A stretch of 64,000 nucleotides of DNA from Gemmatimonadota bacterium (GTDB lineage Bacteria; Gemmatimonadota; Gemmatimonadetes; Gemmatimonadales; GWC2-71-9). Numbering within the stretch: position 1 is the stretch's first letter; each line of letters begins with the position of its first letter. The position numbers and the translations under genes were made by a program. The stretch lies in contig JAOTVV010000007.1 in the NCBI GenBank assembly GCA_029863245.1, positions 1 through 64,000 on the forward strand, in the 5' to 3' direction. Below the pieces are notes generated by a model that was given only the letters and a program-made list of their open reading frames with translations, ran no database searches and had not been told where the DNA came from. Positions 1 to 64,000 of this stretch are shown here, piece after piece.

Positions 1-2
1 GG

Positions 3-698
3 GGCCAGTGGATCTACACCGTCCCGTGGCTCGAGTACGTGAAGGTGTTCGAGATGCCGCCACTCGGGTTCTTGGGGTTTCCGTTCTTTGCGTTGGAGGC
101 GTGGGCTCTCTACCATCTGCTGTGTTCGTTGGGGCTGGCGACACCGGCAGTGGCCGGCACCAGTCCACCACGTTCTCACGGGGGCCGCCAAGCTTCCTGG
201 TTGGCCGCCGCCGTGTTCGTGGTAGCCGCCTTGGCGGGAATGGAGCGGTGGACCATCTCGTCCACCACACCGCGTCTCCGCGATGCGCCGGACCTCACGG
301 CGGCCGAGGTGCAGCAGCTTCGGGAAAGCGGTTACTCTTCCGTGTTCCGACTCGCCGCGGCAGCGGCGCCAGCGTTAGCGGAGCGGGCCGGCGTCAAGCC
401 ATCGGTGGCGATGCAGGCGACGGACTGGGCGCGCCTCGTGACGCTGCGGGGCATCGGGAGCGCCCACGCGCAGACGCTCGCGACGATCGGCGTGCGGACC
501 GTGTGCTCGCTCGCTCGCCAAACGGCCGGGGGTCTCTGGAACGCGCTGCGAGCGGCGCAGGAACATCGCCGCGACGGACGATCCCCGGTTCGCCCCGTGC
601 CCGCGGAAGTACAGATCTGGATCGCGGCAGCACGACGGGAGTGTGCGGACCGGTATACCGTACCGATTTCGAATGCCACTATCGCCGAGGCTCACTGA
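3..698 (+). CDS. Membrane protein with C-terminal helix-hairpin-helix (DUF4332-like) region, 5' partial
   Basis: The frame is open from the first complete codon at 3, so the gene starts upstream of the window; 231 residues are visible. The visible N-terminus (WIYTVPWLEYVKVFEMPPLG) followed by GFPFFALEAW looks like the last membrane segments of an integral membrane protein. A further hydrophobic stretch, WLAAAVFVVAALAGM, lies near visible residue 70. The C-terminal 90 residues, around LRGIGSAHAQTLATIGVRTV, resemble the helix-hairpin-helix of DUF4332-type domains. I do not recognise a function. An ATG at 39 lies inside the membrane part and is unlikely to be the true start. The alpha/beta hydrolase follows 44 nt downstream on the same strand. 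Confidence 0.6.
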   Translation, partial: GQWIYTVPWLEYVKVFEMPPLGFLGFPFFALEAWALYHLLCSLGLATPAVAGTSPPRSHGGRQASWLAAAVFVVAALAGMERWTISSTTPRLRDAPDLTAAEVQQLRESGYSSVFRLAAAAAPALAERAGVKPSVAMQATDWARLVTLRGIGSAHAQTLATIGVRTVCSLARQTAGGLWNALRAAQEHRRDGRSPVRPVPAEVQIWIAAARRECADRYTVPISNATIAEAH

Positions 699-742
699 CA
701 GGGAACCGGGCTGACCGAACGCCTGTGCCGAACTACTCTCGT

Positions 743-1591
743 ATGTTCTCGATCGCCCTACGCGTGCTCGCGATTCTCGTGGTCGGCTACGCGATCGTCA
801 TGTTTCTGGCCTGGCGGTTTCAGCACCGGATTGCCTTTCCGGCGCCCGGCGGTCCTCTCCCACCACCCAGCGCCTTCGGGATGCCCGACGGCCGTATCGT
901 GACGGTGCTCACCGCCGACAGCATCGCTCTCCGGGGGTGGTACCTCCCGCCCAATCCAGCTCCCAAGCATGGCACAAGCGCCCCCGCCATCGTCTGGTTC
1001 CATGGCAACATGGAAACCGTGGGTGGGATCGGTGCGATCATCGGGGAATTCCGTCCACCCGGGACCGGGCTGCTTGCGCTGGACTATCGCGGGTACGGGC
1101 AGAGTGACGGCGAGCCGACCGAACTCGGCGTGTACCGAGACGCCGAGGCGGCGTGGGACTTCCTCGCGGGACAGCCTGGCATCGACCGGACGCGCATCGG
1201 CGTCTATGGTCGCTCGATCGGGAGCGCCGTCGCGCTCTACCTCACCACCGTGCGGTCCGTGGCTGCAGTCGTGCTGGAGTCTGCCTTCACCAGCGGACGC
1301 GAAATGGCCCGGGAACATTACGCACTCGTGCCGCCGGGTCTCGTGAATCTGGGACTCAACAATCTGGACCGGGCGGGACGCCTCTCCGTTCCGCTACTCG
1401 TGATCCACGGTACCGACGACTGGATCGCGCCGATCGACATGGGACGCGCCGTGGCCGACACCGGGCACGCCGTGGAGTTCTTGGTGCTGGAGGGGGCGGG
1501 TCACAACGATACCTATGACATTGGCGGAACCCTGTACCGTGATAAGGTGCTCGAGTTTCTCGCCGCGCACCTGCAGTCGGGCCCCCGCTGA
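743..1591 (+). CDS. Alpha/beta hydrolase, membrane-anchored (BEM46/ABHD13-like)
   Basis: A 282-residue serine hydrolase fold. An N-terminal hydrophobic helix (FSIALRVLAILVVGYAIVMF) suggests a membrane anchor or uncleaved signal. The oxyanion region is IVWFHGNMET, the nucleophile elbow is VYGRSIGS (G-x-S-x-G), the acid is in IHGTDDWIAP and the catalytic His in LEGAGHNDTY, so the triad is complete. The family acts on unidentified small esters or amides; no substrate can be assigned. The same frame is open far upstream, but that part is a shadow of the preceding gene. ATG 743 is chosen because it opens the hydrophobic helix. The Shine-Dalgarno match is poor, and GTG 725 is an alternative. Confidence 0.8.
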   Translation: MFSIALRVLAILVVGYAIVMFLAWRFQHRIAFPAPGGPLPPPSAFGMPDGRIVTVLTADSIALRGWYLPPNPAPKHGTSAPAIVWFHGNMETVGGIGAIIGEFRPPGTGLLALDYRGYGQSDGEPTELGVYRDAEAAWDFLAGQPGIDRTRIGVYGRSIGSAVALYLTTVRSVAAVVLESAFTSGREMAREHYALVPPGLVNLGLNNLDRAGRLSVPLLVIHGTDDWIAPIDMGRAVADTGHAVEFLVLEGAGHNDTYDIGGTLYRDKVLEFLAAHLQSGPR

Positions 1592-1625
1592 CGGCCACAC
1601 GGCGGCACGATACTGCCCGTACGCC

Positions 1626-2831
1626 TTACGGTTCGCCCTCCCCCATCACCGCCGCCCGCTCCGCAACCGGCTCACGAACCTTGATGCCGAGGGTGGCCAG
1701 GATCACCAGTGCCACGATCCCGCCAGCAAGGTAGAAAGGCACGCCAACACCCAGGGCCCCGAAGGCGGCCGTCGCCCAGATGGGCGCCACAACCCGCGCA
1801 ACACCGCCGAAAGCCTGTTGCACACCGAGCGTCTGCCCCAGCTCGTGTTTCTCCGCGCGATGGGAGATGAGCGCGGATACTGCCGGGAACAGGCAGGCGG
1901 TGCCGATGGGCACGAGCCCCAGTACGATTCCCAGCGAGACGACGGAGCTCGGCAGGGGGATGGCCAGCAGTCCTGCGCTGAGGAGGACGGCGCCGACCCG
2001 CATGAGCCGCACCTCACCAAGCCAATCGATCAGCTTCCCGAGGAGGACCGCTCGCATGATGACGCCGATCGCACCGAGATAGACGAAGAAGATGAAGATC
2101 GATTCTTCGGTCACGCCGAAGTCGCTGGCGAGGTAGAGCGCGAGGACGCCGGTCATCGACATGAAGCCGAGCATGCCTCCGGCGTACACCCAGATCAGCA
2201 ACGAGATTTCAGAGCCGGGGGCGCGTAGGATTTCGCCAATCATGACGCGAATGGACCGAGAGGCCGGCTGGTCGGGATCCAGTTGGCGCCCAGGATAGGA
2301 CTCCGGAAGCCAGCGCCACGCGAACGCCATGTTCAGCAGGCAGAGCGCGGCCGCGACGATGCCGGGGACTGCGTGTCCCCACTTGAACGCGAGCGACCCA
2401 ATGGCCGGGCCGATCATCACGCCCGCCCCGGTCGCGGCGGACAGCCAGCCCAGTGCTTTGGCGCGGTCCTTGGGCTCCGTGACGTCGGCCACGTAGGCCT
2501 GGAGCACGCCGGTCGTGCCGCCGCCCAGTCCTTGGACCATCCGCGAGAGAAACAGCATCCAGATGCCGACGGCGAACCCGAACACGAGGAAGGCGACGGC
2601 CGAGGTCCCGAGTCCGAAGAGGATGCAGGCGCGTCGGCCGAAGTTGTCGGAGAATCGCCCCCACAGGGGGGCCGACGCGAGCTGCATGATGGAGAAGCTC
2701 GCAATCATCCACCCGATGACCCACTCCTCCGCATTCAAGCGCAGGGCGTAGAACGGCAACAGGGGAAAGACCATCGCGAACCCGAGCATGTCCACGAAGG
2801 CCGAGGCCATGAGCACCGCGAGCTTCTTCAT
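1626..2831 (-). CDS. MFS transporter, TetA-like drug/metabolite efflux family
   Basis: 401 residues with about twelve hydrophobic segments typical of the major facilitator superfamily. The motif-A region after TM2 reads PLWGRFSDNFGRRACILFG, and LSRMVQGLGGGTTGVLQAYVAD has the motif of proton-coupled antiporters of the TetA/Bmr group. ATG 2831 (MKKLAVLMASAFVDMLGFAM) begins TM1, with GAGGG about 10 nt upstream lying just beyond the stop of the preceding symporter gene. The gap to that gene is only 13 nt, so the two are very likely co-transcribed as the end of a six-gene minus-strand operon. Substrate is unknown; the context suggests export of a metabolite handled by the PIG-L and symporter genes. 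Confidence 0.85.
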   Translation of the reverse strand: MKKLAVLMASAFVDMLGFAMVFPLLPFYALRLNAEEWVIGWMIASFSIMQLASAPLWGRFSDNFGRRACILFGLGTSAVAFLVFGFAVGIWMLFLSRMVQGLGGGTTGVLQAYVADVTEPKDRAKALGWLSAATGAGVMIGPAIGSLAFKWGHAVPGIVAAALCLLNMAFAWRWLPESYPGRQLDPDQPASRSIRVMIGEILRAPGSEISLLIWVYAGGMLGFMSMTGVLALYLASDFGVTEESIFIFFVYLGAIGVIMRAVLLGKLIDWLGEVRLMRVGAVLLSAGLLAIPLPSSVVSLGIVLGLVPIGTACLFPAVSALISHRAEKHELGQTLGVQQAFGGVARVVAPIWATAAFGALGVGVPFYLAGGIVALVILATLGIKVREPVAERAAVMGEGEP

Positions 2832-2844
2832 CGGTCGCGGACCC

Positions 2845-4533
2845 TCACGAGGCGGGCACGTTGGTGGGTGGTGCCGCTCGACTGAGGAAGACGCCAACGG
2901 CGACGACCGTGACGGCACCGACCACGTTGTGCCAGAGGAACGAAACGGAAGGAGCACCGAAGGTCACGGCCGCCACCGTGCCCATCCCGACCAGCAGTCC
3001 CACAAAGGCGCCTGTCGCGCGCGACCCCGGAATCATCGCGAGCAGGAATACGCCGAGTATTGAGCCATAGAAGAACGACCCGAACCGATTCACGACCTCG
3101 ATGAGCGACCCCAGGGTCGCCGCGTAGACCGCGACCACACAGGCAAACACCCCCCACAAGCCAGTGACCACTTTCGATACCATCAGGTAATGGCCGTCCG
3201 CTTCGCTGGGGCGGAACCAGCGACGATAGAAGTCGATGACGGTCGCCGTGGACAAGGAGTTCAACTCGGCCGCAATGCTCGACATCGCCGCGGCCATTAC
3301 CGCGGCGATGAAGAGGCCGGCCAGTCCGATCGGGAGCTCGTGCAGGACGAACCGCGGGATCACGTAGTTCACGTCTTGCGACGACTCGCCGGTGACGCGC
3401 TCTGCCAGCGCGAGCGCCTCACTGCGCACTACGCGCGTCTCGGCTTCGGTAGCGCGAAAAGCGTCGATCGCCACAGTGGCGGCCATCTGGTCCCCGGAAT
3501 TCCGCGCATCGGCCACGGCCAGTGCGGCAGCATTCTGCGAGCGGAACGCCTCCGCATACTGCGCCTCCAGCGACTCGTACGCCACCGACTCGGCGCTGCG
3601 GACACGCGCTTCATGTGCCGGGTTGAACAGGAGCGGGCTGGGTTGAAAGAGATAGTAGACGAAGACGAGAACACCCACCAACAGCACGAGCCCTTGGAGA
3701 GGGATCTTCCAGTACGCGCTCATGAGGAGTGAGGTCCGAGCCTCGTCTACCGTCCGCGTCGCTAGGTACCGCTGGACTTGGCTCTGATCGGTGCCGAAAT
3801 ACGACAGCATCAAGAAGGTGCCGCCGATCAGTCCCGACCAGAAGGTGTAGGTCCTGTTGAGGTCGAACGAGAAATCGAAGATATCGAGCCGACCGGTGGC
3901 ACCCGCTATCCGAAGTGCATTGTCGGGACTCACCGGCATCTGAACGAGCAAGACGATCACTACGGCGACGAGAGCCACGACGATCAGCACCATCTGCTTG
4001 ACGTCGACCCAGGCCACTGCCTGCACGCCGCCCACCATGGTGTAGAGAACGGTCGGCACGCCGATGAGGGCCACCGACCACACCAAGTCCACACCGAAGA
4101 CGGCCGAGAATACCACGCCAGGAGCGGCCAGAATCGTACCTGCCGACATGCCGCGCGAAAGCAGAAACAGAAAGCTGGTGAGGGAACGAGTCTTGGCGTC
4201 GAACCGTCGCTCGAGGTACTCGTACGCCGTGAACACTTTCGACCCGTGAAGGAACGGCACCAGGGTGACACCGAGGATCACCATCGCCAGCGGCAAGCCG
4301 AAGTAGAACTGGACGAACCGCATGCCGTCCGTCGCGCCCTGGCCGGTGGTTCCGATGAGGGTCACCGCCGAGAGCTGGGTCGCCATGACAGACAGCCCGA
4401 CGACCCACCACGGGAGGCTCCGGTTAGCCAGGAAGTAGCCCTCGAGCCGGTCGGTGCCCTTGGAGCGGCGCAAGCCGTCGACCACGACGTAGAGCAGGTA
4501 GGCGCCGACAATGAGCCAGTTTACCGGATGCAC
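2845..4533 (-). CDS. Sodium:solute symporter (SSS family)
   Basis: 562 residues. An N-terminal SSS core (about 1-300) contains SVMATQLSAVTLIGTTGQGA (TM2), SRGMSAGTILAAPGVV and AWVDVKQMVLIVVA; the last helices follow after residue 395. The start is GTG 4533 with GAGG 4-5 nt upstream. A hydrophilic, Ala/Glu-rich stretch of about 80 residues (about 305-385, with VRSAESVAYESLEAQYAEAF) interrupts the helices before VIPRFVLHELPIGLAGLF and is predicted helical. SSS proteins use the sodium gradient to import sugars, amino acids or organic anions. Substrate cannot be read from sequence. The upstream PIG-L deacetylase suggests uptake of an N-acyl sugar or its product. Confidence 0.85.
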   Translation of the reverse strand: MHPVNWLIVGAYLLYVVVDGLRRSKGTDRLEGYFLANRSLPWWVVGLSVMATQLSAVTLIGTTGQGATDGMRFVQFYFGLPLAMVILGVTLVPFLHGSKVFTAYEYLERRFDAKTRSLTSFLFLLSRGMSAGTILAAPGVVFSAVFGVDLVWSVALIGVPTVLYTMVGGVQAVAWVDVKQMVLIVVALVAVVIVLLVQMPVSPDNALRIAGATGRLDIFDFSFDLNRTYTFWSGLIGGTFLMLSYFGTDQSQVQRYLATRTVDEARTSLLMSAYWKIPLQGLVLLVGVLVFVYYLFQPSPLLFNPAHEARVRSAESVAYESLEAQYAEAFRSQNAAALAVADARNSGDQMAATVAIDAFRATEAETRVVRSEALALAERVTGESSQDVNYVIPRFVLHELPIGLAGLFIAAVMAAAMSSIAAELNSLSTATVIDFYRRWFRPSEADGHYLMVSKVVTGLWGVFACVVAVYAATLGSLIEVVNRFGSFFYGSILGVFLLAMIPGSRATGAFVGLLVGMGTVAAVTFGAPSVSFLWHNVVGAVTVVAVGVFLSRAAPPTNVPAS

Positions 4534-4543
4534 GCCACCTCAC

Positions 4544-4657
4544 TCATCCCCCGTATCGAGCCTGAAGCAGCCACAACACGAGTAGGGCGAGCGCCTGCAT
4601 GGCGAGGACGCGCAGCAATGTGCGGCGGAAGCGGGTCCGCGTGGGCTCGGGCGTCAC
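4544..4657 (-). CDS. Small single-pass membrane protein, 37 aa
   Basis: A 38-codon frame from GTG 4657 to TGA 4544, encoding VTPEPTRTRFRRTLLRVLAM and then a hydrophobic helix (QALALLVLWLLQ) ending ARYGG. The arginine-rich N-terminus followed by one helix predicts an N-in inner-membrane topology. It lies 28 nt after the PIG-L stop, and its TGA ends 10 nt before the GTG of the sodium symporter. Such short membrane peptides next to SSS symporters could be accessory subunits, which is inference here. The frame is the only one that fills the gap, and its charge and hydrophobicity pattern argues against chance. No convincing Shine-Dalgarno is seen, so translational coupling to the PIG-L gene is likely. 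Confidence 0.6.
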   Translation of the reverse strand: MTPEPTRTRFRRTLLRVLAMQALALLVLWLLQARYGG

Positions 4658-4685
4658 AGCGACTGAGTCGGCGGTTCCCGCACCG

Positions 4686-7175
4686 TCATCCCTTCCAGGC
4701 CAGGAGGTTCAGGAACAGGCGAAATGCGCCGGGGGCACCGGAAGGCAGGGCGCGGAAGAAACTGAGACCGGTGTAGACGTACGTCCCCTCGCCGTAGCGC
4801 GCCGCCAGCAGCGCGCCTCGAAGAGGGGGCATACCCGGATCGGCCATCTCGAGCAACGGGACGTAGCGGTCGTCCCACGAACCAGCAAAGTAGAGACCCC
4901 GCTCCTGCGGCCATCCGTCCCAGTCCGACGACCCAAGCTCATTCGGCGTGCGGAAGATGGGATGGCTGGGATCGATGATCGTGACCGGCACGGTTTCGTC
5001 GGTCACGCGCCCGGCGGGACGGCCGATCTCGATCGGGAACGGGGCGTAGTCCCCACGGGCAAACTGGAATTGCTGGTATTGTACCACGAGCCGGCCGCCC
5101 TCCCGAACGTAGGCGAGCAGGCGGCCGTTGTGCCGGGTGAGGGCACTGTCGGTTTCGTAGGCCCTACTCCCGACCACGATGACGTCGTAGCGGCGCAGGT
5201 CCCCATTGGCCAGTTCGTCGGCGTCGATCATGCGGATCGGAAGTCCCATCTCCGCAAGGGCCTCGGGCACGCGGTCAGACGCACCGCGGAGATATCCTAC
5301 CGCCCGGAATTCGGGCACGGCGATGGCTCCCACCCGAATGGTGCCGGCCGCTGGCCGGACCCAGGTCGTCGGGCGGACGTGCGGATAGACCACCGACTCC
5401 ACCGTCGTCACGAACACCACCCCCTCCGGGGTCACGACCGACGCCCGTACCGAGGCCGATCCATCACGTACCGCCGCCGGCCGGCGCACCTGGAAGCCGA
5501 AGGTGAGCGATTCCCCAGCGCCTTCCAGGGAAAACGGTTGCGACTGCCGTACCCCCCAGGGCTCGATCTCGAGCACCACCTCGCCGTCCCGCTTCTCGCT
5601 GCCGTATTGGGTCACGGTCACCGAGAACGTGCGCGCCGCGGCCACGCGTGTGGACCAGGCCATGACCGCCGGCGTGAGGCGAACGGCTATCTCCGGCACG
5701 ACGACGAGCGGGCGCCGGATTTCGCCGACCGCTTGATCGGTGTACCGATAGGTGGCCTCCCGTGAAAGCCCGACGGGAAGACCCCCGTCGACCTGAACGA
5801 GCGCCGTTCCCGTGATCAGCGGCGGCTCGAAGAGCTCACCCCGCACCGCGGGCTCAGTATCGGTCCAGTCGTACATCCCTCCCTGGAGCGGCCGCATCAA
5901 ATGGTAAGGCTGGCTCGGACGGGCACCGGCCGGCACCTCGACGGCGAGCTCCACCTCCAGGTCCGCCCCGGACGGCAGGGAACGACCGGTGCCGTCCGCC
6001 TCGGCACGCCAGCCGTCGGGCACGGCGAGCCGGATGCCGTTCACCTCGGCGGGATAGGGACCGGCGTTGTAGACGTGCACGCTCACGCGCACGCTTCCAC
6101 CTGGCACGACCCGCTCGACGTCCGTCGTCACGTCGATGAGGAGCCCGGCAGCAATCGCAGTGGTCTGCTGTAGGAGCGAATCCCGCCGCCGATCGGTCCC
6201 CTCGTCGCGCAGCCGTTGGCGTGCACCGTTCAAGACGGGGACCGCCGACGCGAGGCGCACCGGCGCTACGGCCTCGCGTAGGGAGTCGGCGAGCGAGGCC
6301 AGCCATGAGGCCTCTCGGGGTATGCCGGCAAAAAGGTCCGGAGACGCCGCGTCCGTCCGGTCCGTAACCGGCGCCACGCCGGTCTGCTGCGGGCCGATTG
6401 GCTGCGAACGACCCATGTCCTGAGAGCGGTGGCGCGACCGGCTCGCCATCGCGATCTGGTGATAGGTGAGGCCCAGCCGGGGATCCAGTCCCCCGGTGCT
6501 CAGATCCACGCGCTCACCGGCCGCCTGGAATCGGGCAGAACGATACAGTTTCAGGGGGCTCCACGGGATGAGGCCCTCCTCGCGCTCGAGCTCCGGGAAG
6601 CGACCTCCGTCTCCAGCGATCTCGAACACGGCGTGCGCAATCTGCCCCGCCATCTGATGCTGGCCGTGTCCGTCACGGGCCGTTCCCGAAAAAACGGACA
6701 CCATGACGTGCGGTCGATAGCGCCGGACAATCCGCACGGCGTCCTTCAGGATCGAGTCGGGATGCCACAGCGCCGCGGTTTCGTCGATCGAGCGACTGTA
6801 TCCAAAATCATACGCTCGAGTCACGAATTGATGCGCACCGTCAATCGCCCGCGCAGCCTCCAGCTCGCGCGAGCGGAGAATCCCGAGTCCCACACCGAGC
6901 TCCGGACCGATAAGGTTCTGTCCCCCGTCGCCGCGGGACAGCGACAGGTACGCCGCCTGGGCGCCGTAGGCGCGGGCGAGCAGAGCCAGGAGCCCGCTGT
7001 CCTCGTCGTCCGGGTGGGCCCCGATCACGAGAACGCGCCGGCTTTCCGCCAGCTGCTGCAGGAGGTGATCGAACTCCGGCGCCCCACCGGTCGACGGCGG
7101 TGTGAGCTGGCCCTCGAGCGGCAACGCAACGAGGACCACCAGCAGTGGAACGAGAAGACGACTACGCCGCTTCAC
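4686..7175 (-). CDS. Secreted PIG-L family (LmbE-like) N-acetyl-sugar deacetylase with long C-terminal extension
   Basis: 829 residues with a signal peptide (VKRRSRLLVPLLVVLVALPL, then EGQ). The PIG-L domain (about 45-300) carries the zinc motif HPDDE at 54-58 and the distal DGHGQHQMAG element (H170, H173), so the zinc site looks complete. Family members hydrolyse N-acetyl groups from GlcNAc-linked molecules. A CARDB/NEW3-like beta region follows (VPGGSVRVSVHVYNAGPYPA). The last 200 residues, with IRVGAIAVPEFRAVGYLRGA and YDVIVVGSRAY, resemble a ThuA/class I amidotransferase-like fold. GTG 7175 is chosen because it starts the signal peptide; it overlaps the end of the upstream gene by 14 nt. 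Usual PIG-L proteins are about 230-300 residues, so most of this protein is extra. Confidence 0.82.
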   Translation of the reverse strand: MKRRSRLLVPLLVVLVALPLEGQLTPPSTGGAPEFDHLLQQLAESRRVLVIGAHPDDEDSGLLALLARAYGAQAAYLSLSRGDGGQNLIGPELGVGLGILRSRELEAARAIDGAHQFVTRAYDFGYSRSIDETAALWHPDSILKDAVRIVRRYRPHVMVSVFSGTARDGHGQHQMAGQIAHAVFEIAGDGGRFPELEREEGLIPWSPLKLYRSARFQAAGERVDLSTGGLDPRLGLTYHQIAMASRSRHRSQDMGRSQPIGPQQTGVAPVTDRTDAASPDLFAGIPREASWLASLADSLREAVAPVRLASAVPVLNGARQRLRDEGTDRRRDSLLQQTTAIAAGLLIDVTTDVERVVPGGSVRVSVHVYNAGPYPAEVNGIRLAVPDGWRAEADGTGRSLPSGADLEVELAVEVPAGARPSQPYHLMRPLQGGMYDWTDTEPAVRGELFEPPLITGTALVQVDGGLPVGLSREATYRYTDQAVGEIRRPLVVVPEIAVRLTPAVMAWSTRVAAARTFSVTVTQYGSEKRDGEVVLEIEPWGVRQSQPFSLEGAGESLTFGFQVRRPAAVRDGSASVRASVVTPEGVVFVTTVESVVYPHVRPTTWVRPAAGTIRVGAIAVPEFRAVGYLRGASDRVPEALAEMGLPIRMIDADELANGDLRRYDVIVVGSRAYETDSALTRHNGRLLAYVREGGRLVVQYQQFQFARGDYAPFPIEIGRPAGRVTDETVPVTIIDPSHPIFRTPNELGSSDWDGWPQERGLYFAGSWDDRYVPLLEMADPGMPPLRGALLAARYGEGTYVYTGLSFFRALPSGAPGAFRLFLNLLAWKG

Positions 7176-7809
7176 GGGCGATGATGATGCTCCGAAGGCG
7201 TTCCGCGCTGGGGTCTTGGGGATCGCCGAACGGACGGGGATGGCCGGCCGGGTCTGGGAGCACGGTGGGACACACGAATTCGAGACGTCGAACACGCAAA
7301 CGCTCCTGTACTGATTGAGTACTGACGGGTGCGGCAACGACCACGTACCTCGGGCGGGCCTCGAGGATCGCTTCGGTTGCCGCCAGCACCTTCCAGGGTA
7401 GCGTGAGATGCCCGTCCACGACTACCACGTCCATGTCGGTGACCGATCGCAGTGGCCGCTGCCCACGAAACAGGACCCGGTCGGTCTTGACGACCCGCCT
7501 GGCACGCTCGATGGCCTCGTTGAGCGACTCCACGACGCCGAACCTGGGCTGGAACGCCGGATCCAACACCGCGTTGGCGTCTTCGGCCACGGCCCCCAAG
7601 ATCCCCAGTCCTTCCATGCGGACGTGCGCAGCGACGATGACGTCGAAAGGCACCTCGAGCGCCTTTGCGGCGCTCGCGGCGATCTCGACACCGGTCGGTG
7701 TGACACCCACGATCACGACGGGCGGTCGCACGCGCTTGTACACCTGCCTGCCAAGGTCCGCTCCGGCGCCGGAACGCGACCGATACAACGGATCGATCAT
7801 CTCGGCCAC
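7162..7809 (-). CDS. Phosphoribosyltransferase-like protein with degenerate PRPP loop
   Basis: 215 residues, type I phosphoribosyltransferase fold: RPPVVIVGVTPTGVEIAASA (about 29-48), PFDVIVAAHVRMEGLG, VLFRGQRPLRSVTDMD, then DVVVVDGHLTLPWKVLAA where the PRPP loop should be. The canonical loop is two acidic residues followed by G-x-x-x-T/S (for example DDGIATG). Here it is DGHLTLP, so PRPP binding is doubtful. Similar proteins are annotated only as phosphoribosyltransferases. The start is GTG 7809 or ATG 7800; neither has a good ribosome binding site. It sits 46 nt after the S9 peptidase and overlaps the PIG-L gene by 14 nt, which implies co-translation. Confidence 0.7.
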   Translation of the reverse strand: MAEMIDPLYRSRSGAGADLGRQVYKRVRPPVVIVGVTPTGVEIAASAAKALEVPFDVIVAAHVRMEGLGILGAVAEDANAVLDPAFQPRFGVVESLNEAIERARRVVKTDRVLFRGQRPLRSVTDMDVVVVDGHLTLPWKVLAATEAILEARPRYVVVAAPVSTQSVQERLRVRRLEFVCPTVLPDPAGHPRPFGDPQDPSAERLRSIIIAREAA

Positions 7810-7855
7810 GCGCCGTCCGGGCCGAACCCGGCGGGAAACAGAGAGCCGGAGCGGC

Positions 7856-9904
7856 TCAGGGGATTGACCCGCTCAAGAACCGCGCGAGCCACGCCTGCAC
7901 CTCCGTCCACCAGAGCCGTTGGTTCTCCGGCTTCCCGATCCAGTGGCCCTCGTCGGGGAAGTAGAGCAGACGGGCCGGCACCCCGCGGCGGCGGAGCGCG
8001 GTGAACATCTGTAGGCCCTGCGTATCCGGCACCCGGTAGTCCAGCGCGCCGTGGATCACCAGGGTCGGCGTGCCGAAGTTGCGGGCAAATCGGTGGGGCG
8101 ACCACTGCTCATAGTAGGTCCGCTCCACCCACGGGGGGCCACCGAACTCCCATTCGGGGAACCACAACTCCTCGGTTCCTCCGTAGAATGCTTCGAGATT
8201 GAAAATGCCGGCGTGCGAGATGAGCGCGTCGAACCGGTTCGAGTTGCCGTTGATCCAGTTCACCATGTAGCCGCCGTAGGACCCACCCACAGCGGCGATC
8301 CGGGTGGAGTCGACGTACGGCAGCCTGGCAGCGTGCTCGACACCAGCCATGATGTCGATGAAGACCTTCCCGCCCCAGTCCCTCGAGATCTGGTCCGTAA
8401 AGCGCTGCCCGAATCCCGTGGATCCGCGCGGGTTGAGCAGCACTGTGACGTAACCGGGAGCCGCGAACATCTGCGCGTTCCATCGGGAATGGAAATTGTC
8501 GAGCCACGCGCCCTGAGGACCGCCGTGAATGAGCACGAGCAGCGGGTATCGGCTGCCGCGCCGGAACTGCGGCGGCCTCACGAGCAAACCGTGAACCGTG
8601 TAGCCGTCGGCCCCGACCCAGCTGATGTCCTCCGCCGGGTGCATGAGCACATCACGCAACCGCTCGGCGTTGACCGTTGTCAGGGGCCGTGGGTCGCCGC
8701 TGCCACCCAACTTCCACGCATAGACCTCACCGGGCCGGTGCATGGCGTCGTTCACGAATGCGACCGTATTACCGTCGCTGGCGAGCGCGAGTTGCCCCGT
8801 GTTGCCCCAGGCGAGGAGTCGCTGCACCGTGCCGTCCAGGCCGGCTCGGAACACCGCGCCGCGTTGCCTGTCGTCGGCTGTGAGAATGAACTCGCGTCCA
8901 TTGGGCAGCCACGCGAACCCGTCGACCGATCGATCGAATTGCCGTGGGACCTCGCGCACGCCGCGTGAGGAGAGGTCGAGCACCATGAGGCGCCACCGAT
9001 CCGATTCGAATCCCGCTCGCTCCTGAGAGAGGAACGCGACGAGCGAGCCATCGGGTGATGGGAGCGGATGTCGCTCAGCTCCCAACAGCCCTCTGGTGAG
9101 GTTGGTCGCCTCTCCACCCTCGATCGCCACACGGTAGATGTCGCTGTTGGTGTGCCACGCCTGATCGGTGCCCACCTTGGTCGTGTAGACGAGGGAGCGC
9201 CCGTCCGGCATGAACGCGTAATCGCTCGATCCGCCGAACGGCGGAACCGGAATGTCGTGATCCAAGCCCGCAGTCACATCGACCGGCATCCCGCCAGCCA
9301 CCGGAACCACGAACAGATGACTCCGCAGCCCATCCTCCCACGTGTTCCAGTGGCGAAACAGGAGCTCGTCGTAGATACGGGCCTGCGTGCGCCGTGCCTC
9401 GCGCTCTGCCAGGACGCGTTGATTGCATGCCTCGTCAGGGCATTCCGGCGCCACGTCCGACACAAACGCCAAGTGCGTTCCGGTGGGTGACCACATGACC
9501 CCATCCGCCCCCGTGCTCAGGGAGGTGACCGTTCGAAAGCGCCGCGTGCGGGTGTCGTAAATCCGGATCTGGGACATGTCGCCGCGGGACGTGACGTAGG
9601 CGATCCGGGTTCCGTCTGGCGACCAACGGGCAGACCGCCCGCCCGCCCGCCGATCCGAGATCCGCCGGGAGGCGCCACTGTCAGTCGGCACGAGCCACAC
9701 ATCACTCAGGCGCGTGTTGGCGGCAAGATCGGGCGCGATCACGGTGTACACCACCCATTTACCGTCGGGCGACACCTGTGGATCGGCGACGCGCTCCAAG
9801 GCCAGGAAACCCTCGATGCTCAAGGGCCGGCGATCGGTTTGGGCCGTCGCGGGTACGGCGAGACATATGGCGGCGAGCGTCGCCGCAAGCATGATGCGAA
9901 ACAT
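7856..9904 (-). CDS. Secreted S9 family peptidase (prolyl oligopeptidase / acylaminoacyl-peptidase type)
   Basis: 682 residues. A Sec signal peptide (FRIMLAATLAAICLAVPATA, cleavage near AQT) is followed by a beta-propeller (about 30-420) with repeated PDG/SPDG turns (VSPDGKWVVYT, WSPDGTRIAYVTS, PSPDGSLVAF). A C-terminal alpha/beta hydrolase domain follows. The triad is visible: Ser542 in GGSYGGYM, Asp622 in HGALDYRVP, His654 in DEGHWIGKPEN. Such enzymes degrade short peptides in the periplasm or outside the cell, and the propeller excludes folded proteins. The start is ATG 9904, the first Met before the signal peptide. It is the first gene of the minus-strand run and diverges from the acyl-CoA dehydrogenase across a 169-nt gap. 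Confidence 0.92.
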   Translation of the reverse strand: MFRIMLAATLAAICLAVPATAQTDRRPLSIEGFLALERVADPQVSPDGKWVVYTVIAPDLAANTRLSDVWLVPTDSGASRRISDRRAGGRSARWSPDGTRIAYVTSRGDMSQIRIYDTRTRRFRTVTSLSTGADGVMWSPTGTHLAFVSDVAPECPDEACNQRVLAEREARRTQARIYDELLFRHWNTWEDGLRSHLFVVPVAGGMPVDVTAGLDHDIPVPPFGGSSDYAFMPDGRSLVYTTKVGTDQAWHTNSDIYRVAIEGGEATNLTRGLLGAERHPLPSPDGSLVAFLSQERAGFESDRWRLMVLDLSSRGVREVPRQFDRSVDGFAWLPNGREFILTADDRQRGAVFRAGLDGTVQRLLAWGNTGQLALASDGNTVAFVNDAMHRPGEVYAWKLGGSGDPRPLTTVNAERLRDVLMHPAEDISWVGADGYTVHGLLVRPPQFRRGSRYPLLVLIHGGPQGAWLDNFHSRWNAQMFAAPGYVTVLLNPRGSTGFGQRFTDQISRDWGGKVFIDIMAGVEHAARLPYVDSTRIAAVGGSYGGYMVNWINGNSNRFDALISHAGIFNLEAFYGGTEELWFPEWEFGGPPWVERTYYEQWSPHRFARNFGTPTLVIHGALDYRVPDTQGLQMFTALRRRGVPARLLYFPDEGHWIGKPENQRLWWTEVQAWLARFLSGSIP

Positions 9905-10073
9905 GGCCGGAGAGTCCTGTAAGTGACGCCGCCGAATGTTGTCCCGGCAGCTGCGCACGCGCAACCGCCCCCGCCCCACCGGTTGATTCGGGCCACGGTA
10001 TATTGGATGAGGCAAAAAACAGGAATCCCACAGGCGTCCGAGAGCCTCACTGACGAACGGAGCAGTCATCGCG

Positions 10074-11939
10074 ATGGTTGCATCCAGCGCGGCACCCACA
10101 CCGGTGCGCGGCGTGAGCGAACGGGAGGCGCGTCAAGTAGCCGAGGCCGCGCGGGAAACCGAGTGGACGGCACCGAGCTTCGTGAAGGAGCTGTTCAACG
10201 GCCGGCTGCATCTGGAGCTGATCCATCCATTTCCGCGGATTCCCGCCGATGAGTTGGCACGGGCCACACCGTGGCTCGAGAAGCTCGACGCCTTTCTCCG
10301 AGCCAACGTGGATGCGGAGGCAATCGACCGGGACTACAAGATTCCCGAGCACGTCGTCACGGGGCTAATCGACCTGGGATGTCTGGGGATCAAGATCCCG
10401 CAGGAGCATGGGGGCCTGGGCTTTTCACAGGCCGTGTACGGTCGGGCTATCGCGCTTGCCACGAGCTACGAGAGTTCCGTCGGTGTGTTGCTTTCGGCCC
10501 ACCAGTCGATCGGTGTTCCCCAACCGCTCCAGCTGTTCGGCACGCCGGAACAGCAGAAGAAGTACCTCCCCCGGCTGGCCAGTGGCGCGATCAGCGCGTT
10601 CGCGCTCACCGAGCCCGATGTGGGGAGCGACCCGGCACGCATGACGACGACCGCCGTTCCGACGGAGGACGGGAGCGAATACCTCCTCAACGGCGAGAAG
10701 CTGTGGTGCACGAACGGCACGATCGCCGACATCATGGTGGTCATGGCGGCGGTGCCGAACAAGGGCATCACGGCCTTCATCGTGGAGTCGTCGTGGCCCG
10801 GGGTGGAAGTGGCGCACCGGTGTCACTTCATGGGGCTGCACGGCATCGAAAACGCGCATCTTCGCTTCACCGATGTGCGCGTGCCAAAGGACAACGTGCT
10901 GTGGGCCGAAGGACGCGGACTCAAGCTCGCCCTGATCACCTTGAATACCGGCCGTCTCACGATTCCGGCAACGTCGGCTGCGACCGCGAAGGCGTGCCTG
11001 GGGATCGCCAGGCGGTTCAGCCAGAGCCGGATCCAGTGGGGGCACCCCATCGGAAAGCATGACGCCATCGCTCAGAAACTCGGTGCGATGGCCGCCATCA
11101 CGTTCGCCATGGACGCGGTTGCAGAGCTGTCGGCTCTGATGGCCGATCAGCGGAAGTTCGACATTCGGCTGGAAGCCGCCGTTGCGAAGATGTGGAACAG
11201 CGAGCGTGGGTGGGAACTCGTCGACGACACCATGCAGATCCGAAGTGGCCGCGGCTACGAGACCGAGTCGAGCCTCAAGACGCGAGGAGAAGTGCCCGAG
11301 CCAGTCGAGCGACTGATGCGGGATTTCCGCATCAACCTGATCTTCGAGGGCTCGAGCGAGATCATGCGGCTCTTCATCGCGCGAGAGGTCGTCGACGACC
11401 ACTTGAAGGTCGCCGGCGCGATCCTTGACCCGGAGGCCTCGGTCGGCGCGAAGCTCGGCGCCTTCATCCGTGCGGGGTTCTACTACGCTGCGTGGTACCC
11501 GTCCAAGTGGATGGGATGGGGATGGTGGCCCCGCTACGCCGAGTTCGGACCCCTGGCCCGGCATCTGTGCTTCGTGAACCGCACTTCGCGCCGCCTAGCC
11601 CGGGCGCTGTTTCACGCCATCGTGCGGTTCGGGCCCAAGCTCGAACGCCGCCAGGCCGTGCTGTTTCGACTGGTCGACGTCGGCACGGAGCTGTTCGCGA
11701 TGAGCGCGGCATGCACGCGGGCCCAGATGCTGAGGGTCTCTACGTCCCCGGAGGAGCGGGCGCAGAGTGCGACCAGCGCGGCATTGGCTGACGCTTTCTG
11801 TCGGCGTGCACGCCGCGAAATCGACGCCAGGTTCCGCAGCCTGTTCGACAACGACGACGAGAAGACCTACCGGATGGCACAACGCGTGATGGCAAACGAA
11901 ATGCGCTGGCTGGAGCACGGAATCCCGCAACCCGACTGA
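10074..11939 (+). CDS. Acyl-CoA dehydrogenase, long form (VLCAD/ACAD9-like)
   Basis: 621 residues; an FAD flavoenzyme that introduces the C2-C3 double bond in fatty acyl-CoA. The central ACAD domain shows FALTEPDVGSDPARMTTTA and GEKLWCTNGTIADIMVVMA. The catalytic glutamate is Glu425 in LIFEGSSEIMR, and the preceding RSGRGYETESS is typical. About 190 residues beyond the classical core (after 430) form a helical extension, as in very-long-chain enzymes that bind membranes. The start is ATG 10074 with GGAG 11 nt upstream. No electron-transfer flavoprotein genes lie nearby. The downstream gene is unrelated. Confidence 0.92.
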   Translation: MVASSAAPTPVRGVSEREARQVAEAARETEWTAPSFVKELFNGRLHLELIHPFPRIPADELARATPWLEKLDAFLRANVDAEAIDRDYKIPEHVVTGLIDLGCLGIKIPQEHGGLGFSQAVYGRAIALATSYESSVGVLLSAHQSIGVPQPLQLFGTPEQQKKYLPRLASGAISAFALTEPDVGSDPARMTTTAVPTEDGSEYLLNGEKLWCTNGTIADIMVVMAAVPNKGITAFIVESSWPGVEVAHRCHFMGLHGIENAHLRFTDVRVPKDNVLWAEGRGLKLALITLNTGRLTIPATSAATAKACLGIARRFSQSRIQWGHPIGKHDAIAQKLGAMAAITFAMDAVAELSALMADQRKFDIRLEAAVAKMWNSERGWELVDDTMQIRSGRGYETESSLKTRGEVPEPVERLMRDFRINLIFEGSSEIMRLFIAREVVDDHLKVAGAILDPEASVGAKLGAFIRAGFYYAAWYPSKWMGWGWWPRYAEFGPLARHLCFVNRTSRRLARALFHAIVRFGPKLERRQAVLFRLVDVGTELFAMSAACTRAQMLRVSTSPEERAQSATSAALADAFCRRARREIDARFRSLFDNDDEKTYRMAQRVMANEMRWLEHGIPQPD

Positions 11940-11961
11940 TTAGGTCCCATCCACCCCCGGC

Positions 11962-11984
11962 CGTGGCCACAGCCCACCGCCACG
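11962..11984 (+). terminator. Weak candidate terminator after the acyl-CoA dehydrogenase
   Basis: A 6-bp inverted repeat (CGTGGC ... GCCACG) with an 11-nt spacer, followed by TTT. It lies 23 nt after the dehydrogenase stop. The stem is short, so this is only a possibility. Confidence 0.25.
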
Positions 11985-12067
11985 TTTCGCCAGCGATTCT
12001 GTTGCAATAGCTCAACACCGAGCCGCGCTCACCGCTCCTTTGGGGATGTTCCTGCCCTTGTCCCTCG

Positions 12068-15000
12068 GTGAATCGGGGCGCACATTTTGCTTCCCTGACC
12101 CTTGCCAGCCAGAACAACGAGGGAATAGTCATCCTGCCGACCGCGCCTGGGAGTCTGCGTCGTCACCGGCAGCTCGGTCGCTCCACCGCTGCCGTGGCCA
12201 TTCTTGCGACGATCTTCGCCGCAAGTTGTGGCGACGATGCAGCCGGCCCGAGCGTGCCACTCACCGGTCACGTGTCCGTCACTCCGGTCTTCGACGCCGC
12301 CTACACCGGCATCGTGCCCATCGCGGCGGCGCGCATCACGCTCCAACGCCCTGGTTCCACAACGTTCGCCGTCGACACGCTCATCGCTATCGCGCCGACC
12401 GCTACCTCGGTCGATCTGGCACTCACCGTCACGATGACGACGGCAACAGAGGAGTTCCTCCTCACGATCCGGCTCCTCGATCCCACCGGTGCCACGGTCT
12501 TCTCGGGCGGACCGGTCACCGTCGTGGCCACAACGAGCCCGAGCAACGTTGTCCCGACCGAGGTGACCTTCCAATACGTGGGCGTCGGATCGAACGCGGC
12601 TGGCGTTCGCATTGTCACCCAGAGCCAGCAGCTCTTCAGCGGCAGCTCGGTTCTGCTCATCGGTGAGGCGTTCGACAGCGCGGGGGTGACCATCCCCAAC
12701 ACCCCCATCCAGTGGGCCTCGCTCGACCTTCAAAGGGCTACCGTCCCCAACCCGGCAACAGGCACGGTGATCGCCGGCGCGCAGCGCGGCGCAGCCAGGA
12801 TCACCGCCACGTTGCTCACGGGTCCAGCCGACACCACCACCGTGGCCGTGCAGCCGCTGCCGACCCAAATCGTGGTGGTGAGCGGCGGTGGGCAGACGGC
12901 GACGATCGGCACCGTGCTAGCCGATTCCGTCGTGCTCGAGGTTCGTGCGGCGGATGGGCTCCCGGTTACTGGAGTGAGCGTCCGGCTCCTCGCATCGGGT
13001 GGCACCGTCTCGCCAGACTCGCTCGGGGTGGATGCCACCGGTCGCGTGGCGTTCGAGTGGACGCTGGGCCTCGCCGCCGGACCGCAGGCGACTTCGGCAA
13101 CCGTTGTGGAGTTCCCGAGCGTGCAGGGCACGGTCACGGCAACCGCGACACCCACGCCCGCAACCGATCTCGCCATCGTGAGCGGGGACGACGAAACGGG
13201 CCCGGTGGCGTCCGTCCTCCCCAACCCCCTCGTCGTGTTGGCGACGGATATCGACGGGAATCCGGCCGCCAACGCGAGCGTGCAGTGGACGGTTACGCTG
13301 AACGACGGCACCGCGAGTCCGCCCGTCAGCGTTACGGACGCCAACGGCCTCGCCGCAACCGCCTGGACGCTGGGAAGTCTGGCCGGGGAGAACGAAGTTG
13401 TGGCAACGCTCATCGGCGGGACGCCCTCCTCCGCCGACTCGAGTGCGCTGCCAAGTCCCGCCGCGCCGAGCGTGACCTTCATTGCCACCGGTGTGCCCGG
13501 TCCGGCCGCAGTATTGGAGCTGGTGAGCGGGAATGCACAAGCCGGAACCGTCGGTGCAGCATTGGGACAGCCCTTGGTGGCTCGCACCACGGACCTGTTC
13601 GGCAATCTGGTGAGCGGGACCGCGGTCGCCTTCGCCACCCCCGACGGCGGCTCGCTCGCGCCATCGGCGGCCACGACGAGCGCAGCCGGCCTCGCCCAGA
13701 GCGCGTGGACACTGGGTACGGTTGCGGGAACGCAGACGGCAACCGCGACTAGCGCCGGGCTCGCCGGCTCACCGCTGCCGTTCACCGCCACCGCAGCGCC
13801 GGGGTCAGAAGCCGCGGTGGCATTCCAAAGCCAGCCCACCAGTACCTCGGTCGGAGCAGCGATTCCCGACTTCGTGGTCGCCGTCGTGGACGGCTTCGGC
13901 AACATCGTGCCGTCGACGACAGCGTCGGTTTCGGTGGCCATCGCCAACAACCCAGGTGGCGGCACGCTGTCCGGCACGACCACGGTATCCGCCATGAGCG
14001 GATTGGCGACGTTCACGGGACTCAGCATCGATCAGCCCGGCGTTGGGTACACGCTCGAAGCCACCATCCTTTCCCTCGTGCCCGAGACGAGCCTCGGCTT
14101 CGATATCACCTCGGCAACCGGCGGCGTGTTCTGGATCAGCCCGGTGGACGGCAACTGGAGCGACGGCGCCAAATGGAGCTCCGGGGCACCTCCGGCCCCA
14201 AGCGACACGGTGTACATCCGGCAGGATGGCAACTACACGGTGACGCTCGACGTGGCAGCAACGGTGAAGGCGCTCGAAATGGGCGGCAGTGTGGGAACGC
14301 AGATCTTTGCTCAGCCCGGCAATACACTCACCGTCGACAGCGCAGCCACGTTCGGCCCGACCGTCGTCACGGATCTGAGCGGTGGCGAGGTCACCGGTGC
14401 CGGCACCGTGGACATCCTGGGCGCCATGAGCTGGAGTGGCGGGACGCTGAGCGGGGCGGGCACGACCCGGGTGGGCCCGGGAGCCACGCTCACAATCACG
14501 GGGGCGGGTGCCAAGTTCCTCGACAGCCGCACCCTGGTAAATCAGGACACGGGGGTGTGGGATGCGGCCGGCACTGGGGCCCTGGTCGTCACCAACGGCG
14601 CCACGCTCCACAACCAGGCGGGCGCGACGCTCACGCTCCAGGCCGACGGGGCCCTGGTCTACAATGGGGGCACGCTCCCCACGCTCCTCAATGACGGGCG
14701 CCTCACCCGCACCACCGGCACCGGGGTGTTCCTGATCAGCACCGCGCTGGTCTCGACCGACAGCATCGGCGTCACCAGCGGCACGCTGCAACTCGGCAAC
14801 GACGGCACCGTCAGTGCTCCCCTCGGCGTGGAGGCGGGAGGCACGCTCGAGTTCACGGGCGGCACCCACGACCTCAGCGGCCCGCTCACCGGCCCGGGCA
14901 ACGTGACCGTGAGCGGCGGGGCGGTGACCGTGGGCGGGGCCTATGCCGTCACCGGCACCACCACGATCAGCGCCGGCACGATGAGCGTGGCCAACGGGGC

Positions 15001-17629
15001 CACGGCCACGGCGACCGATGTGGTGCTGAGCGGGGGCACGCAGGGCGGGCCCGACACGCTGGTCGCGACCACCAGCTTCACCTGGAGCGGCGGGACGCTG
15101 AGCGGGGCGGGCACGACCCGGGTGGGCCCGGGAGCCACGCTCACAATCACGGGGGCGGGTGCCAAGTTCCTCGACAGCCGCACCCTGGTAAATCAGGACA
15201 CGGGGGTGTGGGATGCGGCCGGCACTGGGGCCCTGGTCGTCACCAACGGCGCCACGCTCCACAACCAGGCGGGCGCGACGCTCACGCTCCAGGCCGACGG
15301 GGCCCTGGTCTACAATGGGGGCACGCTCCCCACGCTCCTCAATGACGGGCGCCTCACCCGCACCACCGGCACCGGGGTGTTCCTGATCAGCACCGCGCTG
15401 GTCTCGACCGACAGCATCGGCGTCACCAGCGGCACGCTGCAACTCGGCAACGACGGCACCGTCAGTGCTCCCCTCGGCGTGGAGGCGGGAGGCACGCTCG
15501 AGTTCACGGGCGGCACCCACGACCTCAGCGGCCCGCTCACCGGCCCGGGCAACGTGACCGTGAGCGGCGGGGCGGTGACCGTGGGCGGGGCCTATGCCGT
15601 CACCGGCACCACCACGATCAGCGCCGGCACGATGAGCGTGGCCAACGGGGCCACGGCCACGGCGACCGATGTGGTGCTGAGCGGGGGCACGCAGGGCGGG
15701 CCCGACACGCTGGTCGCGACCACCAGCTTCACCTGGAGCGGCGGGACGCTGAGCGGGGCGGGGACGACCCGGGTGGGCCCGGGGGCCACGCTCACGATCA
15801 CGGGGGCGGGTGCCAAGTTCCTCGACAGCCGCACACTCACCAACCAGGGCACCGGGGTATGGGACGCGGCCGGCACTGGGGCCCTGGTCGTCACCAACGG
15901 CGCCACGCTGCACAACCAGGCGGGCGCGACGCTCACGCTCCAGGCCGACGGGGCCCTGGTCTACAATGGGGGCACGCTCCCCACGCTCCTCAATGACGGG
16001 CGCCTCACCCGCACCACCGGCACCGGGGTGTTCACCATCAGCACGGCGGTCACCAACTCCGACACCGTCGATCTGCTGACGGGTACGCTAGCGCTGGGCT
16101 CGACCGTCAATCATCTCGCCGGTGCGGTGTTGCAGGGTACCGCCACACTCGACGTGACAGCCGTGACCTCGGGACCCTTTGCCGGCGACGTGAGCCCCGG
16201 AACCTCACCGGGCATCCTGTCGATCGTCGGCGATTTCGCGCAGGATCCCGTCTCGACGTACAACATCGAACTGGGTGGAACGCTCCCGGGAACCGGTTAC
16301 GACCAGCTCGACGTCTCCGGCCTCGCGACGCTCACCGGAACCCTTGACGTCACGCTCTTCGGCGGCTTCACGCTCAGCCCGGGCGATCGGTTCGCGATCA
16401 TCGTGGCGGACTCGATCGAGGGGACTTTCGCCACTGTGAATCTGCCGCCCCCACCGGCGAATACGACCATCGACACGCTGTATGCCGAGAATCCGGGCGG
16501 ACCGGATACCCTGTATGTCGTCGTGAGTACGATTCCGCAGCCCCCGGCACAGATCCTCTTCGCGGGCGACTCGGTGGGCGGAGCGTTCGGCATCTTCCGA
16601 TCCGACCCCGACGCCACCAACCGCGTGAACATCACCTCCGAGGGCGCCGACTTCGCCAATCCACGGTGGTCGCCCGACCGGACCCGCATCACGTATGCGG
16701 CCGGCGGCGGTTTTGGCGTGGCCAACCAGCTCCACGTCATTTCGCCCGACGGCACCGAACTGGCCCATCTGACCTCCGCGACCGACACGAGCACGTGGTT
16801 CCCGCGCTACAACCCCACGGGCAGGCATCTGGCGTTCGAGTGCGGCGACCAGTTCACGGAGATCGACGTGTGCGTCGTCCCCAACGTGGATGGCCCCATC
16901 CCCTCGCTGGAAGGAATCGGCGACGGTCAGGGCAAGGTGTTCGTCACGGATTTCGACCGGACGAATCGAAACACCGGCCCGGGTGAGTTCGCCTGGGATC
17001 CCCAGAATCCCGACCGGCTCGCCTTCGTGCGCGATTCGGCGGGCACGAGCCGGATCTACACGTCGCTGTTCGACGGAACCGACGTGCAGCCGCTGTCGCC
17101 GGACTTCATGGATGTCGGAAACGGACCGCTTATCATCATCGGCGGCCTCGACTGGTCACCCGACGGCAGCCTCCTGGTGTTCTCCGCGGCGGATCCCCGG
17201 ACCTTCATTGCCAAGCTGTATACTATTCCGCGCACAGGTGGCGATCCCACGCAGCTCACTTCCGGACCGGATGAGGATGGTGTGCCGCTCTTTTCGCCGG
17301 ATGGCAGCCAGATCTTCTTCGCCCGCAATCTGGCGGCAGGCCAATACTGCTCGCTCGACGGCTGGCGCATCAATGCGGACGGCTCGGGTGAAGTCCAGGT
17401 GACCGACGAAGCCGTATGCGACTTCAATACTGACCTGCTGGGTGCCGACTGGTCGCCCGACGGGACAGAGATCGTGCTCACGGGATTCGACGGACAGGGG
17501 AACCTACTGATTTACGCCATCAAGAGCACGACCACGGTGGCGACCTACCGCGCGGACCGGCGCATCGCCGGTCGCGGCGCTGCAGGAGTATCAGTGGTTC
17601 AGGACATCCAGCCCAGCTGGCGGCCATAG
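12068..17629 (+). CDS. Giant lipoprotein with Ig-like domains, tandem beta-repeats and TolB-like propeller
   Basis: 1,853 residues. A lipobox AASC (Cys54) follows the hydrophobic segment STAAVAILATIFA. Domain order by eye: bacterial Ig-like modules starting near residues 175, 262, 364, 479 and 582; a WxxxxNWSDGAKWSSG-type module near 690; repeats with a 217-residue period from 791 to about 1327; an autotransporter passenger-like segment (VSPGTSPGILSIVGDF, near 1375); and a C-terminal propeller (about 1494-1853) with FANPRWSPD, LDWSPDGSLLVFSA and GADWSPDGTEIVLTG. GTG 12068 is the only in-frame standard start before the lipobox and leaves an unusually long 30-residue N-terminus. No barrel domain follows. 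A cell-surface adhesin or structural role is inference; the propeller is unusual for an adhesin. Confidence 0.8.
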   Translation: MNRGAHFASLTLASQNNEGIVILPTAPGSLRRHRQLGRSTAAVAILATIFAASCGDDAAGPSVPLTGHVSVTPVFDAAYTGIVPIAAARITLQRPGSTTFAVDTLIAIAPTATSVDLALTVTMTTATEEFLLTIRLLDPTGATVFSGGPVTVVATTSPSNVVPTEVTFQYVGVGSNAAGVRIVTQSQQLFSGSSVLLIGEAFDSAGVTIPNTPIQWASLDLQRATVPNPATGTVIAGAQRGAARITATLLTGPADTTTVAVQPLPTQIVVVSGGGQTATIGTVLADSVVLEVRAADGLPVTGVSVRLLASGGTVSPDSLGVDATGRVAFEWTLGLAAGPQATSATVVEFPSVQGTVTATATPTPATDLAIVSGDDETGPVASVLPNPLVVLATDIDGNPAANASVQWTVTLNDGTASPPVSVTDANGLAATAWTLGSLAGENEVVATLIGGTPSSADSSALPSPAAPSVTFIATGVPGPAAVLELVSGNAQAGTVGAALGQPLVARTTDLFGNLVSGTAVAFATPDGGSLAPSAATTSAAGLAQSAWTLGTVAGTQTATATSAGLAGSPLPFTATAAPGSEAAVAFQSQPTSTSVGAAIPDFVVAVVDGFGNIVPSTTASVSVAIANNPGGGTLSGTTTVSAMSGLATFTGLSIDQPGVGYTLEATILSLVPETSLGFDITSATGGVFWISPVDGNWSDGAKWSSGAPPAPSDTVYIRQDGNYTVTLDVAATVKALEMGGSVGTQIFAQPGNTLTVDSAATFGPTVVTDLSGGEVTGAGTVDILGAMSWSGGTLSGAGTTRVGPGATLTITGAGAKFLDSRTLVNQDTGVWDAAGTGALVVTNGATLHNQAGATLTLQADGALVYNGGTLPTLLNDGRLTRTTGTGVFLISTALVSTDSIGVTSGTLQLGNDGTVSAPLGVEAGGTLEFTGGTHDLSGPLTGPGNVTVSGGAVTVGGAYAVTGTTTISAGTMSVANGATATATDVVLSGGTQGGPDTLVATTSFTWSGGTLSGAGTTRVGPGATLTITGAGAKFLDSRTLVNQDTGVWDAAGTGALVVTNGATLHNQAGATLTLQADGALVYNGGTLPTLLNDGRLTRTTGTGVFLISTALVSTDSIGVTSGTLQLGNDGTVSAPLGVEAGGTLEFTGGTHDLSGPLTGPGNVTVSGGAVTVGGAYAVTGTTTISAGTMSVANGATATATDVVLSGGTQGGPDTLVATTSFTWSGGTLSGAGTTRVGPGATLTITGAGAKFLDSRTLTNQGTGVWDAAGTGALVVTNGATLHNQAGATLTLQADGALVYNGGTLPTLLNDGRLTRTTGTGVFTISTAVTNSDTVDLLTGTLALGSTVNHLAGAVLQGTATLDVTAVTSGPFAGDVSPGTSPGILSIVGDFAQDPVSTYNIELGGTLPGTGYDQLDVSGLATLTGTLDVTLFGGFTLSPGDRFAIIVADSIEGTFATVNLPPPPANTTIDTLYAENPGGPDTLYVVVSTIPQPPAQILFAGDSVGGAFGIFRSDPDATNRVNITSEGADFANPRWSPDRTRITYAAGGGFGVANQLHVISPDGTELAHLTSATDTSTWFPRYNPTGRHLAFECGDQFTEIDVCVVPNVDGPIPSLEGIGDGQGKVFVTDFDRTNRNTGPGEFAWDPQNPDRLAFVRDSAGTSRIYTSLFDGTDVQPLSPDFMDVGNGPLIIIGGLDWSPDGSLLVFSAADPRTFIAKLYTIPRTGGDPTQLTSGPDEDGVPLFSPDGSQIFFARNLAAGQYCSLDGWRINADGSGEVQVTDEAVCDFNTDLLGADWSPDGTEIVLTGFDGQGNLLIYAIKSTTTVATYRADRRIAGRGAAGVSVVQDIQPSWRP
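14441..15091 (+). repeat. 651-bp tandem repeat, copy 1
   Basis: In-frame unit of 651 bp (217 codons) inside the giant lipoprotein gene, opening with codons for GGTLSGAGTTRVGPGATLTI. Base-by-base reading against copy 2 finds no difference. Its residues are rich in Gly, Thr, Ala and Val in short beta-strand-like stretches, as in beta-helical passenger domains. Confidence 0.9.
15092..15742 (+). repeat. 651-bp tandem repeat, copy 2
   Basis: Directly follows copy 1 and appears identical at nucleotide level over 651 bp. Identity including silent positions implies a very recent duplication, ongoing gene conversion, or an assembly artefact. Confidence 0.9.
15743..16050 (+). repeat. 651-bp tandem repeat, partial copy 3 (diverged)
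   Basis: The first ~300 bp of the unit occur a third time with scattered changes, for example LTNQGTGVW replacing LVNQDTGVW and a G for C near 15763. Similarity fades after the segment encoding TGTGVF, where the protein moves into STAVTNSDTVDLLTG. Confidence 0.85.
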
Positions 17630-17767
17630 ACAGACCCCGTCGCCACAATAGCCCAACCGATCATCGTTTCGGCACTTCCCGCCTTCGTCTGGCGAGTGAT
17701 CACCGTCACACCAATTATCTTTGACGCCTGCCAGTATAGGGGCCGGCCCCAACCTCGTGGAGGACAC

Positions 17768-18328
17768 ATGCGACGGATCACCCGATTGACCGGCACCGTC
17801 GGCGCGCTGGCGCTGGTGCTCGCAGGGTGCGGAAGCGACGTAGGCACGAACAGCGGCGACCCCCTCACGCAGGCAGAGGCCGCGGAGATCTTCGCACAAC
17901 TGCAAACGGCAGTCGCCGACGCGCTGGGATCGCCGAGCGCACCGGCCACCGTCTCGCCGCCCGAAGTCATGGCGGTCCCGATCCCAACCAGCTCGGCCAC
18001 ATGCCCCGCCGGGGGCTCCGTCAGCGTGTCGGGTAGTGCGGACGAAACGGCGACCGGCATCTCGTTCAGCCTCACGGAGACCGTCAGCAACTGCGGGATC
18101 GTGTACAACACGATCACGTTCACCGTCGACGGCGACCCCCACATCAAGATCAGTGGCGACATCACCATCGGCGGTGATATGCAGGTGTCAGGGACGTACG
18201 ACATGCAGGGTGGATTTCTCTACAGCGCAGACGACGGTCGGGCGGGATCCTGCGCCGTCGACGCGTCGGTCAACTTCACGACGTTCAATATCGGTGGATC
18301 GCTCTGTGGACACAGCCTGACGAACTGA
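17768..18328 (+). CDS. Small lipoprotein of unknown function
   Basis: 186 residues starting at ATG 17768 with GGAGG 6 nt upstream. Lipoprotein signal: RRITRLTGTVGALALVLAGC (Cys20 acylated), followed by GSDVGTNSGDPLTQAEAAEI. The remainder is a predicted beta-rich domain with four cysteines (TCPAGG, SNCGIV, GSCAVD, SLCGHS) that could form two disulfides in the periplasm. I do not recognise a family. It follows the giant lipoprotein by 138 nt and has its own ribosome binding site, so it may be independently expressed. A strong terminator lies 40 nt after its stop. Confidence 0.75.
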   Translation: MRRITRLTGTVGALALVLAGCGSDVGTNSGDPLTQAEAAEIFAQLQTAVADALGSPSAPATVSPPEVMAVPIPTSSATCPAGGSVSVSGSADETATGISFSLTETVSNCGIVYNTITFTVDGDPHIKISGDITIGGDMQVSGTYDMQGGFLYSADDGRAGSCAVDASVNFTTFNIGGSLCGHSLTN

Positions 18329-18368
18329 CCGAGCCCGAAGCGGCCCATGGGTCTCGTGCCGCACGAAC

Positions 18369-18407
18369 ACGAGAATCGCGCGCCCACCCACGGCGCGCGA
18401 TTCTCGT
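18369..18407. terminator. Strong bidirectional intrinsic terminator
   Basis: A perfect 16-bp inverted repeat (stem 18369-18384 with 18392-18407, 7-nt loop) lies between the small lipoprotein (plus) and the PLP enzyme (minus), which converge here. The flanks are T-containing rather than a pure T-run, as is common in GC-rich genomes. Confidence 0.85.
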
Positions 18408-18432
18408 TCCGACCTCCCATCAGGGAGCCGTT

Positions 18433-19755
18433 CTACCGCACTAGCGTCTTCTGTTTTGCTCGCGTAACGGTCCGGCCACCACCCACGGCCCCGAGCGCCT
18501 GCTCCATGTCGGCGATCAGGTCTTCGTAGTGCTCGACACCGACCGAGAGGCGCACCAGTGCGGGCGTGATGCCCATCGCTACCCGGTCCTCGGGCGAGAC
18601 GTCGGCGTGAGTCATCGAGGCGGGATGCTCAGCCAGCGACTCCGTGCCCCCAAGGCTCACGGCGAGGCTGACGAGCTGGAGCGCATTCAGAAACGCGAAC
18701 GCCTCCTTCTCCCCACCATCGATCTCGAACGCGATCAGCGACCCCGCGGCGAGACACTGCTTGCGGTACACCGGGTACATAGGGTCGTTGTCGGCCAACA
18801 GACCCAGGTACTCGACCCGCCGCACTTTGGGATGCTCGGCCAGGAACGCCGCCACGTACTGCGCATTCTTCATCTGCGCTGTCATCCGCATCTTGAGTGT
18901 CTCAAGGCTTCGCAGGAGCAGCCAGCCCGTCCACGGATCCGCGGCAGTGCCCATGAAGGTTCTGAGCGTCAGGATGCGTTTCACCACGTCCTCGCGACCG
19001 ATGCACGCCCCTGCGACGACGTCGCTGTGCCCGCCGAGGAACTTCGTCGCCGAGTAGAGGACGAGGTCGGCACCGTGCTTGAGCGGATGCTGGAACAGCG
19101 GCCCCAAGAAGGTGTTGTCCACCATCACCACCGGGACGTCACCACCGGATCCTAGCGATCGCGCCAGGGCCACCGTTCCCGCAATGTCGACCAGCCGGTT
19201 GGTGGGATTCGCGGGGGTTTCAATCAATACAACCGGCACCCGCCGCTCGTTCACCCGCCGGCGGACGTCATCGGTCACCTCGCTGGTCGGGACCCCCGCG
19301 GGAAACCCGACCACGTCGATCCCGAACTGCGGCAGATAGTGTTTGATCAAGTAGTCGGTGCCCCCGTAGAGCGGATCGCTGTGCAGCAGCACGTCACCCG
19401 GCCGCAGGAAGGCGAGCAGGCTCGTGGTAATCGCCGCCATCCCGCTTTGGAACACGGCCGCTTCGTCGCCCTCATCCCACAGGGTGAGTCGGTCCTCGAG
19501 GATCTCGAGATCCGGGTTGTTGAGGCGGCTGTAGATGAGCCCCAACTCCTCGGTCGGTCCCTTTTCCCTGAGGCCGAGCGCGAGCTCGAAGAACGCCTTC
19601 CCGTCTTCGGCGGTCTTGAACACGAAGGTGGACGTTTGGAAGATGGGGCATTTGATTGCCCCTTCGGAGAGCGTCGGGTCGTACCCGTAGCTCATCATCA
19701 TGCTTTCCGGCTTGAGCTTCTTCGTTCCGATCTTGCGGCCCTTGTACTTGGACAC
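18433..19755 (-). CDS. Cys/Met-metabolism PLP-dependent enzyme (cystathionine gamma-synthase / methionine gamma-lyase family)
   Basis: 440 residues, fold-type I PLP enzyme of trans-sulfuration. The PLP lysine is Lys238 in LYSATKFLGGHSDVVAG. YSRLNNPDLEILEDRL and VFQSGMAAITTSLLAF form the cofactor and substrate pocket. GTG 19755 is supported by AGGAGG 7 nt upstream and by the N-terminus SKYKGRKIGTKKLKPES common to this subgroup. Upstream in-frame codons add an unlikely extension. Sequence alone does not separate gamma-synthase, gamma-lyase and beta-lyase activity. No other methionine biosynthesis gene is adjacent, and I saw no SAM riboswitch in the 162-nt leader. Confidence 0.85.
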   Translation of the reverse strand: MSKYKGRKIGTKKLKPESMMMSYGYDPTLSEGAIKCPIFQTSTFVFKTAEDGKAFFELALGLREKGPTEELGLIYSRLNNPDLEILEDRLTLWDEGDEAAVFQSGMAAITTSLLAFLRPGDVLLHSDPLYGGTDYLIKHYLPQFGIDVVGFPAGVPTSEVTDDVRRRVNERRVPVVLIETPANPTNRLVDIAGTVALARSLGSGGDVPVVMVDNTFLGPLFQHPLKHGADLVLYSATKFLGGHSDVVAGACIGREDVVKRILTLRTFMGTAADPWTGWLLLRSLETLKMRMTAQMKNAQYVAAFLAEHPKVRRVEYLGLLADNDPMYPVYRKQCLAAGSLIAFEIDGGEKEAFAFLNALQLVSLAVSLGGTESLAEHPASMTHADVSPEDRVAMGITPALVRLSVGVEHYEDLIADMEQALGAVGGGRTVTRAKQKTLVR

Positions 19756-19917
19756 GACTCGCCTCCTGTGGCCCCGATCGAACAGATTGGGGCGGGAAGG
19801 GAGACCGGTCAAGTACGACCTTGCGCCTTGATGCGCGATTAGAAGAGACTTTACCATTCCTTCACGCTGGGACTGCTAGACAACCCGAGTCACCCATACT
19901 ATCGGAGCGCACTCTTC

Positions 19918-20694
19918 ATGTGGGACTGGTTCGCATCGCTTTCGAGTCTGGAGCAGGCTGCCCTGGGTGGACTCGGCACGTGGTTTCTCACACTGCTCGG
20001 CACGCTGCCCGTCTTGTTCGTCAGGCAGGTGAACCGCAGGGTGATGGACGCGATGATGGGAGGGGCGGGTGGCATCATGGTCGCGGCAGCCTGCTGGTCA
20101 CTCCTGGTGCCGGCGCTCGCCGTTGGTGGCGTGCTGCGCGTGGTTCCGGGCCTCATGCTCGGAGCGGCCGTGATGTATCTGATGGACCGTATCGTTCCCC
20201 ATCTCCACCCGGAGTTCCCGAACGAGGCGCGCCGAGAGGGACCGAGCGTAGCCTGGCGCCGATCCGCACTGCTCATGGCGGCCATCACCATCCACAACCT
20301 CCCAGAAGGCCTCGCCGTTGGGCTCGGCTTCGGACAGGGCGACCTTCGCAGCGCGCTTGTTTTGGCGCTCGGCATCGGACTCCAGAACATCCCCGAAGGG
20401 CTCGCCATCGCCCTCCCGCTCCGGCGCGACGGCGTGAGCCGCGGTAGAGCGCTGTGGTACGGCCAACTCTCGGCCGCTGTGGAGCCCGTGGCGGCCGTGG
20501 CAGGTGCCGTCTTCGTCACGCTCGGTACGGTGACGCTGCCGATCGGATTGGCGTTCGCCGCAGGGGCAATGCTGTATGTCGTCGTGGAGGAGCTGCTGCC
20601 GGAAACAACCCGGAGCGGACACGTCGACGTCGCCACGATCGGGTTCATCGCCGGGTTCACGTTGATGATGTCCCTCGACCAACTGGCGCCCTGA
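19918..20694 (+). CDS. ZIP family divalent metal (zinc) transporter
   Basis: 258 residues with about eight membrane helices. The metal-binding motifs of TM4 and TM5 are intact: HNLPEGLAVGLGFGQGD and GLQNIPEGLAIALPLRRDG, with a further acidic VVEELLPETTRSGH near the end. ZIP proteins move Zn2+ or other divalent ions into the cytoplasm. The start is ATG 19918 with GGAG 10 nt upstream. It is transcribed alone and diverges from the PLP gene. No Zur-like operator was identified in the leader. Confidence 0.88.
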   Translation: MWDWFASLSSLEQAALGGLGTWFLTLLGTLPVLFVRQVNRRVMDAMMGGAGGIMVAAACWSLLVPALAVGGVLRVVPGLMLGAAVMYLMDRIVPHLHPEFPNEARREGPSVAWRRSALLMAAITIHNLPEGLAVGLGFGQGDLRSALVLALGIGLQNIPEGLAIALPLRRDGVSRGRALWYGQLSAAVEPVAAVAGAVFVTLGTVTLPIGLAFAAGAMLYVVVEELLPETTRSGHVDVATIGFIAGFTLMMSLDQLAP

Positions 20695-20805
20695 CGGCCC
20701 TCCCCCGAACAGGAGCTCGCGGGGCTTGTCGGGTGACACGAGTGCACTGAGGCGTGCGGACCGGATCAGAGCGGGCTCCGACCCACCTGGAATCGTGCCC
20801 TCCCG

Positions 20806-22101
20806 TTACGCCGGCAACCCGTGTTGGATCACTCCCTCCATGGCATCACCGAACCGGTCCACCTCCTCCAAGGTCGTGTAGACGTTGGGTGTGACACGAA
20901 TGCCCGTGCACGCCGGGTGATTGATGGGCGTGACGATGATCTTGAAGCGCCCCCACAGGAAGGCGGTCAGGGCGCCGGGATCCACCCCTTCTATTCCCAC
21001 GTTAGCGAGCCCGCACGCCATAGCCGGATCGAAACTCGTGTGGAGCTGAATACCGCGCTGCCCCTCGAGGCGCCGCATCCAACGATCGCGGAGGTAGCGC
21101 AGCCGGGCTGCCTTGCGTTCCACACCGATCCCCTGGTGGAACGTCAGCGCCTCGGCGATGGCGTTGTGATTCGCCGCGGGGTGCGTACCGATCTCCTCGA
21201 ACTTCCGAACGTCGTCGTTCATCGAATCCGGCGCCGCCATCAACGGCCAGACTTTGGCTATGTTCTCACGCTTTGCGTAGAGAAACCCCGTCCCGTGCGG
21301 GGCGAGAAGCCACTTGTGCAGCGACGTGCCGTAGTAGTCGCACTCGAGGTCGTCACGCGTAAACGGGAAATGGGCGAACGCGTGGGCACCGTCCACGATC
21401 GTCGGAATCCCTCGGTCTCTCGCCAGCCGGCAAATGTCGCGCACGGGAAAGATCTGCCCAGACAGATTGGTGATGTGGCAGAAATGGATCACCCGGGTGC
21501 GGGGCGTGATCGCGTCGGCAAACACATCGACGAGGAACTGCATGGAAGGAGGCGGCACCGGAAACGACACTGACTTCACCACGATCCCATCACGGCGTCG
21601 GCGTTGGTCCCAGGTCGTGAGCATTCGGCCGTAGTCTTGGTCCGTAGTCAGTACCTCGTCCCCGGGTCCCAACTCGATGCCTAACTGCACGTTTTCCAGC
21701 GCTTCACTCGCGTTCCGCGTGATCGCCATTTCCTCGGTGTCGCATCCAAATTCCCCGGCGAGTCGCTGGCGCACTCCCTCGACCTGGGGTTCCAGCACAC
21801 GCCACATGGTGTGGACCGGCGCCTGATTGGAGAATTCCAAGTATCGGCGCAACGCGTCCTGCACCACTTTGGGGCTGGGACACACCCCCCCGTTGTTCAA
21901 GTTCACGAGTGTCCGATCCACGGTGAACGCCTGCTGAACCTGAAACCAGAAACTCTCGTCCTGTGCCACGTCTTCCGGCGTCCGGCCTGCCGTCGCTCCG
22001 CCCAGCGCGGCGATCCTGTGCAGACCGTCGTCGCGAAACACGGGTAACGTGATCGCTGCTGCGCCGAACATCGAACGGACGAAACCGCGTCGCGTGTACA
22101 C
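20806..22101 (-). CDS. Tat-exported class V aminotransferase (isopenicillin-N epimerase-like)
   Basis: 431 residues, fold-type I PLP enzyme. Lys263 in YGTSLHKWLLAPHGTG is the Schiff-base lysine, DGAHAFAHF holds the pyridine-ring Asp, and ITRNASEALENVQLG is the phosphate region. The N-terminus MYTRRGFVRSMFGAAAITLP has a twin-arginine signal (RRGFV), so the folded holoenzyme would be exported. The start is GTG 22101 with AAGGAG 8 nt upstream. It lies 66 nt downstream of SURF1 on the same strand and may be the last gene of that transcript. Desulfurase, epimerase or lyase activity cannot be separated from sequence. Confidence 0.82.
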   Translation of the reverse strand: MYTRRGFVRSMFGAAAITLPVFRDDGLHRIAALGGATAGRTPEDVAQDESFWFQVQQAFTVDRTLVNLNNGGVCPSPKVVQDALRRYLEFSNQAPVHTMWRVLEPQVEGVRQRLAGEFGCDTEEMAITRNASEALENVQLGIELGPGDEVLTTDQDYGRMLTTWDQRRRRDGIVVKSVSFPVPPPSMQFLVDVFADAITPRTRVIHFCHITNLSGQIFPVRDICRLARDRGIPTIVDGAHAFAHFPFTRDDLECDYYGTSLHKWLLAPHGTGFLYAKRENIAKVWPLMAAPDSMNDDVRKFEEIGTHPAANHNAIAEALTFHQGIGVERKAARLRYLRDRWMRRLEGQRGIQLHTSFDPAMACGLANVGIEGVDPGALTAFLWGRFKIIVTPINHPACTGIRVTPNVYTTLEEVDRFGDAMEGVIQHGLPA

Positions 22102-22167
22102 GAAAGTGCTCCTTGTCCGAGGTGCGCGTCGGATGCTACGCGAGTCTGTATGGCGGGGCGAACCGTG

Positions 22168-22890
22168 TCAAGAAACCGTGACGCCCCATCGACCCTGCCG
22201 CCGGAACACGATGAACGATCCGACGAGGGCGATGGTCGCAAACGCGAACCACTGCGCTGCGTACGACAGGTGCGGTCCGTTGGTCATTGGAGGAAGCGGG
22301 ATTGCACGCATGTCGGTTGGTGCGGTCGCGGGAAGCTCGGTCCGTCGCAGAATCAGTGGTGCGAGACGGTAAGAGTAGGCAGCCGACAGTACCGTGACGT
22401 TCAGGCCCGTCACGTACCGCGGCCACCCGGGATCCGCGCTCTGCGCCGTTGCGCCTTCGCCCGGCGTGACGAACACCCCCGACACGAGCACCGTGTCTCC
22501 GGTTTCCGCCAGATCAATTGCCGGGCGTTTCCCGTCGGATGCGGGCACCCACCCTCGTTCCACGAGAACGGCGAGATCGTCGGTGATCCTGAGGGGCGTC
22601 ACGACATGGACGCCGGGCACGCCACGGTGGACCCGCGCCATCACCATGACCTCGCGTTCGAAGTCATAGACACCCGTCCCGGTCACTCGGCGATGGCGGA
22701 GGACGTCGGTGGCCGACGGGTCCGCCCACACCCTTGGGTCGTCGACGGCCAAGACCGGAGCTGTCAGCTGCTCCCGCACGATGGCGTTGCTGGCCTTGCG
22801 TTGCGTCAGGCGATCGAGTTGCCAGACGCCGAGCCGCACGCAGACCGCCGCCACCAGGATACCGACCACGATGCTCGCGTAGCGGCTCAC
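22168..22890 (-). CDS. SURF1 family cytochrome oxidase assembly protein
   Basis: 240 residues with the SURF1 layout: an N-terminal helix (SIVVGILVAAVCVRLGVWQL), the signature LGVWQLDRLTQRKA, a periplasmic domain (RRVTGTGVYDFEREVMVMAR and VLVERGWVPASDGKR), and a C-terminal helix (LSYAAQWFAFATIALVGSFI). SURF1 helps insert heme a into subunit I of cytochrome aa3 oxidase. The GTG start at 22890 overlaps the ribose-5-phosphate isomerase stop by 4 nt (GTGA), so the two are translationally coupled. No cytochrome oxidase genes lie in the window, so the gene is away from its usual partners. Confidence 0.88.
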   Translation of the reverse strand: MSRYASIVVGILVAAVCVRLGVWQLDRLTQRKASNAIVREQLTAPVLAVDDPRVWADPSATDVLRHRRVTGTGVYDFEREVMVMARVHRGVPGVHVVTPLRITDDLAVLVERGWVPASDGKRPAIDLAETGDTVLVSGVFVTPGEGATAQSADPGWPRYVTGLNVTVLSAAYSYRLAPLILRRTELPATAPTDMRAIPLPPMTNGPHLSYAAQWFAFATIALVGSFIVFRRQGRWGVTVS

Positions 22891-23564
22891 AGCGAGTCGT
22901 GCCCGCCGACGATCACCTCGGGCGCCATGCCAAGAAACAGTCCGGTTTCGACCACGCCGGGCCTGGCCCGAAGCTCGTGGTCTACGAGATGGGGATCGGG
23001 GATTCCCTCAGCAAAGCGACAGTCGAGGATGAAGTGCCCTCCGTCGGAAACGAACGGCTCATCCTGTGCACCCATGCGGAGCACCGGTTCCGCACCCAGT
23101 GCCCGGACTGTCTCGACATGGGTGCGCCATCCGAACGGCATCACCTCGACCGGGAGCGCGACGCGCCGACCGAGCACCGGTACGAGTTTGGACCGATCCA
23201 CAACGATGAGGTAGATCCGAGTCGCCGTGGCAACGATTTTCTCCCACAGCAGCGCACCGCCACCCCCCTTGATCAGGTTGCCGTGGGGATCGACCTCGTC
23301 GGCGCCGTCGATAGTGAGGTCGATGTGTGGCCGCTCGTTCAGCGTCGTGAGGGGAATCGCGCGTTGTAGGGCCAGATGCCTAGTGCGGTTGGACGTGGGA
23401 ATACCGACGATGTCACGGATCTCTCCCCGCGCCAGTCGGGCCCCGATCGCATCGACTGCGAAGGCGGCTGTCGAGCCGGTGCCCAATCCGACCACCATCC
23501 CGGAGGCCACCCGCATGGCCGCTTGCTCTGCCGCACGCCGCTTGAGGTCATCCATTGCCGTCAC
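22887..23564 (-). CDS. rpiA: Ribose-5-phosphate isomerase A
   Basis: 225 residues. Interconverts ribose-5-phosphate and ribulose-5-phosphate in the non-oxidative pentose phosphate pathway. Hallmarks: VGLGTGSTAAFAVDAIG near residue 25, the catalytic region LTIDGADEVDPHGNLIKGGGGALLWEKI, and VDRSKLVPVLGRRVALPVEV. Length is normal for RpiA. The start is GTG 23564, overlapping the glucose-6-phosphate isomerase stop by 4 nt (GTGA). Third gene of the sugar-phosphate operon. Confidence 0.95.
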   Translation of the reverse strand: MTAMDDLKRRAAEQAAMRVASGMVVGLGTGSTAAFAVDAIGARLARGEIRDIVGIPTSNRTRHLALQRAIPLTTLNERPHIDLTIDGADEVDPHGNLIKGGGGALLWEKIVATATRIYLIVVDRSKLVPVLGRRVALPVEVMPFGWRTHVETVRALGAEPVLRMGAQDEPFVSDGGHFILDCRFAEGIPDPHLVDHELRARPGVVETGLFLGMAPEVIVGGHDSL

Positions 23565-25129
23565 ATCAGCGCGAGCAGATCCTCGGGGTCGCTCACCCGG
23601 ATGACCGGTCGGCCCCGGCTGGTCAGGGCCTGATAGTCCCCCGCCGCCTGCGCAGCGATCAGCCGTCCGAACGTGTAGTCGGTTCCGGGCACCGGAATGT
23701 CGTCACCAAGCTGGGTCACCACTTGGATGAAGTGACCGCGCTGAGGACCCCCCTTGTGGAGTTGGCCCGTGGAGTGAAGGTAGCGCGGCCCGTAGCCCAC
23801 CGTGACCACCGCCTCCAACCGGTCCCGGAGGGCCGAACACAGGCGGCGCACATGGAACTCGCTGTGCTCGTCCGGCGGAAGAAACGCCTGCACCGCAACG
23901 TAGTCCCCGGGTCTGACCCCGTCGAAGAATCGCAGCAGCTCCGCCCGTCGAAGCAGCGGTGGATCGGAACCATGTCCGCCTCGCAAGATCCGGCTCGTGA
24001 TGGCCTTGCTCTCGGCGACATTTGGCTGATCGAACGGGTTCACGCCGAGCACGGCGCCGGCGACTGCCGTGGCCATCTCCCACCGGAAAAACTCGGCGCC
24101 GAGATCGTACGGATCGTCGAGACGCAGGCGAGCCAGCGGGTGGTGCTTCGCCTCCAGCTGCCTGATGTGCGCCTGCCAGGACCCACGGAAGACCTCGCCC
24201 ATCTCGACGGCCACGTATAAACGCTGATCACCATGCCGGAGCGCCGCCTGGACCGGCTCGCCGGTCACCGGGAGAATGCCCTGCCCGTTCTTGCCGGTGC
24301 TCTCGGCGATCAACTGCTCCACCCACAACCCAAACCCCTGGAGACGATCCGGGAGCAACAAGGTCAGCTTGTCGCGCCCGCCAAGTGCGGCTTCGGCAAG
24401 CGAAACGCCCAGCGCGGCGCCAGGGTTGTCGGCGATCGCCGTTGTGGGTCCGCAGCGGTGCGCCATCCCTTCGGCGCGCTCGAGCAGACGTCCGACGGGC
24501 ACGCCGAATAGCATCGCCGGCACCATGCCAAACAAGGACAACGCTGAAAACCGTCCCCCCACATCGGGCGGGGTGCGGAACACCCGCCGGAACCCCCGCG
24601 CCTGGGCGAGTCGCTCGAGTGGGCTTCCGGGATCGGTAATGGCCACGAATCGATCGCCGCGCCCCTGACAGCGCGTCCAGAAGTATCGAAACAGGGCGTC
24701 GGTCTCGATAGTCGTGCCCGATTTGCTGGCGACGATGAAGAGGGTGCTCGCCAGATCGCCGCCCGCTTCTACCGCGTGGATCGCGCCCGGATGGGTGCTG
24801 TCGAGCATCCGAAACACCGGCCACCGTAGCCGCCGTCCGAACGCCTGCCACAGGACCTGGGCGGCGAGGCTCGAGCCACCCATACCGAGAAGCACCACGC
24901 GATCCGTGTCGCGGCGCACCTGGTCAGCGAATCCGCTGAGACTCCCAAGCTCCTTTGCCACCGAAGATCCCACCGTGAGCCACCCCAGACGGTCCGCGAG
25001 CTCAGGTGTGCCAGGACCACACTGCCACACAGTCGGGTCGGCCTCCCACAGCCTTGGGAGTACGCGCTCCGCATCGAGGCGGGCCAGCCGAGCTCGCACG
25101 GCTGACTGGAGCTGGGCGACGGGGGTCAT
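23561..25129 (-). CDS. pgi: Glucose-6-phosphate isomerase of the Tal-Pgi fusion type, without the transaldolase half
   Basis: 522 residues. Interconverts glucose-6-phosphate and fructose-6-phosphate. SIS-domain motifs include [20 protein letters not shown] and [20 protein letters not shown]. The C-terminal part ([17 protein letters not shown] and [19 protein letters not shown]) matches the isomerase half of bifunctional transaldolase/phosphoglucose isomerase proteins. Those carry an N-terminal transaldolase; here ATG 25129 opens directly on the isomerase half and overlaps the transketolase stop by 4 nt (ATGA). The longer open frame upstream is antisense-type shadow of transketolase. No separate transaldolase gene is in the window. 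Confidence 0.88.
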
Positions 25130-27150
25130 GTACCGATGAGCCGACGCACTCGGTCGACGACGACTTCCGGCGTGAGGCCGAATTCGGAAAAGAGCCTTTG
25201 GGATGGTGCCGACTTGCCGAAGGACGCCATGCCGAGCACTTCGCCGCCGTCGCCCACCCACGGATGCCACGGCGTCATGTCCGCCGCCTCGACCGCGAGG
25301 CGCGCCCGCGCGGCCGGCGGAAGCACCTGACGGCGATACTCCTCCGGCTGTGCGCGGAACAACTCCAGGCTCGGGACGCTGACCACTCGGACGCGAACAC
25401 TCATCGAGGACAGGCGCCGACCGGCATCGACGACGAGCGCCAGCTCGGAACCGCTGGCGAGCAGAATGACCTCCGGAGGACCGTCCTCCGGATCGGCCAG
25501 CACGTAGGCGCCTCGAACGAGCCCCTCGGCATCGGCGAGAATGGTGCGATCGAGGGTGGGGACCTTCTGTCGGGTCAGCACCAGCGCCACCGGGCCGTGA
25601 CCGCGGAGCGCAACCCGCCACGCCTGGACCGTCTCGGCGGCATCACCCGGACGGATCACGGTCAAGTTGGGGATCGCGCGGAGCGCCGTGAGCGTCTCGA
25701 CCGGCTGGTGGGTCGGTCCGTCCTCACCGAGCCCGATCGAATCGTGGGTGAACACGTAGATCACCCTGAGGCCCATCATGGCGGCAAGCCGGATGGCCGG
25801 GCGCATGTAGTCGGAGAACACGAGAAACGTGCCGCCGTACGGTATGACGCCCCCGTGCAACGCCATGCCGTTCATGACGGATGCCATACCATGCTCGCGG
25901 ATGCCGAAGTACACGTTTCGGCCACCGAGATGATTCGGGCCCAGATCAGGAGCGCCCTTGACGAGAGTGTCGTTCGACCCCGCGAGATCAGCCGACCCCC
26001 CAAGGAGTTCCGGAATGGCTGACGCCACCGCGTTTAGCACCTTTCCCGACGCCGTACGAGTGGCCATCGGTCCATCTGACGCGCCGAAGGTGGGCAGCGT
26101 CTGCTCCCATCCGTCCGGTAGCCTACCCCCGAGCCGGCGCCGGAGCTCCGCCGCCGCCTCCGGTTCCGCGTCCGCGTAGGCAGCCACAGCTGCATCCCAC
26201 TCGGCCTGGAGCGATTGACCGCGAGGCACGCACCGCCGCCACTCGGCGAGAGCCTCGGCGGGAACCGTGAACGGCTTGTCGTATGGCCATCCGAGCCCCC
26301 GCTTGGCGAGCCGGACCTCCTCCTCGCCGAGCGGCGAGCCGTGCGCCGCTGCAGTGTCCTGTTTGTTGGGACTGCCGTAACCGATGTGTGTCCGCACGAT
26401 GATGAAGGAAGGACGTCCCTGCTCTGCTTTGGCAGCGTCGAGCGCCCGATCGATCGCATCGAGATCGTTCCCGTCGGCCACACGCTGGACGTGCCATCCG
26501 TAGGCCTCGAAGCGACGGGCCACGTCGTCGCTGCACGAAAGAGACGTCGGCCCGTCGATCGTGATCCCGTTGTCGTCGAACAGCGCCACGAGGTTCCCGA
26601 GCCTCAGATGCCCCGCCAGCGAGGCCACCTCGTGGGAAATCCCCTCCATGAGATCCCCATCACTGAGCAGGACATAGACGCGCTGATCCACGACGCGGTG
26701 CCTCGGGCGATTGAAGATCGCCCCGAGGTGCGCGGCGGCCAGCGCCATTCCCACGGCGTTGCCGAACCCTTGCCCAAGCGGCCCCGTGGTGGTCTCCACC
26801 CCGGGCGTCATTCCGTGTTCCGGATGTCCCGGCGTACGACTCTCCCACTGGCGGAAAGCCATCAGGTCGTCCAGGGACAGGTCGTATCCGCTCAGATGCA
26901 GGAGGCTGTAGAGCAGCATCGACGCGTGCCCGCAACTGAGGACAAACCGGTCACGGCCGGGCCAGGTCGGATCGGCGGGGCTGTGGCGGAGGTGCCGGGT
27001 CCAGAGCACGTAACCGAGCGGTGCCAGCGCCATCGGCGTGCCCGGATGCCCCGACGTGGCCCGTTCCACGGCATCCATGGCGAGCGTCCTGACGGTATTG
27101 ATGCAGACTTGGTCCAACACGGTTCGAGCGGCGACGGCGGAGTCGCTCAT
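25126..27150 (-). CDS. tkt: Transketolase
   Basis: 674 residues. TPP-dependent transfer of two-carbon ketol units in the pentose phosphate pathway. Domain I shows [20 protein letters not shown] and the TPP motif [18 protein letters not shown] ... DDNGITIDG. Domain II has [18 protein letters not shown] and [22 protein letters not shown] 27150 is chosen (GGGAG about 10 nt upstream), since it matches the usual N-terminus; earlier in-frame codons would add an atypical extension. First gene of the tkt-pgi-rpiA-SURF1 operon, divergent from aconitase across 479 nt. Confidence 0.95.
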
Positions 27151-27629
27151 GAAGGTGGATCTCCCGGGATACAGGCGAGCGGCGACTGCAAAGATAGCAG
27201 CCTGCGCGCGGCACGCGAGGTCCGCCGGTTTCACGTTGAATTCATCGTCCCTTCAGCCACGCCGCAGCATGTTCACAGTGCGTTCGAGGGGGCCTGTGTC
27301 CAACGGTAGGGTGGTGTGGGGACCTCTCGGGGCTCATGGCAACAGGCGCTTCGCAGCGGATGAAGCGTCTGAACGCGCCGCGAGCCGTTGACCCGCAGCT
27401 GCTGGGCAGACGGGACACGGGTTGGGCGCTCAGGAACTACGGGTAGATAGCGGATCTCCGTCCGCTCGGCGGCCCCGATGTCGGAAGTTCGGCGCTGGGG
27501 CCGCCTTTCTTCCCCGCGCGTGCGTGACCTGCCACCCGGTGCGTCGGCAGACGCACGCTCCCACCGTCGCGGTCATCCGTGTTACTCTTCATCACTCCTC
27601 CATTGCGAACTCCTATCCGATAGCTCGAC
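27151..27629. other. 479-nt divergent intergenic region between tkt and aconitase
   Basis: Must hold the promoters of both flanking genes. I found no convincing -35/-10 pair on either strand, no tRNA-like cloverleaf and no strong terminator. The only hairpin is weak: a 5-bp stem at 27450-27465. A low-confidence 51-codon frame on the minus strand is listed separately. The aconitase ATG has no clear Shine-Dalgarno, so a short-leader or leaderless transcript is possible. Confidence 0.5.
27437..27592 (-). CDS. Possible 51-aa basic peptide upstream of tkt
   Basis: Frame ATG 27592 to stop 27437, beginning MKSNTDDRDGGSVRLPTHRV and ending SGRRSAIYP. An unusually good ribosome binding site (GGAGG, 4-nt spacing) precedes the ATG. 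The product is basic, rich in Gly/Ser/Pro/Arg and looks disordered. No family is recognised. It could be a chance frame in GC-rich DNA or a leader peptide for the downstream tkt operon (287 nt away). Confidence 0.25.
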   Translation of the reverse strand: MKSNTDDRDGGSVRLPTHRVAGHARAGKKGGPSAELPTSGPPSGRRSAIYP

Positions 27630-30410
27630 ATGACGAATCCATATGGCGCCCGATCGACCCTCGACGTCCCCGAAGGGACACTCACCTACTACCGGCTCGG
27701 AGCCCTCGCCGATCGGGGACTGGCAGAGCTGGATCGCCTGCCCTTCTCGATTCGCGTGCTGTTGGAAAACGTCCTGCGGCACGCGGGGAACGGCATCGTC
27801 GAAGAGGAGCATGTCGAGGCCGTCGCCGGGTGGCGTCCGGAACCGGATCGGTCGGTCGAAGTCCCCTTCATGCCCGCTCGAGTGGTCTTGCAGGACTTCA
27901 CCGGGGTTCCGGCGGTGGTCGATCTGGCCGCAATGCGTGACGCCATCGCGGCGCTGGGGGGCGATCCCGACCTGATCAACCCGTTGGTGCAGACCGATCT
28001 GGTGATCGACCACTCGGTGCAGGTGGACTTCTTCGGCGCACCGACGGCATTCCGGCTCAACGTCGAGCGTGAAATGGAGCGCAACAGTGAGCGCTACCAA
28101 CTCCTTCGCTGGGCGCAGCAGGCATTCCACGACTTCAGGGTGGTTCCGCCGGGAACCGGGATCGTCCACCAGGTCAACTTGGAGTACCTCGCGAGCGTCG
28201 TGCGGAGCGTCACACAGGACGGCACGACAGTGGCCTTCCCCGACACTCTCGTCGGAACCGACTCACACACCACCATGATCAACGGGCTTGGCGTGGTGGG
28301 CTGGGGAGTGGGCGGGATCGAGGCAGAGGCCGTGATGCTCGGCCAGCCGTACTTCATGCAGCTCCCCGAAGTGGTCGGCATGAAGCTGTCTGGGCAGCTG
28401 CCGGAAGGCGCGACCGCCACGGATCTCGTGCTCACCGTGACGCAGATGCTGCGGAAATTCGGGGTGGTCGGTCGGTTCGTGGAGTATTTCGGTCCGGGGC
28501 TCTCCACGTTGGGACTGGCCGACCGGGCCACCATCGCCAACATGTCGCCGGAGTACGGCGCCACGATCGGATATTTCCCGGTAGATGCCGAAACGCTCCG
28601 GTACCTCGAGCGGACCGGACGCCCAGCACACCTGGTAGCCCGTGTGGAGCGATACTGCAAGGCACAGCAACTGTTCCACACACCGACGACACCGGATCCC
28701 GAGTACTCTGCGGTACTCGAGCTCGATCTCGGGACCGTCGAGCCGTCACTCGCCGGACCCAGGCGGCCGCAAGATCGTGTCAAGCTCAGCGACGTCAAAG
28801 CAACATTCCGGCAAGTGCTTCCGAATCTCGTACCGGCCGGAGCAGTCAGAGAGGTGCCGCCGCGCGAAGGTGCGCGCTGGTCCGGAGAGGGCGGCCAGTC
28901 ACCTGCTGTCGCCACGGCCGCCGGGACGGAGATCATGTTCGCCGCGGACGTCGAATACGCGGGGAGCCGATTCGACCTTCATGACGGCTCGGTGGTGATC
29001 GCCGCGATCACGAGCTGCACCAATACGTCCAACCCTTCTGTCATGATCGGTGCCGGGCTCGTGGCACAGAAGGCCGTGAAACTCGGGCTGACACGGAAGC
29101 CGTGGGTCAAGACGAGCCTCGCCCCGGGGTCAAAGGTCGTCACTGACTACCTCGATGCCTCCGGGCTGACCGAGCCCCTCGAGAGCCTGGGCTTCCACCT
29201 CGTCGGCTATGGCTGTACCACCTGTATCGGAAATAGCGGTCCGTTGGCGGAGCCCATCGCTCAGGCGATCTCGCAATATGCGCTGGTCTGCGCGGCTGTC
29301 CTCTCGGGCAACCGCAACTTCGAGGCGAGAATTCATCCGCTCGTCCGTGCTAGCTATCTCGCCTCGCCCATGCTCGTCGTGGCGTACGCGCTTGCCGGCC
29401 GGATCGACATCGACCTGACCCAGGAGCCCCTGGGGACAGGATCAGGTGGCCAACCGATTTACCTGCGCGATATCTGGCCAACGCCGCTGGAGGTCAAGCA
29501 GACTGTCGAGCGGGCCGTCACGCCGGCGATGTTCGAAAAGGAATATGCCAGCGTGTTCGACGGCGACGCGCGGTGGAAGGCCATTCCTGTGCCGGAGGCA
29601 GCCGGTGGACGATTCGCGTGGGATTCACAGTCCACGTACATCGCCGACCCGCCGTTCTTCGACGGGATGACCATCCAGCCGGAGTCGATCCACGATGTCA
29701 CGGGCGCGCGGGTGCTGGCGTGGCTCGGGGATTCCGTGACCACGGATCACATCTCGCCTGCCGGGGCCATTCCCAAGGACAGTCCCGCGGGCAGGTGGCT
29801 CATCGAGCGTGGTGTGAAACCTGTCGACTTCAATACGTTCGGATCGCGACGGGGCAATCACGACGTGATGATGCGGGGGACGTTTGGCAACATCCGGATC
29901 CGCAACAAGCTGGCGGAAGGCAAGGAAGGGAACTGGACCGAGCATCTGCCCACCGGAGAGGTTACCAGTATCTACGACGCGGCCATGCGCTACCGGGAGG
30001 CGGGAACGCCGCTCCTCGTCCTTGGCGGCAAGGAATACGGATCGGGAAGCTCCCGAGATTGGGCGGCGAAGGGCACCGCGCTCCTGGGCGTCAGGGCCGT
30101 TATCGCCGAGAGCTACGAACGCATTCACCGGAGCAACCTCATCGGTATGGGGGTGCTCCCGTTGCAGTTCCGCGATGGGGAGAGTGCTGCCTCCCTCGGA
30201 CTGACCGGCAGGGAGGTCTACGCGCTGACCGGTGTGGCGGGCTCCGACGTGACGCCCAGCGGGACCGTGCGGGTTGCGGCGACGCGACAGGACGGATCGG
30301 CCATCGAGTTCGACGTGCTGGCTCGGCTGGATACCGCCGTCGAGGTGGAGTACTACCGGCACGGCGGCATCCTCCTCTACGTCCTGCGGGCGCTCGCAAA
30401 GAAGCCGTGA
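27630..30410 (+). CDS. acnA: Aconitate hydratase A
   Basis: 926 residues. Isomerises citrate to isocitrate in the TCA cycle using a [4Fe-4S] cluster. The three cluster cysteines are Cys463 (ITSCTNTSNPSVM), Cys529 and Cys532 (GYGCTTCIGNSG). The swivel domain shows GGKEYGSGSSRDWAAKGT and NLIGMGVLPLQF. Length is normal for the AcnA/IRP family. ATG 27630 gives the conserved start TNPYGARSTLDVPEG; no clear Shine-Dalgarno precedes it. Transcribed alone; the patatin gene converges 45 nt downstream. Confidence 0.96.
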   Translation: MTNPYGARSTLDVPEGTLTYYRLGALADRGLAELDRLPFSIRVLLENVLRHAGNGIVEEEHVEAVAGWRPEPDRSVEVPFMPARVVLQDFTGVPAVVDLAAMRDAIAALGGDPDLINPLVQTDLVIDHSVQVDFFGAPTAFRLNVEREMERNSERYQLLRWAQQAFHDFRVVPPGTGIVHQVNLEYLASVVRSVTQDGTTVAFPDTLVGTDSHTTMINGLGVVGWGVGGIEAEAVMLGQPYFMQLPEVVGMKLSGQLPEGATATDLVLTVTQMLRKFGVVGRFVEYFGPGLSTLGLADRATIANMSPEYGATIGYFPVDAETLRYLERTGRPAHLVARVERYCKAQQLFHTPTTPDPEYSAVLELDLGTVEPSLAGPRRPQDRVKLSDVKATFRQVLPNLVPAGAVREVPPREGARWSGEGGQSPAVATAAGTEIMFAADVEYAGSRFDLHDGSVVIAAITSCTNTSNPSVMIGAGLVAQKAVKLGLTRKPWVKTSLAPGSKVVTDYLDASGLTEPLESLGFHLVGYGCTTCIGNSGPLAEPIAQAISQYALVCAAVLSGNRNFEARIHPLVRASYLASPMLVVAYALAGRIDIDLTQEPLGTGSGGQPIYLRDIWPTPLEVKQTVERAVTPAMFEKEYASVFDGDARWKAIPVPEAAGGRFAWDSQSTYIADPPFFDGMTIQPESIHDVTGARVLAWLGDSVTTDHISPAGAIPKDSPAGRWLIERGVKPVDFNTFGSRRGNHDVMMRGTFGNIRIRNKLAEGKEGNWTEHLPTGEVTSIYDAAMRYREAGTPLLVLGGKEYGSGSSRDWAAKGTALLGVRAVIAESYERIHRSNLIGMGVLPLQFRDGESAASLGLTGREVYALTGVAGSDVTPSGTVRVAATRQDGSAIEFDVLARLDTAVEVEYYRHGGILLYVLRALAKKP

Positions 30411-30455
30411 GCACGAGGCGGGAGGCGGCGCACTACCATCGTCCCGGCCCTTTCG

Positions 30456-31598
30456 CTAGGGGTGCTCGAGAAACGCCTCGATCTCGTCCATCCGCCGTAC
30501 GGTGTCGTCATACCCGAGCTCTATGAGCGCGCCGGTGTAGCCCGGCTCGAACATCAGATAGCTCAGGAGGTCCGGAGAGCGAGCCTGTCCCCCTCCCATC
30601 GATGCAACCACGAACTGCACCATTCGCGGCAGGTCGAGCGTGTGACCGCGCGCCATCTGGCCGAGATCCCTCGAGGGCCGCAACAGCATGAGGTCGATGC
30701 GTCGCATGCCCCCGGGTGGCGTCGTCCCTGGGGGCAACGCGTCCAAGAGCGCGTTCATGCGCTCGAGGCGCTCGGCGTCAGCGTCGAGCGAGTCGAGAAA
30801 GATGGAGTGCAGTAGCAGTCCAAACACCTCCGCTGCCACCGGATAGGATTCCGAGCCGGTATCACAGCCAGGGGACGGCGGGATCGCCCGCATAGCCACG
30901 GCCAGGATCTTGTGCGCACCTAGATGAATGGCCGGCGCCAGCGGCGCGGTGAGCCGCACCGAACCGTCCCCGTAGTACGCCTGCCCGATCCGGATGGCCG
31001 GAAAAATGATTGGAATTGCCGCCGAGGCGGAGAGATGCTGCGCGGTGATCTGCGTGCGCACCGCAACGCGCATGTGTCGCTCCCAGAGCTGTAGGTCGCT
31101 CGCGCCTTGCACAAAGGTGACCGTCTGCCCGGTGGAGTAGCACGTCGTGCTCACAGCCCCAGCCCGTAGCCGACCGGCATCGATGTTCTGCTGGATCCCC
31201 GAGACGTCCATGCACGCCGCGAGGAAGCCCCGGAGGGGGGACATGTCCATTAACCCTTGCAGCGAGGAGTGCGGCCGCTCGCGCGCGAGCAGCATGTTGA
31301 AGAACCAGCGTGCGACGGCCCGACCGAGGTGGACCGGCCGGATGGCAAACACCCGGTCGGGGGTGAGACGCCCCCACTCTCTCCGGAGATCAGCGGCCGC
31401 CTGCCCGAGGGTTCCCTGATGCGCCGACAGGTACACGCTGTTGATGGCGCCAGCAGACACCCCGCAGAGAATCGGGAGCGAGAGATTCGGAAACCGCTCG
31501 GCGATGGCGTTCACGGCCCCAACCTGATAGGCGGCGCGCGCGCCTCCCCCCGAGAGCACGAGTGCTAACGGCCGTCCGTTCGTCACGGCATCAGGCAT
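30456..31598 (-). CDS. Patatin-like phospholipase
   Basis: 380 residues. Lipid acyl hydrolase with a Ser-Asp dyad. The oxyanion loop SGGGARAAYQVG (about 16-27), the nucleophile Ser48 in CGVSAGAINS and the DGS motif in YYGDGSVRLTAPL are all present, so it should be active. No signal peptide is seen, so it is probably cytoplasmic or peripheral. ATG 31598 is chosen; upstream in-frame codons are Trp/Arg-rich and unlikely. It diverges from the ArfB-like gene across 56 nt. Substrate unknown; family members act on phospholipids or other esters. Confidence 0.88.
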   Translation of the reverse strand: MPDAVTNGRPLALVLSGGGARAAYQVGAVNAIAERFPNLSLPILCGVSAGAINSVYLSAHQGTLGQAAADLRREWGRLTPDRVFAIRPVHLGRAVARWFFNMLLARERPHSSLQGLMDMSPLRGFLAACMDVSGIQQNIDAGRLRAGAVSTTCYSTGQTVTFVQGASDLQLWERHMRVAVRTQITAQHLSASAAIPIIFPAIRIGQAYYGDGSVRLTAPLAPAIHLGAHKILAVAMRAIPPSPGCDTGSESYPVAAEVFGLLLHSIFLDSLDADAERLERMNALLDALPPGTTPPGGMRRIDLMLLRPSRDLGQMARGHTLDLPRMVQFVVASMGGGQARSPDLLSYLMFEPGYTGALIELGYDDTVRRMDEIEAFLEHP

Positions 31599-31654
31599 GA
31601 CCCACCACCCCCTGCTCGTGCAGACCCACCTTCCGGCGTTCGCACATATCTTCC

Positions 31655-32068
31655 ATGGCAATGAAGTTCGCGATTCCCACCGAGGAACTCCAGTTCCGGG
31701 CCACGCGCTCGGGCGGGCCGGGAGGCCAACACGTCAACACGTCGTCCACCCGGGTCGAAGTGCGGTGGAGCGTGGCGATGAGCCCAAGCCTGACCGACCG
31801 GCAACGTGAGCGACTGCTGCGCCGCCTCGGCTCGCGGATCGATCGTAACGGCGTGCTCCGCGTCGTGGCGGCGGCTCGACGCAGTCAATATCAGAACCGC
31901 CAGGCTGCGCTCGAGCGACTCCAGGAGATCGTCGAGGGCGCGCTCACCGAGCCCAAACCCCGCAAGCAGACCACAGTGTCTCGCGCCGCTCGTCGCGCTC
32001 GGCTCGAGGCCAAGCGCCGCCGCGCCGCGACGAAGCGCGATCGGCGGCAGGTTGACCCGGACGACTGA
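31655..32068 (+). CDS. arfB: ArfB-type peptidyl-tRNA hydrolase (ribosome rescue release factor)
   Basis: 137 residues. The RF-1 domain carries the GGQ catalytic tripeptide in TRSGGPGGQHVNTSSTRVEV. A basic C-terminal tail (RAARRARLEAKRRRAATKRD) would enter the empty mRNA channel, as in ArfB/YaeJ. It releases peptides from ribosomes stalled without a stop codon. Length matches the family, and the stop-codon recognition domain of RF1/RF2 is absent. ATG 31655 and ATG 31661 are both possible; neither has a clear Shine-Dalgarno. Confidence 0.9.
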   Translation: MAMKFAIPTEELQFRATRSGGPGGQHVNTSSTRVEVRWSVAMSPSLTDRQRERLLRRLGSRIDRNGVLRVVAAARRSQYQNRQAALERLQEIVEGALTEPKPRKQTTVSRAARRARLEAKRRRAATKRDRRQVDPDD

Positions 32069-32129
32069 CGGCACCTCGCTGCGGATTGCAGCGACCGCGT
32101 CGGGTCCAACCTCTCGCCAGGTCGTGAAA

Positions 32130-32160
32130 GGAGGCAGGAGAACACCGGTCTCCTGCCTCC
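32130..32160. terminator. Bidirectional intrinsic terminator
   Basis: A perfect 12-bp stem (32130-32141 with 32149-32160) and 7-nt loop between the converging arfB-like gene and pntB. Confidence 0.8.
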
Positions 32161-32190
32161 AGGTCCCGCCGTGCCCCACGGCCTACGCGG

Positions 32191-33582
32191 CTACACTTCC
32201 TTGACCGCCTCGATCAGCTTCTTGAACGAGTCCTTGGCATCGCCGAACAGCATCGACGTGTTCGGCAGATAGAACAGCTCGTTGTCGACGCCCGCGAATC
32301 CGGGCCGCATGCTTCGCTTCATGACGATCGCGTGGTGGGCCTTGTCGACGTCGAGAATCGGCATCCCGTACAGCGGGCTCGTGGTGTCGTGCCGCGCCGC
32401 CGGGTTGACCACGTCGTTGGCGCCCACGGTCACCGACACATCGGTGCGTGGCATTTCGGGATTGATCTGATCCATGTCGTACAGCTGGTCGTACGGCACG
32501 TCCGCCTCGGCCAGCAGCACGTTCATGTGCCCCGGCATCCGGCCCGCCACGGGATGGATCGCGTACTTCACGATCACCCCGCGGGCCTGAAGCAGGTCGG
32601 CCAGCTCCCGAACCGCGTGCTGGGCCTGGGACACGGCGAGCCCGTAGCCGGGGGCGATCACAACCTGCTTCGCGTACGCCAGCATGGTCGCGGCATCCTC
32701 ATGGCTGAGCGAGCGATAACTCTTCTCACCGCCATCCCCGCCGGCACCGATCTCTTGCACGGTGGACCCGAACGCCCCGAAAAGCACGTTGGCCAGCGAC
32801 CGGTTCATCGCTTTGCACATGATGTTCGTGAGAATGAGTCCCGAGGCACCGACGAGCGCCCCCGAGATGATCAATCCCTCGTTGTTGATCACGAACCCGG
32901 TCATGGACGCTGCCAACCCGGAATACGAGTTCAGCAGCGAGATCACCACCGGCATGTCGGCCCCGCCGATCGGGATCACGGACAGGATCCCCAACAGCAA
33001 TGCCGCTGCAGAGAGCGCCAGGAACAGCGGAACGTTGTCCGGTTGGGCCACCAGCGTCACGACGAGGAGCAGCATGCCGGTGAGCAGCACTGCGTTCACC
33101 GTCTTCTGCAGCGGATAGGTCACCGCCCGACCGGTGACGAGCTCCTGCAGCTTGCCGAAAGCGATGACACTGCCCGAGAACGTGAGCCAGCCGATCACGA
33201 TACTCAGCTGAATCGCGATCCCGAAATTGAGCGGGATCTCACCGCCCGCGTTGATGTATCGGGCGTATTCCGCGCTGGCCACCACAGCCGAGGCACCACC
33301 GCCGAAGCCGTTCAACAATGCCACCATCTGCGGCATCGCCGTCATGGTCACGGTCTTGGCGAACGTCAGGCCGATGGTGGAGCCAATCACTATTCCGATG
33401 ATGATCATCGGCCAGTTGAGGATGCCCTCGAACAGGAGCGTCGTCACGATCGCGATCAGCATGCCCAGCGACGCGACCATGTTGCCCGACCGCGCCGTGG
33501 CCGGCGAGCTCAGGCGCTTGAGGCCGAAGATGAAGAGAACGGCCGCCAGCAGATACGCGAGATTGGAGATGGCGGCGGTCAT
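32191..33582 (-). CDS. pntB: NAD(P) transhydrogenase subunit beta
   Basis: 463 residues. Membrane subunit plus NADP(H)-binding domain III of proton-translocating transhydrogenase, which uses the proton gradient to reduce NADP+ with NADH. Eight or nine helices precede the hydrophilic domain. TMTAMPQMVALLNGFGGGAS and VIAPGYGLAVSQAQHAVREL are family signatures, and SVTVGANDVVNPAAR lies in the NADP site. ATG 33582 has GAGGAG 5-6 nt upstream and overlaps the pntAB stop by 4 nt (ATGA). Last gene of the pnt operon. Confidence 0.95.
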   Translation of the reverse strand: MTAAISNLAYLLAAVLFIFGLKRLSSPATARSGNMVASLGMLIAIVTTLLFEGILNWPMIIIGIVIGSTIGLTFAKTVTMTAMPQMVALLNGFGGGASAVVASAEYARYINAGGEIPLNFGIAIQLSIVIGWLTFSGSVIAFGKLQELVTGRAVTYPLQKTVNAVLLTGMLLLVVTLVAQPDNVPLFLALSAAALLLGILSVIPIGGADMPVVISLLNSYSGLAASMTGFVINNEGLIISGALVGASGLILTNIMCKAMNRSLANVLFGAFGSTVQEIGAGGDGGEKSYRSLSHEDAATMLAYAKQVVIAPGYGLAVSQAQHAVRELADLLQARGVIVKYAIHPVAGRMPGHMNVLLAEADVPYDQLYDMDQINPEMPRTDVSVTVGANDVVNPAARHDTTSPLYGMPILDVDKAHHAIVMKRSMRPGFAGVDNELFYLPNTSMLFGDAKDSFKKLIEAVKEV

Positions 33583-33875
33583 CGCTGCTCCTCTGGCTTG
33601 CGCTTGAACATATGGAGCATCCGGTCCGTGACCATGAATCCGCCAACGACGTTGATCATGGCGAAGGCCACGGCGATGACGCCGAGGATCGAGCCGATGC
33701 GCGTGTCACTCCGTCCCGCCATGATGAGCGCACCGATGATCGTGATCCCCGAGATCGCATTCGATCCCGACATGAGCGGCGTATGTAGTGTGGGGGGGAC
33801 CTTGGTGATCACTTCGAAGCCGACGAAGATCGCCAGCACGAAGACCACCAATAGGCCGACCAGTTCCTCAATCAT
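33579..33875 (-). CDS. pntAB: NAD(P) transhydrogenase subunit alpha 2 (membrane part)
   Basis: 98 residues with three helices (VGLLVVFVLAIFVGFEVI, AISGITIIGALIMAG, SILGVIAVAFAMINVVGGFM). It corresponds to the C-terminal membrane part of E. coli PntA, here a separate gene as in Rhodospirillum and many other bacteria. The linking motif VPPTLHTPLMSGSNAISG is well conserved. ATG 33875 overlaps the pntAA stop by 4 nt, and its own stop overlaps pntB by 4 nt. Confidence 0.94.
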   Translation of the reverse strand: MIEELVGLLVVFVLAIFVGFEVITKVPPTLHTPLMSGSNAISGITIIGALIMAGRSDTRIGSILGVIAVAFAMINVVGGFMVTDRMLHMFKRKPEEQR

Positions 33876-35035
33876 GACCCCTTGCCTCCCTCGACGACCT
33901 GCCGAACGCGCTCGTGGGCCACGTTGCCCTCGTGCGTCACACAAGTCCCCTTGACGATCTCGTCCTCGAAGTTGAGCTGGAGCTTGCCTTCTTTGTCGAT
34001 CAGCAGTCCCAGGAATGCATGCATGTTCTTGGCGTACATCTGGCTGGCGTGGACTGGCATTCCGGCAGGCAGATTCAACGGTCCGATGATGGTGACGCCG
34101 TGCTTTTCCAGGGTTTCGCCGGCCTTGGTGAGCTCGCAGTTGCCGCCCGCTTCGGCCGCCAAGTCGACGATGATGCTCGCGGGCGGCATATCCTTCACCA
34201 TTTGCTCCGTGATGAGCGTCGGCGCCGGCTTGCCCGGAATCAGTGCGGTTGTGATGACCACATCGACCTTCTTGATATGCTCGTGGAGGAACTCCAACTC
34301 GCGTTTGTGCTGATCTTCCGACAGCTCCTTGGCGTACCCGCCGGCTCCCTCCCCCTCGACGGCGCCAGCCTCCGGGGAGATGAACTTGGCCCCCAGACTC
34401 TCGATCTGCTCCTTCACCGCCGGCCGCACGTCGAAGGCCTGCACCACGGCACCGAGGCGCTTGGCCGTGGCGATCGCCTGCAGTCCTGCCACGCCGGCGC
34501 CGATGACCAGCACCTTCGCGGGGGCGATCGTGCCGGCCGCCGTCACCAGCATGGGAAAGAACCTGGCGTTCAGCGACGCCGCGAGGAGCACGGCGCGATA
34601 GCCGGCGATCGTGCTCATCGACGAGAGCACGTCCATACTCTGCGCCCGCGAAATGCGGGGGAGCAGCTCGAGGCTGAAGCTCGTAGCCTTCCCATTCGCG
34701 AGCGCCCTGACCAGGGCGTGGTTCGTGAGTGGCTGCAGCATGCCGATGACGACGGCACCTTCCTTGAGCAGCGCCACTTCGTCACGGCCCTCGCTCGCCA
34801 GCATCGGGCGCTGGACACGCAGGACCATGTCGGCGTGCCGCCACACGGCATCGCGGTCGGTCACGATCTTGGCGCCAACGGCCTCATACGCCGCATCGGC
34901 ATGACCCGCGCCGATGCCAGCGTCGTGTTCGACATGCACCTCGACCGACTGGGCGACCAGGCGCTTCACCACATCGGGCGTCAGCGCCACCCGTCGCTCG
35001 TTGGAAGAAGATTCTTTGGGGACGGAAACGATCAC
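33872..35035 (-). CDS. pntAA: NAD(P) transhydrogenase subunit alpha 1 (NAD-binding part)
   Basis: 387 residues. Soluble domain I of transhydrogenase, related to alanine dehydrogenase. The NAD-binding Rossmann loop is VLVIGAGVAGLQAIATAKRLG, the RQD-type region is LPRISRAQSMDVLSSM, and the conserved pocket IVDLAAEAGGNCELT is present. The start is GTG 35035 with AGGAG about 8 nt upstream. First gene of a three-gene operon joined by ATGA overlaps, which sets a fixed subunit ratio. Confidence 0.95.
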   Translation of the reverse strand: MIVSVPKESSSNERRVALTPDVVKRLVAQSVEVHVEHDAGIGAGHADAAYEAVGAKIVTDRDAVWRHADMVLRVQRPMLASEGRDEVALLKEGAVVIGMLQPLTNHALVRALANGKATSFSLELLPRISRAQSMDVLSSMSTIAGYRAVLLAASLNARFFPMLVTAAGTIAPAKVLVIGAGVAGLQAIATAKRLGAVVQAFDVRPAVKEQIESLGAKFISPEAGAVEGEGAGGYAKELSEDQHKRELEFLHEHIKKVDVVITTALIPGKPAPTLITEQMVKDMPPASIIVDLAAEAGGNCELTKAGETLEKHGVTIIGPLNLPAGMPVHASQMYAKNMHAFLGLLIDKEGKLQLNFEDEIVKGTCVTHEGNVAHERVRQVVEGGKGS

Positions 35036-35204
35036 GAGTAGGTCTCCTCACATGCTGCGGAGGGTATCGAGAAAAAACGGGAGTGGGACGTCGGGAGGGT
35101 ATTCGCCACGATGGCGGACCGCGTGGATCGCCGCGCTCCGCGTCTTGCCCAGCTGTCTCGTGACGAACCGCTCCCCAGCTTCCCGCTCCCCGATGAAAAG
35201 GCTT

Positions 35205-36308
35205 CTATTTGCGCGTGAAATCTACAAGCGCCCGTAGCCGTTGGGGAGCCCTGGTTCCGAACACGTCGGGCGGGCTCACGGTGATCACGCGGGGCCGCAC
35301 CCCGGGGCCGCCGGGCGCTCCATCCGGCCCGGCCGCGCCGTCGGCTCCAGCCGGTCCAGCCGTTCCGTCCGGGCAGCGACGGGCATCCACGACGGTGCCG
35401 GTCCCGCCGGCCCCACCCGGCCCGCCCTCGCCGGGTGACCCACCGGGGCCGCCCCGTCCGCCCACTGTGCGACCGTCCACGAGCCCCGCCAGGAACGGCT
35501 GGTCCGTTGGCGCGATGATCGTGATCGGTCCGCCCGGACCACCGGGGCCGCCGGGACCGCCGTTGCCACCGGCGCCGCCCGCGCCACCCCGACCACCCGG
35601 GCAGCCATCGGCTCCCTTGGCTCCCGCAGCACCGTCCGCCCCAGACACACCCCGGCCCCCGGATCCACCGATCGACTCGATCACGAACCAGTCGGCGGGC
35701 GGCACCGCGTCGGCATCCTGCAGCACGAAGAACGGCGGAGCATCTCCGACCTCGATCCCCAGCACCAACAGACGCTCGTAGAACGGCGATCGGAGCACGG
35801 CGAGCCGCAGCAGCACGTCAGGTCCCGAGAACCCCGGTCGGCCCGGTCGGCCCGTGGCACCCACGAACCGGAAAGCGTGGCGGAGACAGGAATACTCGGG
35901 GGCGACTACTGTCGAGGCTGACAACTCGGGGCGCGCCTTCAGGTCCACGCGGAACTCGAAGCCGTTCATCCCACTCACCAGGGGATCGGGGTCGGTGCTC
36001 CAGTCCCCGTCCTCCTGGCTCACCGCCTCGCGGCTGTAGCGGTTGAGAAAGACCACGTGGAGCGCCGGCGGTCGGTCCTTGTCATACGAGCGGGCAAAGG
36101 GGACCACCGTCCCATCTCGGAGCACGGCCTCGTAGTCGGCGCGAACGGTCTGACCCGGGCAGATGACGTCGGACGCCGTCGACAGACGGAGCTCGGTGAT
36201 GTTCGCCACCAAACCCGGATCCGGAGCGAAATCCGGCGGTGGGCTCTTGCTGGAGCACGCACCGATCACCCCGAGCAACAACCCGATCAGCAGAGCACGA
36301 TACGACAT
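35205..36308 (-). CDS. Lipoprotein with collagen-like glycine-rich region
   Basis: 367 residues. Signal MSYRALLIGLLLGVIGACSS with lipobox IGAC (Cys18). Residues about 20-205 form a globular domain of unknown family (two Cys: VICPGQ, YSCLRH). From about 212 to 355 the sequence is collagen-like: runs of G-x-y and GG such as GADGAAGAKGADGCPGGRG and GGNGGPGGPGGPGGP, broken by ITIIAPTDQPFLAGLVDGRT. A short tail (RVITVSPPDVFGTRAPQRLR) closes it. The repeats have many GG pairs, so a true triple helix is uncertain. ATG 36308 has GGGAG 9-10 nt upstream. Probably cell-surface or periplasmic; function unknown. Confidence 0.75.
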   Translation of the reverse strand: MSYRALLIGLLLGVIGACSSKSPPPDFAPDPGLVANITELRLSTASDVICPGQTVRADYEAVLRDGTVVPFARSYDKDRPPALHVVFLNRYSREAVSQEDGDWSTDPDPLVSGMNGFEFRVDLKARPELSASTVVAPEYSCLRHAFRFVGATGRPGRPGFSGPDVLLRLAVLRSPFYERLLVLGIEVGDAPPFFVLQDADAVPPADWFVIESIGGSGGRGVSGADGAAGAKGADGCPGGRGGAGGAGGNGGPGGPGGPGGPITIIAPTDQPFLAGLVDGRTVGGRGGPGGSPGEGGPGGAGGTGTVVDARRCPDGTAGPAGADGAAGPDGAPGGPGVRPRVITVSPPDVFGTRAPQRLRALVDFTRK

Positions 36309-36382
36309 GACACGACGCTCCCGTGTGGCACGTTCAGGGTTCAGGCCGGTCGGGCTCTTTGCACGCGTTCCGACACAGCCGG

Positions 36383-37435
36383 TCACCCGCCTCTGGTGTG
36401 CATCTCCCGGTGCGGATCCTGGCGCAGCCGATCCAATTGGTAAAGCGGTCCCCGGTCGGCAGAAGTCAGTCGGTCTTCCGCGCCCCGGTCGGTACGTTTT
36501 TGCCAGGCCGCTCCGAGCTTGGCGGCGATCTCGTCGTCCGACGCGCCACTGCGAAGCAGATCTCGCAGGTCGACGCCCCGATCAGCATACAGACACATGA
36601 ACCACATGCCGTCGGCAGTGAGTCGGGCCCGCCCGCACATCCCGCAGAAGGGTCGGGTCGTCGACGCGATGATGCCGAACGTGGTAGCGTTCGGAAGGGC
36701 AAACCGCTCCGCCGGGGCTCGGCCATCGGACGGGTCGGGCAGCGGCGTCGTCCCCCCGTAGTGCGCGTCGAGCCTCTCGAGGATCTCGGCACGGGGCACG
36801 ACATCCGCCGGCGACCACTGGGTTGCGCCGCCCACATCCATGTACTCGATGAACCGAACCTCGAGCCTCCGCTCCCGACCGAATTCCAGCAGATCCACCA
36901 GCTCGTCTTCATTGAAGCCGCGCACGATTACCGCATTCACCTTTGTGCGTCGGAACCCCGCCGCGCGCACGGCCTCGATGCCTTCGATCACGTCCGTGAA
37001 CCGGGCGCGCCCCGAGAAACGCTTGAACCGATCGGGTTGCAGCGTGTCGAGGCTCACCGTGACCCGATCGAGCCCCGCCGCCTTGAGCGCCGCGGCATGA
37101 CGGGCCAGCATCACCCCATTGGTGGTGATGGCGAGATCCCGAATACGGTGATTGGCCTTGAGTTGTGTGACCAATGTGGGGAGATCGTGCCGCAGCAACG
37201 GCTCGCCTCCCGTGAGCCGGACCTTGGTCACGCCCAAGGTTGTGAACACCTGCACCAGCCGAGCGATTTCCTCGAAGTGGAGAATCGACCCCCGGGGCAG
37301 CCACACGTAGTCTTCTTCCGGCATGCAGTACCGACAGCGCAAATTGCAGCGATCGGTGACCGAGATCCGGAGACTGTTGAGCCAGCGCCCGTGGGCGTCC
37401 TGGACTGGTAGCGGCGTGCCGGCTGAAGGCGTCAT
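36383..37435 (-). CDS. moaA: GTP 3',8-cyclase MoaA (molybdenum cofactor biosynthesis)
   Basis: 350 residues. Radical-SAM enzyme converting GTP to 3',8-cyclo-7,8-dihydro-GTP, the first step of molybdopterin synthesis. The N-terminal cluster motif is TDRCNLRCRYCMPEED (CxxxCxxC). The C-terminal [4Fe-4S] site is CGMCGRARLTADGMWFMC, and the protein ends in the conserved GG (TRGG). Two starts are possible, ATG 37435 and ATG 37447; neither has a Shine-Dalgarno. A TACAAT hexamer (complement of 37446-37451) lies 10 nt before ATG 37435, which would fit a leaderless transcript. No other moa genes are in the window. Confidence 0.93.
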   Translation of the reverse strand: MTPSAGTPLPVQDAHGRWLNSLRISVTDRCNLRCRYCMPEEDYVWLPRGSILHFEEIARLVQVFTTLGVTKVRLTGGEPLLRHDLPTLVTQLKANHRIRDLAITTNGVMLARHAAALKAAGLDRVTVSLDTLQPDRFKRFSGRARFTDVIEGIEAVRAAGFRRTKVNAVIVRGFNEDELVDLLEFGRERRLEVRFIEYMDVGGATQWSPADVVPRAEILERLDAHYGGTTPLPDPSDGRAPAERFALPNATTFGIIASTTRPFCGMCGRARLTADGMWFMCLYADRGVDLRDLLRSGASDDEIAAKLGAAWQKRTDRGAEDRLTSADRGPLYQLDRLRQDPHREMHTRGG

Positions 37436-37506
37436 ATACGCGTGCATTGTACGACGAGGCTGCCGATGGGGCCAGGCCAGGCCACAAACTCCGCCGAGGC
37501 CATCAG

Positions 37507-40125
37507 GTGAGCGGACGTGACATCCCCATCCGAGACCCGGCGACCCGCCGCCTACCATCCCTCCTCATGGCGGCGTTGGTGCCGTTGGCCCTCGGTGCCT
37601 GCCAACGCGCAGCGGTCGACACCTCACCCGGCGTTTCCCTGGCGCTTGCCCGTCATCGCGCGGCAACACTGAGCGCCGTGCGATACGCCGTCGACGTGAC
37701 CATTCCGCCCGACCGCAATTCCCCCGTGACCGGAACCGTGACCGTGCGATTTCATCTGGCGGACCGCGGACACCCGGTCGTGCTCGATTTCACCGGCCCG
37801 CCAGACCGCCTCACGGGCATGACCGCCGGAGGCGCCCCCGTGGCATTGCAGGTTCGGGGCGGCCACGTCGTCGTGCCAGCCAATCGGTTGGTCGAGGGCG
37901 AGAACGAGATCTCGCTTGCCTTTGTCGCGGGCGATGGGGCCCTCAATCGCCAAGAGGAGTTCCTCTACTCGCTGTTCGTCCCCGACCGAGCCTCTTCGGC
38001 ATTTCCGTGTTTCGATCAGCCCGACCTCAAGGCCCGCTTTCGCCTCACGTTGACGGTTCCCGCGACGTGGACCGCCGTCACCAACACGGCGCTCGTTGGG
38101 ATCGACTCCGCGGAAGCAACCGCGACATACCGATACGCAGAGACACTTCCCATCAGCACGTATCTGTTCGCTTTCGCGGCGGGGCGCTTTCAGGTCGAGG
38201 AAGCCGTCCGAAACGGCCGTGTGATGCGGTTGTTTCATCGGGAGAGCGACCGGCAGGCGCTCGAGCGGAACCGCGACGCGATCTTCGATCTCCACGCGGC
38301 CGCGCTGAGCTGGCTCGAAGCGTACACCGCCCTGCCCTACCCTTTCGAGAAATTCGATTTCGTTGCCGTGCCGTCTTTCCAATACCGAGGCATGGAGCAC
38401 CCCGGTGCCATCCTCTACCGGGCCTCGACGCTGCTTCTCGACGAATCCGCCACCCAAGTGCAACAGCTGGATCGAGCGAGCGTGATCGCACACGAGACGG
38501 CGCACATGTGGTTCGGAGATCTCGTGACGATGCGATGGTTCGACGACGTGTGGATGAAGGAGGTCTTCGCCAACTTCATGGCAGCGAAGATCGTCAATCC
38601 GTCGTTCCCAGCCCTCGATCACGATTTGCGGTTCTTCCTGGCGCACCACCCCGATGCCTACGGTGTGGATCGCACCGCCGGTGCAAACCCGATCCGTCAG
38701 GAGCTGGAGAACCTCGACGAGGCGGGCAGTCTCTACGGCGCGATCATCTACGAGAAGGCCCCGATCGTCATGCGTCAGCTCGAACGCGTCATGGGCGAGG
38801 ATGCAATGCGCGACGGGCTTCGGCGTCACCTCAGTGACGCGGCCTACGGGAATGCGTCCTGGCCAGACCTCATCACGATCCTCGACCGGCTGACCGACGA
38901 GGACCTCGTCGCGTGGAGTCGCGTGTGGGTCGAGGAGTCGGGGAGGCCCACGGTTGAGGTGACGCTCTCGGTGGGAGCTGATGGGACCGTGTCCGGCATG
39001 GAGGTCGTACAAGCAGATCCCGCCGTTCGTGGGCGGACGTGGAATCAGGCACTTGAGGTGGCTGTCGGCACTGCGGGCACCGTCCGACGGATTCCCGTCT
39101 GGCTACGATCGGCAGTCACCGAGGTGCCCGAGGCGATTGGGCTGGCACACATCGACTTCGTCCTACCGGGCGCCGACGGGTTGGGCTACGCGCACGTCCG
39201 CCTCGATGGGCGGAGTCGCGAATACCTGATGGCCCACATGGCCCGTATCGCCGACCCCATCGTCCGCAGCGTGGCCTGGATGGCACTGTGGGAGGGCGTG
39301 CTCTACGGAGATCTTTCGCCGGGCAGCTTTCTCGATGCCGCCGTTGCCGCCCTCGCGACGGAACCGGACGAGCAAGTCGCGCAGCAGCTCCTCGAGTTCA
39401 TCCGCCCGGCGTATTGGCGGTTCGTGACAGCAGAGGAGCGCGTGCGTCGGGCGCCGGTAGTGGAGCAGGCGCTGTGGGCCGGCATTGGGCGGAGCACCAC
39501 GATGAGCCTCAAGGCGGCGTATTTCAACGCCTTCACGTCGATGGCTCTGACATCCCCGGCGGTCGGTCGGTTGGAGCGGATCTGGGCCCAGCGCGAAGCG
39601 ATACCCGGCCTCCCGCTCGGCGAGCGCCAGTATGTTGCACTTGCCGAGGCGCTGGCCGTGCGAGGCGTGCCAGCCGCGACGGCGATACTCGAACAGCAGC
39701 TGGCGAGGATCGCCGACCCCGATCGACGGGCACGCTTCGCGTTCGTGATGCCTGCCCTGTCGTCAGACGTTGGGGTGCGCGACTCGGTGTTCGCGAGCTT
39801 TCGAGGACTCGAGAGCCGTGAGCGGGAGGCGTGGGTTTTGGAGGCCATGGCCTGTCTCAACCACCCGCTCCGCTCGGCCCAGGCCGAGCACTACGTGCGG
39901 CCGGGCCTCGAGCTGGTCGCGGAGATCCAGCGCACGGGCGACATCTTCTTCCCGCTCCGATGGCTCCATACGCTGCTGGACGGGCACGCGTCCGACGCGG
40001 TTGCTCGGACCGTGCGACAGTTCCTGGACGAACGCCCCGAGTACCCGCCGCGGCTTCGCGGCAAGATCTTGCAGGCAGCCGATGACCTGTTTCGAGCCGC
40101 GGAGATCATCGGCCCTGTGCGATGA
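37507..40125 (+). CDS. Lipid-anchored M1 family metallopeptidase (aminopeptidase N-like)
   Basis: 872 residues. The zinc motif is HETAHMWFGDLVT (His329, Glu330, His333) with the third ligand Glu352 in WMKEVFANFMA, so the gluzincin site is complete. The exopeptidase GAMEN motif reads YRGMEHPGAILYR (Glu297), a variant that may alter N-terminus recognition. Signal RRLPSLLMAALVPLALGACQ with lipobox LGAC predicts a lipoprotein. GTG 37507 is chosen because GAGG lies exactly 7 nt upstream; an earlier GTG at 37447 would overlap moaA. The C-terminal ERAP1-like helical domain is present. Likely role: trimming peptides at the cell envelope. Confidence 0.88.
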   Translation: MSGRDIPIRDPATRRLPSLLMAALVPLALGACQRAAVDTSPGVSLALARHRAATLSAVRYAVDVTIPPDRNSPVTGTVTVRFHLADRGHPVVLDFTGPPDRLTGMTAGGAPVALQVRGGHVVVPANRLVEGENEISLAFVAGDGALNRQEEFLYSLFVPDRASSAFPCFDQPDLKARFRLTLTVPATWTAVTNTALVGIDSAEATATYRYAETLPISTYLFAFAAGRFQVEEAVRNGRVMRLFHRESDRQALERNRDAIFDLHAAALSWLEAYTALPYPFEKFDFVAVPSFQYRGMEHPGAILYRASTLLLDESATQVQQLDRASVIAHETAHMWFGDLVTMRWFDDVWMKEVFANFMAAKIVNPSFPALDHDLRFFLAHHPDAYGVDRTAGANPIRQELENLDEAGSLYGAIIYEKAPIVMRQLERVMGEDAMRDGLRRHLSDAAYGNASWPDLITILDRLTDEDLVAWSRVWVEESGRPTVEVTLSVGADGTVSGMEVVQADPAVRGRTWNQALEVAVGTAGTVRRIPVWLRSAVTEVPEAIGLAHIDFVLPGADGLGYAHVRLDGRSREYLMAHMARIADPIVRSVAWMALWEGVLYGDLSPGSFLDAAVAALATEPDEQVAQQLLEFIRPAYWRFVTAEERVRRAPVVEQALWAGIGRSTTMSLKAAYFNAFTSMALTSPAVGRLERIWAQREAIPGLPLGERQYVALAEALAVRGVPAATAILEQQLARIADPDRRARFAFVMPALSSDVGVRDSVFASFRGLESREREAWVLEAMACLNHPLRSAQAEHYVRPGLELVAEIQRTGDIFFPLRWLHTLLDGHASDAVARTVRQFLDERPEYPPRLRGKILQAADDLFRAAEIIGPVR

Positions 40126-40290
40126 GGTGACAGCGCTCACCCCATGTCCTCGGCCGTGCCGCAACTGTTCAGCCGCACGGACAAAATGCGATGGTGGCAA
40201 CGCCCGCCGGGGGGCGTGGAGGGCTCGAAAACGTACGATAAGTCACTGTGCTGCAATGGGTTAGGAGGATGCGGCCGGTGCCCGGAAGCC

Positions 40291-40306
40291 TGGCATGCTT
40301 TTGGCG
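40291..40306 (+). promoter_or_regulatory. Possible sigma-54-type promoter
   Basis: TGGCATG-N4-TGGC has the diagnostic GG and GC dinucleotides spaced by exactly 10 nt. The -12 box deviates (TGGC for TTGC). An AT-rich stretch TTATATTATT follows directly at 40308-40317. It lies about 85 nt upstream of the 40392 start. The AT-rich stretch could instead be a sigma-70 -10 without a good -35. Confidence 0.25.
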
Positions 40307-40391
40307 CTTATATTATTCGGGTAGCGGGTGGCGGTGTCTCTGCGGAGATGCCTTGGGACCCACGGACAGAGGTACGCACGCGGAGTTGGCC

Positions 40392-40871
40392 ATGAACAGT
40401 TGCATCGAGAGTGGTTCATCGCTGGCCTATCAGCGGCTCGACGAGGCGGTCGAGCGGCTCGCCCCTGCGGTGACTGCCCTGCTCCAGCGTTCGGCTCCCG
40501 ACGGGGCGGTCGTGACCGAGGGGGAGGAGTTCGGACTCCGCTCGGTGGTTCCGGTGCGGTTCCCTGACGGCATTGGCCGAGGCGACGTGGTCGCCCGCGT
40601 GTTCAGATATCGGGACTATCTCCGCGTGGATGTGGAGATCGTGCACAACAGGATGTTCGCGAGAAAAGACGGCGGCCCGTCCGAGCGGCGCTGCTATCTG
40701 AACGATTTCGTCGCCTCGCTGTCGCTCGCGGCCGACGCGACCGCATTGACGCCCGAGTTCGAGCGCAGCGTGCTCCGCGGCATCGCCGGAGCGCGCGAGG
40801 GCGTTCAGCGCCACAACCGCGAGCAGGCCGCGCCTTGGGGACAAGTGACGGTTGCCGCCGCGATGGACTGA
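40392..40871 (+). CDS. Conserved-looking hypothetical protein, 159 aa
   Basis: ATG 40392 with GGAG 7 nt upstream. Starts MNSCIESGSSLAYQRLDEAV. Mixed alpha/beta composition, no signal peptide and no membrane helix; a central strand-rich part (SVVPVRFPDGIGRGDVVARV and DYLRVDVEIVHNRMFARKDG) is flanked by helices. No family recognised. Transcribed alone behind a 266-nt upstream gap and followed by a strong terminator, so it is probably an independent unit. Confidence 0.65.
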   Translation: MNSCIESGSSLAYQRLDEAVERLAPAVTALLQRSAPDGAVVTEGEEFGLRSVVPVRFPDGIGRGDVVARVFRYRDYLRVDVEIVHNRMFARKDGGPSERRCYLNDFVASLSLAADATALTPEFERSVLRGIAGAREGVQRHNREQAAPWGQVTVAAAMD

Positions 40872-40903
40872 CCGCGAGCGCAGCTGGCTCGGTTGCCTGA
40901 ACG

Positions 40904-40931
40904 GGGGGCGACACCGATCGGTGTCGCCCCC
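40904..40931. terminator. Bidirectional intrinsic terminator
   Basis: A perfect 12-bp GC-rich stem (40904-40915 with 40920-40931) and a GATC tetraloop, between the 159-aa gene (plus) and the converging membrane hydrolase gene (minus). Confidence 0.85.
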
Positions 40932-40944
40932 TTCGCGCTTCCCG

Positions 40945-41886
40945 TCACCGCGCGCCGAGGTCGATCCGCACGCTCGCCCACGACCCCACGGGGTCGAGTG
41001 TATAGCGGGCGTCGCCGATGTACACCACCGTGCCCTCCCCACCCTCACCGACTTCGTAGTAGGGAAACCGCGCCCAACTCAGGAACATCCGGGCGCTGGG
41101 CCCCCGGGTGGCCGCCGTCGCCCGATAGTCGGCGGGCTCGGGACTCAACACGAGTGGGATGAGGTCCAATCGTTCGGACCGCAACCAGTGGTACCACCCA
41201 AAACGGTAGTCGTCACCGATCTGCACCACCACCCACCGCTCGAAGGGATTGACCGCGACCGGGGCGACCATCATGCGCTCCGGCCGCCCGACCCCCGATG
41301 CTTCAAGGGTCTCGGTGACATCCCGGCGAGCGATGACGTTCGAGACCGCCATGATCCCCACGTAGGTGCCTAGGGTGAGCAGTGCAACCACCGCGGATCG
41401 CGTCGTTCTCCGCCCCTGTCGCGCGATCCAAATGCCGGCCCCCAAGATCGCCCACACCCAGGGATCGAGAATGAAGAGCGTATCGCCGTAGAACCACCGG
41501 TCGGAGAACGGCATCAGCAGTCGGATCCCATACGTGTTGAGGAGATCCAGGAGCGGATGGCTCGCCACGCCAACGAACGCTAAGAACAGCACCTGTGGCC
41601 AGATGACCGGCTCCGTCGGCGTCCGGCTGCCGCGCCGGCGCACGATGCGATCCCAGGCGAGTACGCCGAGCGTGAGCAGCAGCGGTAGGAGCAGCCACGC
41701 CAGCACACCGTGCGTGACCCCGCGTCGGAACCAGAGGGCGCTGACCGGCCCGTAGGCGTACGCGAGCACGTCGATGTCCGGCAGGTTGGCGGCGAGCAGG
41801 AGGGTCGCGGTCCCGAGAGCGGTACGGCGTTTGAGGCCCGACTCGGCCAGGCTCGCGCCGACGAGCGTGTGGCAGACAGGGTCCAC
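40945..41886 (-). CDS. Membrane-bound metal-dependent hydrolase (YdjM family)
   Basis: 313 residues. The N-terminal 190 residues match the YdjM/PF04307 membrane family: DPVCHTLVGASLAESGLKRR, AANLPDIDVLAY, RGVTHGVLAWLLLPLLL and GVASHPLLDLLNTYGIRLL, with conserved His and Asp that may bind metal. About five hydrophobic helices are visible. The C-terminal 110 residues are probably soluble. The family's biochemical role is not settled. The start is GTG 41886. The DUF971 gene ends 45 nt upstream. Confidence 0.78.
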   Translation of the reverse strand: MDPVCHTLVGASLAESGLKRRTALGTATLLLAANLPDIDVLAYAYGPVSALWFRRGVTHGVLAWLLLPLLLTLGVLAWDRIVRRRGSRTPTEPVIWPQVLFLAFVGVASHPLLDLLNTYGIRLLMPFSDRWFYGDTLFILDPWVWAILGAGIWIARQGRRTTRSAVVALLTLGTYVGIMAVSNVIARRDVTETLEASGVGRPERMMVAPVAVNPFERWVVVQIGDDYRFGWYHWLRSERLDLIPLVLSPEPADYRATAATRGPSARMFLSWARFPYYEVGEGGEGTVVYIGDARYTLDPVGSWASVRIDLGAR

Positions 41887-41931
41887 GGCGCTCCCTATCG
41901 AGCGCGAGCCGGGGTACGGCTCGTCACGCCC

Positions 41932-42267
41932 CTACGCCGCAGGGTTGGGATCGCCGTCAGGATGGCACCGATCGCATGGGCACGCTCTCCGCATCCACTC
42001 GTAGGTGTAGATGCCCGTATCGTGCCCATCGCTCCAGGTGACCCTGATCGCGTACGAGCCGACGAGCGTGATGCCGATCGGCCGGACGTCCCCGGGAACC
42101 AGGTCCGGATCGAGCAGCGGTCGCCCCGACATCTCTTCGACGCAGGCCGCGCACTGACAGTGGAGTCGCAGCCAGCGGGCGGGAAACGCCCCCCGGTGGT
42201 GCTCGCTCCACGTGACCACGATCTCCCGTTCGCCACGATGGATCTGCCGAGGGATCTCGACGCTCAC
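41932..42267 (-). CDS. DUF971 domain protein
   Basis: 111 residues. Conserved DUF971 pattern: an N-terminal strand REIVVTWSEHHRGAFPARWL, then HCQCAACVEE and WMRRACPCDRCHPDG. Cys pairs CQCAAC and CPCDRC could bind a metal. The domain resembles the N-terminus of gamma-butyrobetaine hydroxylase and, in other bacteria, occurs near iron-sulfur proteins; no function is established here. The start is GTG 42267, overlapping the OsmC stop by 4 nt (GTGA). Confidence 0.82.
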   Translation of the reverse strand: MSVEIPRQIHRGEREIVVTWSEHHRGAFPARWLRLHCQCAACVEEMSGRPLLDPDLVPGDVRPIGITLVGSYAIRVTWSDGHDTGIYTYEWMRRACPCDRCHPDGDPNPAA

Positions 42268-42695
42268 CGCTCGAGCGCGGCGTCCAGCTCAAACGAGAGG
42301 TTGCCCTTGAGGGCCTTCGACACCGGGCAGTTCTCTTTCGCACCCTCGGCGGCCTTGGCAAAAGCGGCCTGATCGAGACCGGGCACCACACCCCGCACTT
42401 CGAGCCGCATTTTAGTGATCTTGCCGGCCCCCTCGACGATCTCCAGCGTGCAGGCAGCCTTGGTCGCTATTCGCGTTGCCGGTGTACCCGCCTTCTCCAA
42501 TGCGGCCGAGAGCGCCATGCTGAGACAGGCGGCGTGCGCCGCAGCAATCAACTCCTCGGGATTAGTGCCTTTGGTGCCCTCGAAGCGTGTGGCGAACGTG
42601 TAGGGACCCTTGAAGGCACCCGACCCGGCGCGAAACTCACCGGTTCCCGAGCGCAATACCCCGTTCCAAGTGGCACTCGCAGTGCTGGTTGGCAT
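42264..42695 (-). CDS. OsmC/Ohr family peroxiredoxin-like protein
   Basis: 143 residues. Thiol-dependent hydroperoxide reductase family. The redox cysteines lie in AAAHAACLSMALSAALEKAG (about residue 57) and KENCPVSKALKG (about 122). The N-terminus STASATWNGVLRSGTGEF matches the OsmC subgroup rather than Ohr. ATG 42695 has GGAG 9 nt upstream. Co-translated with the DUF971 gene through a 4-nt overlap. Confidence 0.9.
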   Translation of the reverse strand: MPTSTASATWNGVLRSGTGEFRAGSGAFKGPYTFATRFEGTKGTNPEELIAAAHAACLSMALSAALEKAGTPATRIATKAACTLEIVEGAGKITKMRLEVRGVVPGLDQAAFAKAAEGAKENCPVSKALKGNLSFELDAALER

Positions 42696-42913
42696 GACAC
42701 GATCTCCATTCTTGCGTTGGTGGAAGAGCGTCGGAATCTAATCCGATGGCGCGGAACCATCCCCACGGATCCTCGGAGCCGCCGATCAGTCGTCCTGCCA
42801 AGAGCGGTGCCGTGCCGTACGCCGAGAAGTCGGGCTCCAAGGGTCTGGTGGCATTCGGGCACGGCATCCGCCAAGCCGGTTGCTCGCGTCACCTACCAGC
42901 GTGGCGCTTCGGG

Positions 42914-43813
42914 TTAGGGCGGTGGCGCGCTCTCGCCGGAATCGGCGGCTCGGTCGAGCTGGGTGTAGTCGAGCTCGCTTCCCCGGAGGCTATGGGGGAT
43001 GAGATACACGACCATCATCACCACGGTCGCGACGAGGACCGCCCCGCGACGCAGCCGATCGGGCACCCTCCCTGCGAGCAGCAGGCCGCACGTAATCACC
43101 CACACGACCCACATGAGCAGTGTCTTATTGTCCGTCAGATCGTACCCGAAGGGGATGCCGGTCCAGAAGTCGCCGAACGCCAGTTTCTGCACGACGGGTC
43201 CGAGAATCATGCCGCCGACGGTCATGAGGGCGAGGGCGAGCCAGGCGTGACGAGGCATGCTGGACGGCTGCAGGAGCGCCGAAAATCCGGCCCGTAGGCC
43301 ATACAGCACGGCGAAGAACATGAAGACCACGTGGGGGAGCAGCACGAAGATCGGCACGGCGTCCTTGAACCTGATCACGACGGTGGCGTCGCGGTCCGGG
43401 ATACCGATCTGTCCATCCGGGCCGTCCACGACCACCGTGTACTCGAGTTTTCCCGCCGCCGGCTGCCTCGGCAGGAGTCCCGTGAGGGTCTCGTCATCGA
43501 CCTCGAGCGGGACCGCCGTGAGCGGATCGTCAGTCCGGTACCGCTTGTAGTAGAGGGTTCCGGCCGCGTGTGGACCGGGAGACGGGATGCTCACACGCCG
43601 GTCCTCGTACGACCAGCCGGCGCGGGGGAGCTTGTACCTGTACGCGGTTCTTGACACCTCGAATGTCCCACGTAGCGCTACCGTGGGACCCGTCAGACGC
43701 TGGAACGCCGCCGCACCCAGCATGAGCGTCGCAGCAACGATCCACAGTACCACGGTCCTCACCCGTCCACCCGATCCGGGTGTCGCGTCGGTTCGCTGCA
43801 CCGCCTCCTCCAT
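42914..43813 (-). CDS. Integral membrane protein of unknown function
   Basis: 299 residues. One N-terminal helix (VRTVVLWIVAATLMLGAAAF) precedes a periplasmic beta-rich domain (about 40-150) containing RAGWSYEDRRVSIPSPGPH and LEYTVVVDGPDGQIGIPDRD. Four further helices follow (FVLLPHVVFMFFAVLYGL, AWLALALMTVGGMILGPVV, TLLMWVVWVITCGLLLAG, AVLVATVVMMVVYLIPHSL). I recognise no characterised family. ATG 43813 has GGGAGG about 9 nt upstream. A perfect 8-bp inverted repeat lies 33 nt before the start and may regulate it. Confidence 0.72.
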   Translation of the reverse strand: MEEAVQRTDATPGSGGRVRTVVLWIVAATLMLGAAAFQRLTGPTVALRGTFEVSRTAYRYKLPRAGWSYEDRRVSIPSPGPHAAGTLYYKRYRTDDPLTAVPLEVDDETLTGLLPRQPAAGKLEYTVVVDGPDGQIGIPDRDATVVIRFKDAVPIFVLLPHVVFMFFAVLYGLRAGFSALLQPSSMPRHAWLALALMTVGGMILGPVVQKLAFGDFWTGIPFGYDLTDNKTLLMWVVWVITCGLLLAGRVPDRLRRGAVLVATVVMMVVYLIPHSLRGSELDYTQLDRAADSGESAPPP

Positions 43814-43845
43814 ATGTCGGGCCCCTCCCAGTCCATGATGGCTAT

Positions 43846-43870
43846 CCGGCTGGCAAATCTAACCAGCCGG
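43846..43870. promoter_or_regulatory. Inverted repeat, candidate operator or 5'-leader hairpin
   Basis: CCGGCTGG (43846-43853) and CCAGCCGG (43863-43870) form a perfect 8-bp inverted repeat with a 9-nt spacer. The 25-bp span fits a dimeric repressor site. It lies 33 nt upstream of the minus-strand membrane protein start. Confidence 0.4.
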
Positions 43871-44115
43871 TGCCGCCCATCGAGTGCTGGTGGGGTGAGA
43901 CGGCTCAGGCGGCGGGGCCGGGATCGGGTCGCGTGTAGCAGGTGACGGCGGGGGGGCAACGCTCCATCGCGGATCGAAGGGTCGTACGGGTCGCGCACCA
44001 GCCCTTAAGAATACTGCTGGGTTCGCTGTGTGGGCATGGCCCGACTACCTTCCCCTGAACGCCGCGAAAGGGCGAGCCGTGTCCCCGCTCGGGCAAAGTC
44101 GCGGGTCCACAATCG

Positions 44116-44141
44116 GAACAAATCCGAGGCGCCGGTTGTTC
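44116..44141. promoter_or_regulatory. Short inverted repeat upstream of the peptidase-like/propeller/barrel gene
   Basis: GAACAA (44116-44121) and TTGTTC (44136-44141) with a 14-nt spacer, 43 nt before the start. Only 6 bp per arm, so it may be chance. Confidence 0.2.
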
Positions 44142-44184
44142 TAGGTGGAAGGGCACCGTCCCGAAATGGAGAGTTGAGAGCGTG

Positions 44185-47100
44185 ATGTGGGACATCAGAC
44201 GTTTAGGGCTGGCGGCACTCGCCACACTGCTCGGTCTCGGAGGTGCGGTACAGACCGCTGAGGCACAGTACTTCGGTCGAAACAAGGTTCAGTACGAGGA
44301 CTTCGATTTCAAGATCGTCAAGACTGAGCATTTCGACATCTACTATTATGACGAGGAGCAACAGGGCATCGAGTATGCCGTGTTGATGGCCGAGCGCTGG
44401 TACGCGCGCCTGTCGCGTGTCCTGAACCACGATCTGTCCAATCGCCAGGCGCTGATCCTGTACGCCAGCGCCCCACATTTTCGGCAGACCAACACGCTCC
44501 AGGGTGATCTCGGCGAGGCGACCGGTGGGGTGACCGAGATCCTCAAGCGCCGAATCGTGCTGCCGTTCGCCGGTCCCCTGCCGGAGACGGATCACGTGAT
44601 CGGCCACGAGTTGGTCCACGCCTTCCAATTCGACATCACCGGGGAGGGCGGCGGCATCGCCCTGGCTGGGATCCCGACCGTCATGCGGTTCCCGCTGTGG
44701 TTCGTCGAGGGAATGGCCGAGTACCTGTCGATCGGACCTCGGGACCCGAACACCGCCATGTGGATGCGGGACGCCGTCAAGACCGGCCTGCCCTCGGCCA
44801 GCAAACTCGCCAACCCGAAGTACTTCCCGTACCGCTACGGCCATTCGCTGTGGGCGTACGTGGCGGGGCGGTGGGGCGACGACGCAGTGGGACGAATTCT
44901 CAAGGCGTCACGCACGTCAAGCAGCCCGGCCATGGCCTTTTCGCGGGTCCTCGGTGTGTCGCCCGACTCCGCCGTCGCCGGTTGGCATCGAGCGCTGCAA
45001 GAAACCTATGCACCGCTGACTGACCAGACGAGCCCGGCTGCCGACTACGGTCGTCCGTTGATCACGAAGGAGCTGAACGGGGGCCGGCTCAACGTGTCGC
45101 CGGCCCTATCACCGGACGGCACCAAGCTGGTCTATCTCTCGGAACGAGACCTCTTTTCGATCGACATGTTCTTGGCGGACGTCGAGACCGGCAGCATCAT
45201 CCGCAAGATCACCAAGACAGCCGTCGATCCGCACTTCGAGAGCATTCAATTCATCAACTCCGCCGGCGCCTGGGATTGGGACGGGCAGCGCTTCGTGCTT
45301 GCCGCGATCGCCAAAGGCCGGCCCGTCATCACCATCACGAACATCGAGACCGGCAAGATCGACCGCGAAGTCCGGCTCGAGGACATCGGCGAGGTCTTCA
45401 ACCCCGCCTGGTCGCCGGATGGCCGGTACATCGCCTTCTCAGGCTTGGCGGACGGCCTGTCCGACCTGTTCGTATTCGACCTCGAAGGGAGCGAGCTGCG
45501 ACGGCTCACCAACGACGGGTACGCGGAACTCCAGCCGGCCTGGTCGCCGGACGGCCGGAGCATCGCGGTCGTGACCGACCGGTTCAGCGCCGGTCTCTCC
45601 AGTCTCCTGTACGGCAACTACGGGCTCGCCTTGGTCGATCCGATGACCGGAGACATGCGTCCGATCGAGGCATTCGAGCGTGGCAAGCACATCAGCCCGC
45701 AGTGGTCTCCGAACGGTGAGAGTCTGTACTTCGTGTCTGATCAGAGCGGCATCTCAAACGTCTATCGGCTGCACCTCGAGAGCGGCGAGTTGTTTCAGAT
45801 CACCAACCTCTACACGGGCGTGAGCGGCATTACGAGCCTGAGCCCGACCCTTTCGGTGGCCGCCCGGACCGGTCAGATCGCGATGAGCGTCTATCAGGAC
45901 GACATGCACGCGATCTACTACCTCGACCGGCCGGAAGTGTTGGAGGGCGGCCCGGTACGGGGCGCGTTCGAGGGACTCGAGGATCCGGCACTACTCCCGC
46001 CAGTCGATCGCCTCACCGATGACGTGGCGAGTATCATCGCGAACGCTTTCTACGGACTCCCCAGAGACACGGTCACCTACGCCCGCGACCCCTACCGGAC
46101 GCGATTCGCGCTCGACTACATCGGGCAGCCTTCGCTGGCCGTCGGGGCGGATTCGTACGGGACGTACATTGCCGGGGGGGCGTCGCTCTTTTGGAGCGAC
46201 ATGCTGGGAAATCACAATCTCGCGACGGCGTTGCAGGTTCAGGGCTCGTTCAAGGACATCGCCGCGCTCGTGGGGTACACGAACCTGACCAGACGGCTGA
46301 ATTGGGGCGTGGCGTTTCAGCAGATCCCGTATCTCACCGGCTTCGTCAACTACGGCCAGGGATCCTTCAACGGCCAACCGGTGCTCGTGGAGCAGCAGGT
46401 TCTGTTCCGCCAGACGAATCGGTCGCTCGGCGGCATGGCCGCGTATCCCCTGAGCCGGCCGCAGCGGATCGAGGTCAGCGCGGGCGTTCTCAACGTCACG
46501 TACGATATAGAGGAGAAGCTCCGAGCGATCAGCCAGACGGGCCAGCTTGTCATCGACTCGACGACCAGCCTCCCGGCGCCGGATGCCATCAATCTGGCCC
46601 AAACCAGCGTGGCCCTGGTGTACGACAACTCCCTCTGGGGCGTGGCGAGCCCGCTGCTCGGCCAGCGGTATCGGCTCGAGGTCGGCGCGAATGTCGGCAC
46701 CATCGACTTCTTCGACGCCGTCGCCGATTACCGGAAGTACTTCATGCCGGCTCGGCCATTCACCGTCGCCGCCCGACTCATGCATTTCGGCCGCTACGGC
46801 CGCGACGCCGAAGACTCCAACCGGCTGCAGCCGCTGTTCTTGGGCTACGACGGCCTCGTGCGCGGGTACGACTACGGGTCGTTCGATTTCTTCGAGGAGT
46901 GCAACGACGATGGCACCTGCCCGAACTACACGAACCTGCTCGGGTCCAAGATGCTGGTCGGCAACCTGGAGCTTCGGTTCCCGCCGTTTGGCTTGCTGGG
47001 CATCGGCGGAGGGCTCTTCGGGTTCCTCCCAATCGAAATGGTGATCTTCGGCGATGCCGGACTGGCCTGGTGGGGTGCCGGTGACGTCACGGATCCCGCC

Positions 47101-47277
47101 GAGCGGGACCTCCTGCGCCCCTTCTTCCTCGGGGGCGAGCGCACGCCGGTGTACAGTGCAGGGACCGGTCTGCGCATGAACGTGTTCGGCTTCATGATCA
47201 TCGAGCTCGACTACGTGTACCCCTTCAGCCGGGAGCGCGGCGGACACCTGCAGTTCTCGTTCACCCCCGGCTTCTAG
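44185..47277 (+). CDS. Outer-membrane protein: MA-type metallopeptidase domain, TolB propeller and beta-barrel
   Basis: 1,030 residues. Signal LGLAALATLLGLGGAVQTAEA, cleaved before QYFG. Peptidase-MA-like domain (about 35-270): HELVHAFQFD (near 141) plus WFVEGMAEYLS 30 residues later give a gluzincin-type HExxH...E site, so it may be active. A propeller (about 300-600) has repeats AWSPDGRYIAFSG, AWSPDGRSIAVVT and QWSPNGESLYFVS. The last ~370 residues alternate in beta-strand fashion and end in LQFSFTPGF (terminal Phe), typical of Omp85-like outer-membrane barrels. ATG 44185 is chosen; GTG 44182 directly before it is equally possible. Expected at the outer membrane with the propeller and peptidase domain in the periplasm. 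Substrate unknown. Confidence 0.85.
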   Translation: MWDIRRLGLAALATLLGLGGAVQTAEAQYFGRNKVQYEDFDFKIVKTEHFDIYYYDEEQQGIEYAVLMAERWYARLSRVLNHDLSNRQALILYASAPHFRQTNTLQGDLGEATGGVTEILKRRIVLPFAGPLPETDHVIGHELVHAFQFDITGEGGGIALAGIPTVMRFPLWFVEGMAEYLSIGPRDPNTAMWMRDAVKTGLPSASKLANPKYFPYRYGHSLWAYVAGRWGDDAVGRILKASRTSSSPAMAFSRVLGVSPDSAVAGWHRALQETYAPLTDQTSPAADYGRPLITKELNGGRLNVSPALSPDGTKLVYLSERDLFSIDMFLADVETGSIIRKITKTAVDPHFESIQFINSAGAWDWDGQRFVLAAIAKGRPVITITNIETGKIDREVRLEDIGEVFNPAWSPDGRYIAFSGLADGLSDLFVFDLEGSELRRLTNDGYAELQPAWSPDGRSIAVVTDRFSAGLSSLLYGNYGLALVDPMTGDMRPIEAFERGKHISPQWSPNGESLYFVSDQSGISNVYRLHLESGELFQITNLYTGVSGITSLSPTLSVAARTGQIAMSVYQDDMHAIYYLDRPEVLEGGPVRGAFEGLEDPALLPPVDRLTDDVASIIANAFYGLPRDTVTYARDPYRTRFALDYIGQPSLAVGADSYGTYIAGGASLFWSDMLGNHNLATALQVQGSFKDIAALVGYTNLTRRLNWGVAFQQIPYLTGFVNYGQGSFNGQPVLVEQQVLFRQTNRSLGGMAAYPLSRPQRIEVSAGVLNVTYDIEEKLRAISQTGQLVIDSTTSLPAPDAINLAQTSVALVYDNSLWGVASPLLGQRYRLEVGANVGTIDFFDAVADYRKYFMPARPFTVAARLMHFGRYGRDAEDSNRLQPLFLGYDGLVRGYDYGSFDFFEECNDDGTCPNYTNLLGSKMLVGNLELRFPPFGLLGIGGGLFGFLPIEMVIFGDAGLAWWGAGDVTDPAERDLLRPFFLGGERTPVYSAGTGLRMNVFGFMIIELDYVYPFSRERGGHLQFSFTPGF

Positions 47278-47300
47278 AGCCGACGAAACGGGACGTCATC

Positions 47301-47336
47301 GGGGGGAGGTCGGATATCCGGCTTCCCCCCGTTTCT
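47301..47336 (+). terminator. Intrinsic terminator
   Basis: A 13-bp stem (47301-47313 with 47318-47330, two G-T wobbles) and ATAT loop, followed by GTTTCT, 23 nt after the barrel-protein stop. Confidence 0.8.
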
Positions 47337-47392
47337 CGTAGTCGGTGGCGGACAGGCTAGCCGGCCTTTTACGGACGGCATACACTTTCGGC

Positions 47393-48445
47393 ATGGTACT
47401 TCTCGCCTCCCGACATCAGCGGGCACAGGTCATCATCGGCCTGCTCGGCATCGGGCTCATCGTCACGCTCTGGCCGTATGTGACCGGGCTCTTGGCAGCG
47501 CCGGTGCTCTACGTGGTGTTCGACCCGCTGTATCGTCTGCTCCGCCGTGCCGCGAGGCCGAGCGTAGCGGCCGCACTGGTCACCGCGGTGGCCACGTTGG
47601 TGATCCTCGTGCCTGGCGCGTCGGTTACCGGGCTCGTGGTCAACGAGGCCCAACAGCTGGCGGGTGGCCTGGTTCACAGCCCGATCGTCGGTCGGCTGGC
47701 CGATCTCCGGATCGGTGACTTCGAACTCGGTCCGCGACTCGTGAGCCTGGGCGAGAACGCGGTCAACTGGATCGGATCGAGCGCGCTCGGTCTCGTAGGA
47801 ACGGCCACCAAGCTCGCGCTGAATCTCACGATCGCCATGTTCGGCCTCTACTTCCTGCTGGTGAGCGAAGGCGGCACCTGGGCGGCGCTCAGCCCCTACA
47901 TCCCCTTTAACACGCGCAACACGGAGCGGCTCCGAAAACGGTTCCGCGACGTCACGAACTCGACGCTCGTCGGGACCGGGCTAATCGCCGTGGTGCAAGG
48001 CGTCTTGGTCGGCGGGGCGTTCTCGCTGGCAGGACTTCCGAACGCGGCGTTCTGGGGCGTCGTCACCGCCGTCTTCGCCATCTTGCCCGTCGTGGGGAGC
48101 GGACTCATCTGGGGACCCGGAGCAATCGCACTGTTTCTCGGCGGCCGACACGCGGCCGCCGTCGGCATCGCCCTCTGGGGACTCGTCGTCGTCGCCAGCA
48201 TCGACAACGTGCTCCGTCCGCTGGTCTACAACAAGTGGGCGAAGATCCATCCACTGGTTACGCTTGTCGGCGCGCTGGCCGGCATTCGCTTCTTCGGGAT
48301 GCTCGGCCTCCTGATCGGGCCGCTCGCCCTGTCGTACTTCTTCGAGTTGATCCAGATGTATCGAGAGGAATACCTCGAGCAGGAGTACAAGACCGAGTGG
48401 GTGGAGGGTCTGGTGGGCATCGCCGACGACGGTAATCGCTCGTGA
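47393..48445 (+). CDS. AI-2E family transporter (PerM/TqsA-like permease)
   Basis: 350 residues from ATG 47393 (MVLLASRHQRAQVIIGLLGI). About seven or eight helices in the AI-2E exporter pattern: VTLWPYVTGLLAAPVLYVVF, LNLTIAMFGLYFLLVSEGG, GLIAVVQGVLVGGAFSLAGL, WGVVTAVFAILPVVGSGLIW and VVVASIDNVLRPLVYNKWA. The family name comes from quorum-signal export, but members also act as Na+/H+ antiporters or have unknown substrates. GTG 47345 would add 16 residues and is an alternative start. The gene follows a strong terminator, so it has its own promoter. Confidence 0.85.
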   Translation: MVLLASRHQRAQVIIGLLGIGLIVTLWPYVTGLLAAPVLYVVFDPLYRLLRRAARPSVAAALVTAVATLVILVPGASVTGLVVNEAQQLAGGLVHSPIVGRLADLRIGDFELGPRLVSLGENAVNWIGSSALGLVGTATKLALNLTIAMFGLYFLLVSEGGTWAALSPYIPFNTRNTERLRKRFRDVTNSTLVGTGLIAVVQGVLVGGAFSLAGLPNAAFWGVVTAVFAILPVVGSGLIWGPGAIALFLGGRHAAAVGIALWGLVVVASIDNVLRPLVYNKWAKIHPLVTLVGALAGIRFFGMLGLLIGPLALSYFFELIQMYREEYLEQEYKTEWVEGLVGIADDGNRS

Positions 48446-48497
48446 GCCCTCTCGGCGATCGTACCGCGCTCGGTTCTTCGGACAATCCCCCCCCGGT

Positions 48498-50240
48498 ATG
48501 ATGTACGGCTCCCGCCTTGCATGGGTCTTCGGCCTGGCCGCATGGGTGCCGGCCTCGCTCTCGGCACAGGATGGCGTGCGCCAATCGCACGACTCGATCG
48601 CGGCACTGGGTGACGCGCAGGAGGCGCAGCGCGAGTTCGAGCGGACGCGGCGGTGGCTCCTGCCCCGGGCCACCAGACGCGACACCCACGGGTCCGTGGA
48701 ACTGATCGGCCGGTTTCGCTACTTCCACGGGGACGACGACGCTGCCGCCGGGCTGGGTGCGGAGGATGAGGAGATCGTCGAGGGCCGCAGCGGATTGATC
48801 ACCCTCCTGGATTCGCTCCGCGCGCGTCATCCGGGAGACGAGTGGCTTACGGGCCAACTCGTCCGTTATCTCGTCGACGCTGGACGGATCGAGGAAGCGA
48901 ACCGGGCCGCCGAGTCGTGCCAGTCGTCGCGGTGGTGGTGTCTCACGCTGCGGGGACTCGTGGCCCACCTCTCCCAGCGCTTCGACCAGGCCGACTCGCT
49001 GTTTGCCGCCGCTCTCAGGACCATGCCGGACGAGGAGAGATGCACCTGGACCGATCTCTCGATTCTGCTGAATGGCGATGCGGCGAAACGGTATCGCGGG
49101 GTGACGTGTGCCGACCGCGGCCCGCTCAACGACCACCTCTTCTGGCTCGCCGATCCGTCCTATGCGATCCCAGGCAACGACCGGCGCACGGAGCACTACG
49201 CTCGAAACGTCGTGGACCGGTTCTTCCAGCAAACCGGTACGCCGCACGGCCTCCGCTGGGGGAACGACTACCGCGAGCTGGTGCTGCGATACGGGTGGTC
49301 CGAGCGATGGGAGGCGGAGCTGCGCGATGGCGGCGTGGGGGACCCCTCCGTCATCGGGCACGAACGCCCTGGCGGGCGGCCGTTCCTGCCGCCGTCCGAC
49401 GTCGCCAGCGCCCCGGAAACGGCCGCGTGGGACAATTGGCCCCTGGACGTCGAGCGGGCTCGGGAACGGTATGCGCCTGGGTACGCACGCCAGTTCAGGC
49501 TCCTCGACGCGCAGGTGGCAATCTTCCGCCGCGACGACGGCATCGTCGTGGTCAGCGCCACCGAGTTGCCGCGACCCGAAGGCGACGCGATGGACGATGG
49601 GACGCAAGCCGCCTTCGGTCAGGCCGCCCTGGCGTTGACGCCCGGTCCAGACCGTCTACGGATCGTGCGGGACGGTCGCGTCACTGCGGTCTCGCGTCTC
49701 GCTCTCTCGACACCGGCCGAATCCGGGATGTTGAGCGTCGAAGCGCTGAACCTGCGTCACGGTGTTGCCGCCAGACGACGCTTCTGGCTCGATGTGCCAG
49801 GCATTGGGCGCGACGGGATCGCGCTCTCCGATCTCCTCCTGGTCGATCCCTCGATCCCGCTGCCGAGCACACTCGACGCCGCCGTCGACCAGGCACTTCC
49901 GTCCACGACCCTCCCCAGGGGGGAGCCGGTGCACGTGTACTGGGAGGTGTACGGAGCGAGTGGCCACCTCGTTCCGTTCGCGCTCACTGTCATCAAGGAA
50001 GGCAAGGGATTTCTGCGACGGACCGTCGAGTTCTTGGGCCTGGCCGAGCGGGACAAGCCCACCGTACGGATGCAGTGGGAACGTCCGATCGTCCATCCGC
50101 AGGAAGGCCTGGCGATCGCCGTGCAGTTGCCGGAGGGGGAAGCCGGTTCCTTCACGCTGCGGCTCCAAGCCATCACCGCCGCCGGTCTGCCCGTGACGGT
50201 GGAGCGTCGCATCGACATCAGCCCAGAAACGGAACGGTAG
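48498..50240 (+). CDS. Secreted protein of unknown function, 580 aa
   Basis: Signal peptide MMYGSRLAWVFGLAAWVPAS then LSAQ. Residues about 60-190 look like TPR-type helical pairs (WLTGQLVRYLVDAGRIEEAN and LVAHLSQRFDQADSLFAAAL), with four Cys (SCQSS, WWCLT, ERCTW, VTCAD). A middle part contains HGLRWGNDYRELVLRYGWSE. The C-terminal half is beta-rich (HVYWEVYGASGHLVPFALTV and FTLRLQAITAAGLPVTVERR). I recognise no characterised family. ATG 48498 and 48501 are adjacent; neither has a Shine-Dalgarno. The next gene starts 3 nt after its stop, so they are co-transcribed. Confidence 0.7.
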   Translation: MMYGSRLAWVFGLAAWVPASLSAQDGVRQSHDSIAALGDAQEAQREFERTRRWLLPRATRRDTHGSVELIGRFRYFHGDDDAAAGLGAEDEEIVEGRSGLITLLDSLRARHPGDEWLTGQLVRYLVDAGRIEEANRAAESCQSSRWWCLTLRGLVAHLSQRFDQADSLFAAALRTMPDEERCTWTDLSILLNGDAAKRYRGVTCADRGPLNDHLFWLADPSYAIPGNDRRTEHYARNVVDRFFQQTGTPHGLRWGNDYRELVLRYGWSERWEAELRDGGVGDPSVIGHERPGGRPFLPPSDVASAPETAAWDNWPLDVERARERYAPGYARQFRLLDAQVAIFRRDDGIVVVSATELPRPEGDAMDDGTQAAFGQAALALTPGPDRLRIVRDGRVTAVSRLALSTPAESGMLSVEALNLRHGVAARRRFWLDVPGIGRDGIALSDLLLVDPSIPLPSTLDAAVDQALPSTTLPRGEPVHVYWEVYGASGHLVPFALTVIKEGKGFLRRTVEFLGLAERDKPTVRMQWERPIVHPQEGLAIAVQLPEGEAGSFTLRLQAITAAGLPVTVERRIDISPETER

Positions 50241-50243
50241 GTC

Positions 50244-51215
50244 ATGCTCAGTCACTATCCAGCCCGTTGGAGCGTCGCGCTCGTCGCTGCGCTCACGGCA
50301 TGCGCCGCGGACCCTTCGCTGGTGCGGGAGCACCCGCTTCCCGGTGCCGAGGCTGTGTCCCTGCTCGGTGACTCGTTGTGGGCACCCACCCTCGATTCCG
50401 CGGTCCGCGTGGCGCGAGAATCGATGCTCACCGCGGCCGACTTAGCCTACAGACGTGACGCCGAGAGTCCGGACGCCCTGATCTGGGTGGGCCGGCGCTT
50501 GGCCTATCTGGGTCGCTACCGCGAGGCAATCGAGGTCTACACCCGAGGCATCGATCGATTCCCAGACGACCCTCGGCTCTACCGGCATCGCGGCCACCGC
50601 TTCATCACCGTTCGGTCACTGGACGAGGCCTTGAGCGATCTGCTCACGGCCACCCGTTTGACGGCGGGGACCCCTGACGAGGTCGAGCCCGACGGGCTGC
50701 CGAACGACCGCGGCATCCCCACGAGCACCCTGCATTCGAACATCTGGTATCACCTCGGCCTGGTGCACTACCTCCGCGGTGATTTCGAGCGCGCCGCCAG
50801 TGCCTACCGGGAGTGCATGCTGTACGCCACCAATCCCGACATGCTCGTGGCCACCAGTCACTGGCTCTACATGGCGCTCAGGCGACTGGGACGCGAGCAG
50901 GAGGCGAACCAGGTGCTGGTGCCCATTGTCGCGGACCTCGACATCATCGAGAACCAGGCATATCACCGCCTCCTCATGCTGTACAAAGGCGCGACCCGGG
51001 CGGAGGCCCTGCTCGACTCGGTCCAGACGACCGATGGCCTGACCAGCGCCACCGTTGCCTACGGCATCGGGACTTGGTACCTGTACGGGGGTCAGCCGGA
51101 CCGGGCCGTGGAGGTGTTCCGACGAATCGTCGTCGGACCCGAGTGGGCCGCGTTTGGCTCCCTCGCCGCCGAAGCAGAGCTCGCGCGCATGGACCTCACC
51201 CGGGCCCAGCGCTGA
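50244..51215 (+). CDS. TPR-repeat lipoprotein
   Basis: 323 residues. Signal ARWSVALVAALTACAADPSL with lipobox LTAC (Cys20). Tetratricopeptide repeats include ALIWVGRRLAYLGRYREAIE, RLYRHRGHRFITVRSLDEAL, WYHLGLVHYLRGDFERAASA and GIGTWYLYGGQPDRAVEVFR. TPR proteins scaffold protein complexes; this one would be anchored in the periplasmic face of a membrane. ATG 50244 comes 3 nt after the upstream stop. A partnership with the 580-aa secreted protein is inferred from the tight spacing. Confidence 0.8.
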   Translation: MLSHYPARWSVALVAALTACAADPSLVREHPLPGAEAVSLLGDSLWAPTLDSAVRVARESMLTAADLAYRRDAESPDALIWVGRRLAYLGRYREAIEVYTRGIDRFPDDPRLYRHRGHRFITVRSLDEALSDLLTATRLTAGTPDEVEPDGLPNDRGIPTSTLHSNIWYHLGLVHYLRGDFERAASAYRECMLYATNPDMLVATSHWLYMALRRLGREQEANQVLVPIVADLDIIENQAYHRLLMLYKGATRAEALLDSVQTTDGLTSATVAYGIGTWYLYGGQPDRAVEVFRRIVVGPEWAAFGSLAAEAELARMDLTRAQR

Positions 51216-51256
51216 GCCGGGCGGGTGGGTCCCGATTGCCCGACGGAGCGAGACGT

Positions 51257-51778
51257 ATGCGACCATCTTCCAGATTCTGGAGAACCGTGCGCGCACCAGT
51301 CGTACTCACGCTCGGGGCGGCGTTGATCCTGGCAGGGTGTTCCCTGCTGGAGCCCGGCAGCGCCCTCCAAGATGACCTGACCGCCCGGCGGGGCGCATGG
51401 GAGAGCCTGGGCTACACCGACTTCGCTTACACCATGGCCGTCCGTTGCGTGTGCACGGGGATCGTCGACGTTCCCACGCGGGTGACCGTGACGAATAGCG
51501 GCAGCTCGGCGCTCGCCTTCGTGAGCTCCGGCGATCCAGTCCCTGCCGAGTACCACAGCTGGTACCTTACGATCGATCAACTGTTCGACGCCATTCAACA
51601 GGCCATCGACGACAAGGCGGAACTCATCAGCGTCGTGTATCATCCGGACCTCCACTATCCCTCCAGCGTGGTGATCGACTACTCGTTGATTCAGGTCGTC
51701 GAAGAAGTCGGCTACGAGATATCGGACCTCGTCCCCGCGGGATCCCCGTCCTCAACTATGGAGCGTGTCCATGGGTAA
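51257..51778 (+). CDS. DUF6174-type lipoprotein
   Basis: 173 residues from ATG 51257 with GGAG 8 nt upstream. Signal RAPVVLTLGAALILAGCSLL with lipobox LAGC. The mature part shows the DUF6174 pattern: ARRGAWESLGYTDFAYTMAV, then VRCVCTGIVDVPTRVTVTNS, a central DQLFDAIQQAIDDKA, and PDLHYPSSVVIDYSLIQVVE. The CxC pair could be redox-active or structural. Its end overlaps the next gene by 8 nt. Confidence 0.75.
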   Translation: MRPSSRFWRTVRAPVVLTLGAALILAGCSLLEPGSALQDDLTARRGAWESLGYTDFAYTMAVRCVCTGIVDVPTRVTVTNSGSSALAFVSSGDPVPAEYHSWYLTIDQLFDAIQQAIDDKAELISVVYHPDLHYPSSVVIDYSLIQVVEEVGYEISDLVPAGSPSSTMERVHG

Positions 51779-52595
51779 CCTGTTCGCTATCGCGTGCCTC
51801 GTGCTGCCGGTCCTGACCACGTTCGCGGTTCCTGCTGCCCATGCGCAGGAATTCGAGGGTACGGTCACGATGCGAGAGATCGCTGTCGAGGCGGAGCCGC
51901 TGATCGAACGGATGGGAGGGGACCGGGAACGGCTCTTCGCGCTTTCCGTCGAGCGTCTGCTCGAGGAGGCCCAGGAGGCAGGGATCGACGTGGCAGACTA
52001 TGCCGTCACGTACTACATGAAGGGATCGATGCTGCGCAGCACCACATCCGCGATGCCGGGCGAAGGCGAGAGCTACGTTCTGGTGGACTACGCCAAAGGC
52101 ATTTACCGGCTGGTCCAGCCTGAGCAGCGGCTGTACGTAGAGTGGACCGCCGACTCGGCCGATGTCCCGCCCGTGGAGCTCGATGACGAGACCGTCAGCG
52201 AGGAATCGGAGGCCCGGATCGAGCCGATAGGGGAGACCCGGATCATCAACGGCATCCGGTGCACGGGCTATCGCTCCACCGACGAAACAGGAACGGTCGC
52301 GGTGGCCTGGCTGACCGCCGATCTCGAAGATCTCAAGGCCTCGTTCACCCGCCTCGCCGAGCTCTCGGAGTCGATGGGCGACGAGGAGGGGAACGCGCCC
52401 GTCGATCGCATGCTGCAGTACGGATTCCCGGTGCTGACGATGGCACTCGAAGGCGACTGGGAACCCGAGTTCTCCGTAGCTCAGCTCGTCTCTGTCGAGC
52501 GTACTCCGTTGTCCGACGATCTCTTCGAGCCGCCAGCCGGGTTCATGAAGATCTCGATGCGGGAGATGATGCGGCGGCAGATTGAGCGTCCGTAG
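51771..52595 (+). CDS. Secreted DUF4412-like protein
   Basis: 274 residues. Signal NLFAIACLVLPVLTTFAVPA, cleavage after AHAQ. The mature protein begins EFEGTVTMREI, with YAVTYYMKGSMLRSTTSAMP and IINGIRCTGYRSTDETGTVA, typical of DUF4412-type beta-clam domains that resemble LolA/LolB lipid-binding folds. ATG 51771 is chosen (GGAG exactly 7 nt upstream) over GTG 51765. Overlaps the DUF6174 gene by 8 nt. Function unknown; envelope lipid or lipoprotein binding is a guess from fold. Confidence 0.72.
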   Translation: MGNLFAIACLVLPVLTTFAVPAAHAQEFEGTVTMREIAVEAEPLIERMGGDRERLFALSVERLLEEAQEAGIDVADYAVTYYMKGSMLRSTTSAMPGEGESYVLVDYAKGIYRLVQPEQRLYVEWTADSADVPPVELDDETVSEESEARIEPIGETRIINGIRCTGYRSTDETGTVAVAWLTADLEDLKASFTRLAELSESMGDEEGNAPVDRMLQYGFPVLTMALEGDWEPEFSVAQLVSVERTPLSDDLFEPPAGFMKISMREMMRRQIERP

Positions 52596-52642
52596 CAGAT
52601 CCGGACGAGCATGACCCCCCGAATCCGGCGCCCCTGGGCAGC

Positions 52643-53614
52643 GTGGTGAGCGCGGTGCGCCCGCAGGCCTTCGACGATGCGCGGAAGCGCCTCGATGGGC
52701 GGGCCCACAGGACGCCGCTCGAGGCTACTACGCTGCTCGGCCACGAGATCGGTGCCCGGCTCTTCTTCAAGTGTGAGAACCTCCAGAAGACGGGGTCGTT
52801 CAAGGTTCGGGGCGCACTCAACCTTCTCTCGCAGCTCGACGTCAATCGCCGCAGCAAGGGCGTGATCACGGTTTCCGCCGGCAACCATGCACAGGCGGTG
52901 GCGTGGGCCGCGCGTGCCTTCGATACGCCGGCAACCGTGGTTATGCCGGAGAGCGCCTCGCGCTCCAAGATCGCGGCAACCAGGCGATACGGCGCGGACA
53001 TCCTGCTCCATGGGGACTTCGCGGCGGCTTTCCGAAGAGGGCACGAGCTCGAGCAAGAGCACGGCTTCACTTTCGTCCACCCGTTCGACGACGAGCGCGT
53101 CGTCGTGGGCCAAGGAACGGTCGGTCTCGAGATCCTGGAGCAGTTGGACGGCGTGACGGCGATCGTCGTGCCCGTGGGTGGGGGCGGGCTCATCGCCGGC
53201 CTCGCCGCGGCGGTCAAGGAGCGACGGCCCCAGGTGCGGATCTACGGCGTCGAGCCGGTCGGCGCGGCGGCCATGCGCCGTAGCCTCGATGCGGGGAAAC
53301 CGGTGCACCTGGACCGGATCGAGACGATCGCCGATGGCCTCGCCACTCCCATGGCCGGTGAGCTGACGGTCGAGCTCGTCCAGCACTACGTGGACGACGT
53401 CGTCACAGTTCCCGACGACGCCATTGTCCATGCGATGGGCGCCATCCTCTCGCGCGCCAAGCTTCTCACCGAGCCGTCGGGCGCCGCGGGCACGGCCGCG
53501 CTTCTGACCGGGCAACTCCCGATTCGCGAGCACGATCGGGTCGTTTCGGTCTTGAGCGGCGGCAATATCGTGCTCGAGCAGCTCGGCCGCTTTCTCGCCA
53601 CCCTCACGGATTGA
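52643..53614 (+). CDS. Threonine/serine dehydratase (biodegradative-type threonine ammonia-lyase)
   Basis: 323 residues, fold-type II PLP enzyme that deaminates threonine to 2-oxobutyrate. The PLP lysine is Lys54 in NLQKTGSFKVRGALN. VSAGNHAQAVAWAARAF, the glycine loop VPVGGGGLIAGLAAAV and VLSGGNIVLEQL complete the site. The C-terminal ACT regulatory domain of biosynthetic IlvA is absent, so allosteric inhibition by isoleucine is not expected. GTG 52643 and GTG 52646 are adjacent candidate starts without a clear Shine-Dalgarno. Confidence 0.9.
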   Translation: MVSAVRPQAFDDARKRLDGRAHRTPLEATTLLGHEIGARLFFKCENLQKTGSFKVRGALNLLSQLDVNRRSKGVITVSAGNHAQAVAWAARAFDTPATVVMPESASRSKIAATRRYGADILLHGDFAAAFRRGHELEQEHGFTFVHPFDDERVVVGQGTVGLEILEQLDGVTAIVVPVGGGGLIAGLAAAVKERRPQVRIYGVEPVGAAAMRRSLDAGKPVHLDRIETIADGLATPMAGELTVELVQHYVDDVVTVPDDAIVHAMGAILSRAKLLTEPSGAAGTAALLTGQLPIREHDRVVSVLSGGNIVLEQLGRFLATLTD

Positions 53615-53688
53615 TCGCGCCGGCACCCGACTCCGACGATCGGGTTCCCCACCGTTCCGCCGGCCCGCGACCGCAGTACCTTTGACAC

Positions 53689-55146
53689 GTGCTCTCTTTT
53701 GCGCGGGTCCTCGGCGACTTCTGGAACGTCGTCGCCACCGTCCTGACGTTGCTCCTGTCCGTGATTGCGTCGGGGCATGTGGTGTTGTACAAGCGGGACA
53801 GCCGGGCAGCCGTCGGCTGGGTGGGGCTCATCTGGCTCGTGCCGATCGTCGGGTCGGTACTGTACGCATTGCTCGGGATCAACCGCATTCGACGCCAGGC
53901 GATCGAGAAACGGTCCCAGCATCCGTTGCTCGCCTCCGGCGCGTTCGCCGCCGTAACCGCGGTGACCGAGCAGCGTCCTCTGCCAGGGGCGGTTGAGCAT
54001 CTCCAGGCGCTCGCCAGCCTCGTCGACCGTGTGAGCGCGGTACCACTCACCACGGGCAACGCGATCTCCCCCCTCGTAGATGGCGACGAAGCCTACCCGG
54101 CCATGGTCGAGGCGATCGAAAGCGCGACCGCGAGCGTCGCCCTGAGCACCTATATCTTCGACAACGACTTCGCCGGCGGTCTGTTCGTCGAGGCCCTGGA
54201 GCGAGCCGTGCAACGCGGTGTCGAGGTGCGGGTGCTCATCGATACCGTCGGCGCCCGCTATTCCCGCCCGTCGATCGTGCGCGATCTCAACCGCCGCCAC
54301 GTGCCGGTGGGGCTCTTCGGCCGGACCGTGCTCCCCTGGCGCATGCCGTACATGAACCTGCGGAACCACCGCAAGATCCTGGTGGCCGATGGCCGGATTG
54401 GCTTCACGGGCGGCATGAACATCCGCGAGGGAAGTCTGCTCGAACGGATGCCGGCCTATCCGGTTCAGGACCTCCACTTTCGGCTCGACGGTCCTGTCGT
54501 GACGCATTTGACACGAACCTTTGCCGAGGATTGGGCGTTCACGACGCATGAGCGGCTCTTCGGCGAGCCGTGGTTTCCGTCCCTCGGATCGGTCGGCGAC
54601 GTGGTGGCCCGGGGGATCAACGACGGGCCGGACGAGGATTTCGACAAGGCTCGCTTCGTGTTCATGGGGGCACTGGCCTGCGCCCGTCAGCGCGTGCGCA
54701 TCGTAACTCCCTACTTCATCCCGGACGCTGGTCTCATCAGCGCGTTGGACGTTGCGGCGCTCCGCGGCGTTCAGGTAGAGATCCTGCTACCCGAGGTCAA
54801 CAACTTGGCCATCGTGCAGTGGGCCGCAACCGCGCAACTGTGGCAGGTGCTCCAGCGAGGCTGTCGCGTCTACTACACGGCACCACCGTTCGACCACTCG
54901 AAGCTGATGCTCGTGGATGATGGCTGGGTGCTGTTCGGCTCGACGAACTGGGACGCGCGGAGTCTCCGCCTCAACTTCGAATTCGGGGTGGAGTGCTACA
55001 ATGTGCCCCTCGCGCAAACGCTCAACGGACTCGTCGATCGGAAGCTGGAACGGGCACGCCAGATCACGACCGGCGAGGTGAATGCTCGCCCGCTGCACAT
55101 CAAGCTACGCGACGGTGTCGCTCGGCTCGCCGCACCCTACCTGTAA
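53689..55146 (+). CDS. cls: Cardiolipin synthase (phospholipase D superfamily)
   Basis: 485 residues. Two N-terminal helices (NVVATVLTLLLSVIASGHVV and WVGLIWLVPIVGSVLYALLG) anchor it in the inner membrane. Two HKD motifs make the active site: NHRKILVADGRIGFTGG (His227, Lys229, Asp234) and FDHSKLMLVDDGWVLFGSTN (His403, Lys405, Asp410). It condenses two phosphatidylglycerols to cardiolipin. The start is GTG 53689; no strong Shine-Dalgarno. Tail-to-tail with the DUF819 gene, 22 nt apart. Confidence 0.92.
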   Translation: MLSFARVLGDFWNVVATVLTLLLSVIASGHVVLYKRDSRAAVGWVGLIWLVPIVGSVLYALLGINRIRRQAIEKRSQHPLLASGAFAAVTAVTEQRPLPGAVEHLQALASLVDRVSAVPLTTGNAISPLVDGDEAYPAMVEAIESATASVALSTYIFDNDFAGGLFVEALERAVQRGVEVRVLIDTVGARYSRPSIVRDLNRRHVPVGLFGRTVLPWRMPYMNLRNHRKILVADGRIGFTGGMNIREGSLLERMPAYPVQDLHFRLDGPVVTHLTRTFAEDWAFTTHERLFGEPWFPSLGSVGDVVARGINDGPDEDFDKARFVFMGALACARQRVRIVTPYFIPDAGLISALDVAALRGVQVEILLPEVNNLAIVQWAATAQLWQVLQRGCRVYYTAPPFDHSKLMLVDDGWVLFGSTNWDARSLRLNFEFGVECYNVPLAQTLNGLVDRKLERARQITTGEVNARPLHIKLRDGVARLAAPYL

Positions 55147-55168
55147 ATCGGGCGGGGAGTGCATCGCC

Positions 55169-56365
55169 TCACCCACCGATCAAACTCAGCACCCAAGCAC
55201 AGACCAGCCCGCCGTAGATCCCCAGGATGTAGCCACCCACGGCCATGAGGAGCCCAACCGGCGCCATCGCGGGGTGGTAGATCCCGGCTACGACCGGGGC
55301 CGACGCCGGACCCCCGATGTTCGCCATGCTCGCCGTTGCGACGAAGAACAGGGGGGCCCGCACCACGCGGGCTGCGACGTACAGCACGACGGCGTGCACA
55401 CCGATCCACAGGATCCCGGCCCCGATGAACGCCGGGGCCTCGAGCACCGCTTTGAGATCGGCCTGGGCCCCAACGGCCGCCATCATGAGATAGAGGGCGG
55501 TGAATCCGACTCGGGAGGCTCCGGCCTCCTCGAGTTTTGCCACGGAGCTGAACGAGAGCAGCAGGCCTCCCGTCACCACGATCAGCACTGCCCACGTGGT
55601 GTGACTGATGATGGTGGGGGTACCGAGGACCGGGAGATGCTGCCCCAGCACGACTGACAGGACCGCACCCCCAAGCCCGAAGCCGACGAGCACCGCCGCG
55701 TGCCACAACTCCAGCGGGTGTCGATGGGCGTTCATCTCCGCCAGTCGGCGATTGGTATCTTGGATGGCGGCGGTTCGGGCCCCGGTCCACCGGTCGAACG
55801 TGTGCTGCCACGCGCTCATGAGGAGCAGCACCCCCATCCATCCATAGCCCACAACGGTATCCACGACGATGATCGGGCCGAGCAGTGAGTCGGGGGTTCC
55901 GACGCTACCCGCGATGGCCATCATGTTGGCCGATCCGCCGATCCAACTTCCCGAGAGCGCGGCCAGTCCCTTCCACGACTCCTCCGGCAGGAAGGGTCCG
56001 AAGACGATCAATACGAGTGGTGCCCCGAGGAGAATCCCTGCCGTGCCCGCCACGAGCATGAACAAGGCCATAGGCCCGAGGCGCAGCAGGCTTCGGAGGT
56101 CGACCGAGACCATGAGCAGCAGCAGCGCGGTCGGGAGCAGATAGGCAACCATCCAGTCGTAGGCAGTGGAGGCGGGCGGCGTGATCCCCAGTGTGGTCGA
56201 GATGGTCGGAATGAAATACGCGTAGATGACCGGCGGCGTGAGGTCGAAGAGCTTCTTCAGCCGCGGCAGGCTGCTCAGCCAGAAGATGCCAGCGACGAGC
56301 GCCGCCAGCCACGCGAACACCGCGGTCGGCTCGGTGATCAACGCCGTCGGGACGGTATCAGGCAC
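55169..56365 (-). CDS. DUF819 family membrane protein
   Basis: 398 residues, about ten helices. DUF819 features: LTPPVIYAYFIPTISTTLGI, LSGSWIGGSANMMAIAGSVG and ATASMANIGGPASAPVVAGI, the last two forming an inverted repeat as in secondary transporters. Characterised relatives are few; transport of an organic anion is possible. The start is GTG 56365. A strong terminator lies between it and the upstream DUF4139 gene, so it has its own promoter in a very short gap. Confidence 0.85.
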   Translation of the reverse strand: MPDTVPTALITEPTAVFAWLAALVAGIFWLSSLPRLKKLFDLTPPVIYAYFIPTISTTLGITPPASTAYDWMVAYLLPTALLLLMVSVDLRSLLRLGPMALFMLVAGTAGILLGAPLVLIVFGPFLPEESWKGLAALSGSWIGGSANMMAIAGSVGTPDSLLGPIIVVDTVVGYGWMGVLLLMSAWQHTFDRWTGARTAAIQDTNRRLAEMNAHRHPLELWHAAVLVGFGLGGAVLSVVLGQHLPVLGTPTIISHTTWAVLIVVTGGLLLSFSSVAKLEEAGASRVGFTALYLMMAAVGAQADLKAVLEAPAFIGAGILWIGVHAVVLYVAARVVRAPLFFVATASMANIGGPASAPVVAGIYHPAMAPVGLLMAVGGYILGIYGGLVCAWVLSLIGG

Positions 56366-56396
56366 CGGGAGCGGTCATGGCAGATAGGAACTCGAG

Positions 56397-56425
56397 CGGG
56401 GGAACGGCGGTCTGCCGTTCCCCCG
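56397..56425 (-). terminator. Intrinsic terminator downstream of the DUF4139 gene
   Basis: A perfect 12-bp stem (56397-56408 with 56414-56425) and 5-nt loop, between the DUF4139 stop and the DUF819 start on the minus strand. Confidence 0.8.
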
Positions 56426-56460
56426 ACACGCACAGATCGAGAGCGGCATCCTTCACGCGA

Positions 56461-57924
56461 TCAGCACCACCGAACGCGAACGCGATACTCGATCTTCACG
56501 GTGCCGCGCCCCGCAACATTGACAGTGTAGGTGAACGTCCGCGCGTCGACGCGCCGCCACTCGTGGCTGGATGACAGGATTTCCCAATCGCCTCCAACGG
56601 GCTCCACGACCTGCACCTCGGTGGCGTCGTCCTTGTGGTTGCGCAGCTCGATCTCCCAGCTGCTCTCCGACACGCAACTGCTCACTACCCGGTACTCCAT
56701 CTGCCGCCGATCACCCACCACGTCGAAGGCCTCTCCCATCTTGATGCGCACCCGCTCGTCCCTCGGCGTATGGTCGATCTGATCCTCACCGATGAACTGC
56801 TGGGCGCCCGTCCCGTCTGCCTTGTACACCCGGACGATCCCCTTCGGCAGCGGCATTCCCAGACGATTGTTCTCGCTGTTGCGGAAGTCGAGATAGACCC
56901 CGACCTTCTGGTTAGACATCACCTGCCCGTACGATCCCCGATAGTAGTACGGTTGACCGTAGAAGATCAGACGCTTCTGCACCCCCACCCCTGGGCTCTC
57001 GAGAAGCGTCACTTGCTTCTGCTCGTTTTGCGCGAGCGTCGTGGGTCGCTGCAGTGTGTACAAGTGATACTCGAAGAAGCTCTCTTCGACGAACGCGGCT
57101 TCCTGCGCGATGCCTGCTCGCACGGCGTCCATCTGCATCTCACGCCTGGCTCGGGGCGTCACGCGCTGAACGTCGCCCGCCACCAGCTTCAGTTGGGCGT
57201 TCTGGTAGGTCGCTCCGCTCTGATTGGTGAGGGTGACCCATCCGGTGAGATCGCCTCGGGTGTCGTCCTCGTTGATCACGAACACGTAATCCGCTTTCCA
57301 ATTGAGCTCGTTCGTGAGGTAAGACACCTCGAGGCGTTGTCGCGTCTCGCGACTGTCGAGCAGCCACAGAAGAGTGGGCTTGGCGATCAGGTTGTCGGGG
57401 ATCTCCGGGAAGGAGAAGCGGCCGGGGAAGTTGAACGTGATCTCGTTGCCGATCCGGAGGATCGGCCCCTGATTGACCGAGAGCACTTCGGCCTCGAACT
57501 CCTCGTCCCGGCCCGTCCGCTCATTGTACCGGTACACCTTCACCATCCGGCCGACGTACTTCTCGAGCAACTTCTGCGGATTCAGCAGGTCGTATTGGTA
57601 GTTCTGCTCGAGGACGCGAAGCGACCCTTCCCGTCCTAGGGCCTTGATGTGCACGGTCTCCGGCTGAATGTGCGCGGCGACGTCAGCGAACTCGAGCTGG
57701 GTCTGTCCGCGCGTCAGGGTCACATCCCGGACCTCGCGGACCAGCCCGAAGTTCTGGTTGTACACGGTGATCGTCACCGACTGCCGATCCTGGGCGGAGG
57801 ACCCGAGCACCGGAGCGACGGCCTGCGCCTGTACGGGCCGCCAGGCCCCCGCGAGAAGCATCCCGACGAGCAGCCCACCGGCGGCGAGGGACTCGACGGC
57901 CAACCGATTCATTTGACGCGACAT
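56461..57924 (-). CDS. Secreted DUF4139 domain protein
   Basis: 487 residues. Signal AAGGLLVGMLLAGAWRPVQA, cleavage near AQA. The mature part opens SVTITVYNQNFGLVREVRDV, then LTRGQTQLEFADVAAHIQPE, and contains the DUF4139 core LEVSYLTNELNWKADYVFVI, a pattern of beta-sandwich proteins often annotated mucoidy-inhibitor-like. The C-terminus is ERVRIKMGEAFDVVGDRRQM and an immunoglobulin-like strand set. ATG 57924 has AAGGAG 7 nt upstream. Envelope location; function unknown. Confidence 0.82.
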   Translation of the reverse strand: MSRQMNRLAVESLAAGGLLVGMLLAGAWRPVQAQAVAPVLGSSAQDRQSVTITVYNQNFGLVREVRDVTLTRGQTQLEFADVAAHIQPETVHIKALGREGSLRVLEQNYQYDLLNPQKLLEKYVGRMVKVYRYNERTGRDEEFEAEVLSVNQGPILRIGNEITFNFPGRFSFPEIPDNLIAKPTLLWLLDSRETRQRLEVSYLTNELNWKADYVFVINEDDTRGDLTGWVTLTNQSGATYQNAQLKLVAGDVQRVTPRARREMQMDAVRAGIAQEAAFVEESFFEYHLYTLQRPTTLAQNEQKQVTLLESPGVGVQKRLIFYGQPYYYRGSYGQVMSNQKVGVYLDFRNSENNRLGMPLPKGIVRVYKADGTGAQQFIGEDQIDHTPRDERVRIKMGEAFDVVGDRRQMEYRVVSSCVSESSWEIELRNHKDDATEVQVVEPVGGDWEILSSSHEWRRVDARTFTYTVNVAGRGTVKIEYRVRVRWC

Positions 57925-58000
57925 CGTAGTCTCCTTATGCCAGGCTTCACCCCAGAGGACGCTCCGGGAGCCGGAACTTGCACACGTCGCCAAGCGGATC

Positions 58001-60028
58001 CTACCACCGTTCGGCGAGTCCCCGCGCTACATGATCGGCCACAGCCATGATCGTGATCATCGGGTTCACGCCGCTCGACGTGGGAAACGTACTGCCGTCG
58101 GCGACATAGAGATCCCGAACTTCATGGGTTTCGCCCAACTCGCTCAGCACCGACCGCCTGGGATCGGCACCGATCCGGGCACTCCCCATCTGGTGGAACG
58201 AAATGTAGGACATTCGACACCGACGGTAGCCCACCCGATCGGCTGCCTCTCGAAAGCCGTCCCGCCATCCGGGCGCTCCGGTTTTCACACGGACGGGCGG
58301 GGTCTGCAACGTCAGCAAGTCTGTGGCACCCGACTCCACCAACACCTCCGCCGAGGCGAGAAACGCCCGCCGCAGGTGGGCCACGTCATAGTCGGACAGC
58401 TCGTAGTGCACCTGTGGCAGTCCGCGGCGTGACACGCGCACCTGCCCGGGATCGCGATCGCGGAGCAGAACGCCAACCAGGCTCATGTGCCCGAGACGGG
58501 AAATGTCGTCACGGTACCGGCGCCCCCCGTCCCATCCGAAGGCGCTGCCCACGAGGGCAAAGTGGGCCGGTGCGGTCTCGAATTTCGCCCCATAGCCGCC
58601 GTCGAGATCGGCGAACTGATCCGAGTAGCGGGTCTGCAGTGCGCCCGACCACGGCTCCACTCGTTCCGGGAAGACGCCGAGCAGGGCCGTCGCGGGGTGG
58701 AGCCTGAGCCACCGCCCGATGTTCGGGTTGGAGAGACCGGAGCGGATGAGCAGCACGGGCGTGTAGATGGCACCGGCAGCGACCACGACCGCCCGTGCGC
58801 GTACGGTCACGCGGTGCACACCACCGGCCTCGTCACGTCCGTTCCCCACGACCCCGACCGCCCGGCCGGCCTCGACCAGCACACGATCGACTTCACAATT
58901 GGCCACGAGTCTGGCCCCTCGGGCAATTGCATCCGGGAGATAGGTCTTCGCAGTCGAGTTCTTGGTTCCGTGACGACAGCCGTACCCGCAATACCCGCAC
59001 TCCAGCCCCTCTGGGCAATCGGTCACGTTGCGCGGCATGAGGTCCACGTGCCAGCCCAGCGCACGGCACCCGCGCTCGAGGATCTGGTCCCGTACCCCAG
59101 GCGTTGTCCACCGCGTGCCGACATCGAGCCGGGCACTCACGCGGTCGAGGCTCTCCGTGAATCGGCGCGACGAGAACAGCGACAACCCCGAGATCCGGTC
59201 CCACTCGCTCCGCGTCACCTCGGGTAGCGGGAAGCTCGTAGTGTAATTGATGGTGGTTCCGCCACCGACACAGCTGCCCGCGAGGATCGGCATCGAGCCG
59301 CTTTTCGTCATGAGGAGCCCACCGTCAAGATAGAGCGACCCCAGCATGTCCCCCTCGATCTGCGTGAGGTCCCTCGAGCTGGGATTCGGGCCTCGTTCCA
59401 CCACGACGACGTCGAGCCCGGCTTCGGCGAGGACGCCCGCCACCACTCCACCACCCGCGCCCGACCCGATCACCACTACCTCGCAGTCGATCGACGCGGT
59501 GTCCGCCACCGGCACTTCGGGGAGTGCGGCAATCACGTTCGGCGGAGGCGGCAAGGGACCCGGATGCCCCACTACCCGCCAGGCCGGATGCGATCCGCCG
59601 TCGACCGGCCAGGCGAGATACGCGACGTGAGTCAGTCGCTTCAGTGCCTGGAACCCGGCGCGCCGGAGTGCGATGCGGGAATCCGACCAACCAGCGAGCA
59701 CGGTCTCTCGAGCCTCGCGACCGAGATCCGTGAACCGGGCAAAGCGCCCGGAGAGCGCGAGGTTCACGAGCCGCGAGTCCAAGGCGGACAAGAGCAGCCG
59801 CAGCTGTCGGCGATCGGCTGGAGCGCGAATGGTCCCGATAAGCTGCTCGACCCGCTCGGCCGTTCCCACCAGCGCCGCGCCGGTCGCATAGAAGTCGTGC
59901 GGGTCGTCAGGGACGCTGAGACACGGGAGCAGCGTGTCACAGACGGCTGCGAGCACCCGTCGCTCGCGGTTCGAGAGAACGGGCAGGCTCTGATCGGTGT
60001 GCATTATCGGGGAAATGTCGCGCGCCAT
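58001..60028 (-). CDS. GMC oxidoreductase with N-terminal gluconate-2-dehydrogenase-subunit-3-like domain
   Basis: 675 residues from ATG 60028; TTG 60043 and ATG 60004 are alternatives, none with a Shine-Dalgarno. Residues about 15-145 resemble the gluconate 2-dehydrogenase small subunit (SNRERRVLAAVCDTLLPCLS). The FAD-binding GMC domain starts at VVVIGSGAGGGVVAGVLAEA, with SCVGGGTTINYTTSFPLP. The active-site His is in SYISFHQMGSARIG, and the family end is VADGSTFPTSSGVNPMITIM. The cluster CPEGLECGYCGYGCRHGTK is shared with bacterial long-chain-alcohol-oxidase-like members. It oxidises an alcohol; substrate unknown. Confidence 0.85.
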   Translation of the reverse strand: MARDISPIMHTDQSLPVLSNRERRVLAAVCDTLLPCLSVPDDPHDFYATGAALVGTAERVEQLIGTIRAPADRRQLRLLLSALDSRLVNLALSGRFARFTDLGREARETVLAGWSDSRIALRRAGFQALKRLTHVAYLAWPVDGGSHPAWRVVGHPGPLPPPPNVIAALPEVPVADTASIDCEVVVIGSGAGGGVVAGVLAEAGLDVVVVERGPNPSSRDLTQIEGDMLGSLYLDGGLLMTKSGSMPILAGSCVGGGTTINYTTSFPLPEVTRSEWDRISGLSLFSSRRFTESLDRVSARLDVGTRWTTPGVRDQILERGCRALGWHVDLMPRNVTDCPEGLECGYCGYGCRHGTKNSTAKTYLPDAIARGARLVANCEVDRVLVEAGRAVGVVGNGRDEAGGVHRVTVRARAVVVAAGAIYTPVLLIRSGLSNPNIGRWLRLHPATALLGVFPERVEPWSGALQTRYSDQFADLDGGYGAKFETAPAHFALVGSAFGWDGGRRYRDDISRLGHMSLVGVLLRDRDPGQVRVSRRGLPQVHYELSDYDVAHLRRAFLASAEVLVESGATDLLTLQTPPVRVKTGAPGWRDGFREAADRVGYRRCRMSYISFHQMGSARIGADPRRSVLSELGETHEVRDLYVADGSTFPTSSGVNPMITIMAVADHVARGLAERW

Positions 60029-60128
60029 CTGGGCACGTGGCAAGCGGGCGCCCGAGCGAGGAGTCGGTCGCTCGGTCCAAGCCGTTTTTCAGTCGGAGTC
60101 GTTTTGGTCCGCTCACCCACGAAGCGCG

Positions 60129-60305
60129 TCACGAGGGCACGATGAAACTCGTGTCCTCCTTCTCGTCCTGTTCCAGCTCCTGAAGCAGGTAGTTGACCGT
60201 CTGCTCCACCAGGCCCTCGATTGGCACGTCCTGACGGCGCGCCTCGCACTGATAGGCATGGTAGGCATCATCGCTCAGCTCGGCCCACACGTGCACCTTC
60301 TTCAT
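60129..60305 (-). CDS. 58-aa ribbon-helix-helix-like protein
   Basis: ATG 60305, with GGGAGG 6 nt upstream, to TGA 60129. Starts MKKVHVWAELSDDAYHAYQC, continues EARRQDVPIEGLVEQTVNYL and LQELEQDEKED. One strand followed by two helices and an acidic tail match the CopG/Arc ribbon-helix-helix layout, which binds DNA as a dimer. It sits between the DUF35 gene (29 nt upstream) and the GMC oxidoreductase, all on the minus strand. It could autoregulate this operon or be an antitoxin, but no toxin gene is adjacent. Confidence 0.7.
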   Translation of the reverse strand: MKKVHVWAELSDDAYHAYQCEARRQDVPIEGLVEQTVNYLLQELEQDEKEDTSFIVPS

Positions 60306-60334
60306 GATTGGCCTCCCACTCTGAGTCCCGTCCC

Positions 60335-60727
60335 CTATTCCACCGGAACGGCCTTGTGGCCGTAGCAGAGGATCCCACCGTGATCCTCCTTGCGAATCAG
60401 CCGAAACTCCAGCGTGACCTCCATTCCGGGTAGGACCTCGGAGGGATCACAGTCTGCCACCTGCACCATCAGCCGAACGCCCTCTTCGGTCTCCACAACA
60501 GCCATGGCGTAGGGAGCCTCCATCTGCAGGTCCGTCGGCGCAACGTGCACCACGGTCGACGTGACCACCCGTCCTCGATGAGCAAGGCGGGTTGCCTCGA
60601 ACTCCACCCCGCCACACTGAGGGCAGACCTGTCGTTTCGGGTAGATCACCCGCTTACACCCTCGACAGGCTGCAGCCTCCAGTCGGTAGCGACTCGGGAT
60701 CTCCCGCCAGTACCTGGGACTCGGCAT
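60335..60727 (-). CDS. Zn-ribbon / OB-fold (DUF35) protein
   Basis: 130 residues. An N-terminal helix leads into a rubredoxin-like zinc ribbon (Cys21, Cys24 in AACRGCKRV; Cys35, Cys38 in VCPQCGG). An OB fold follows (RGRVVTSTVVHVAPTDLQME and EVTLEFRLIRKEDHGGILCY). DUF35 proteins bind acyl-CoA and bridge thiolase and HMG-CoA synthase in the archaeal complex, and serve as subunits of steroid-degrading thiolases and hydratases. ATG 60727 comes 3 nt after the thiolase stop, so the two are co-translated. Confidence 0.9.
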   Translation of the reverse strand: MPSPRYWREIPSRYRLEAAACRGCKRVIYPKRQVCPQCGGVEFEATRLAHRGRVVTSTVVHVAPTDLQMEAPYAMAVVETEEGVRLMVQVADCDPSEVLPGMEVTLEFRLIRKEDHGGILCYGHKAVPVE

Positions 60728-60730
60728 GGC

Positions 60731-61879
60731 TCATACCCTCTCGAAAATGTGAACGACCGAGCTCGCGCCCGACCCTCCCATGTTCTGCGCGAGGCCGATG
60801 GTGGCATCGGGTACCTGCCGCTCCCCCGCCTCCCCGCGAAGCTGCTCAACGATCTCGATTGCCTGCGCCACGCCGGTAGCGCCCACGGGGTGTCCCTTCG
60901 ACTTGAGACCACCACTCGTGTTGATGGGAATGCGGCCCCCCAGCGCCGTCTCGCCCGCACGCGTCAGCTCACCCGCCGACCCGCGTTCCGTGAAGCAGAG
61001 CGCCTCGAGCACGCAGAGCTCGGCAATGGAGAAGCAGTCGTGGACCTCCGCCACCTGGATGTCCGAGGGTGTCACGCCACCGGACTTGTAGGCTCGGCCG
61101 GCGGCCAAGCTCACCGCGTCGAGGAACGTTGGGTCCGCCCGGTCGGCGAGCGCCATCGGTGCCGTCGCCAGCCCACTGGACCGAATACGGATCGGCGCGT
61201 CCGTGAACTCCCGTGCCCGCTCCAGCGGACACAGGAGGACCACCGCCGCCCCGTCGCTCACCGGTGAGCAATGCAGGAGCCGCAATGGCTCGGCCACCAT
61301 AGAGGACGTCATGACCTGCTCCGCCGTCACCTCGCTCCGGAACTGCGCCTTGGGATTCCGGGCGCCGTGCCGGTGGTTCTTCACCGAGACAGCCGCGAGA
61401 TCCTCCTCCGTGGTCCCGTACCGGGCCATGTGTGCGCGCGCGATCATCGCATAAAGGCCCGGGAAGGTGATCCCGTGGTACACCTCCGTCTCCTGGTCCG
61501 CCGCGGATGCCAGCACGTTCGTCACGTCAGCCCCGTCGTTCATCTTCTCGACCCCAGCCACGAGCACGAGGTCACTCGCCCCCGCAGCAACGTCCAGGAA
61601 CCCGCACCGAAGCGCCACGCCACCGGATGCGCACGCCGATTCGACTCGCGTCGCCGGCACCCCTGCCAGGCCGAGATGGTCCGCCATCAGCGGACCCAGA
61701 TGTTCCTGACCGACGAACTGCCCGCCGGACATGTTTCCTACATAGATCGCGTCGACCGAGGGCGACCCCACCGCCATCAACGCCTCTCGCGCAGCCTGCA
61801 CGAACAGGTCGCGCAGCCCACTCTGCCACAGCTCACCGAACGGTGTCATACCGGTCGAGATGATTGCGACGTCTCGCAT
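60731..61879 (-). CDS. Thiolase (archaeal acetoacetyl-CoA thiolase / SCP2-type)
   Basis: 382 residues. The nucleophile is Cys83 in [33 protein letters not shown] and the catalytic His in [14 protein letters not shown] follow. The second catalytic Cys of classical thiolases (CxG near the C-terminus) is not evident: the end reads [15 protein letters not shown], as in the archaeal/SCP2 group that works with a DUF35 partner. It condenses two acetyl-CoA to acetoacetyl-CoA, or the reverse. ATG 61879; its gene lies 28 nt after HMG-CoA synthase. Confidence 0.9.
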
Positions 61880-61907
61880 GGTCCGTTACCCCGTTCTCCT
61901 CGGTCTG

Positions 61908-62954
61908 TCAGGCGTTCAGAATGATCTTCTCGCGGTACTTCGCGTACTCGCCATAGGTCAGGTACCGGCGACGGCCTTCCAACATGGATCGGACCGTCGG
62001 TGCTCGCGTACGCCGATCCGCCAGGAGATCGGTGGCCCGCAACACGAACGAATCGCTCCCGGCGCCCGACCCGAACGACGTGATGAGTATCAAATCGTCG
62101 GCCTCGGCCTCATCGAGGATGGCCGCGAGGCCGGTCGGCGACGATCCAGAATAGGTGTTGCCCATCGTCGGTACGATCCATCCCACCTCGAGTTGCTCGC
62201 GCGTGAAGCCGAGCTGCTTCCCGACGGCCAGCGGGAACTTGCCATTCGGCATGTGGAACACCGCGTAGCGGAACGCAGCCGGTTCGAGTCCCGTCTTGTC
62301 GAGAATGGCACGTGTGGCAGCCGTGACGTGTCGGAAGTACGCCGGTTCGCCGGTGAATCGGCCCCCGTGCCGAGGATAGAACTCGCCTTCGCGTCGCCAG
62401 AAGTCCGGTGTGTCGCTGGTGTAGCTATACGTCTCGACCACATCGGCCAGGACATGTTGCCGCCCGAACAGAAAGGCGGCACCACCGGCCGAGGCCGAGT
62501 ACTCCAGGGCATCGTTGGGGGCCCCCTGCGAGGTGTCGGCTCCGATCCCCATCGCATATTCGACGCGACCGGACTCGACCAGACCGAAGGCCACGAACAT
62601 GGCTTCCGTGCCCGCTTTGCAGGCAAACTCGAAATCGGCGATATGCACCTCGGGTCCGATGCCGAGCGCTTCGGCCACCACGGTACCGCTAGGCTTGACC
62701 GCATAGGGATGCGATTCGGAACCGATGTATAGCGCGCCGACCCGCTGGGGATCGACGCCGGCGCGCTCGAGGGCCGCGCGACCAGCGGCAACCGAGATCG
62801 TGATCGTATCTTCGTCGAGGCCGGGAACGGACTTCTCTTCGAGGAGCAGGCCCCGGCGGATCGCAGCTGGGTCCTTTCCCCACTGCTTGGCAATCTCCTC
62901 AGCCGTGACACGATTACGCGGGATGAACGCCCCGTAACCCACGATGCCAGCCAT
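61908..62954 (-). CDS. Hydroxymethylglutaryl-CoA synthase, archaeal type
   Basis: 348 residues. Condenses acetyl-CoA with acetoacetyl-CoA to HMG-CoA. Catalytic residues line up with archaeal enzymes: Glu80 in YIGSESHPYAVKPSG, Cys112 in FEFACKAGTEAM, His234 in AVFHMPNGKFP. The glycine-rich C-terminus is TMGNTYSGSSPTGLAAIL and LITSFGSGAGSDSFVL. ATG 62954 is chosen (GGAGG about 9 nt upstream) because it gives the family N-terminus AGIVGYGAFIPRNRV. Neighbours are thiolase and DUF35, the partners of the archaeal complex. A role in another beta-branching or ketide condensation cannot be excluded. Confidence 0.88.
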   Translation of the reverse strand: MAGIVGYGAFIPRNRVTAEEIAKQWGKDPAAIRRGLLLEEKSVPGLDEDTITISVAAGRAALERAGVDPQRVGALYIGSESHPYAVKPSGTVVAEALGIGPEVHIADFEFACKAGTEAMFVAFGLVESGRVEYAMGIGADTSQGAPNDALEYSASAGGAAFLFGRQHVLADVVETYSYTSDTPDFWRREGEFYPRHGGRFTGEPAYFRHVTAATRAILDKTGLEPAAFRYAVFHMPNGKFPLAVGKQLGFTREQLEVGWIVPTMGNTYSGSSPTGLAAILDEAEADDLILITSFGSGAGSDSFVLRATDLLADRRTRAPTVRSMLEGRRRYLTYGEYAKYREKIILNA

Positions 62955-63152
62955 GTGCCTTCGCCTCCGGTGCAGAAGAGCGGGGACAAGAGCCATCGAC
63001 TTTCTATTAAGGAGGAGACGAGCGTGAAGAGGCGATGAAAGTGGCCTTAAGCGCGAGCCAACGCAGTATCGATGTCCAACCTGCACCGACGGCGGGGAGG
63101 CGCCGGGGGGAATTAGCCGATAGAAACCGTCAGCTTTCGAGTCGCTCCGGGA

Positions 63153-64000
63153 TCACCCGGGCACCCGCCACACGGTATCCAGCACCGTGCCGTCCACCCA
63201 CTTCACCACGGCCACCGGCTCGTCGCTGAGAGTCGGCTTTTCCGGTGGCCCACCCAGAATCCGCTCGACATCGTCCTTGATCGCTTCGATCGGCCGAAAC
63301 GGGAGATCGGAACCGCGCAGGCGATCGAGCAGGTCCTGCCGCCGCGGGTTGATCGCGATGCCCCGCTCCGTGACCACGACGTCGATGAGATCGCTGGGAC
63401 CGGTGATGGTGGTCACCTCGTCGACGATCACGGGGATGCGATCGCGGAAGGACGGAAGCGCGAGGATTGTGCATCCCGCCGTGAGGCAGTTCTGCCACCC
63501 CCCAATCCCGTGGAGCAGCAGGCCGTCGGAGTGCGTGACCACGTTGGCGTTGAAACCGATGTCGACCTCAGTGGCGCCGAGAACCACCGCGTCCACCATC
63601 GAGGCGAAGTTCCCCTTACCGTGGTAGTTGTAGGACGTGAACGGGGACGTCGGCACGTGCCGCGGATCGCTGGCGATCGACCTGACGCCGGCGAGGTCGA
63701 AGGTCTGACCGTCGAGGATGTAATCCGTGAGGCCGGCCCGAAGCAGATCGACGAGGTACGTGGTGGAGCCACCGCGAACGAACCGCGCCCGGACACCGGC
63801 CTGCTGCATCATCTCCTTGAGATACTGCACGAACGCGAGCGCGATGCCCCCGGCCCCAGCCTGAAACGAGAAGCCGGGACGCATGATTCCCGAATCGCGG
63901 AGCAACCGAGCCACATATTCCGCGATGAGCAAGCGATCGGGGCTGCGGGTGATCTCCGTGGTCCCGGACACGATCTTCGACGGGTCACCGACCGAGTCCA
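63153..64000 (-). CDS. citF: Citrate lyase alpha subunit (citrate CoA-transferase), 5' partial
   Basis: The gene runs off the right edge; 281 codons are visible, about the C-terminal half of a ~510-residue protein. The visible part begins DSVGDPSKIVSGTTEIT, a conserved CitF motif, followed by GFSFQAGAGGIALAFVQYLK. It ends IKDDVERILGGPPEKPTLSD ... VKWVDGTVLDTVWRV, typical of the family. CitF exchanges acetyl for citryl on the acyl carrier subunit or CoA before CitE cleaves citrate to acetyl-CoA and oxaloacetate. CitE and CitD are not in the window. A 198-nt gap separates it from HMG-CoA synthase on the same strand. Confidence 0.82.
   Translation of the reverse strand, partial: DSVGDPSKIVSGTTEITRSPDRLLIAEYVARLLRDSGIMRPGFSFQAGAGGIALAFVQYLKEMMQQAGVRARFVRGGSTTYLVDLLRAGLTDYILDGQTFDLAGVRSIASDPRHVPTSPFTSYNYHGKGNFASMVDAVVLGATEVDIGFNANVVTHSDGLLLHGIGGWQNCLTAGCTILALPSFRDRIPVIVDEVTTITGPSDLIDVVVTERGIAINPRRQDLLDRLRGSDLPFRPIEAIKDDVERILGGPPEKPTLSDEPVAVVKWVDGTVLDTVWRVPG

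Follow-up and report, generated by a model that had tools for sequence, protein, structure and literature searches.

The large gene at 12068–17629 (+ strand) of the contig described here contains two stretches of DNA that follow one another without a single difference, and it raises the question of whether the protein has recently gained a module or whether the assembly has produced one. The sequence analyzed, referred to as the window, is bases 1–64000 of a 128,207-bp contig, in a genome of 3.68 Mb in 75 contigs. The explanation that fits best, and that we hold to be probable, is that the gene encodes a lipid-anchored protein in which one module of an adjustable-length, all-beta, probably solenoid stalk was recently duplicated.

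Identity and extent of the array

Modules 1 (14441–15091, + strand) and 2 (15092–15742, + strand) each encode 217 amino acids, each consist of two parts, A and B, and are 100% identical in DNA. At an offset of 651 the exact match extends for 674 bp (14438–15111), and the period, exactly 217 codons, keeps the reading frame of the ORF. The preliminary description, made by eye, of two apparently identical 651-bp tandem repeats with this codon period was therefore accurate in both respects. Aside from the array, the 64-kb window contains no exact 20-mer repeat, which excludes chance as the source of the identity. Searches of the genome itself, by DNA and by protein, for dispersed copies matched only the three modules of the array, and so there is no donor cassette elsewhere. 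The GC content of 14441–15742 is 73%, compared to 66% for the window. Minus-strand ORFs that cross the array were set aside as by-products of the 66–73% GC content.

The third module (15743–16375, + strand) had been described as a diverged partial copy. Its DNA is indeed diverged – from 15743 up to ca. 16033 it has 14 differences from copy 2 in 291 nt (95% identity; BLAST extends the similarity to 16048 at 94%), and past ca. 16033 the identity drops abruptly to background, so that the A' part is recognizable in DNA and the second half is not. It is not partial, though. A profile built from the modules of other genomes, with no sequence from the window, scores the three modules at 138, 138 and 81 bits, in register, and finds in the third a complete module at the protein level (aa 1226–1436).

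Age and origin of the duplication

Copies 1 and 2 have no differences at 163 fourfold degenerate sites (95% upper bound 1.8%), and the 95% upper bound on their difference over all 651 sites is 0.46%. Between copies 2 and 3, 8 of 74 fourfold sites differ, and ten of the first 12 differing codons are silent, while the other two are replacements. The contrast at fourfold sites supports the earlier suggestion of a very recent expansion.

The boundaries of the match suggest how the expansion may have taken place. A stretch of 23 bp (14438–14460, also 15089–15111 and 15740–15762, + strand) is exactly common to the three module starts in pairwise comparison. On the 5' side of this stretch it is copy 1 that differs from the other two, and 20 bp into the module it is copy 3 that does so. 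The ancestral array in this genome would probably have had two modules, A-B and A'-B', and unequal recombination between sister chromosomes inside the 23 bp is the proposed route – one crossover between the starts of A and A' would duplicate the first module in frame and give A-B-A-B-A'-B'. Events of this kind, in which an entire domain is duplicated in tandem, are ordinary.

An alternative, unlikely but with some evidence behind it, is that the duplication is older and that ongoing gene conversion has kept the copies identical. Copies 2 and 3 differ mostly in the first 120 bp, with two of the 14 differences beyond 15212 (permutation P ~5e-4), and the longest identical run, 123 bp, is the last stretch before the break (permutation P 0.005; 0.017 for third positions). 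This patchiness is compatible with gene conversion, or with selection on the later part of the copy, and it is a weak sign of the continuing conversion that had been proposed alongside recent expansion. The clustering is modest and was tested only after it had been seen, however, and a single recent crossover accounts for the identity of copies 1 and 2 with fewer events.

Assembly and copy number

The proposed crossover leaves the number of copies to be considered, and here the assembly method matters. We sampled 62 contig ends of this genome, and six pairs of them overlap by exactly 127 bp, one pair being the start of the window's own contig and the end of contig C16. Exact overlaps of this length are characteristic of de Bruijn graph assemblers of the SPAdes type run with k=127, and thus point to such an assembly. 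An exact repeat of 674 bp forms a loop in a k=127 graph, and the number of turns taken through the loop is set by read pairs, by coverage or by default. Because the repeat is a loop, the printed copies are identical by construction, and their perfect identity is in part assembler output. The loop does require words that run from the end of B into a type-1 A, and so at least two type-1 A modules are likely to be real. The figure of two copies should be read as a minimum and not as a count, and the assembler may have smoothed away small differences among them. The warning that this is a place for assembly collapse has thus found strong support in the 127-bp overlaps.

The array may therefore be real but longer, with many near-identical copies collapsed to two and perhaps a few true differences among them lost as bubbles were popped, which we consider to have nearly an even chance of being correct; it fits the preferred explanation and departs from it in number only. 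The 127-bp overlaps mean that repeats longer than k were not resolved by k-mers. In addition, in five related genomes (G106, G091, G084, G015 and G021) a contig end interrupts the homologous gene, either within the stalk or adjacent to it, and the homologue in G019 stops at a 100-N gap. The probability of a contig end falling in a gene this long is ca. 0.10 in G021 and ca. 0.10 in G015, while contig ends in G084, G091 and G106 are so dense that breaks are expected. Against a longer array, the assembly runs through the repeats on a 128-kb contig, and paired reads or loop coverage may have yielded the correct number.

The opposite error, a false duplication, would have arisen if a variant in a mixed-strain sample, with its third module converted to type 1, had closed the graph into a loop, so that no cell had two identical modules plus a third. 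A de Bruijn assembly from short words, with a metagenome as its probable source, could allow this, and we consider it very improbable. The loop needs reads that pass from the end of B into type-1 A from 15112 onward, and hence two such A parts in at least one strain, and the independent young in-frame repeats found in relatives (see below) make a real duplication likely.

Runs of 100 N were found in or beside the homologous genes at 4127–4226 of locus L062 (G083), 6958–7057 of L066 (G019) and 3799–3898 of L073 (G116). These are scaffold gaps, so the three genomes, stored as one contig each, are not closed; the gap in G083 is near the propeller rather than the stalk. In G000, the first 400 bases of contigs C7 and C45 (L085 and L123) match each other in all positions at every shift, consistent with masked N.

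The module family in related genomes

Genomes from the same family as this one, and from the same order, contain homologues of the protein. Of 102 genomes of the family, 10 have the module at E <= 1e-8; of a sample of 298 genomes from the phylum, 7 have it at E <= 1e-12. A profile built solely from other species recovers the 217-aa unit independently. Modules lie head to tail and in register, and their number differs widely – about eight in G025 and in G021, three in G034, two in G015, one in G071 and none in G092, compared to three in this genome. Three species of one related genus have about eight, four to five, and four modules, in homologues of 2576, 2224 and 1960 aa (measured from stop to stop). 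Length variation of the protein had been predicted between cells or strains; it is seen here between species and genera, with module counts from 0 to about eight.

Four of the relatives have near-identical in-frame stalk repeats of their own, with periods that are all multiples of three. G106 has a 597-bp period (99.5% identity over 217 bp), G015 a 636-bp period (up to 98.5%), and G021 periods of 603 bp (94.7%) and 585 bp (94.9–100%). In G034 the periods are 315, 630 and 945 bp (ca. 89–96% identity; ca. 7787–8585 of L071, contig C115). The 315-bp period, or 105 aa, is about half a module. The repeat in G015 lies outside the modules recognized by the profile, which indicates that the tendency to duplicate belongs to the whole stalk.

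Protein architecture

The predicted protein of 1853 aa (start codon uncertain) has a lipobox-like N-terminus, Ig-like domains, a predicted solenoid stalk and a beta-propeller, as assigned from the ORF with Pfam, NCBIfam and a lipobox pattern. A PROSITE PS00013-type lipobox places the predicted lipidated cysteine at aa 54 (12227–12229, + strand), where ...ATIFAAS is followed by CGDDAAGPS. N-termini are present in 15 homologues, of which 11 have the same pattern and four a cysteine preceded by a non-matching residue; in most of the 15 the cysteine is followed by an acidic or GP-type stretch. The lipobox and its cysteine thus support the earlier designation of the protein as a predicted bacterial lipoprotein. 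The protein had also been called a surface protein; its predicted anchor could hold it at the surface or in the periplasm, where TolB-like propellers are also found.

The Ig-like assignment rests on Pfam Big_1 (38 bits, cut-off 35), and the stalk that follows consists of an NWS-type linker plus the modules. The C-terminal region (16508–17629, + strand) matches Pfam PD40 at 45 bits (cut-off 21) and is TolB-like by PD40 and by an NCBIfam similarity far below the cut-off. The protein was rejected as TolB itself, as TIGR02800 gave 57.8 bits over part of the profile, compared to an equivalog cut-off of 343, a resemblance of the propeller only. From its position and strong conservation, the propeller region is a candidate head at the tip of the stalk.

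With this architecture, each additional unit would set the C-terminal propeller head further from the Ig-like domains on the membrane side by extending the spacer between them, and since a repeat corresponds to one entire structural unit, an added module should keep the fold intact. Growth and shrinkage of the array by homologous recombination would then make stalk length differ among cells or strains, as in the Periscope proteins discussed below.

Predicted fold of the module

Pfam searches at E values up to 5 found nothing credible for the module. A search for a known repeat family by way of solved structures gave chance nanobody matches only, and plasmid matches (Bradyrhizobium, Acaryochloris and Calothrix, 27–29% identity) were put down to the general type of repeat. 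In a collection of genome contigs searched for close relatives, the only matches were two distant loci with a short NWS-type motif.

Single-sequence AlphaFold2 gave all-beta models with a regular pattern of strands. In a 371-aa crop, the second half of the module was modeled at a pLDDT of ca. 85–95 and the first half at low pLDDT. A Foldseek comparison of the models with solved structures returned nothing at E <= 0.001, and the best matches were the beta-helices of antigen 43 (E 0.014–0.025). Assignment to the Ag43-type autotransporter beta-helix was rejected, since the best match, to the Ag43 passenger, had an E value of 0.014. On these models, the module is likely to be a beta-solenoid.

Comparison with known stalk proteins

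Periscope proteins have long, highly similar DNA repeats that form surface stalks of variable length, and the number of repeats varies most where these are most identical (PMC8201768). Examples include SasG, Rib, Sgo_0707, CdrA and ShdA (PMC8201768, PMC9704523), and ShdA shows that beta-helical repeats occur among them (PMC9704523). Their repeats are longer than 50 residues and more than 80% identical; here the repeat is 217 aa and modules 1 and 2 are 100% identical. Further points of likeness are the high identity in DNA, the proposed role as a spacer between anchor and head, and the variation in copy number among homologues. The differences are in the anchor, predicted here to be an N-terminal lipid where Periscope proteins have a cell-wall sorting signal or an autotransporter barrel, and in the repeat, here a 217-aa predicted solenoid module with no Pfam match, compared to ca. 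50–165 aa in the Periscope repeats reviewed. Strain-level length variation and a surface location are also features of Periscope proteins, whereas the variation seen here is between species and genera. A Periscope stalk is moreover a linear rod that projects a functional head domain; here the module is modeled as all-beta, half of it with confidence and without a significant match to a solved rod or helix, and the candidate head is the strongly conserved propeller region. The protein may be called Periscope-like, and not a proven member of the class.

Antigen 43, a beta-helix autotransporter passenger, resembles the protein in that it gave the best, non-significant fold matches to the all-beta, helix-like models. 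It differs in that the protein here has no significant structural or sequence match to it, has a lipoprotein signal instead, and yielded no autotransporter barrel. The giant beta-solenoid proteins of Apilactobacillus kunkeei, as presented in the abstract, are likewise very large, with solenoid domains and intragenic recombination (PMC12863079). The abstract gives them as extracellular proteins of lactic acid bacteria, 3,000–8,000 aa in length with an N-terminal solenoid, and includes no exact 217-aa tandem module.

A broader proposal, made tentatively and put at rather less than an even chance, is that an undescribed module of ca. 217 aa, absent from Pfam, builds stalks that are lipid-anchored, adjustable in length and topped with a TolB-like propeller, that young in-frame duplications recur in them, and that short-read truncation has hidden a Periscope-like class in a little-studied lineage. 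Periscope stalks have so far been described mainly in strain collections of host-associated bacteria. If the proposal is correct, this lineage too has length-variable, Periscope-type stalks, built on another scaffold and held by another anchor. What is new here is the module family, its predicted anchor and its lineage; the stalks appear to have been partly hidden by short-read assembly. There is also a practical hazard – short-read genomes break or shorten genes of this family, and neither the protein lengths nor the copy numbers in such assemblies can be relied upon.

Genomic neighborhood and divergence of the propeller region

Directly upstream of the large gene is an acyl-CoA dehydrogenase gene (10074–11939, + strand; identified by Pfam). 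By tblastn against the loci, it is kept as a neighbor in seven related genomes, which identifies the large genes in these genomes as positional orthologues. The downstream aminotransferase is common to G106. Directly downstream of the large gene, at 17768–18328, is a small predicted lipoprotein of ca. 186 aa (MRRITRLTGTVGALALVLAGCGSD...).

Divergence from G092 is uneven along the locus. The propeller region (16508–17629) and its counterpart in G092 (contig C160, L060) have 82% identity in protein and 60% at fourfold sites. The corresponding figures are 68% and 47% for the neighboring acyl-CoA dehydrogenase and 44% and 42% for the N-terminal part of the large protein. The high identity of the propeller may reflect exchange of the head region between lineages by recombination, or it may reflect strong constraint.

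Follow-up and report, generated by a model that had tools for sequence, protein, structure and literature searches.

The window, a stretch of 64,000 nucleotides of bacterial DNA, ends in a run of minus-strand genes for HMG-CoA synthase (HMGCS), a thiolase, a DUF35 protein and their neighbours (Table 1). The gene order, with gaps in nt, is citF-198-HMGCS-28-thiolase-3-DUF35-29-RHH-85-GMC, in agreement with the spacings of 28 and 3 nt given in the original prediction. A bacterial host had also been predicted; the nearest named relatives are Gemmatimonadota, and the host belongs to the Gemmatimonadales.

Table 1. Coordinates of the module genes and their neighbours in the window
Feature	Position	Strand	Length and matches
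GMC oxidoreductase + Gluconate_2-dh3 domain	58001-60043	-	neighbour only, outside module
RHH-like small protein	60129-60305	-	58 aa; fourth module gene, conserved in Gemmatimonadales
DUF35 / ChsH2-type zinc-ribbon + OB-fold scaffold protein	60335-60727	-	130 aa; PF12172 + PF01796 above cut-off; 6ESQ_E 92 bits
Thiolase partner, acetoacetyl-CoA thiolase type	60731-61879	-	382 aa; NF004720 522 bits, cut-off 420; 6ESQ_A 362 bits
HMGCS	61908-62954	-	348 aa; TIGR00748 508 bits, cut-off 353; 6ESQ_I 430 bits
citF, citrate lyase alpha, 3′ part	63153-64000	-	PF04223 242 bits in window part, 434 whole gene

The three-gene set of HMGCS, thiolase and DUF35 protein is confirmed as real. Each protein has its best solved-structure match in one subunit of the methanogen complex 6ESQ. 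Together with the family models, these matches support the proposal that the bacterium possesses the same three-protein set. The catalytic residues Glu80, Cys112 and His234 of HMGCS, which the original prediction placed exactly, are invariant in 92 homologues (84 bacterial and 8 outside sequences). The thiolase, whose gene is kept downstream of HMGCS in relatives, conserves the nucleophile Cys83 and lacks the second Cys near the C-terminus, like 6ESQ_A, and the zinc ribbon of the DUF35 protein contains four Cys (Cys21/24/35/38); the absent Cys and the four Cys had both been noticed before. The HMGCS score exceeds the cut-off of the equivalog model by 155 bits, and the protein groups with archaeal HMGCS. 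KAS III identity, an outcome for which a check by phylogeny had been suggested, is thus rejected by this score and by the match to 6ESQ_I.

The RHH-like protein and the GMC oxidoreductase had been named as possible members of the same pathway. The RHH-like gene follows DUF35 in 12 of 14 Gemmatimonadales modules and is a part of the module. In contrast, no GMC oxidoreductase gene lies beside the module among the relatives examined, and this gene does not belong to it. The RHH-like protein has no Pfam match; its structural model (pLDDT 75) has two helices behind an extended N-terminus.

Neighbours of the module in other bacteria

The window HMGCS is placed in a bacteria-only clade (98*), which spans many phyla and is separate from the archaea and from the second copies (L058 and L059) of HMGR-bearing genomes. 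In 30 of the 70 bacterial genomes tested from this clade, genes for MCC beta, hydratase, biotin carboxylase, BCCP or acyl-CoA dehydrogenase adjoin the module. The common order is HMGCS-THL-DUF35-MCCb-ECH-BC-BCCP(-ACAD), often in one operon, and the phyla with such neighbours are Aminicenantes, Zixibacteria, Coatesbacteria, WOR-3/Stahlbacteria, Cloacimonadota, Bacteroidota, Planctomycetes and Myxococcota. The neighbouring carboxylase is MCC (741 bits to Pseudomonas aeruginosa MCC beta versus 278 to propionyl-CoA carboxylase), and the hydratase is of the LiuC type. MCC beta is also encoded in 27-30 of the remaining 40 bacterial genomes and in none of six archaea. Further neighbours, all of a catabolic kind, are methionine gamma-lyase, methylmalonyl-CoA mutase and epimerase, and CoA-transferase in L072, and ADP-forming acyl-CoA synthetase with a Vor-type oxidoreductase in L047, L049 and L063. 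Leucine/isovaleryl-CoA catabolism is the context with the best support; it was absent from the proposals of the original prediction.

A full-score HMG-CoA lyase was not found in 28 of the 30 genomes with leucine-type neighbours, and HMGR was likewise not found in 28; these calls come mostly from incomplete MAGs, and they hold in the closed chromosomes L072, L083 and L090. Gene content, homology and operon linkage in these phyla are direct observations, and so is the lack of HMGR and, in most cases, of HMG-CoA lyase. HMG-CoA lyase occurs alongside the module in 9 of the 70 clade genomes and in some module-bearing Gemmatimonadales (G035, G055 and G110). Within the Gemmatimonadales, HMGCS and HMG-CoA lyase do not exclude each other, as had been considered: five genomes have both at some level.

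Possible role in leucine catabolism

We propose that the bacterial complex works at the end of leucine/isovaleryl-CoA catabolism, replacing HMG-CoA lyase, and not in mevalonate synthesis; we give this proposal about an even chance. Its core is the absence of HMG-CoA lyase, at full score from 28 of the 30 operon genomes and also from the window's own genome (best 25.7 bits, cut-off 246). In the proposed route, branched-chain 2-oxoacid oxidation of the VorAB type would give isovaleryl-CoA, an acyl-CoA dehydrogenase would convert this to 3-methylcrotonyl-CoA, the biotin-dependent carboxylase (MCC) would form 3-methylglutaconyl-CoA, and the LiuC-type hydratase would produce HMG-CoA. HMGCS would then act in reverse, converting HMG-CoA and CoA to acetoacetyl-CoA and acetyl-CoA. 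The acetoacetyl-CoA would pass via a common CoA site, which DUF35 holds, to the thiolase and be cleaved there, so that the total yield would be three acetyl-CoA per HMG-CoA. HMG-CoA lyase, if replaced in this way, would otherwise yield free acetoacetate, the reactivation of which costs one thioester. We infer the substrate, the reaction direction and the formation of a complex from the genes.

In the window's genome, which is 94% complete, the tie of the module to leucine catabolism is indirect. A canonical MCC beta was not found in this genome, where the top score is 414 bits, as against 886 in G053 and 850-1090 in other phyla; the only candidate is a carboxylase of an MCC-like subfamily, encoded on contig C73 with AtuA and a hydratase. 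Because the module of the relative G096 lies beside such a hydratase-AtuA-MCC-like carboxylase cluster, the C73 cluster may feed the module. This carboxylase class is found in nearly all Gemmatimonadales, most of them without HMGCS and without HMG-CoA lyase, and therefore the C73 cluster need not do so. Next to these C73 genes, a protein of 943 aa had been considered as a biotin carboxylase fusion but proved to be a subtilase. On the module's own contig, VorB of a VorAB-type oxidoreductase scores above its cut-off 13 kb from the module, together with a remnant of an ADP-forming synthetase.

The weak point of the proposal is the thermodynamics of reverse HMGCS. The HMGCS step is strongly favourable toward synthesis, owing to thioester hydrolysis, and reverse flux would thus require acetyl-CoA/CoA ratios to be very low. 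For such flux through HMGCS, no biochemical precedent was found. The energetically easy direction would be used if the complex made HMG-CoA from acetyl-CoA, followed by dehydration, decarboxylation (by MCC or another enzyme reversed) and reduction to isovaleryl-CoA for the de novo synthesis of iso-branched fatty acids, like the myxobacterial route. The neighbouring hydratase, carboxylase and acyl-CoA dehydrogenase could run backwards, and the absence of HMGR is consistent with this alternative. However, MCC-type biotin carboxylases normally hydrolyse ATP while carboxylating, and the genes beside the module belong to catabolism, namely those for methionine gamma-lyase, methylmalonyl-CoA mutase, ADP-forming acyl-CoA synthetase and VorB. 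We consider the biosynthetic direction unlikely.

More tentatively, and with somewhat less than even confidence, we suggest that catabolism of leucine and isovalerate through a channelled HMGCS-thiolase-DUF35 complex in reverse may be a widespread, undescribed bacterial route, present in at least eight phyla, mostly in uncultured lineages, and saving one thioester per leucine. Literature searches of open-licence papers found no description of this route. HMG-CoA synthase is routinely read as evidence of a mevalonate pathway. If the catabolic proposal is true, archaeal-type HMGCS genes in bacteria mostly signal amino-acid catabolism, and the annotation and the inferences of mevalonate use for many uncultured phyla require correction. 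Moreover, an enzyme considered irreversible would be used backwards within a channelling complex, one extra thioester would be conserved per leucine as compared with the HMG-CoA lyase route, and the missing final step of leucine oxidation would be solved for many uncultured bacteria.

Citrate lyase, mevalonate and acylation as alternatives

The HMG-CoA of the complex might instead feed another product or a citrate-lyase-linked pathway particular to some Gemmatimonadales. The citF gene runs past the window to about C53:64721 (522 aa in full) and is the last gene of an x184-PrpD-aconitase-IsoDH-CitD/E-CitF cluster, which is conserved in G000, G019, G045, G058 and L064. All three citrate lyase subunits are present: alpha as CitF, with 434 bits against Pfam, beta as CitE, with 275 bits, and the gamma acyl carrier as a CitD-type domain fused to CitE; all are below the NCBIfam equivalog cut-offs (CitF 477 versus 501, CitE 275 versus 443), and CitG, CitX and CitC were not recognised in the citF neighbourhood. 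The apparent splits of citF in G019 and G058 were rejected as gene breaks: they are N-gap scaffold joins.

Just 4 of 151 genomes carry citF and all four are among the 15 with TIGR00748-level HMGCS, for which the chance is about 7e-5 if kinship is ignored. Furthermore, citF adjoins HMGCS in three genomes: the window genome, L064 and, across a scaffold gap, G058. However, two of the four citF genomes are from the same genus, the orientation differs in L064 (divergent), and citF is near HMGCS only in L064 among the 80 loci of the species-wide scan. The predicted citrate lyase coupling is not supported in the order, where 11 of the 15 HMGCS-bearing genomes lack citF and G019 and G045 carry it unlinked. 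Citrate lyase was also proposed as a source of acetyl-CoA; the enzyme releases acetate instead. The 198 nt between citF and HMGCS exceed all other spacings in the run, so that a single transcript is not implied, and a promoter/terminator scan gave nothing either for or against co-transcription. The linkage is local, citF is an adjacent gene and a putative member of the module, and a role in another product or a citrate-lyase-linked pathway is improbable.

The thiolase/DUF35/HMGCS complex starts isoprenoid synthesis in archaea, and a mevalonate-type route was among the original suggestions. The complex is the same as that of methanogens, and HMGR is present in 8 of the 70 clade bacteria and in a few close relatives. 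However, HMGR is missing from the other 62, whereas all six archaea possess it. The window's own genome, at 94% completeness, contains no HMGR (PF00368), by which a mevalonate gene set is rejected, and IspH is above its cut-off, in disagreement with an absent MEP route. A mevalonate function is largely refuted for the window genome, and we give an archaeal-style isoprenoid role very little credence. The least probable alternative is a related acyltransferase with PhlABC-like C-acylation: PhlA, PhlB and PhlC are among the next-best solved relatives, but 430 versus 193 bits favour HMGCS, the HMGCS equivalog model is passed and the three catalytic residues are all retained.

Comparison with known systems

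The methanogen complex 6ESQ is taken from Vogeli et al. 2018, as reported in PMC12329534. All three subunits, the catalytic residues and the Zn-ribbon cysteines are shared, as judged here from genes. In contrast to the methanogens, the window host is bacterial and has no HMGR, the clade of bacterial modules is set among genes of amino-acid catabolism, and the Gemmatimonadales add the 58-aa RHH-like gene.

The liu leucine operon consists of isovaleryl-CoA dehydrogenase, MCC, the LiuC hydratase and the HMG-CoA lyase LiuE. The 30 genomes resemble it in that MCC beta, biotin carboxylase/BCCP, a LiuC-like hydratase and acyl-CoA dehydrogenase adjoin the module. They differ in that HMGCS-thiolase-DUF35 is in the operon and a full-score HMG-CoA lyase is mostly missing, and the window's own genome differs further from the liu type in having no canonical MCC. 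The myxobacterial alternative isovaleryl-CoA pathway, which comprises MvaS and AibA/B/C and runs in the biosynthetic direction, also ties HMG-CoA to isovaleryl-CoA in bacteria. However, it uses another HMGCS family, has no thiolase/DUF35 partner and employs the decarboxylase AibAB in place of MCC. The Friedel-Crafts acylase PhlABC (5M3K) has the same three-subunit thiolase-fold/DUF35 architecture, although its sequence similarity is much lower and its chemistry is different.

The HMGCS-thiolase-DUF35 genes and their setting

The window covers positions 1-64000 of contig C53 (128,207 bases), part of a 3.68-Mb genome, 93.9% complete, whose named relatives are Gemmatimonadota MAGs. The genes for HMG-CoA synthase (HMGCS), thiolase and the Zn-ribbon/OB-fold protein DUF35 were correctly described in the original prediction: they passed their models, among solved structures each came closest to its counterpart in the Methanothermococcus complex (6ESQ), and Glu80, Cys112 and His234 of HMGCS were invariant in 92 sequences. 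The intergenic gaps along citF-HMGCS-thiolase-DUF35-RHH-GMC were 198, 28, 3, 29 and 85 nt.

Coordinates of the window genes and of related features
Feature	Location	Strand	Remarks
citF	runs off window end	-	first in order, before HMGCS
HMGCS	62954-61908	-	508 bits to archaeal HMG-CoA synthase equivalog (cut-off 353)
Thiolase	61879-60731	-	over its subfamily model
DUF35	60727-60335	-	both ChsH2 domains over cut-off
RHH-like protein, 58 aa	60305-60129	-	after DUF35
GMC oxidoreductase	60043-58001	-	after RHH-like gene
Citrate lyase cluster	L003:3153-10687 = C53:63153-70687		CitD fused to CitE N-terminus; homoaconitase-type aconitase; isocitrate/homoisocitrate dehydrogenase; PrpD-family protein
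Synthetase remnant, 46 aa	L225:1311-1448 = C53:76310-76447		C-terminus of ADP-forming acyl-CoA synthetase
Second thiolase-DUF35 pair, own genome	L004:8532-10133 (C67)		without HMGCS; thiolase 40% identical
AtuA neighbourhoods	L196:530-3042; L050:11863-14343
G110 genes upstream of module	L054:56-5212

In 14 Gemmatimonadales genomes the module stands on its own (HMGCS 80-86% identical). Both downstream genes had been proposed as possible pathway members. The RHH-like gene follows the module in 12 of the 14; a GMC oxidoreductase gene was found beside none of them. The AlphaFold model of the RHH-like protein (pLDDT 75), in which an extended start is followed by two helices, is consistent with, but no proof of, a ribbon-helix-helix fold.

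Neighbours of the leucine-catabolism type

Clustering of module neighbours revealed the operon HMGCS-thiolase-DUF35-carboxyltransferase-enoyl-CoA hydratase-biotin carboxylase-BCCP(-acyl-CoA dehydrogenase), which recurs in Aminicenantes, Zixibacteria, Coatesbacteria, Stahlbacteria/WOR-3, Cloacimonadota, Bacteroidota, Planctomycetes and Myxococcota. Its carboxyltransferase is methylcrotonyl-CoA carboxylase (MCC) beta (741 bits to the Pseudomonas protein versus 278 to propionyl-CoA carboxylase, PCC), and its hydratase, a LiuC relative, is nearest to the gamma-carboxygeranoyl-CoA hydratase model. Among 30 genomes with such linkage, 28 lacked a full-score HMG-CoA lyase (in one of these, G168, the lyase is in two fragments) and 28 lacked HMG-CoA reductase (HMGR). 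Three single-chromosome assemblies, CP070686, CP070742 and CP070825, are among them. The other 40 bacterial genomes contained MCC beta in 27 to 30 cases (archaea, 0/6); 7 of these 40 had an HMG-CoA lyase that exceeded the cut-off. Locus L072 further carries methionine gamma-lyase, methylmalonyl-CoA mutase and epimerase, an alanine-dehydrogenase-like protein and a CoA-transferase.

In genus g20 (Gemmatimonadales), genes for an ADP-forming acyl-CoA synthetase and a VorB/VorA-type 2-oxoacid:ferredoxin oxidoreductase are oriented divergently to the module. On C53, VorA and VorB, the latter above the cut-off of its subfamily, are 13 kb away from HMGCS, and a synthetase remnant directly precedes VorB, where g20 relatives have the whole gene. 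Therefore, the window neighbourhood looks like a rearranged g20 neighbourhood. Neither HMG-CoA lyase nor canonical MCC beta was found in this genome (best MCC beta 414 bits versus 886 in G053). Its contig C73 encodes an MCC-like carboxyltransferase (374 bits to MCC, 285 to PCC), AtuA, a hydratase and methylmalonyl-CoA mutase; in the relative G096 (L050), the homologous hydratase-AtuA-carboxylase cluster is directly beside the module.

AtuA (PF07287) genes repeatedly occur near HMGCS or MCC-like carboxylase and hydratase genes (also L068, L074, L075, L116, L124 and L127). Most Gemmatimonadales combine an MCC-like carboxylase with the lack of both HMG-CoA lyase and HMGCS; AtuA may therefore be another stand-in for the lyase.

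Direction of the HMGCS reaction

The operons combine ATP-driven MCC with the absence of HMGR and HMG-CoA lyase, and consumption of HMG-CoA by the complex is the simplest way to account for this. HMGCS would act in reverse, giving acetyl-CoA and acetoacetyl-CoA, and thiolase would then thiolyse acetoacetyl-CoA, while DUF35 would hold the CoA site that the enzymes share. PMC12329534, citing Vogeli et al. 2018, describes channelling in the archaeal complex. The main rival is the forward direction, for isovaleryl-CoA synthesis. HMGCS releases the energy of a thioester in the synthesis direction. Therefore, HMG-CoA consumption requires either strong driving by MCC or a low acetyl-CoA/CoA ratio, and this energetic objection is its weak point; the thiolase step would pull in the consuming direction. 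Our search of open-licence literature found no paper describing either route in these bacteria. The follow-up points to HMG-CoA consumption as better supported than the mevalonate or citrate-lyase readings and, if true, it is more interesting than either.

Citrate lyase and mevalonate

Beyond the window, citF is the last gene of x184-PrpD/MmgE-aconitase family-isocitrate/homoisocitrate dehydrogenase family-CitD/CitE fusion-CitF. This cluster may serve the TCA cycle in its reductive half, a methylcitrate route or another pathway. It is kept in G019, G045 (where the stretch read shows it from the C-terminus of the aconitase onward), G058 and L064. It adjoins HMGCS in the window genome, L064 (divergently transcribed) and G058, where citF is in two parts at the ends of N-joined contigs, the 3' part directly before HMGCS. 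All four citF genomes among 151 searched belong to the 15 with HMGCS at the level of TIGR00748, the archaeal equivalog model (chance 7e-5 for independent genomes, which these are not, two sharing a genus). Thus, some citF-HMGCS association exists, but 11 of the 15 lack citF. The cluster is elsewhere in G019 and G045. Citrate lyase uses an acyl carrier to split citrate into oxaloacetate and acetate. Therefore, it does not supply acetyl-CoA as had been suggested. The citrate-lyase reading is not supported as the main function. In G110 (L054), a different C-C lyase, HMG-CoA-lyase-like (262 bits), stands beside the same kinds of enzyme as in the citrate lyase cluster of the window, an isocitrate-dehydrogenase family protein and aconitase-family large and small subunits.

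A mevalonate-type route is not supported as the main function, since this genome has IspH over cut-off and no HMGR was found in it. Our scan of 84,980 species genomes gave 80 loci (74 bacterial, 6 archaeal); HMGR was present in 8 of 70 bacterial genomes tested further (one weakly) versus 6/6 archaea. A maximum-likelihood HMGCS tree (quick method, midpoint root, nearest archaea only) set 84 bacterial sequences, including that of the window, apart by a branch with good support (98). Outside this group were archaea and second, divergent copies from G008 and G019. These second HMGCS-thiolase-DUF35 sets (L058, L059) are ~50% identical to that of the window and group with archaeal ones. Because both genomes have HMGR, the sets appear to be genuine mevalonate genes of the archaeal type within Gemmatimonadales. 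Archaeal-type mevalonate genes also occur in some Chloroflexota, according to a 2026 review (PMC13001223); the window module is a different case.
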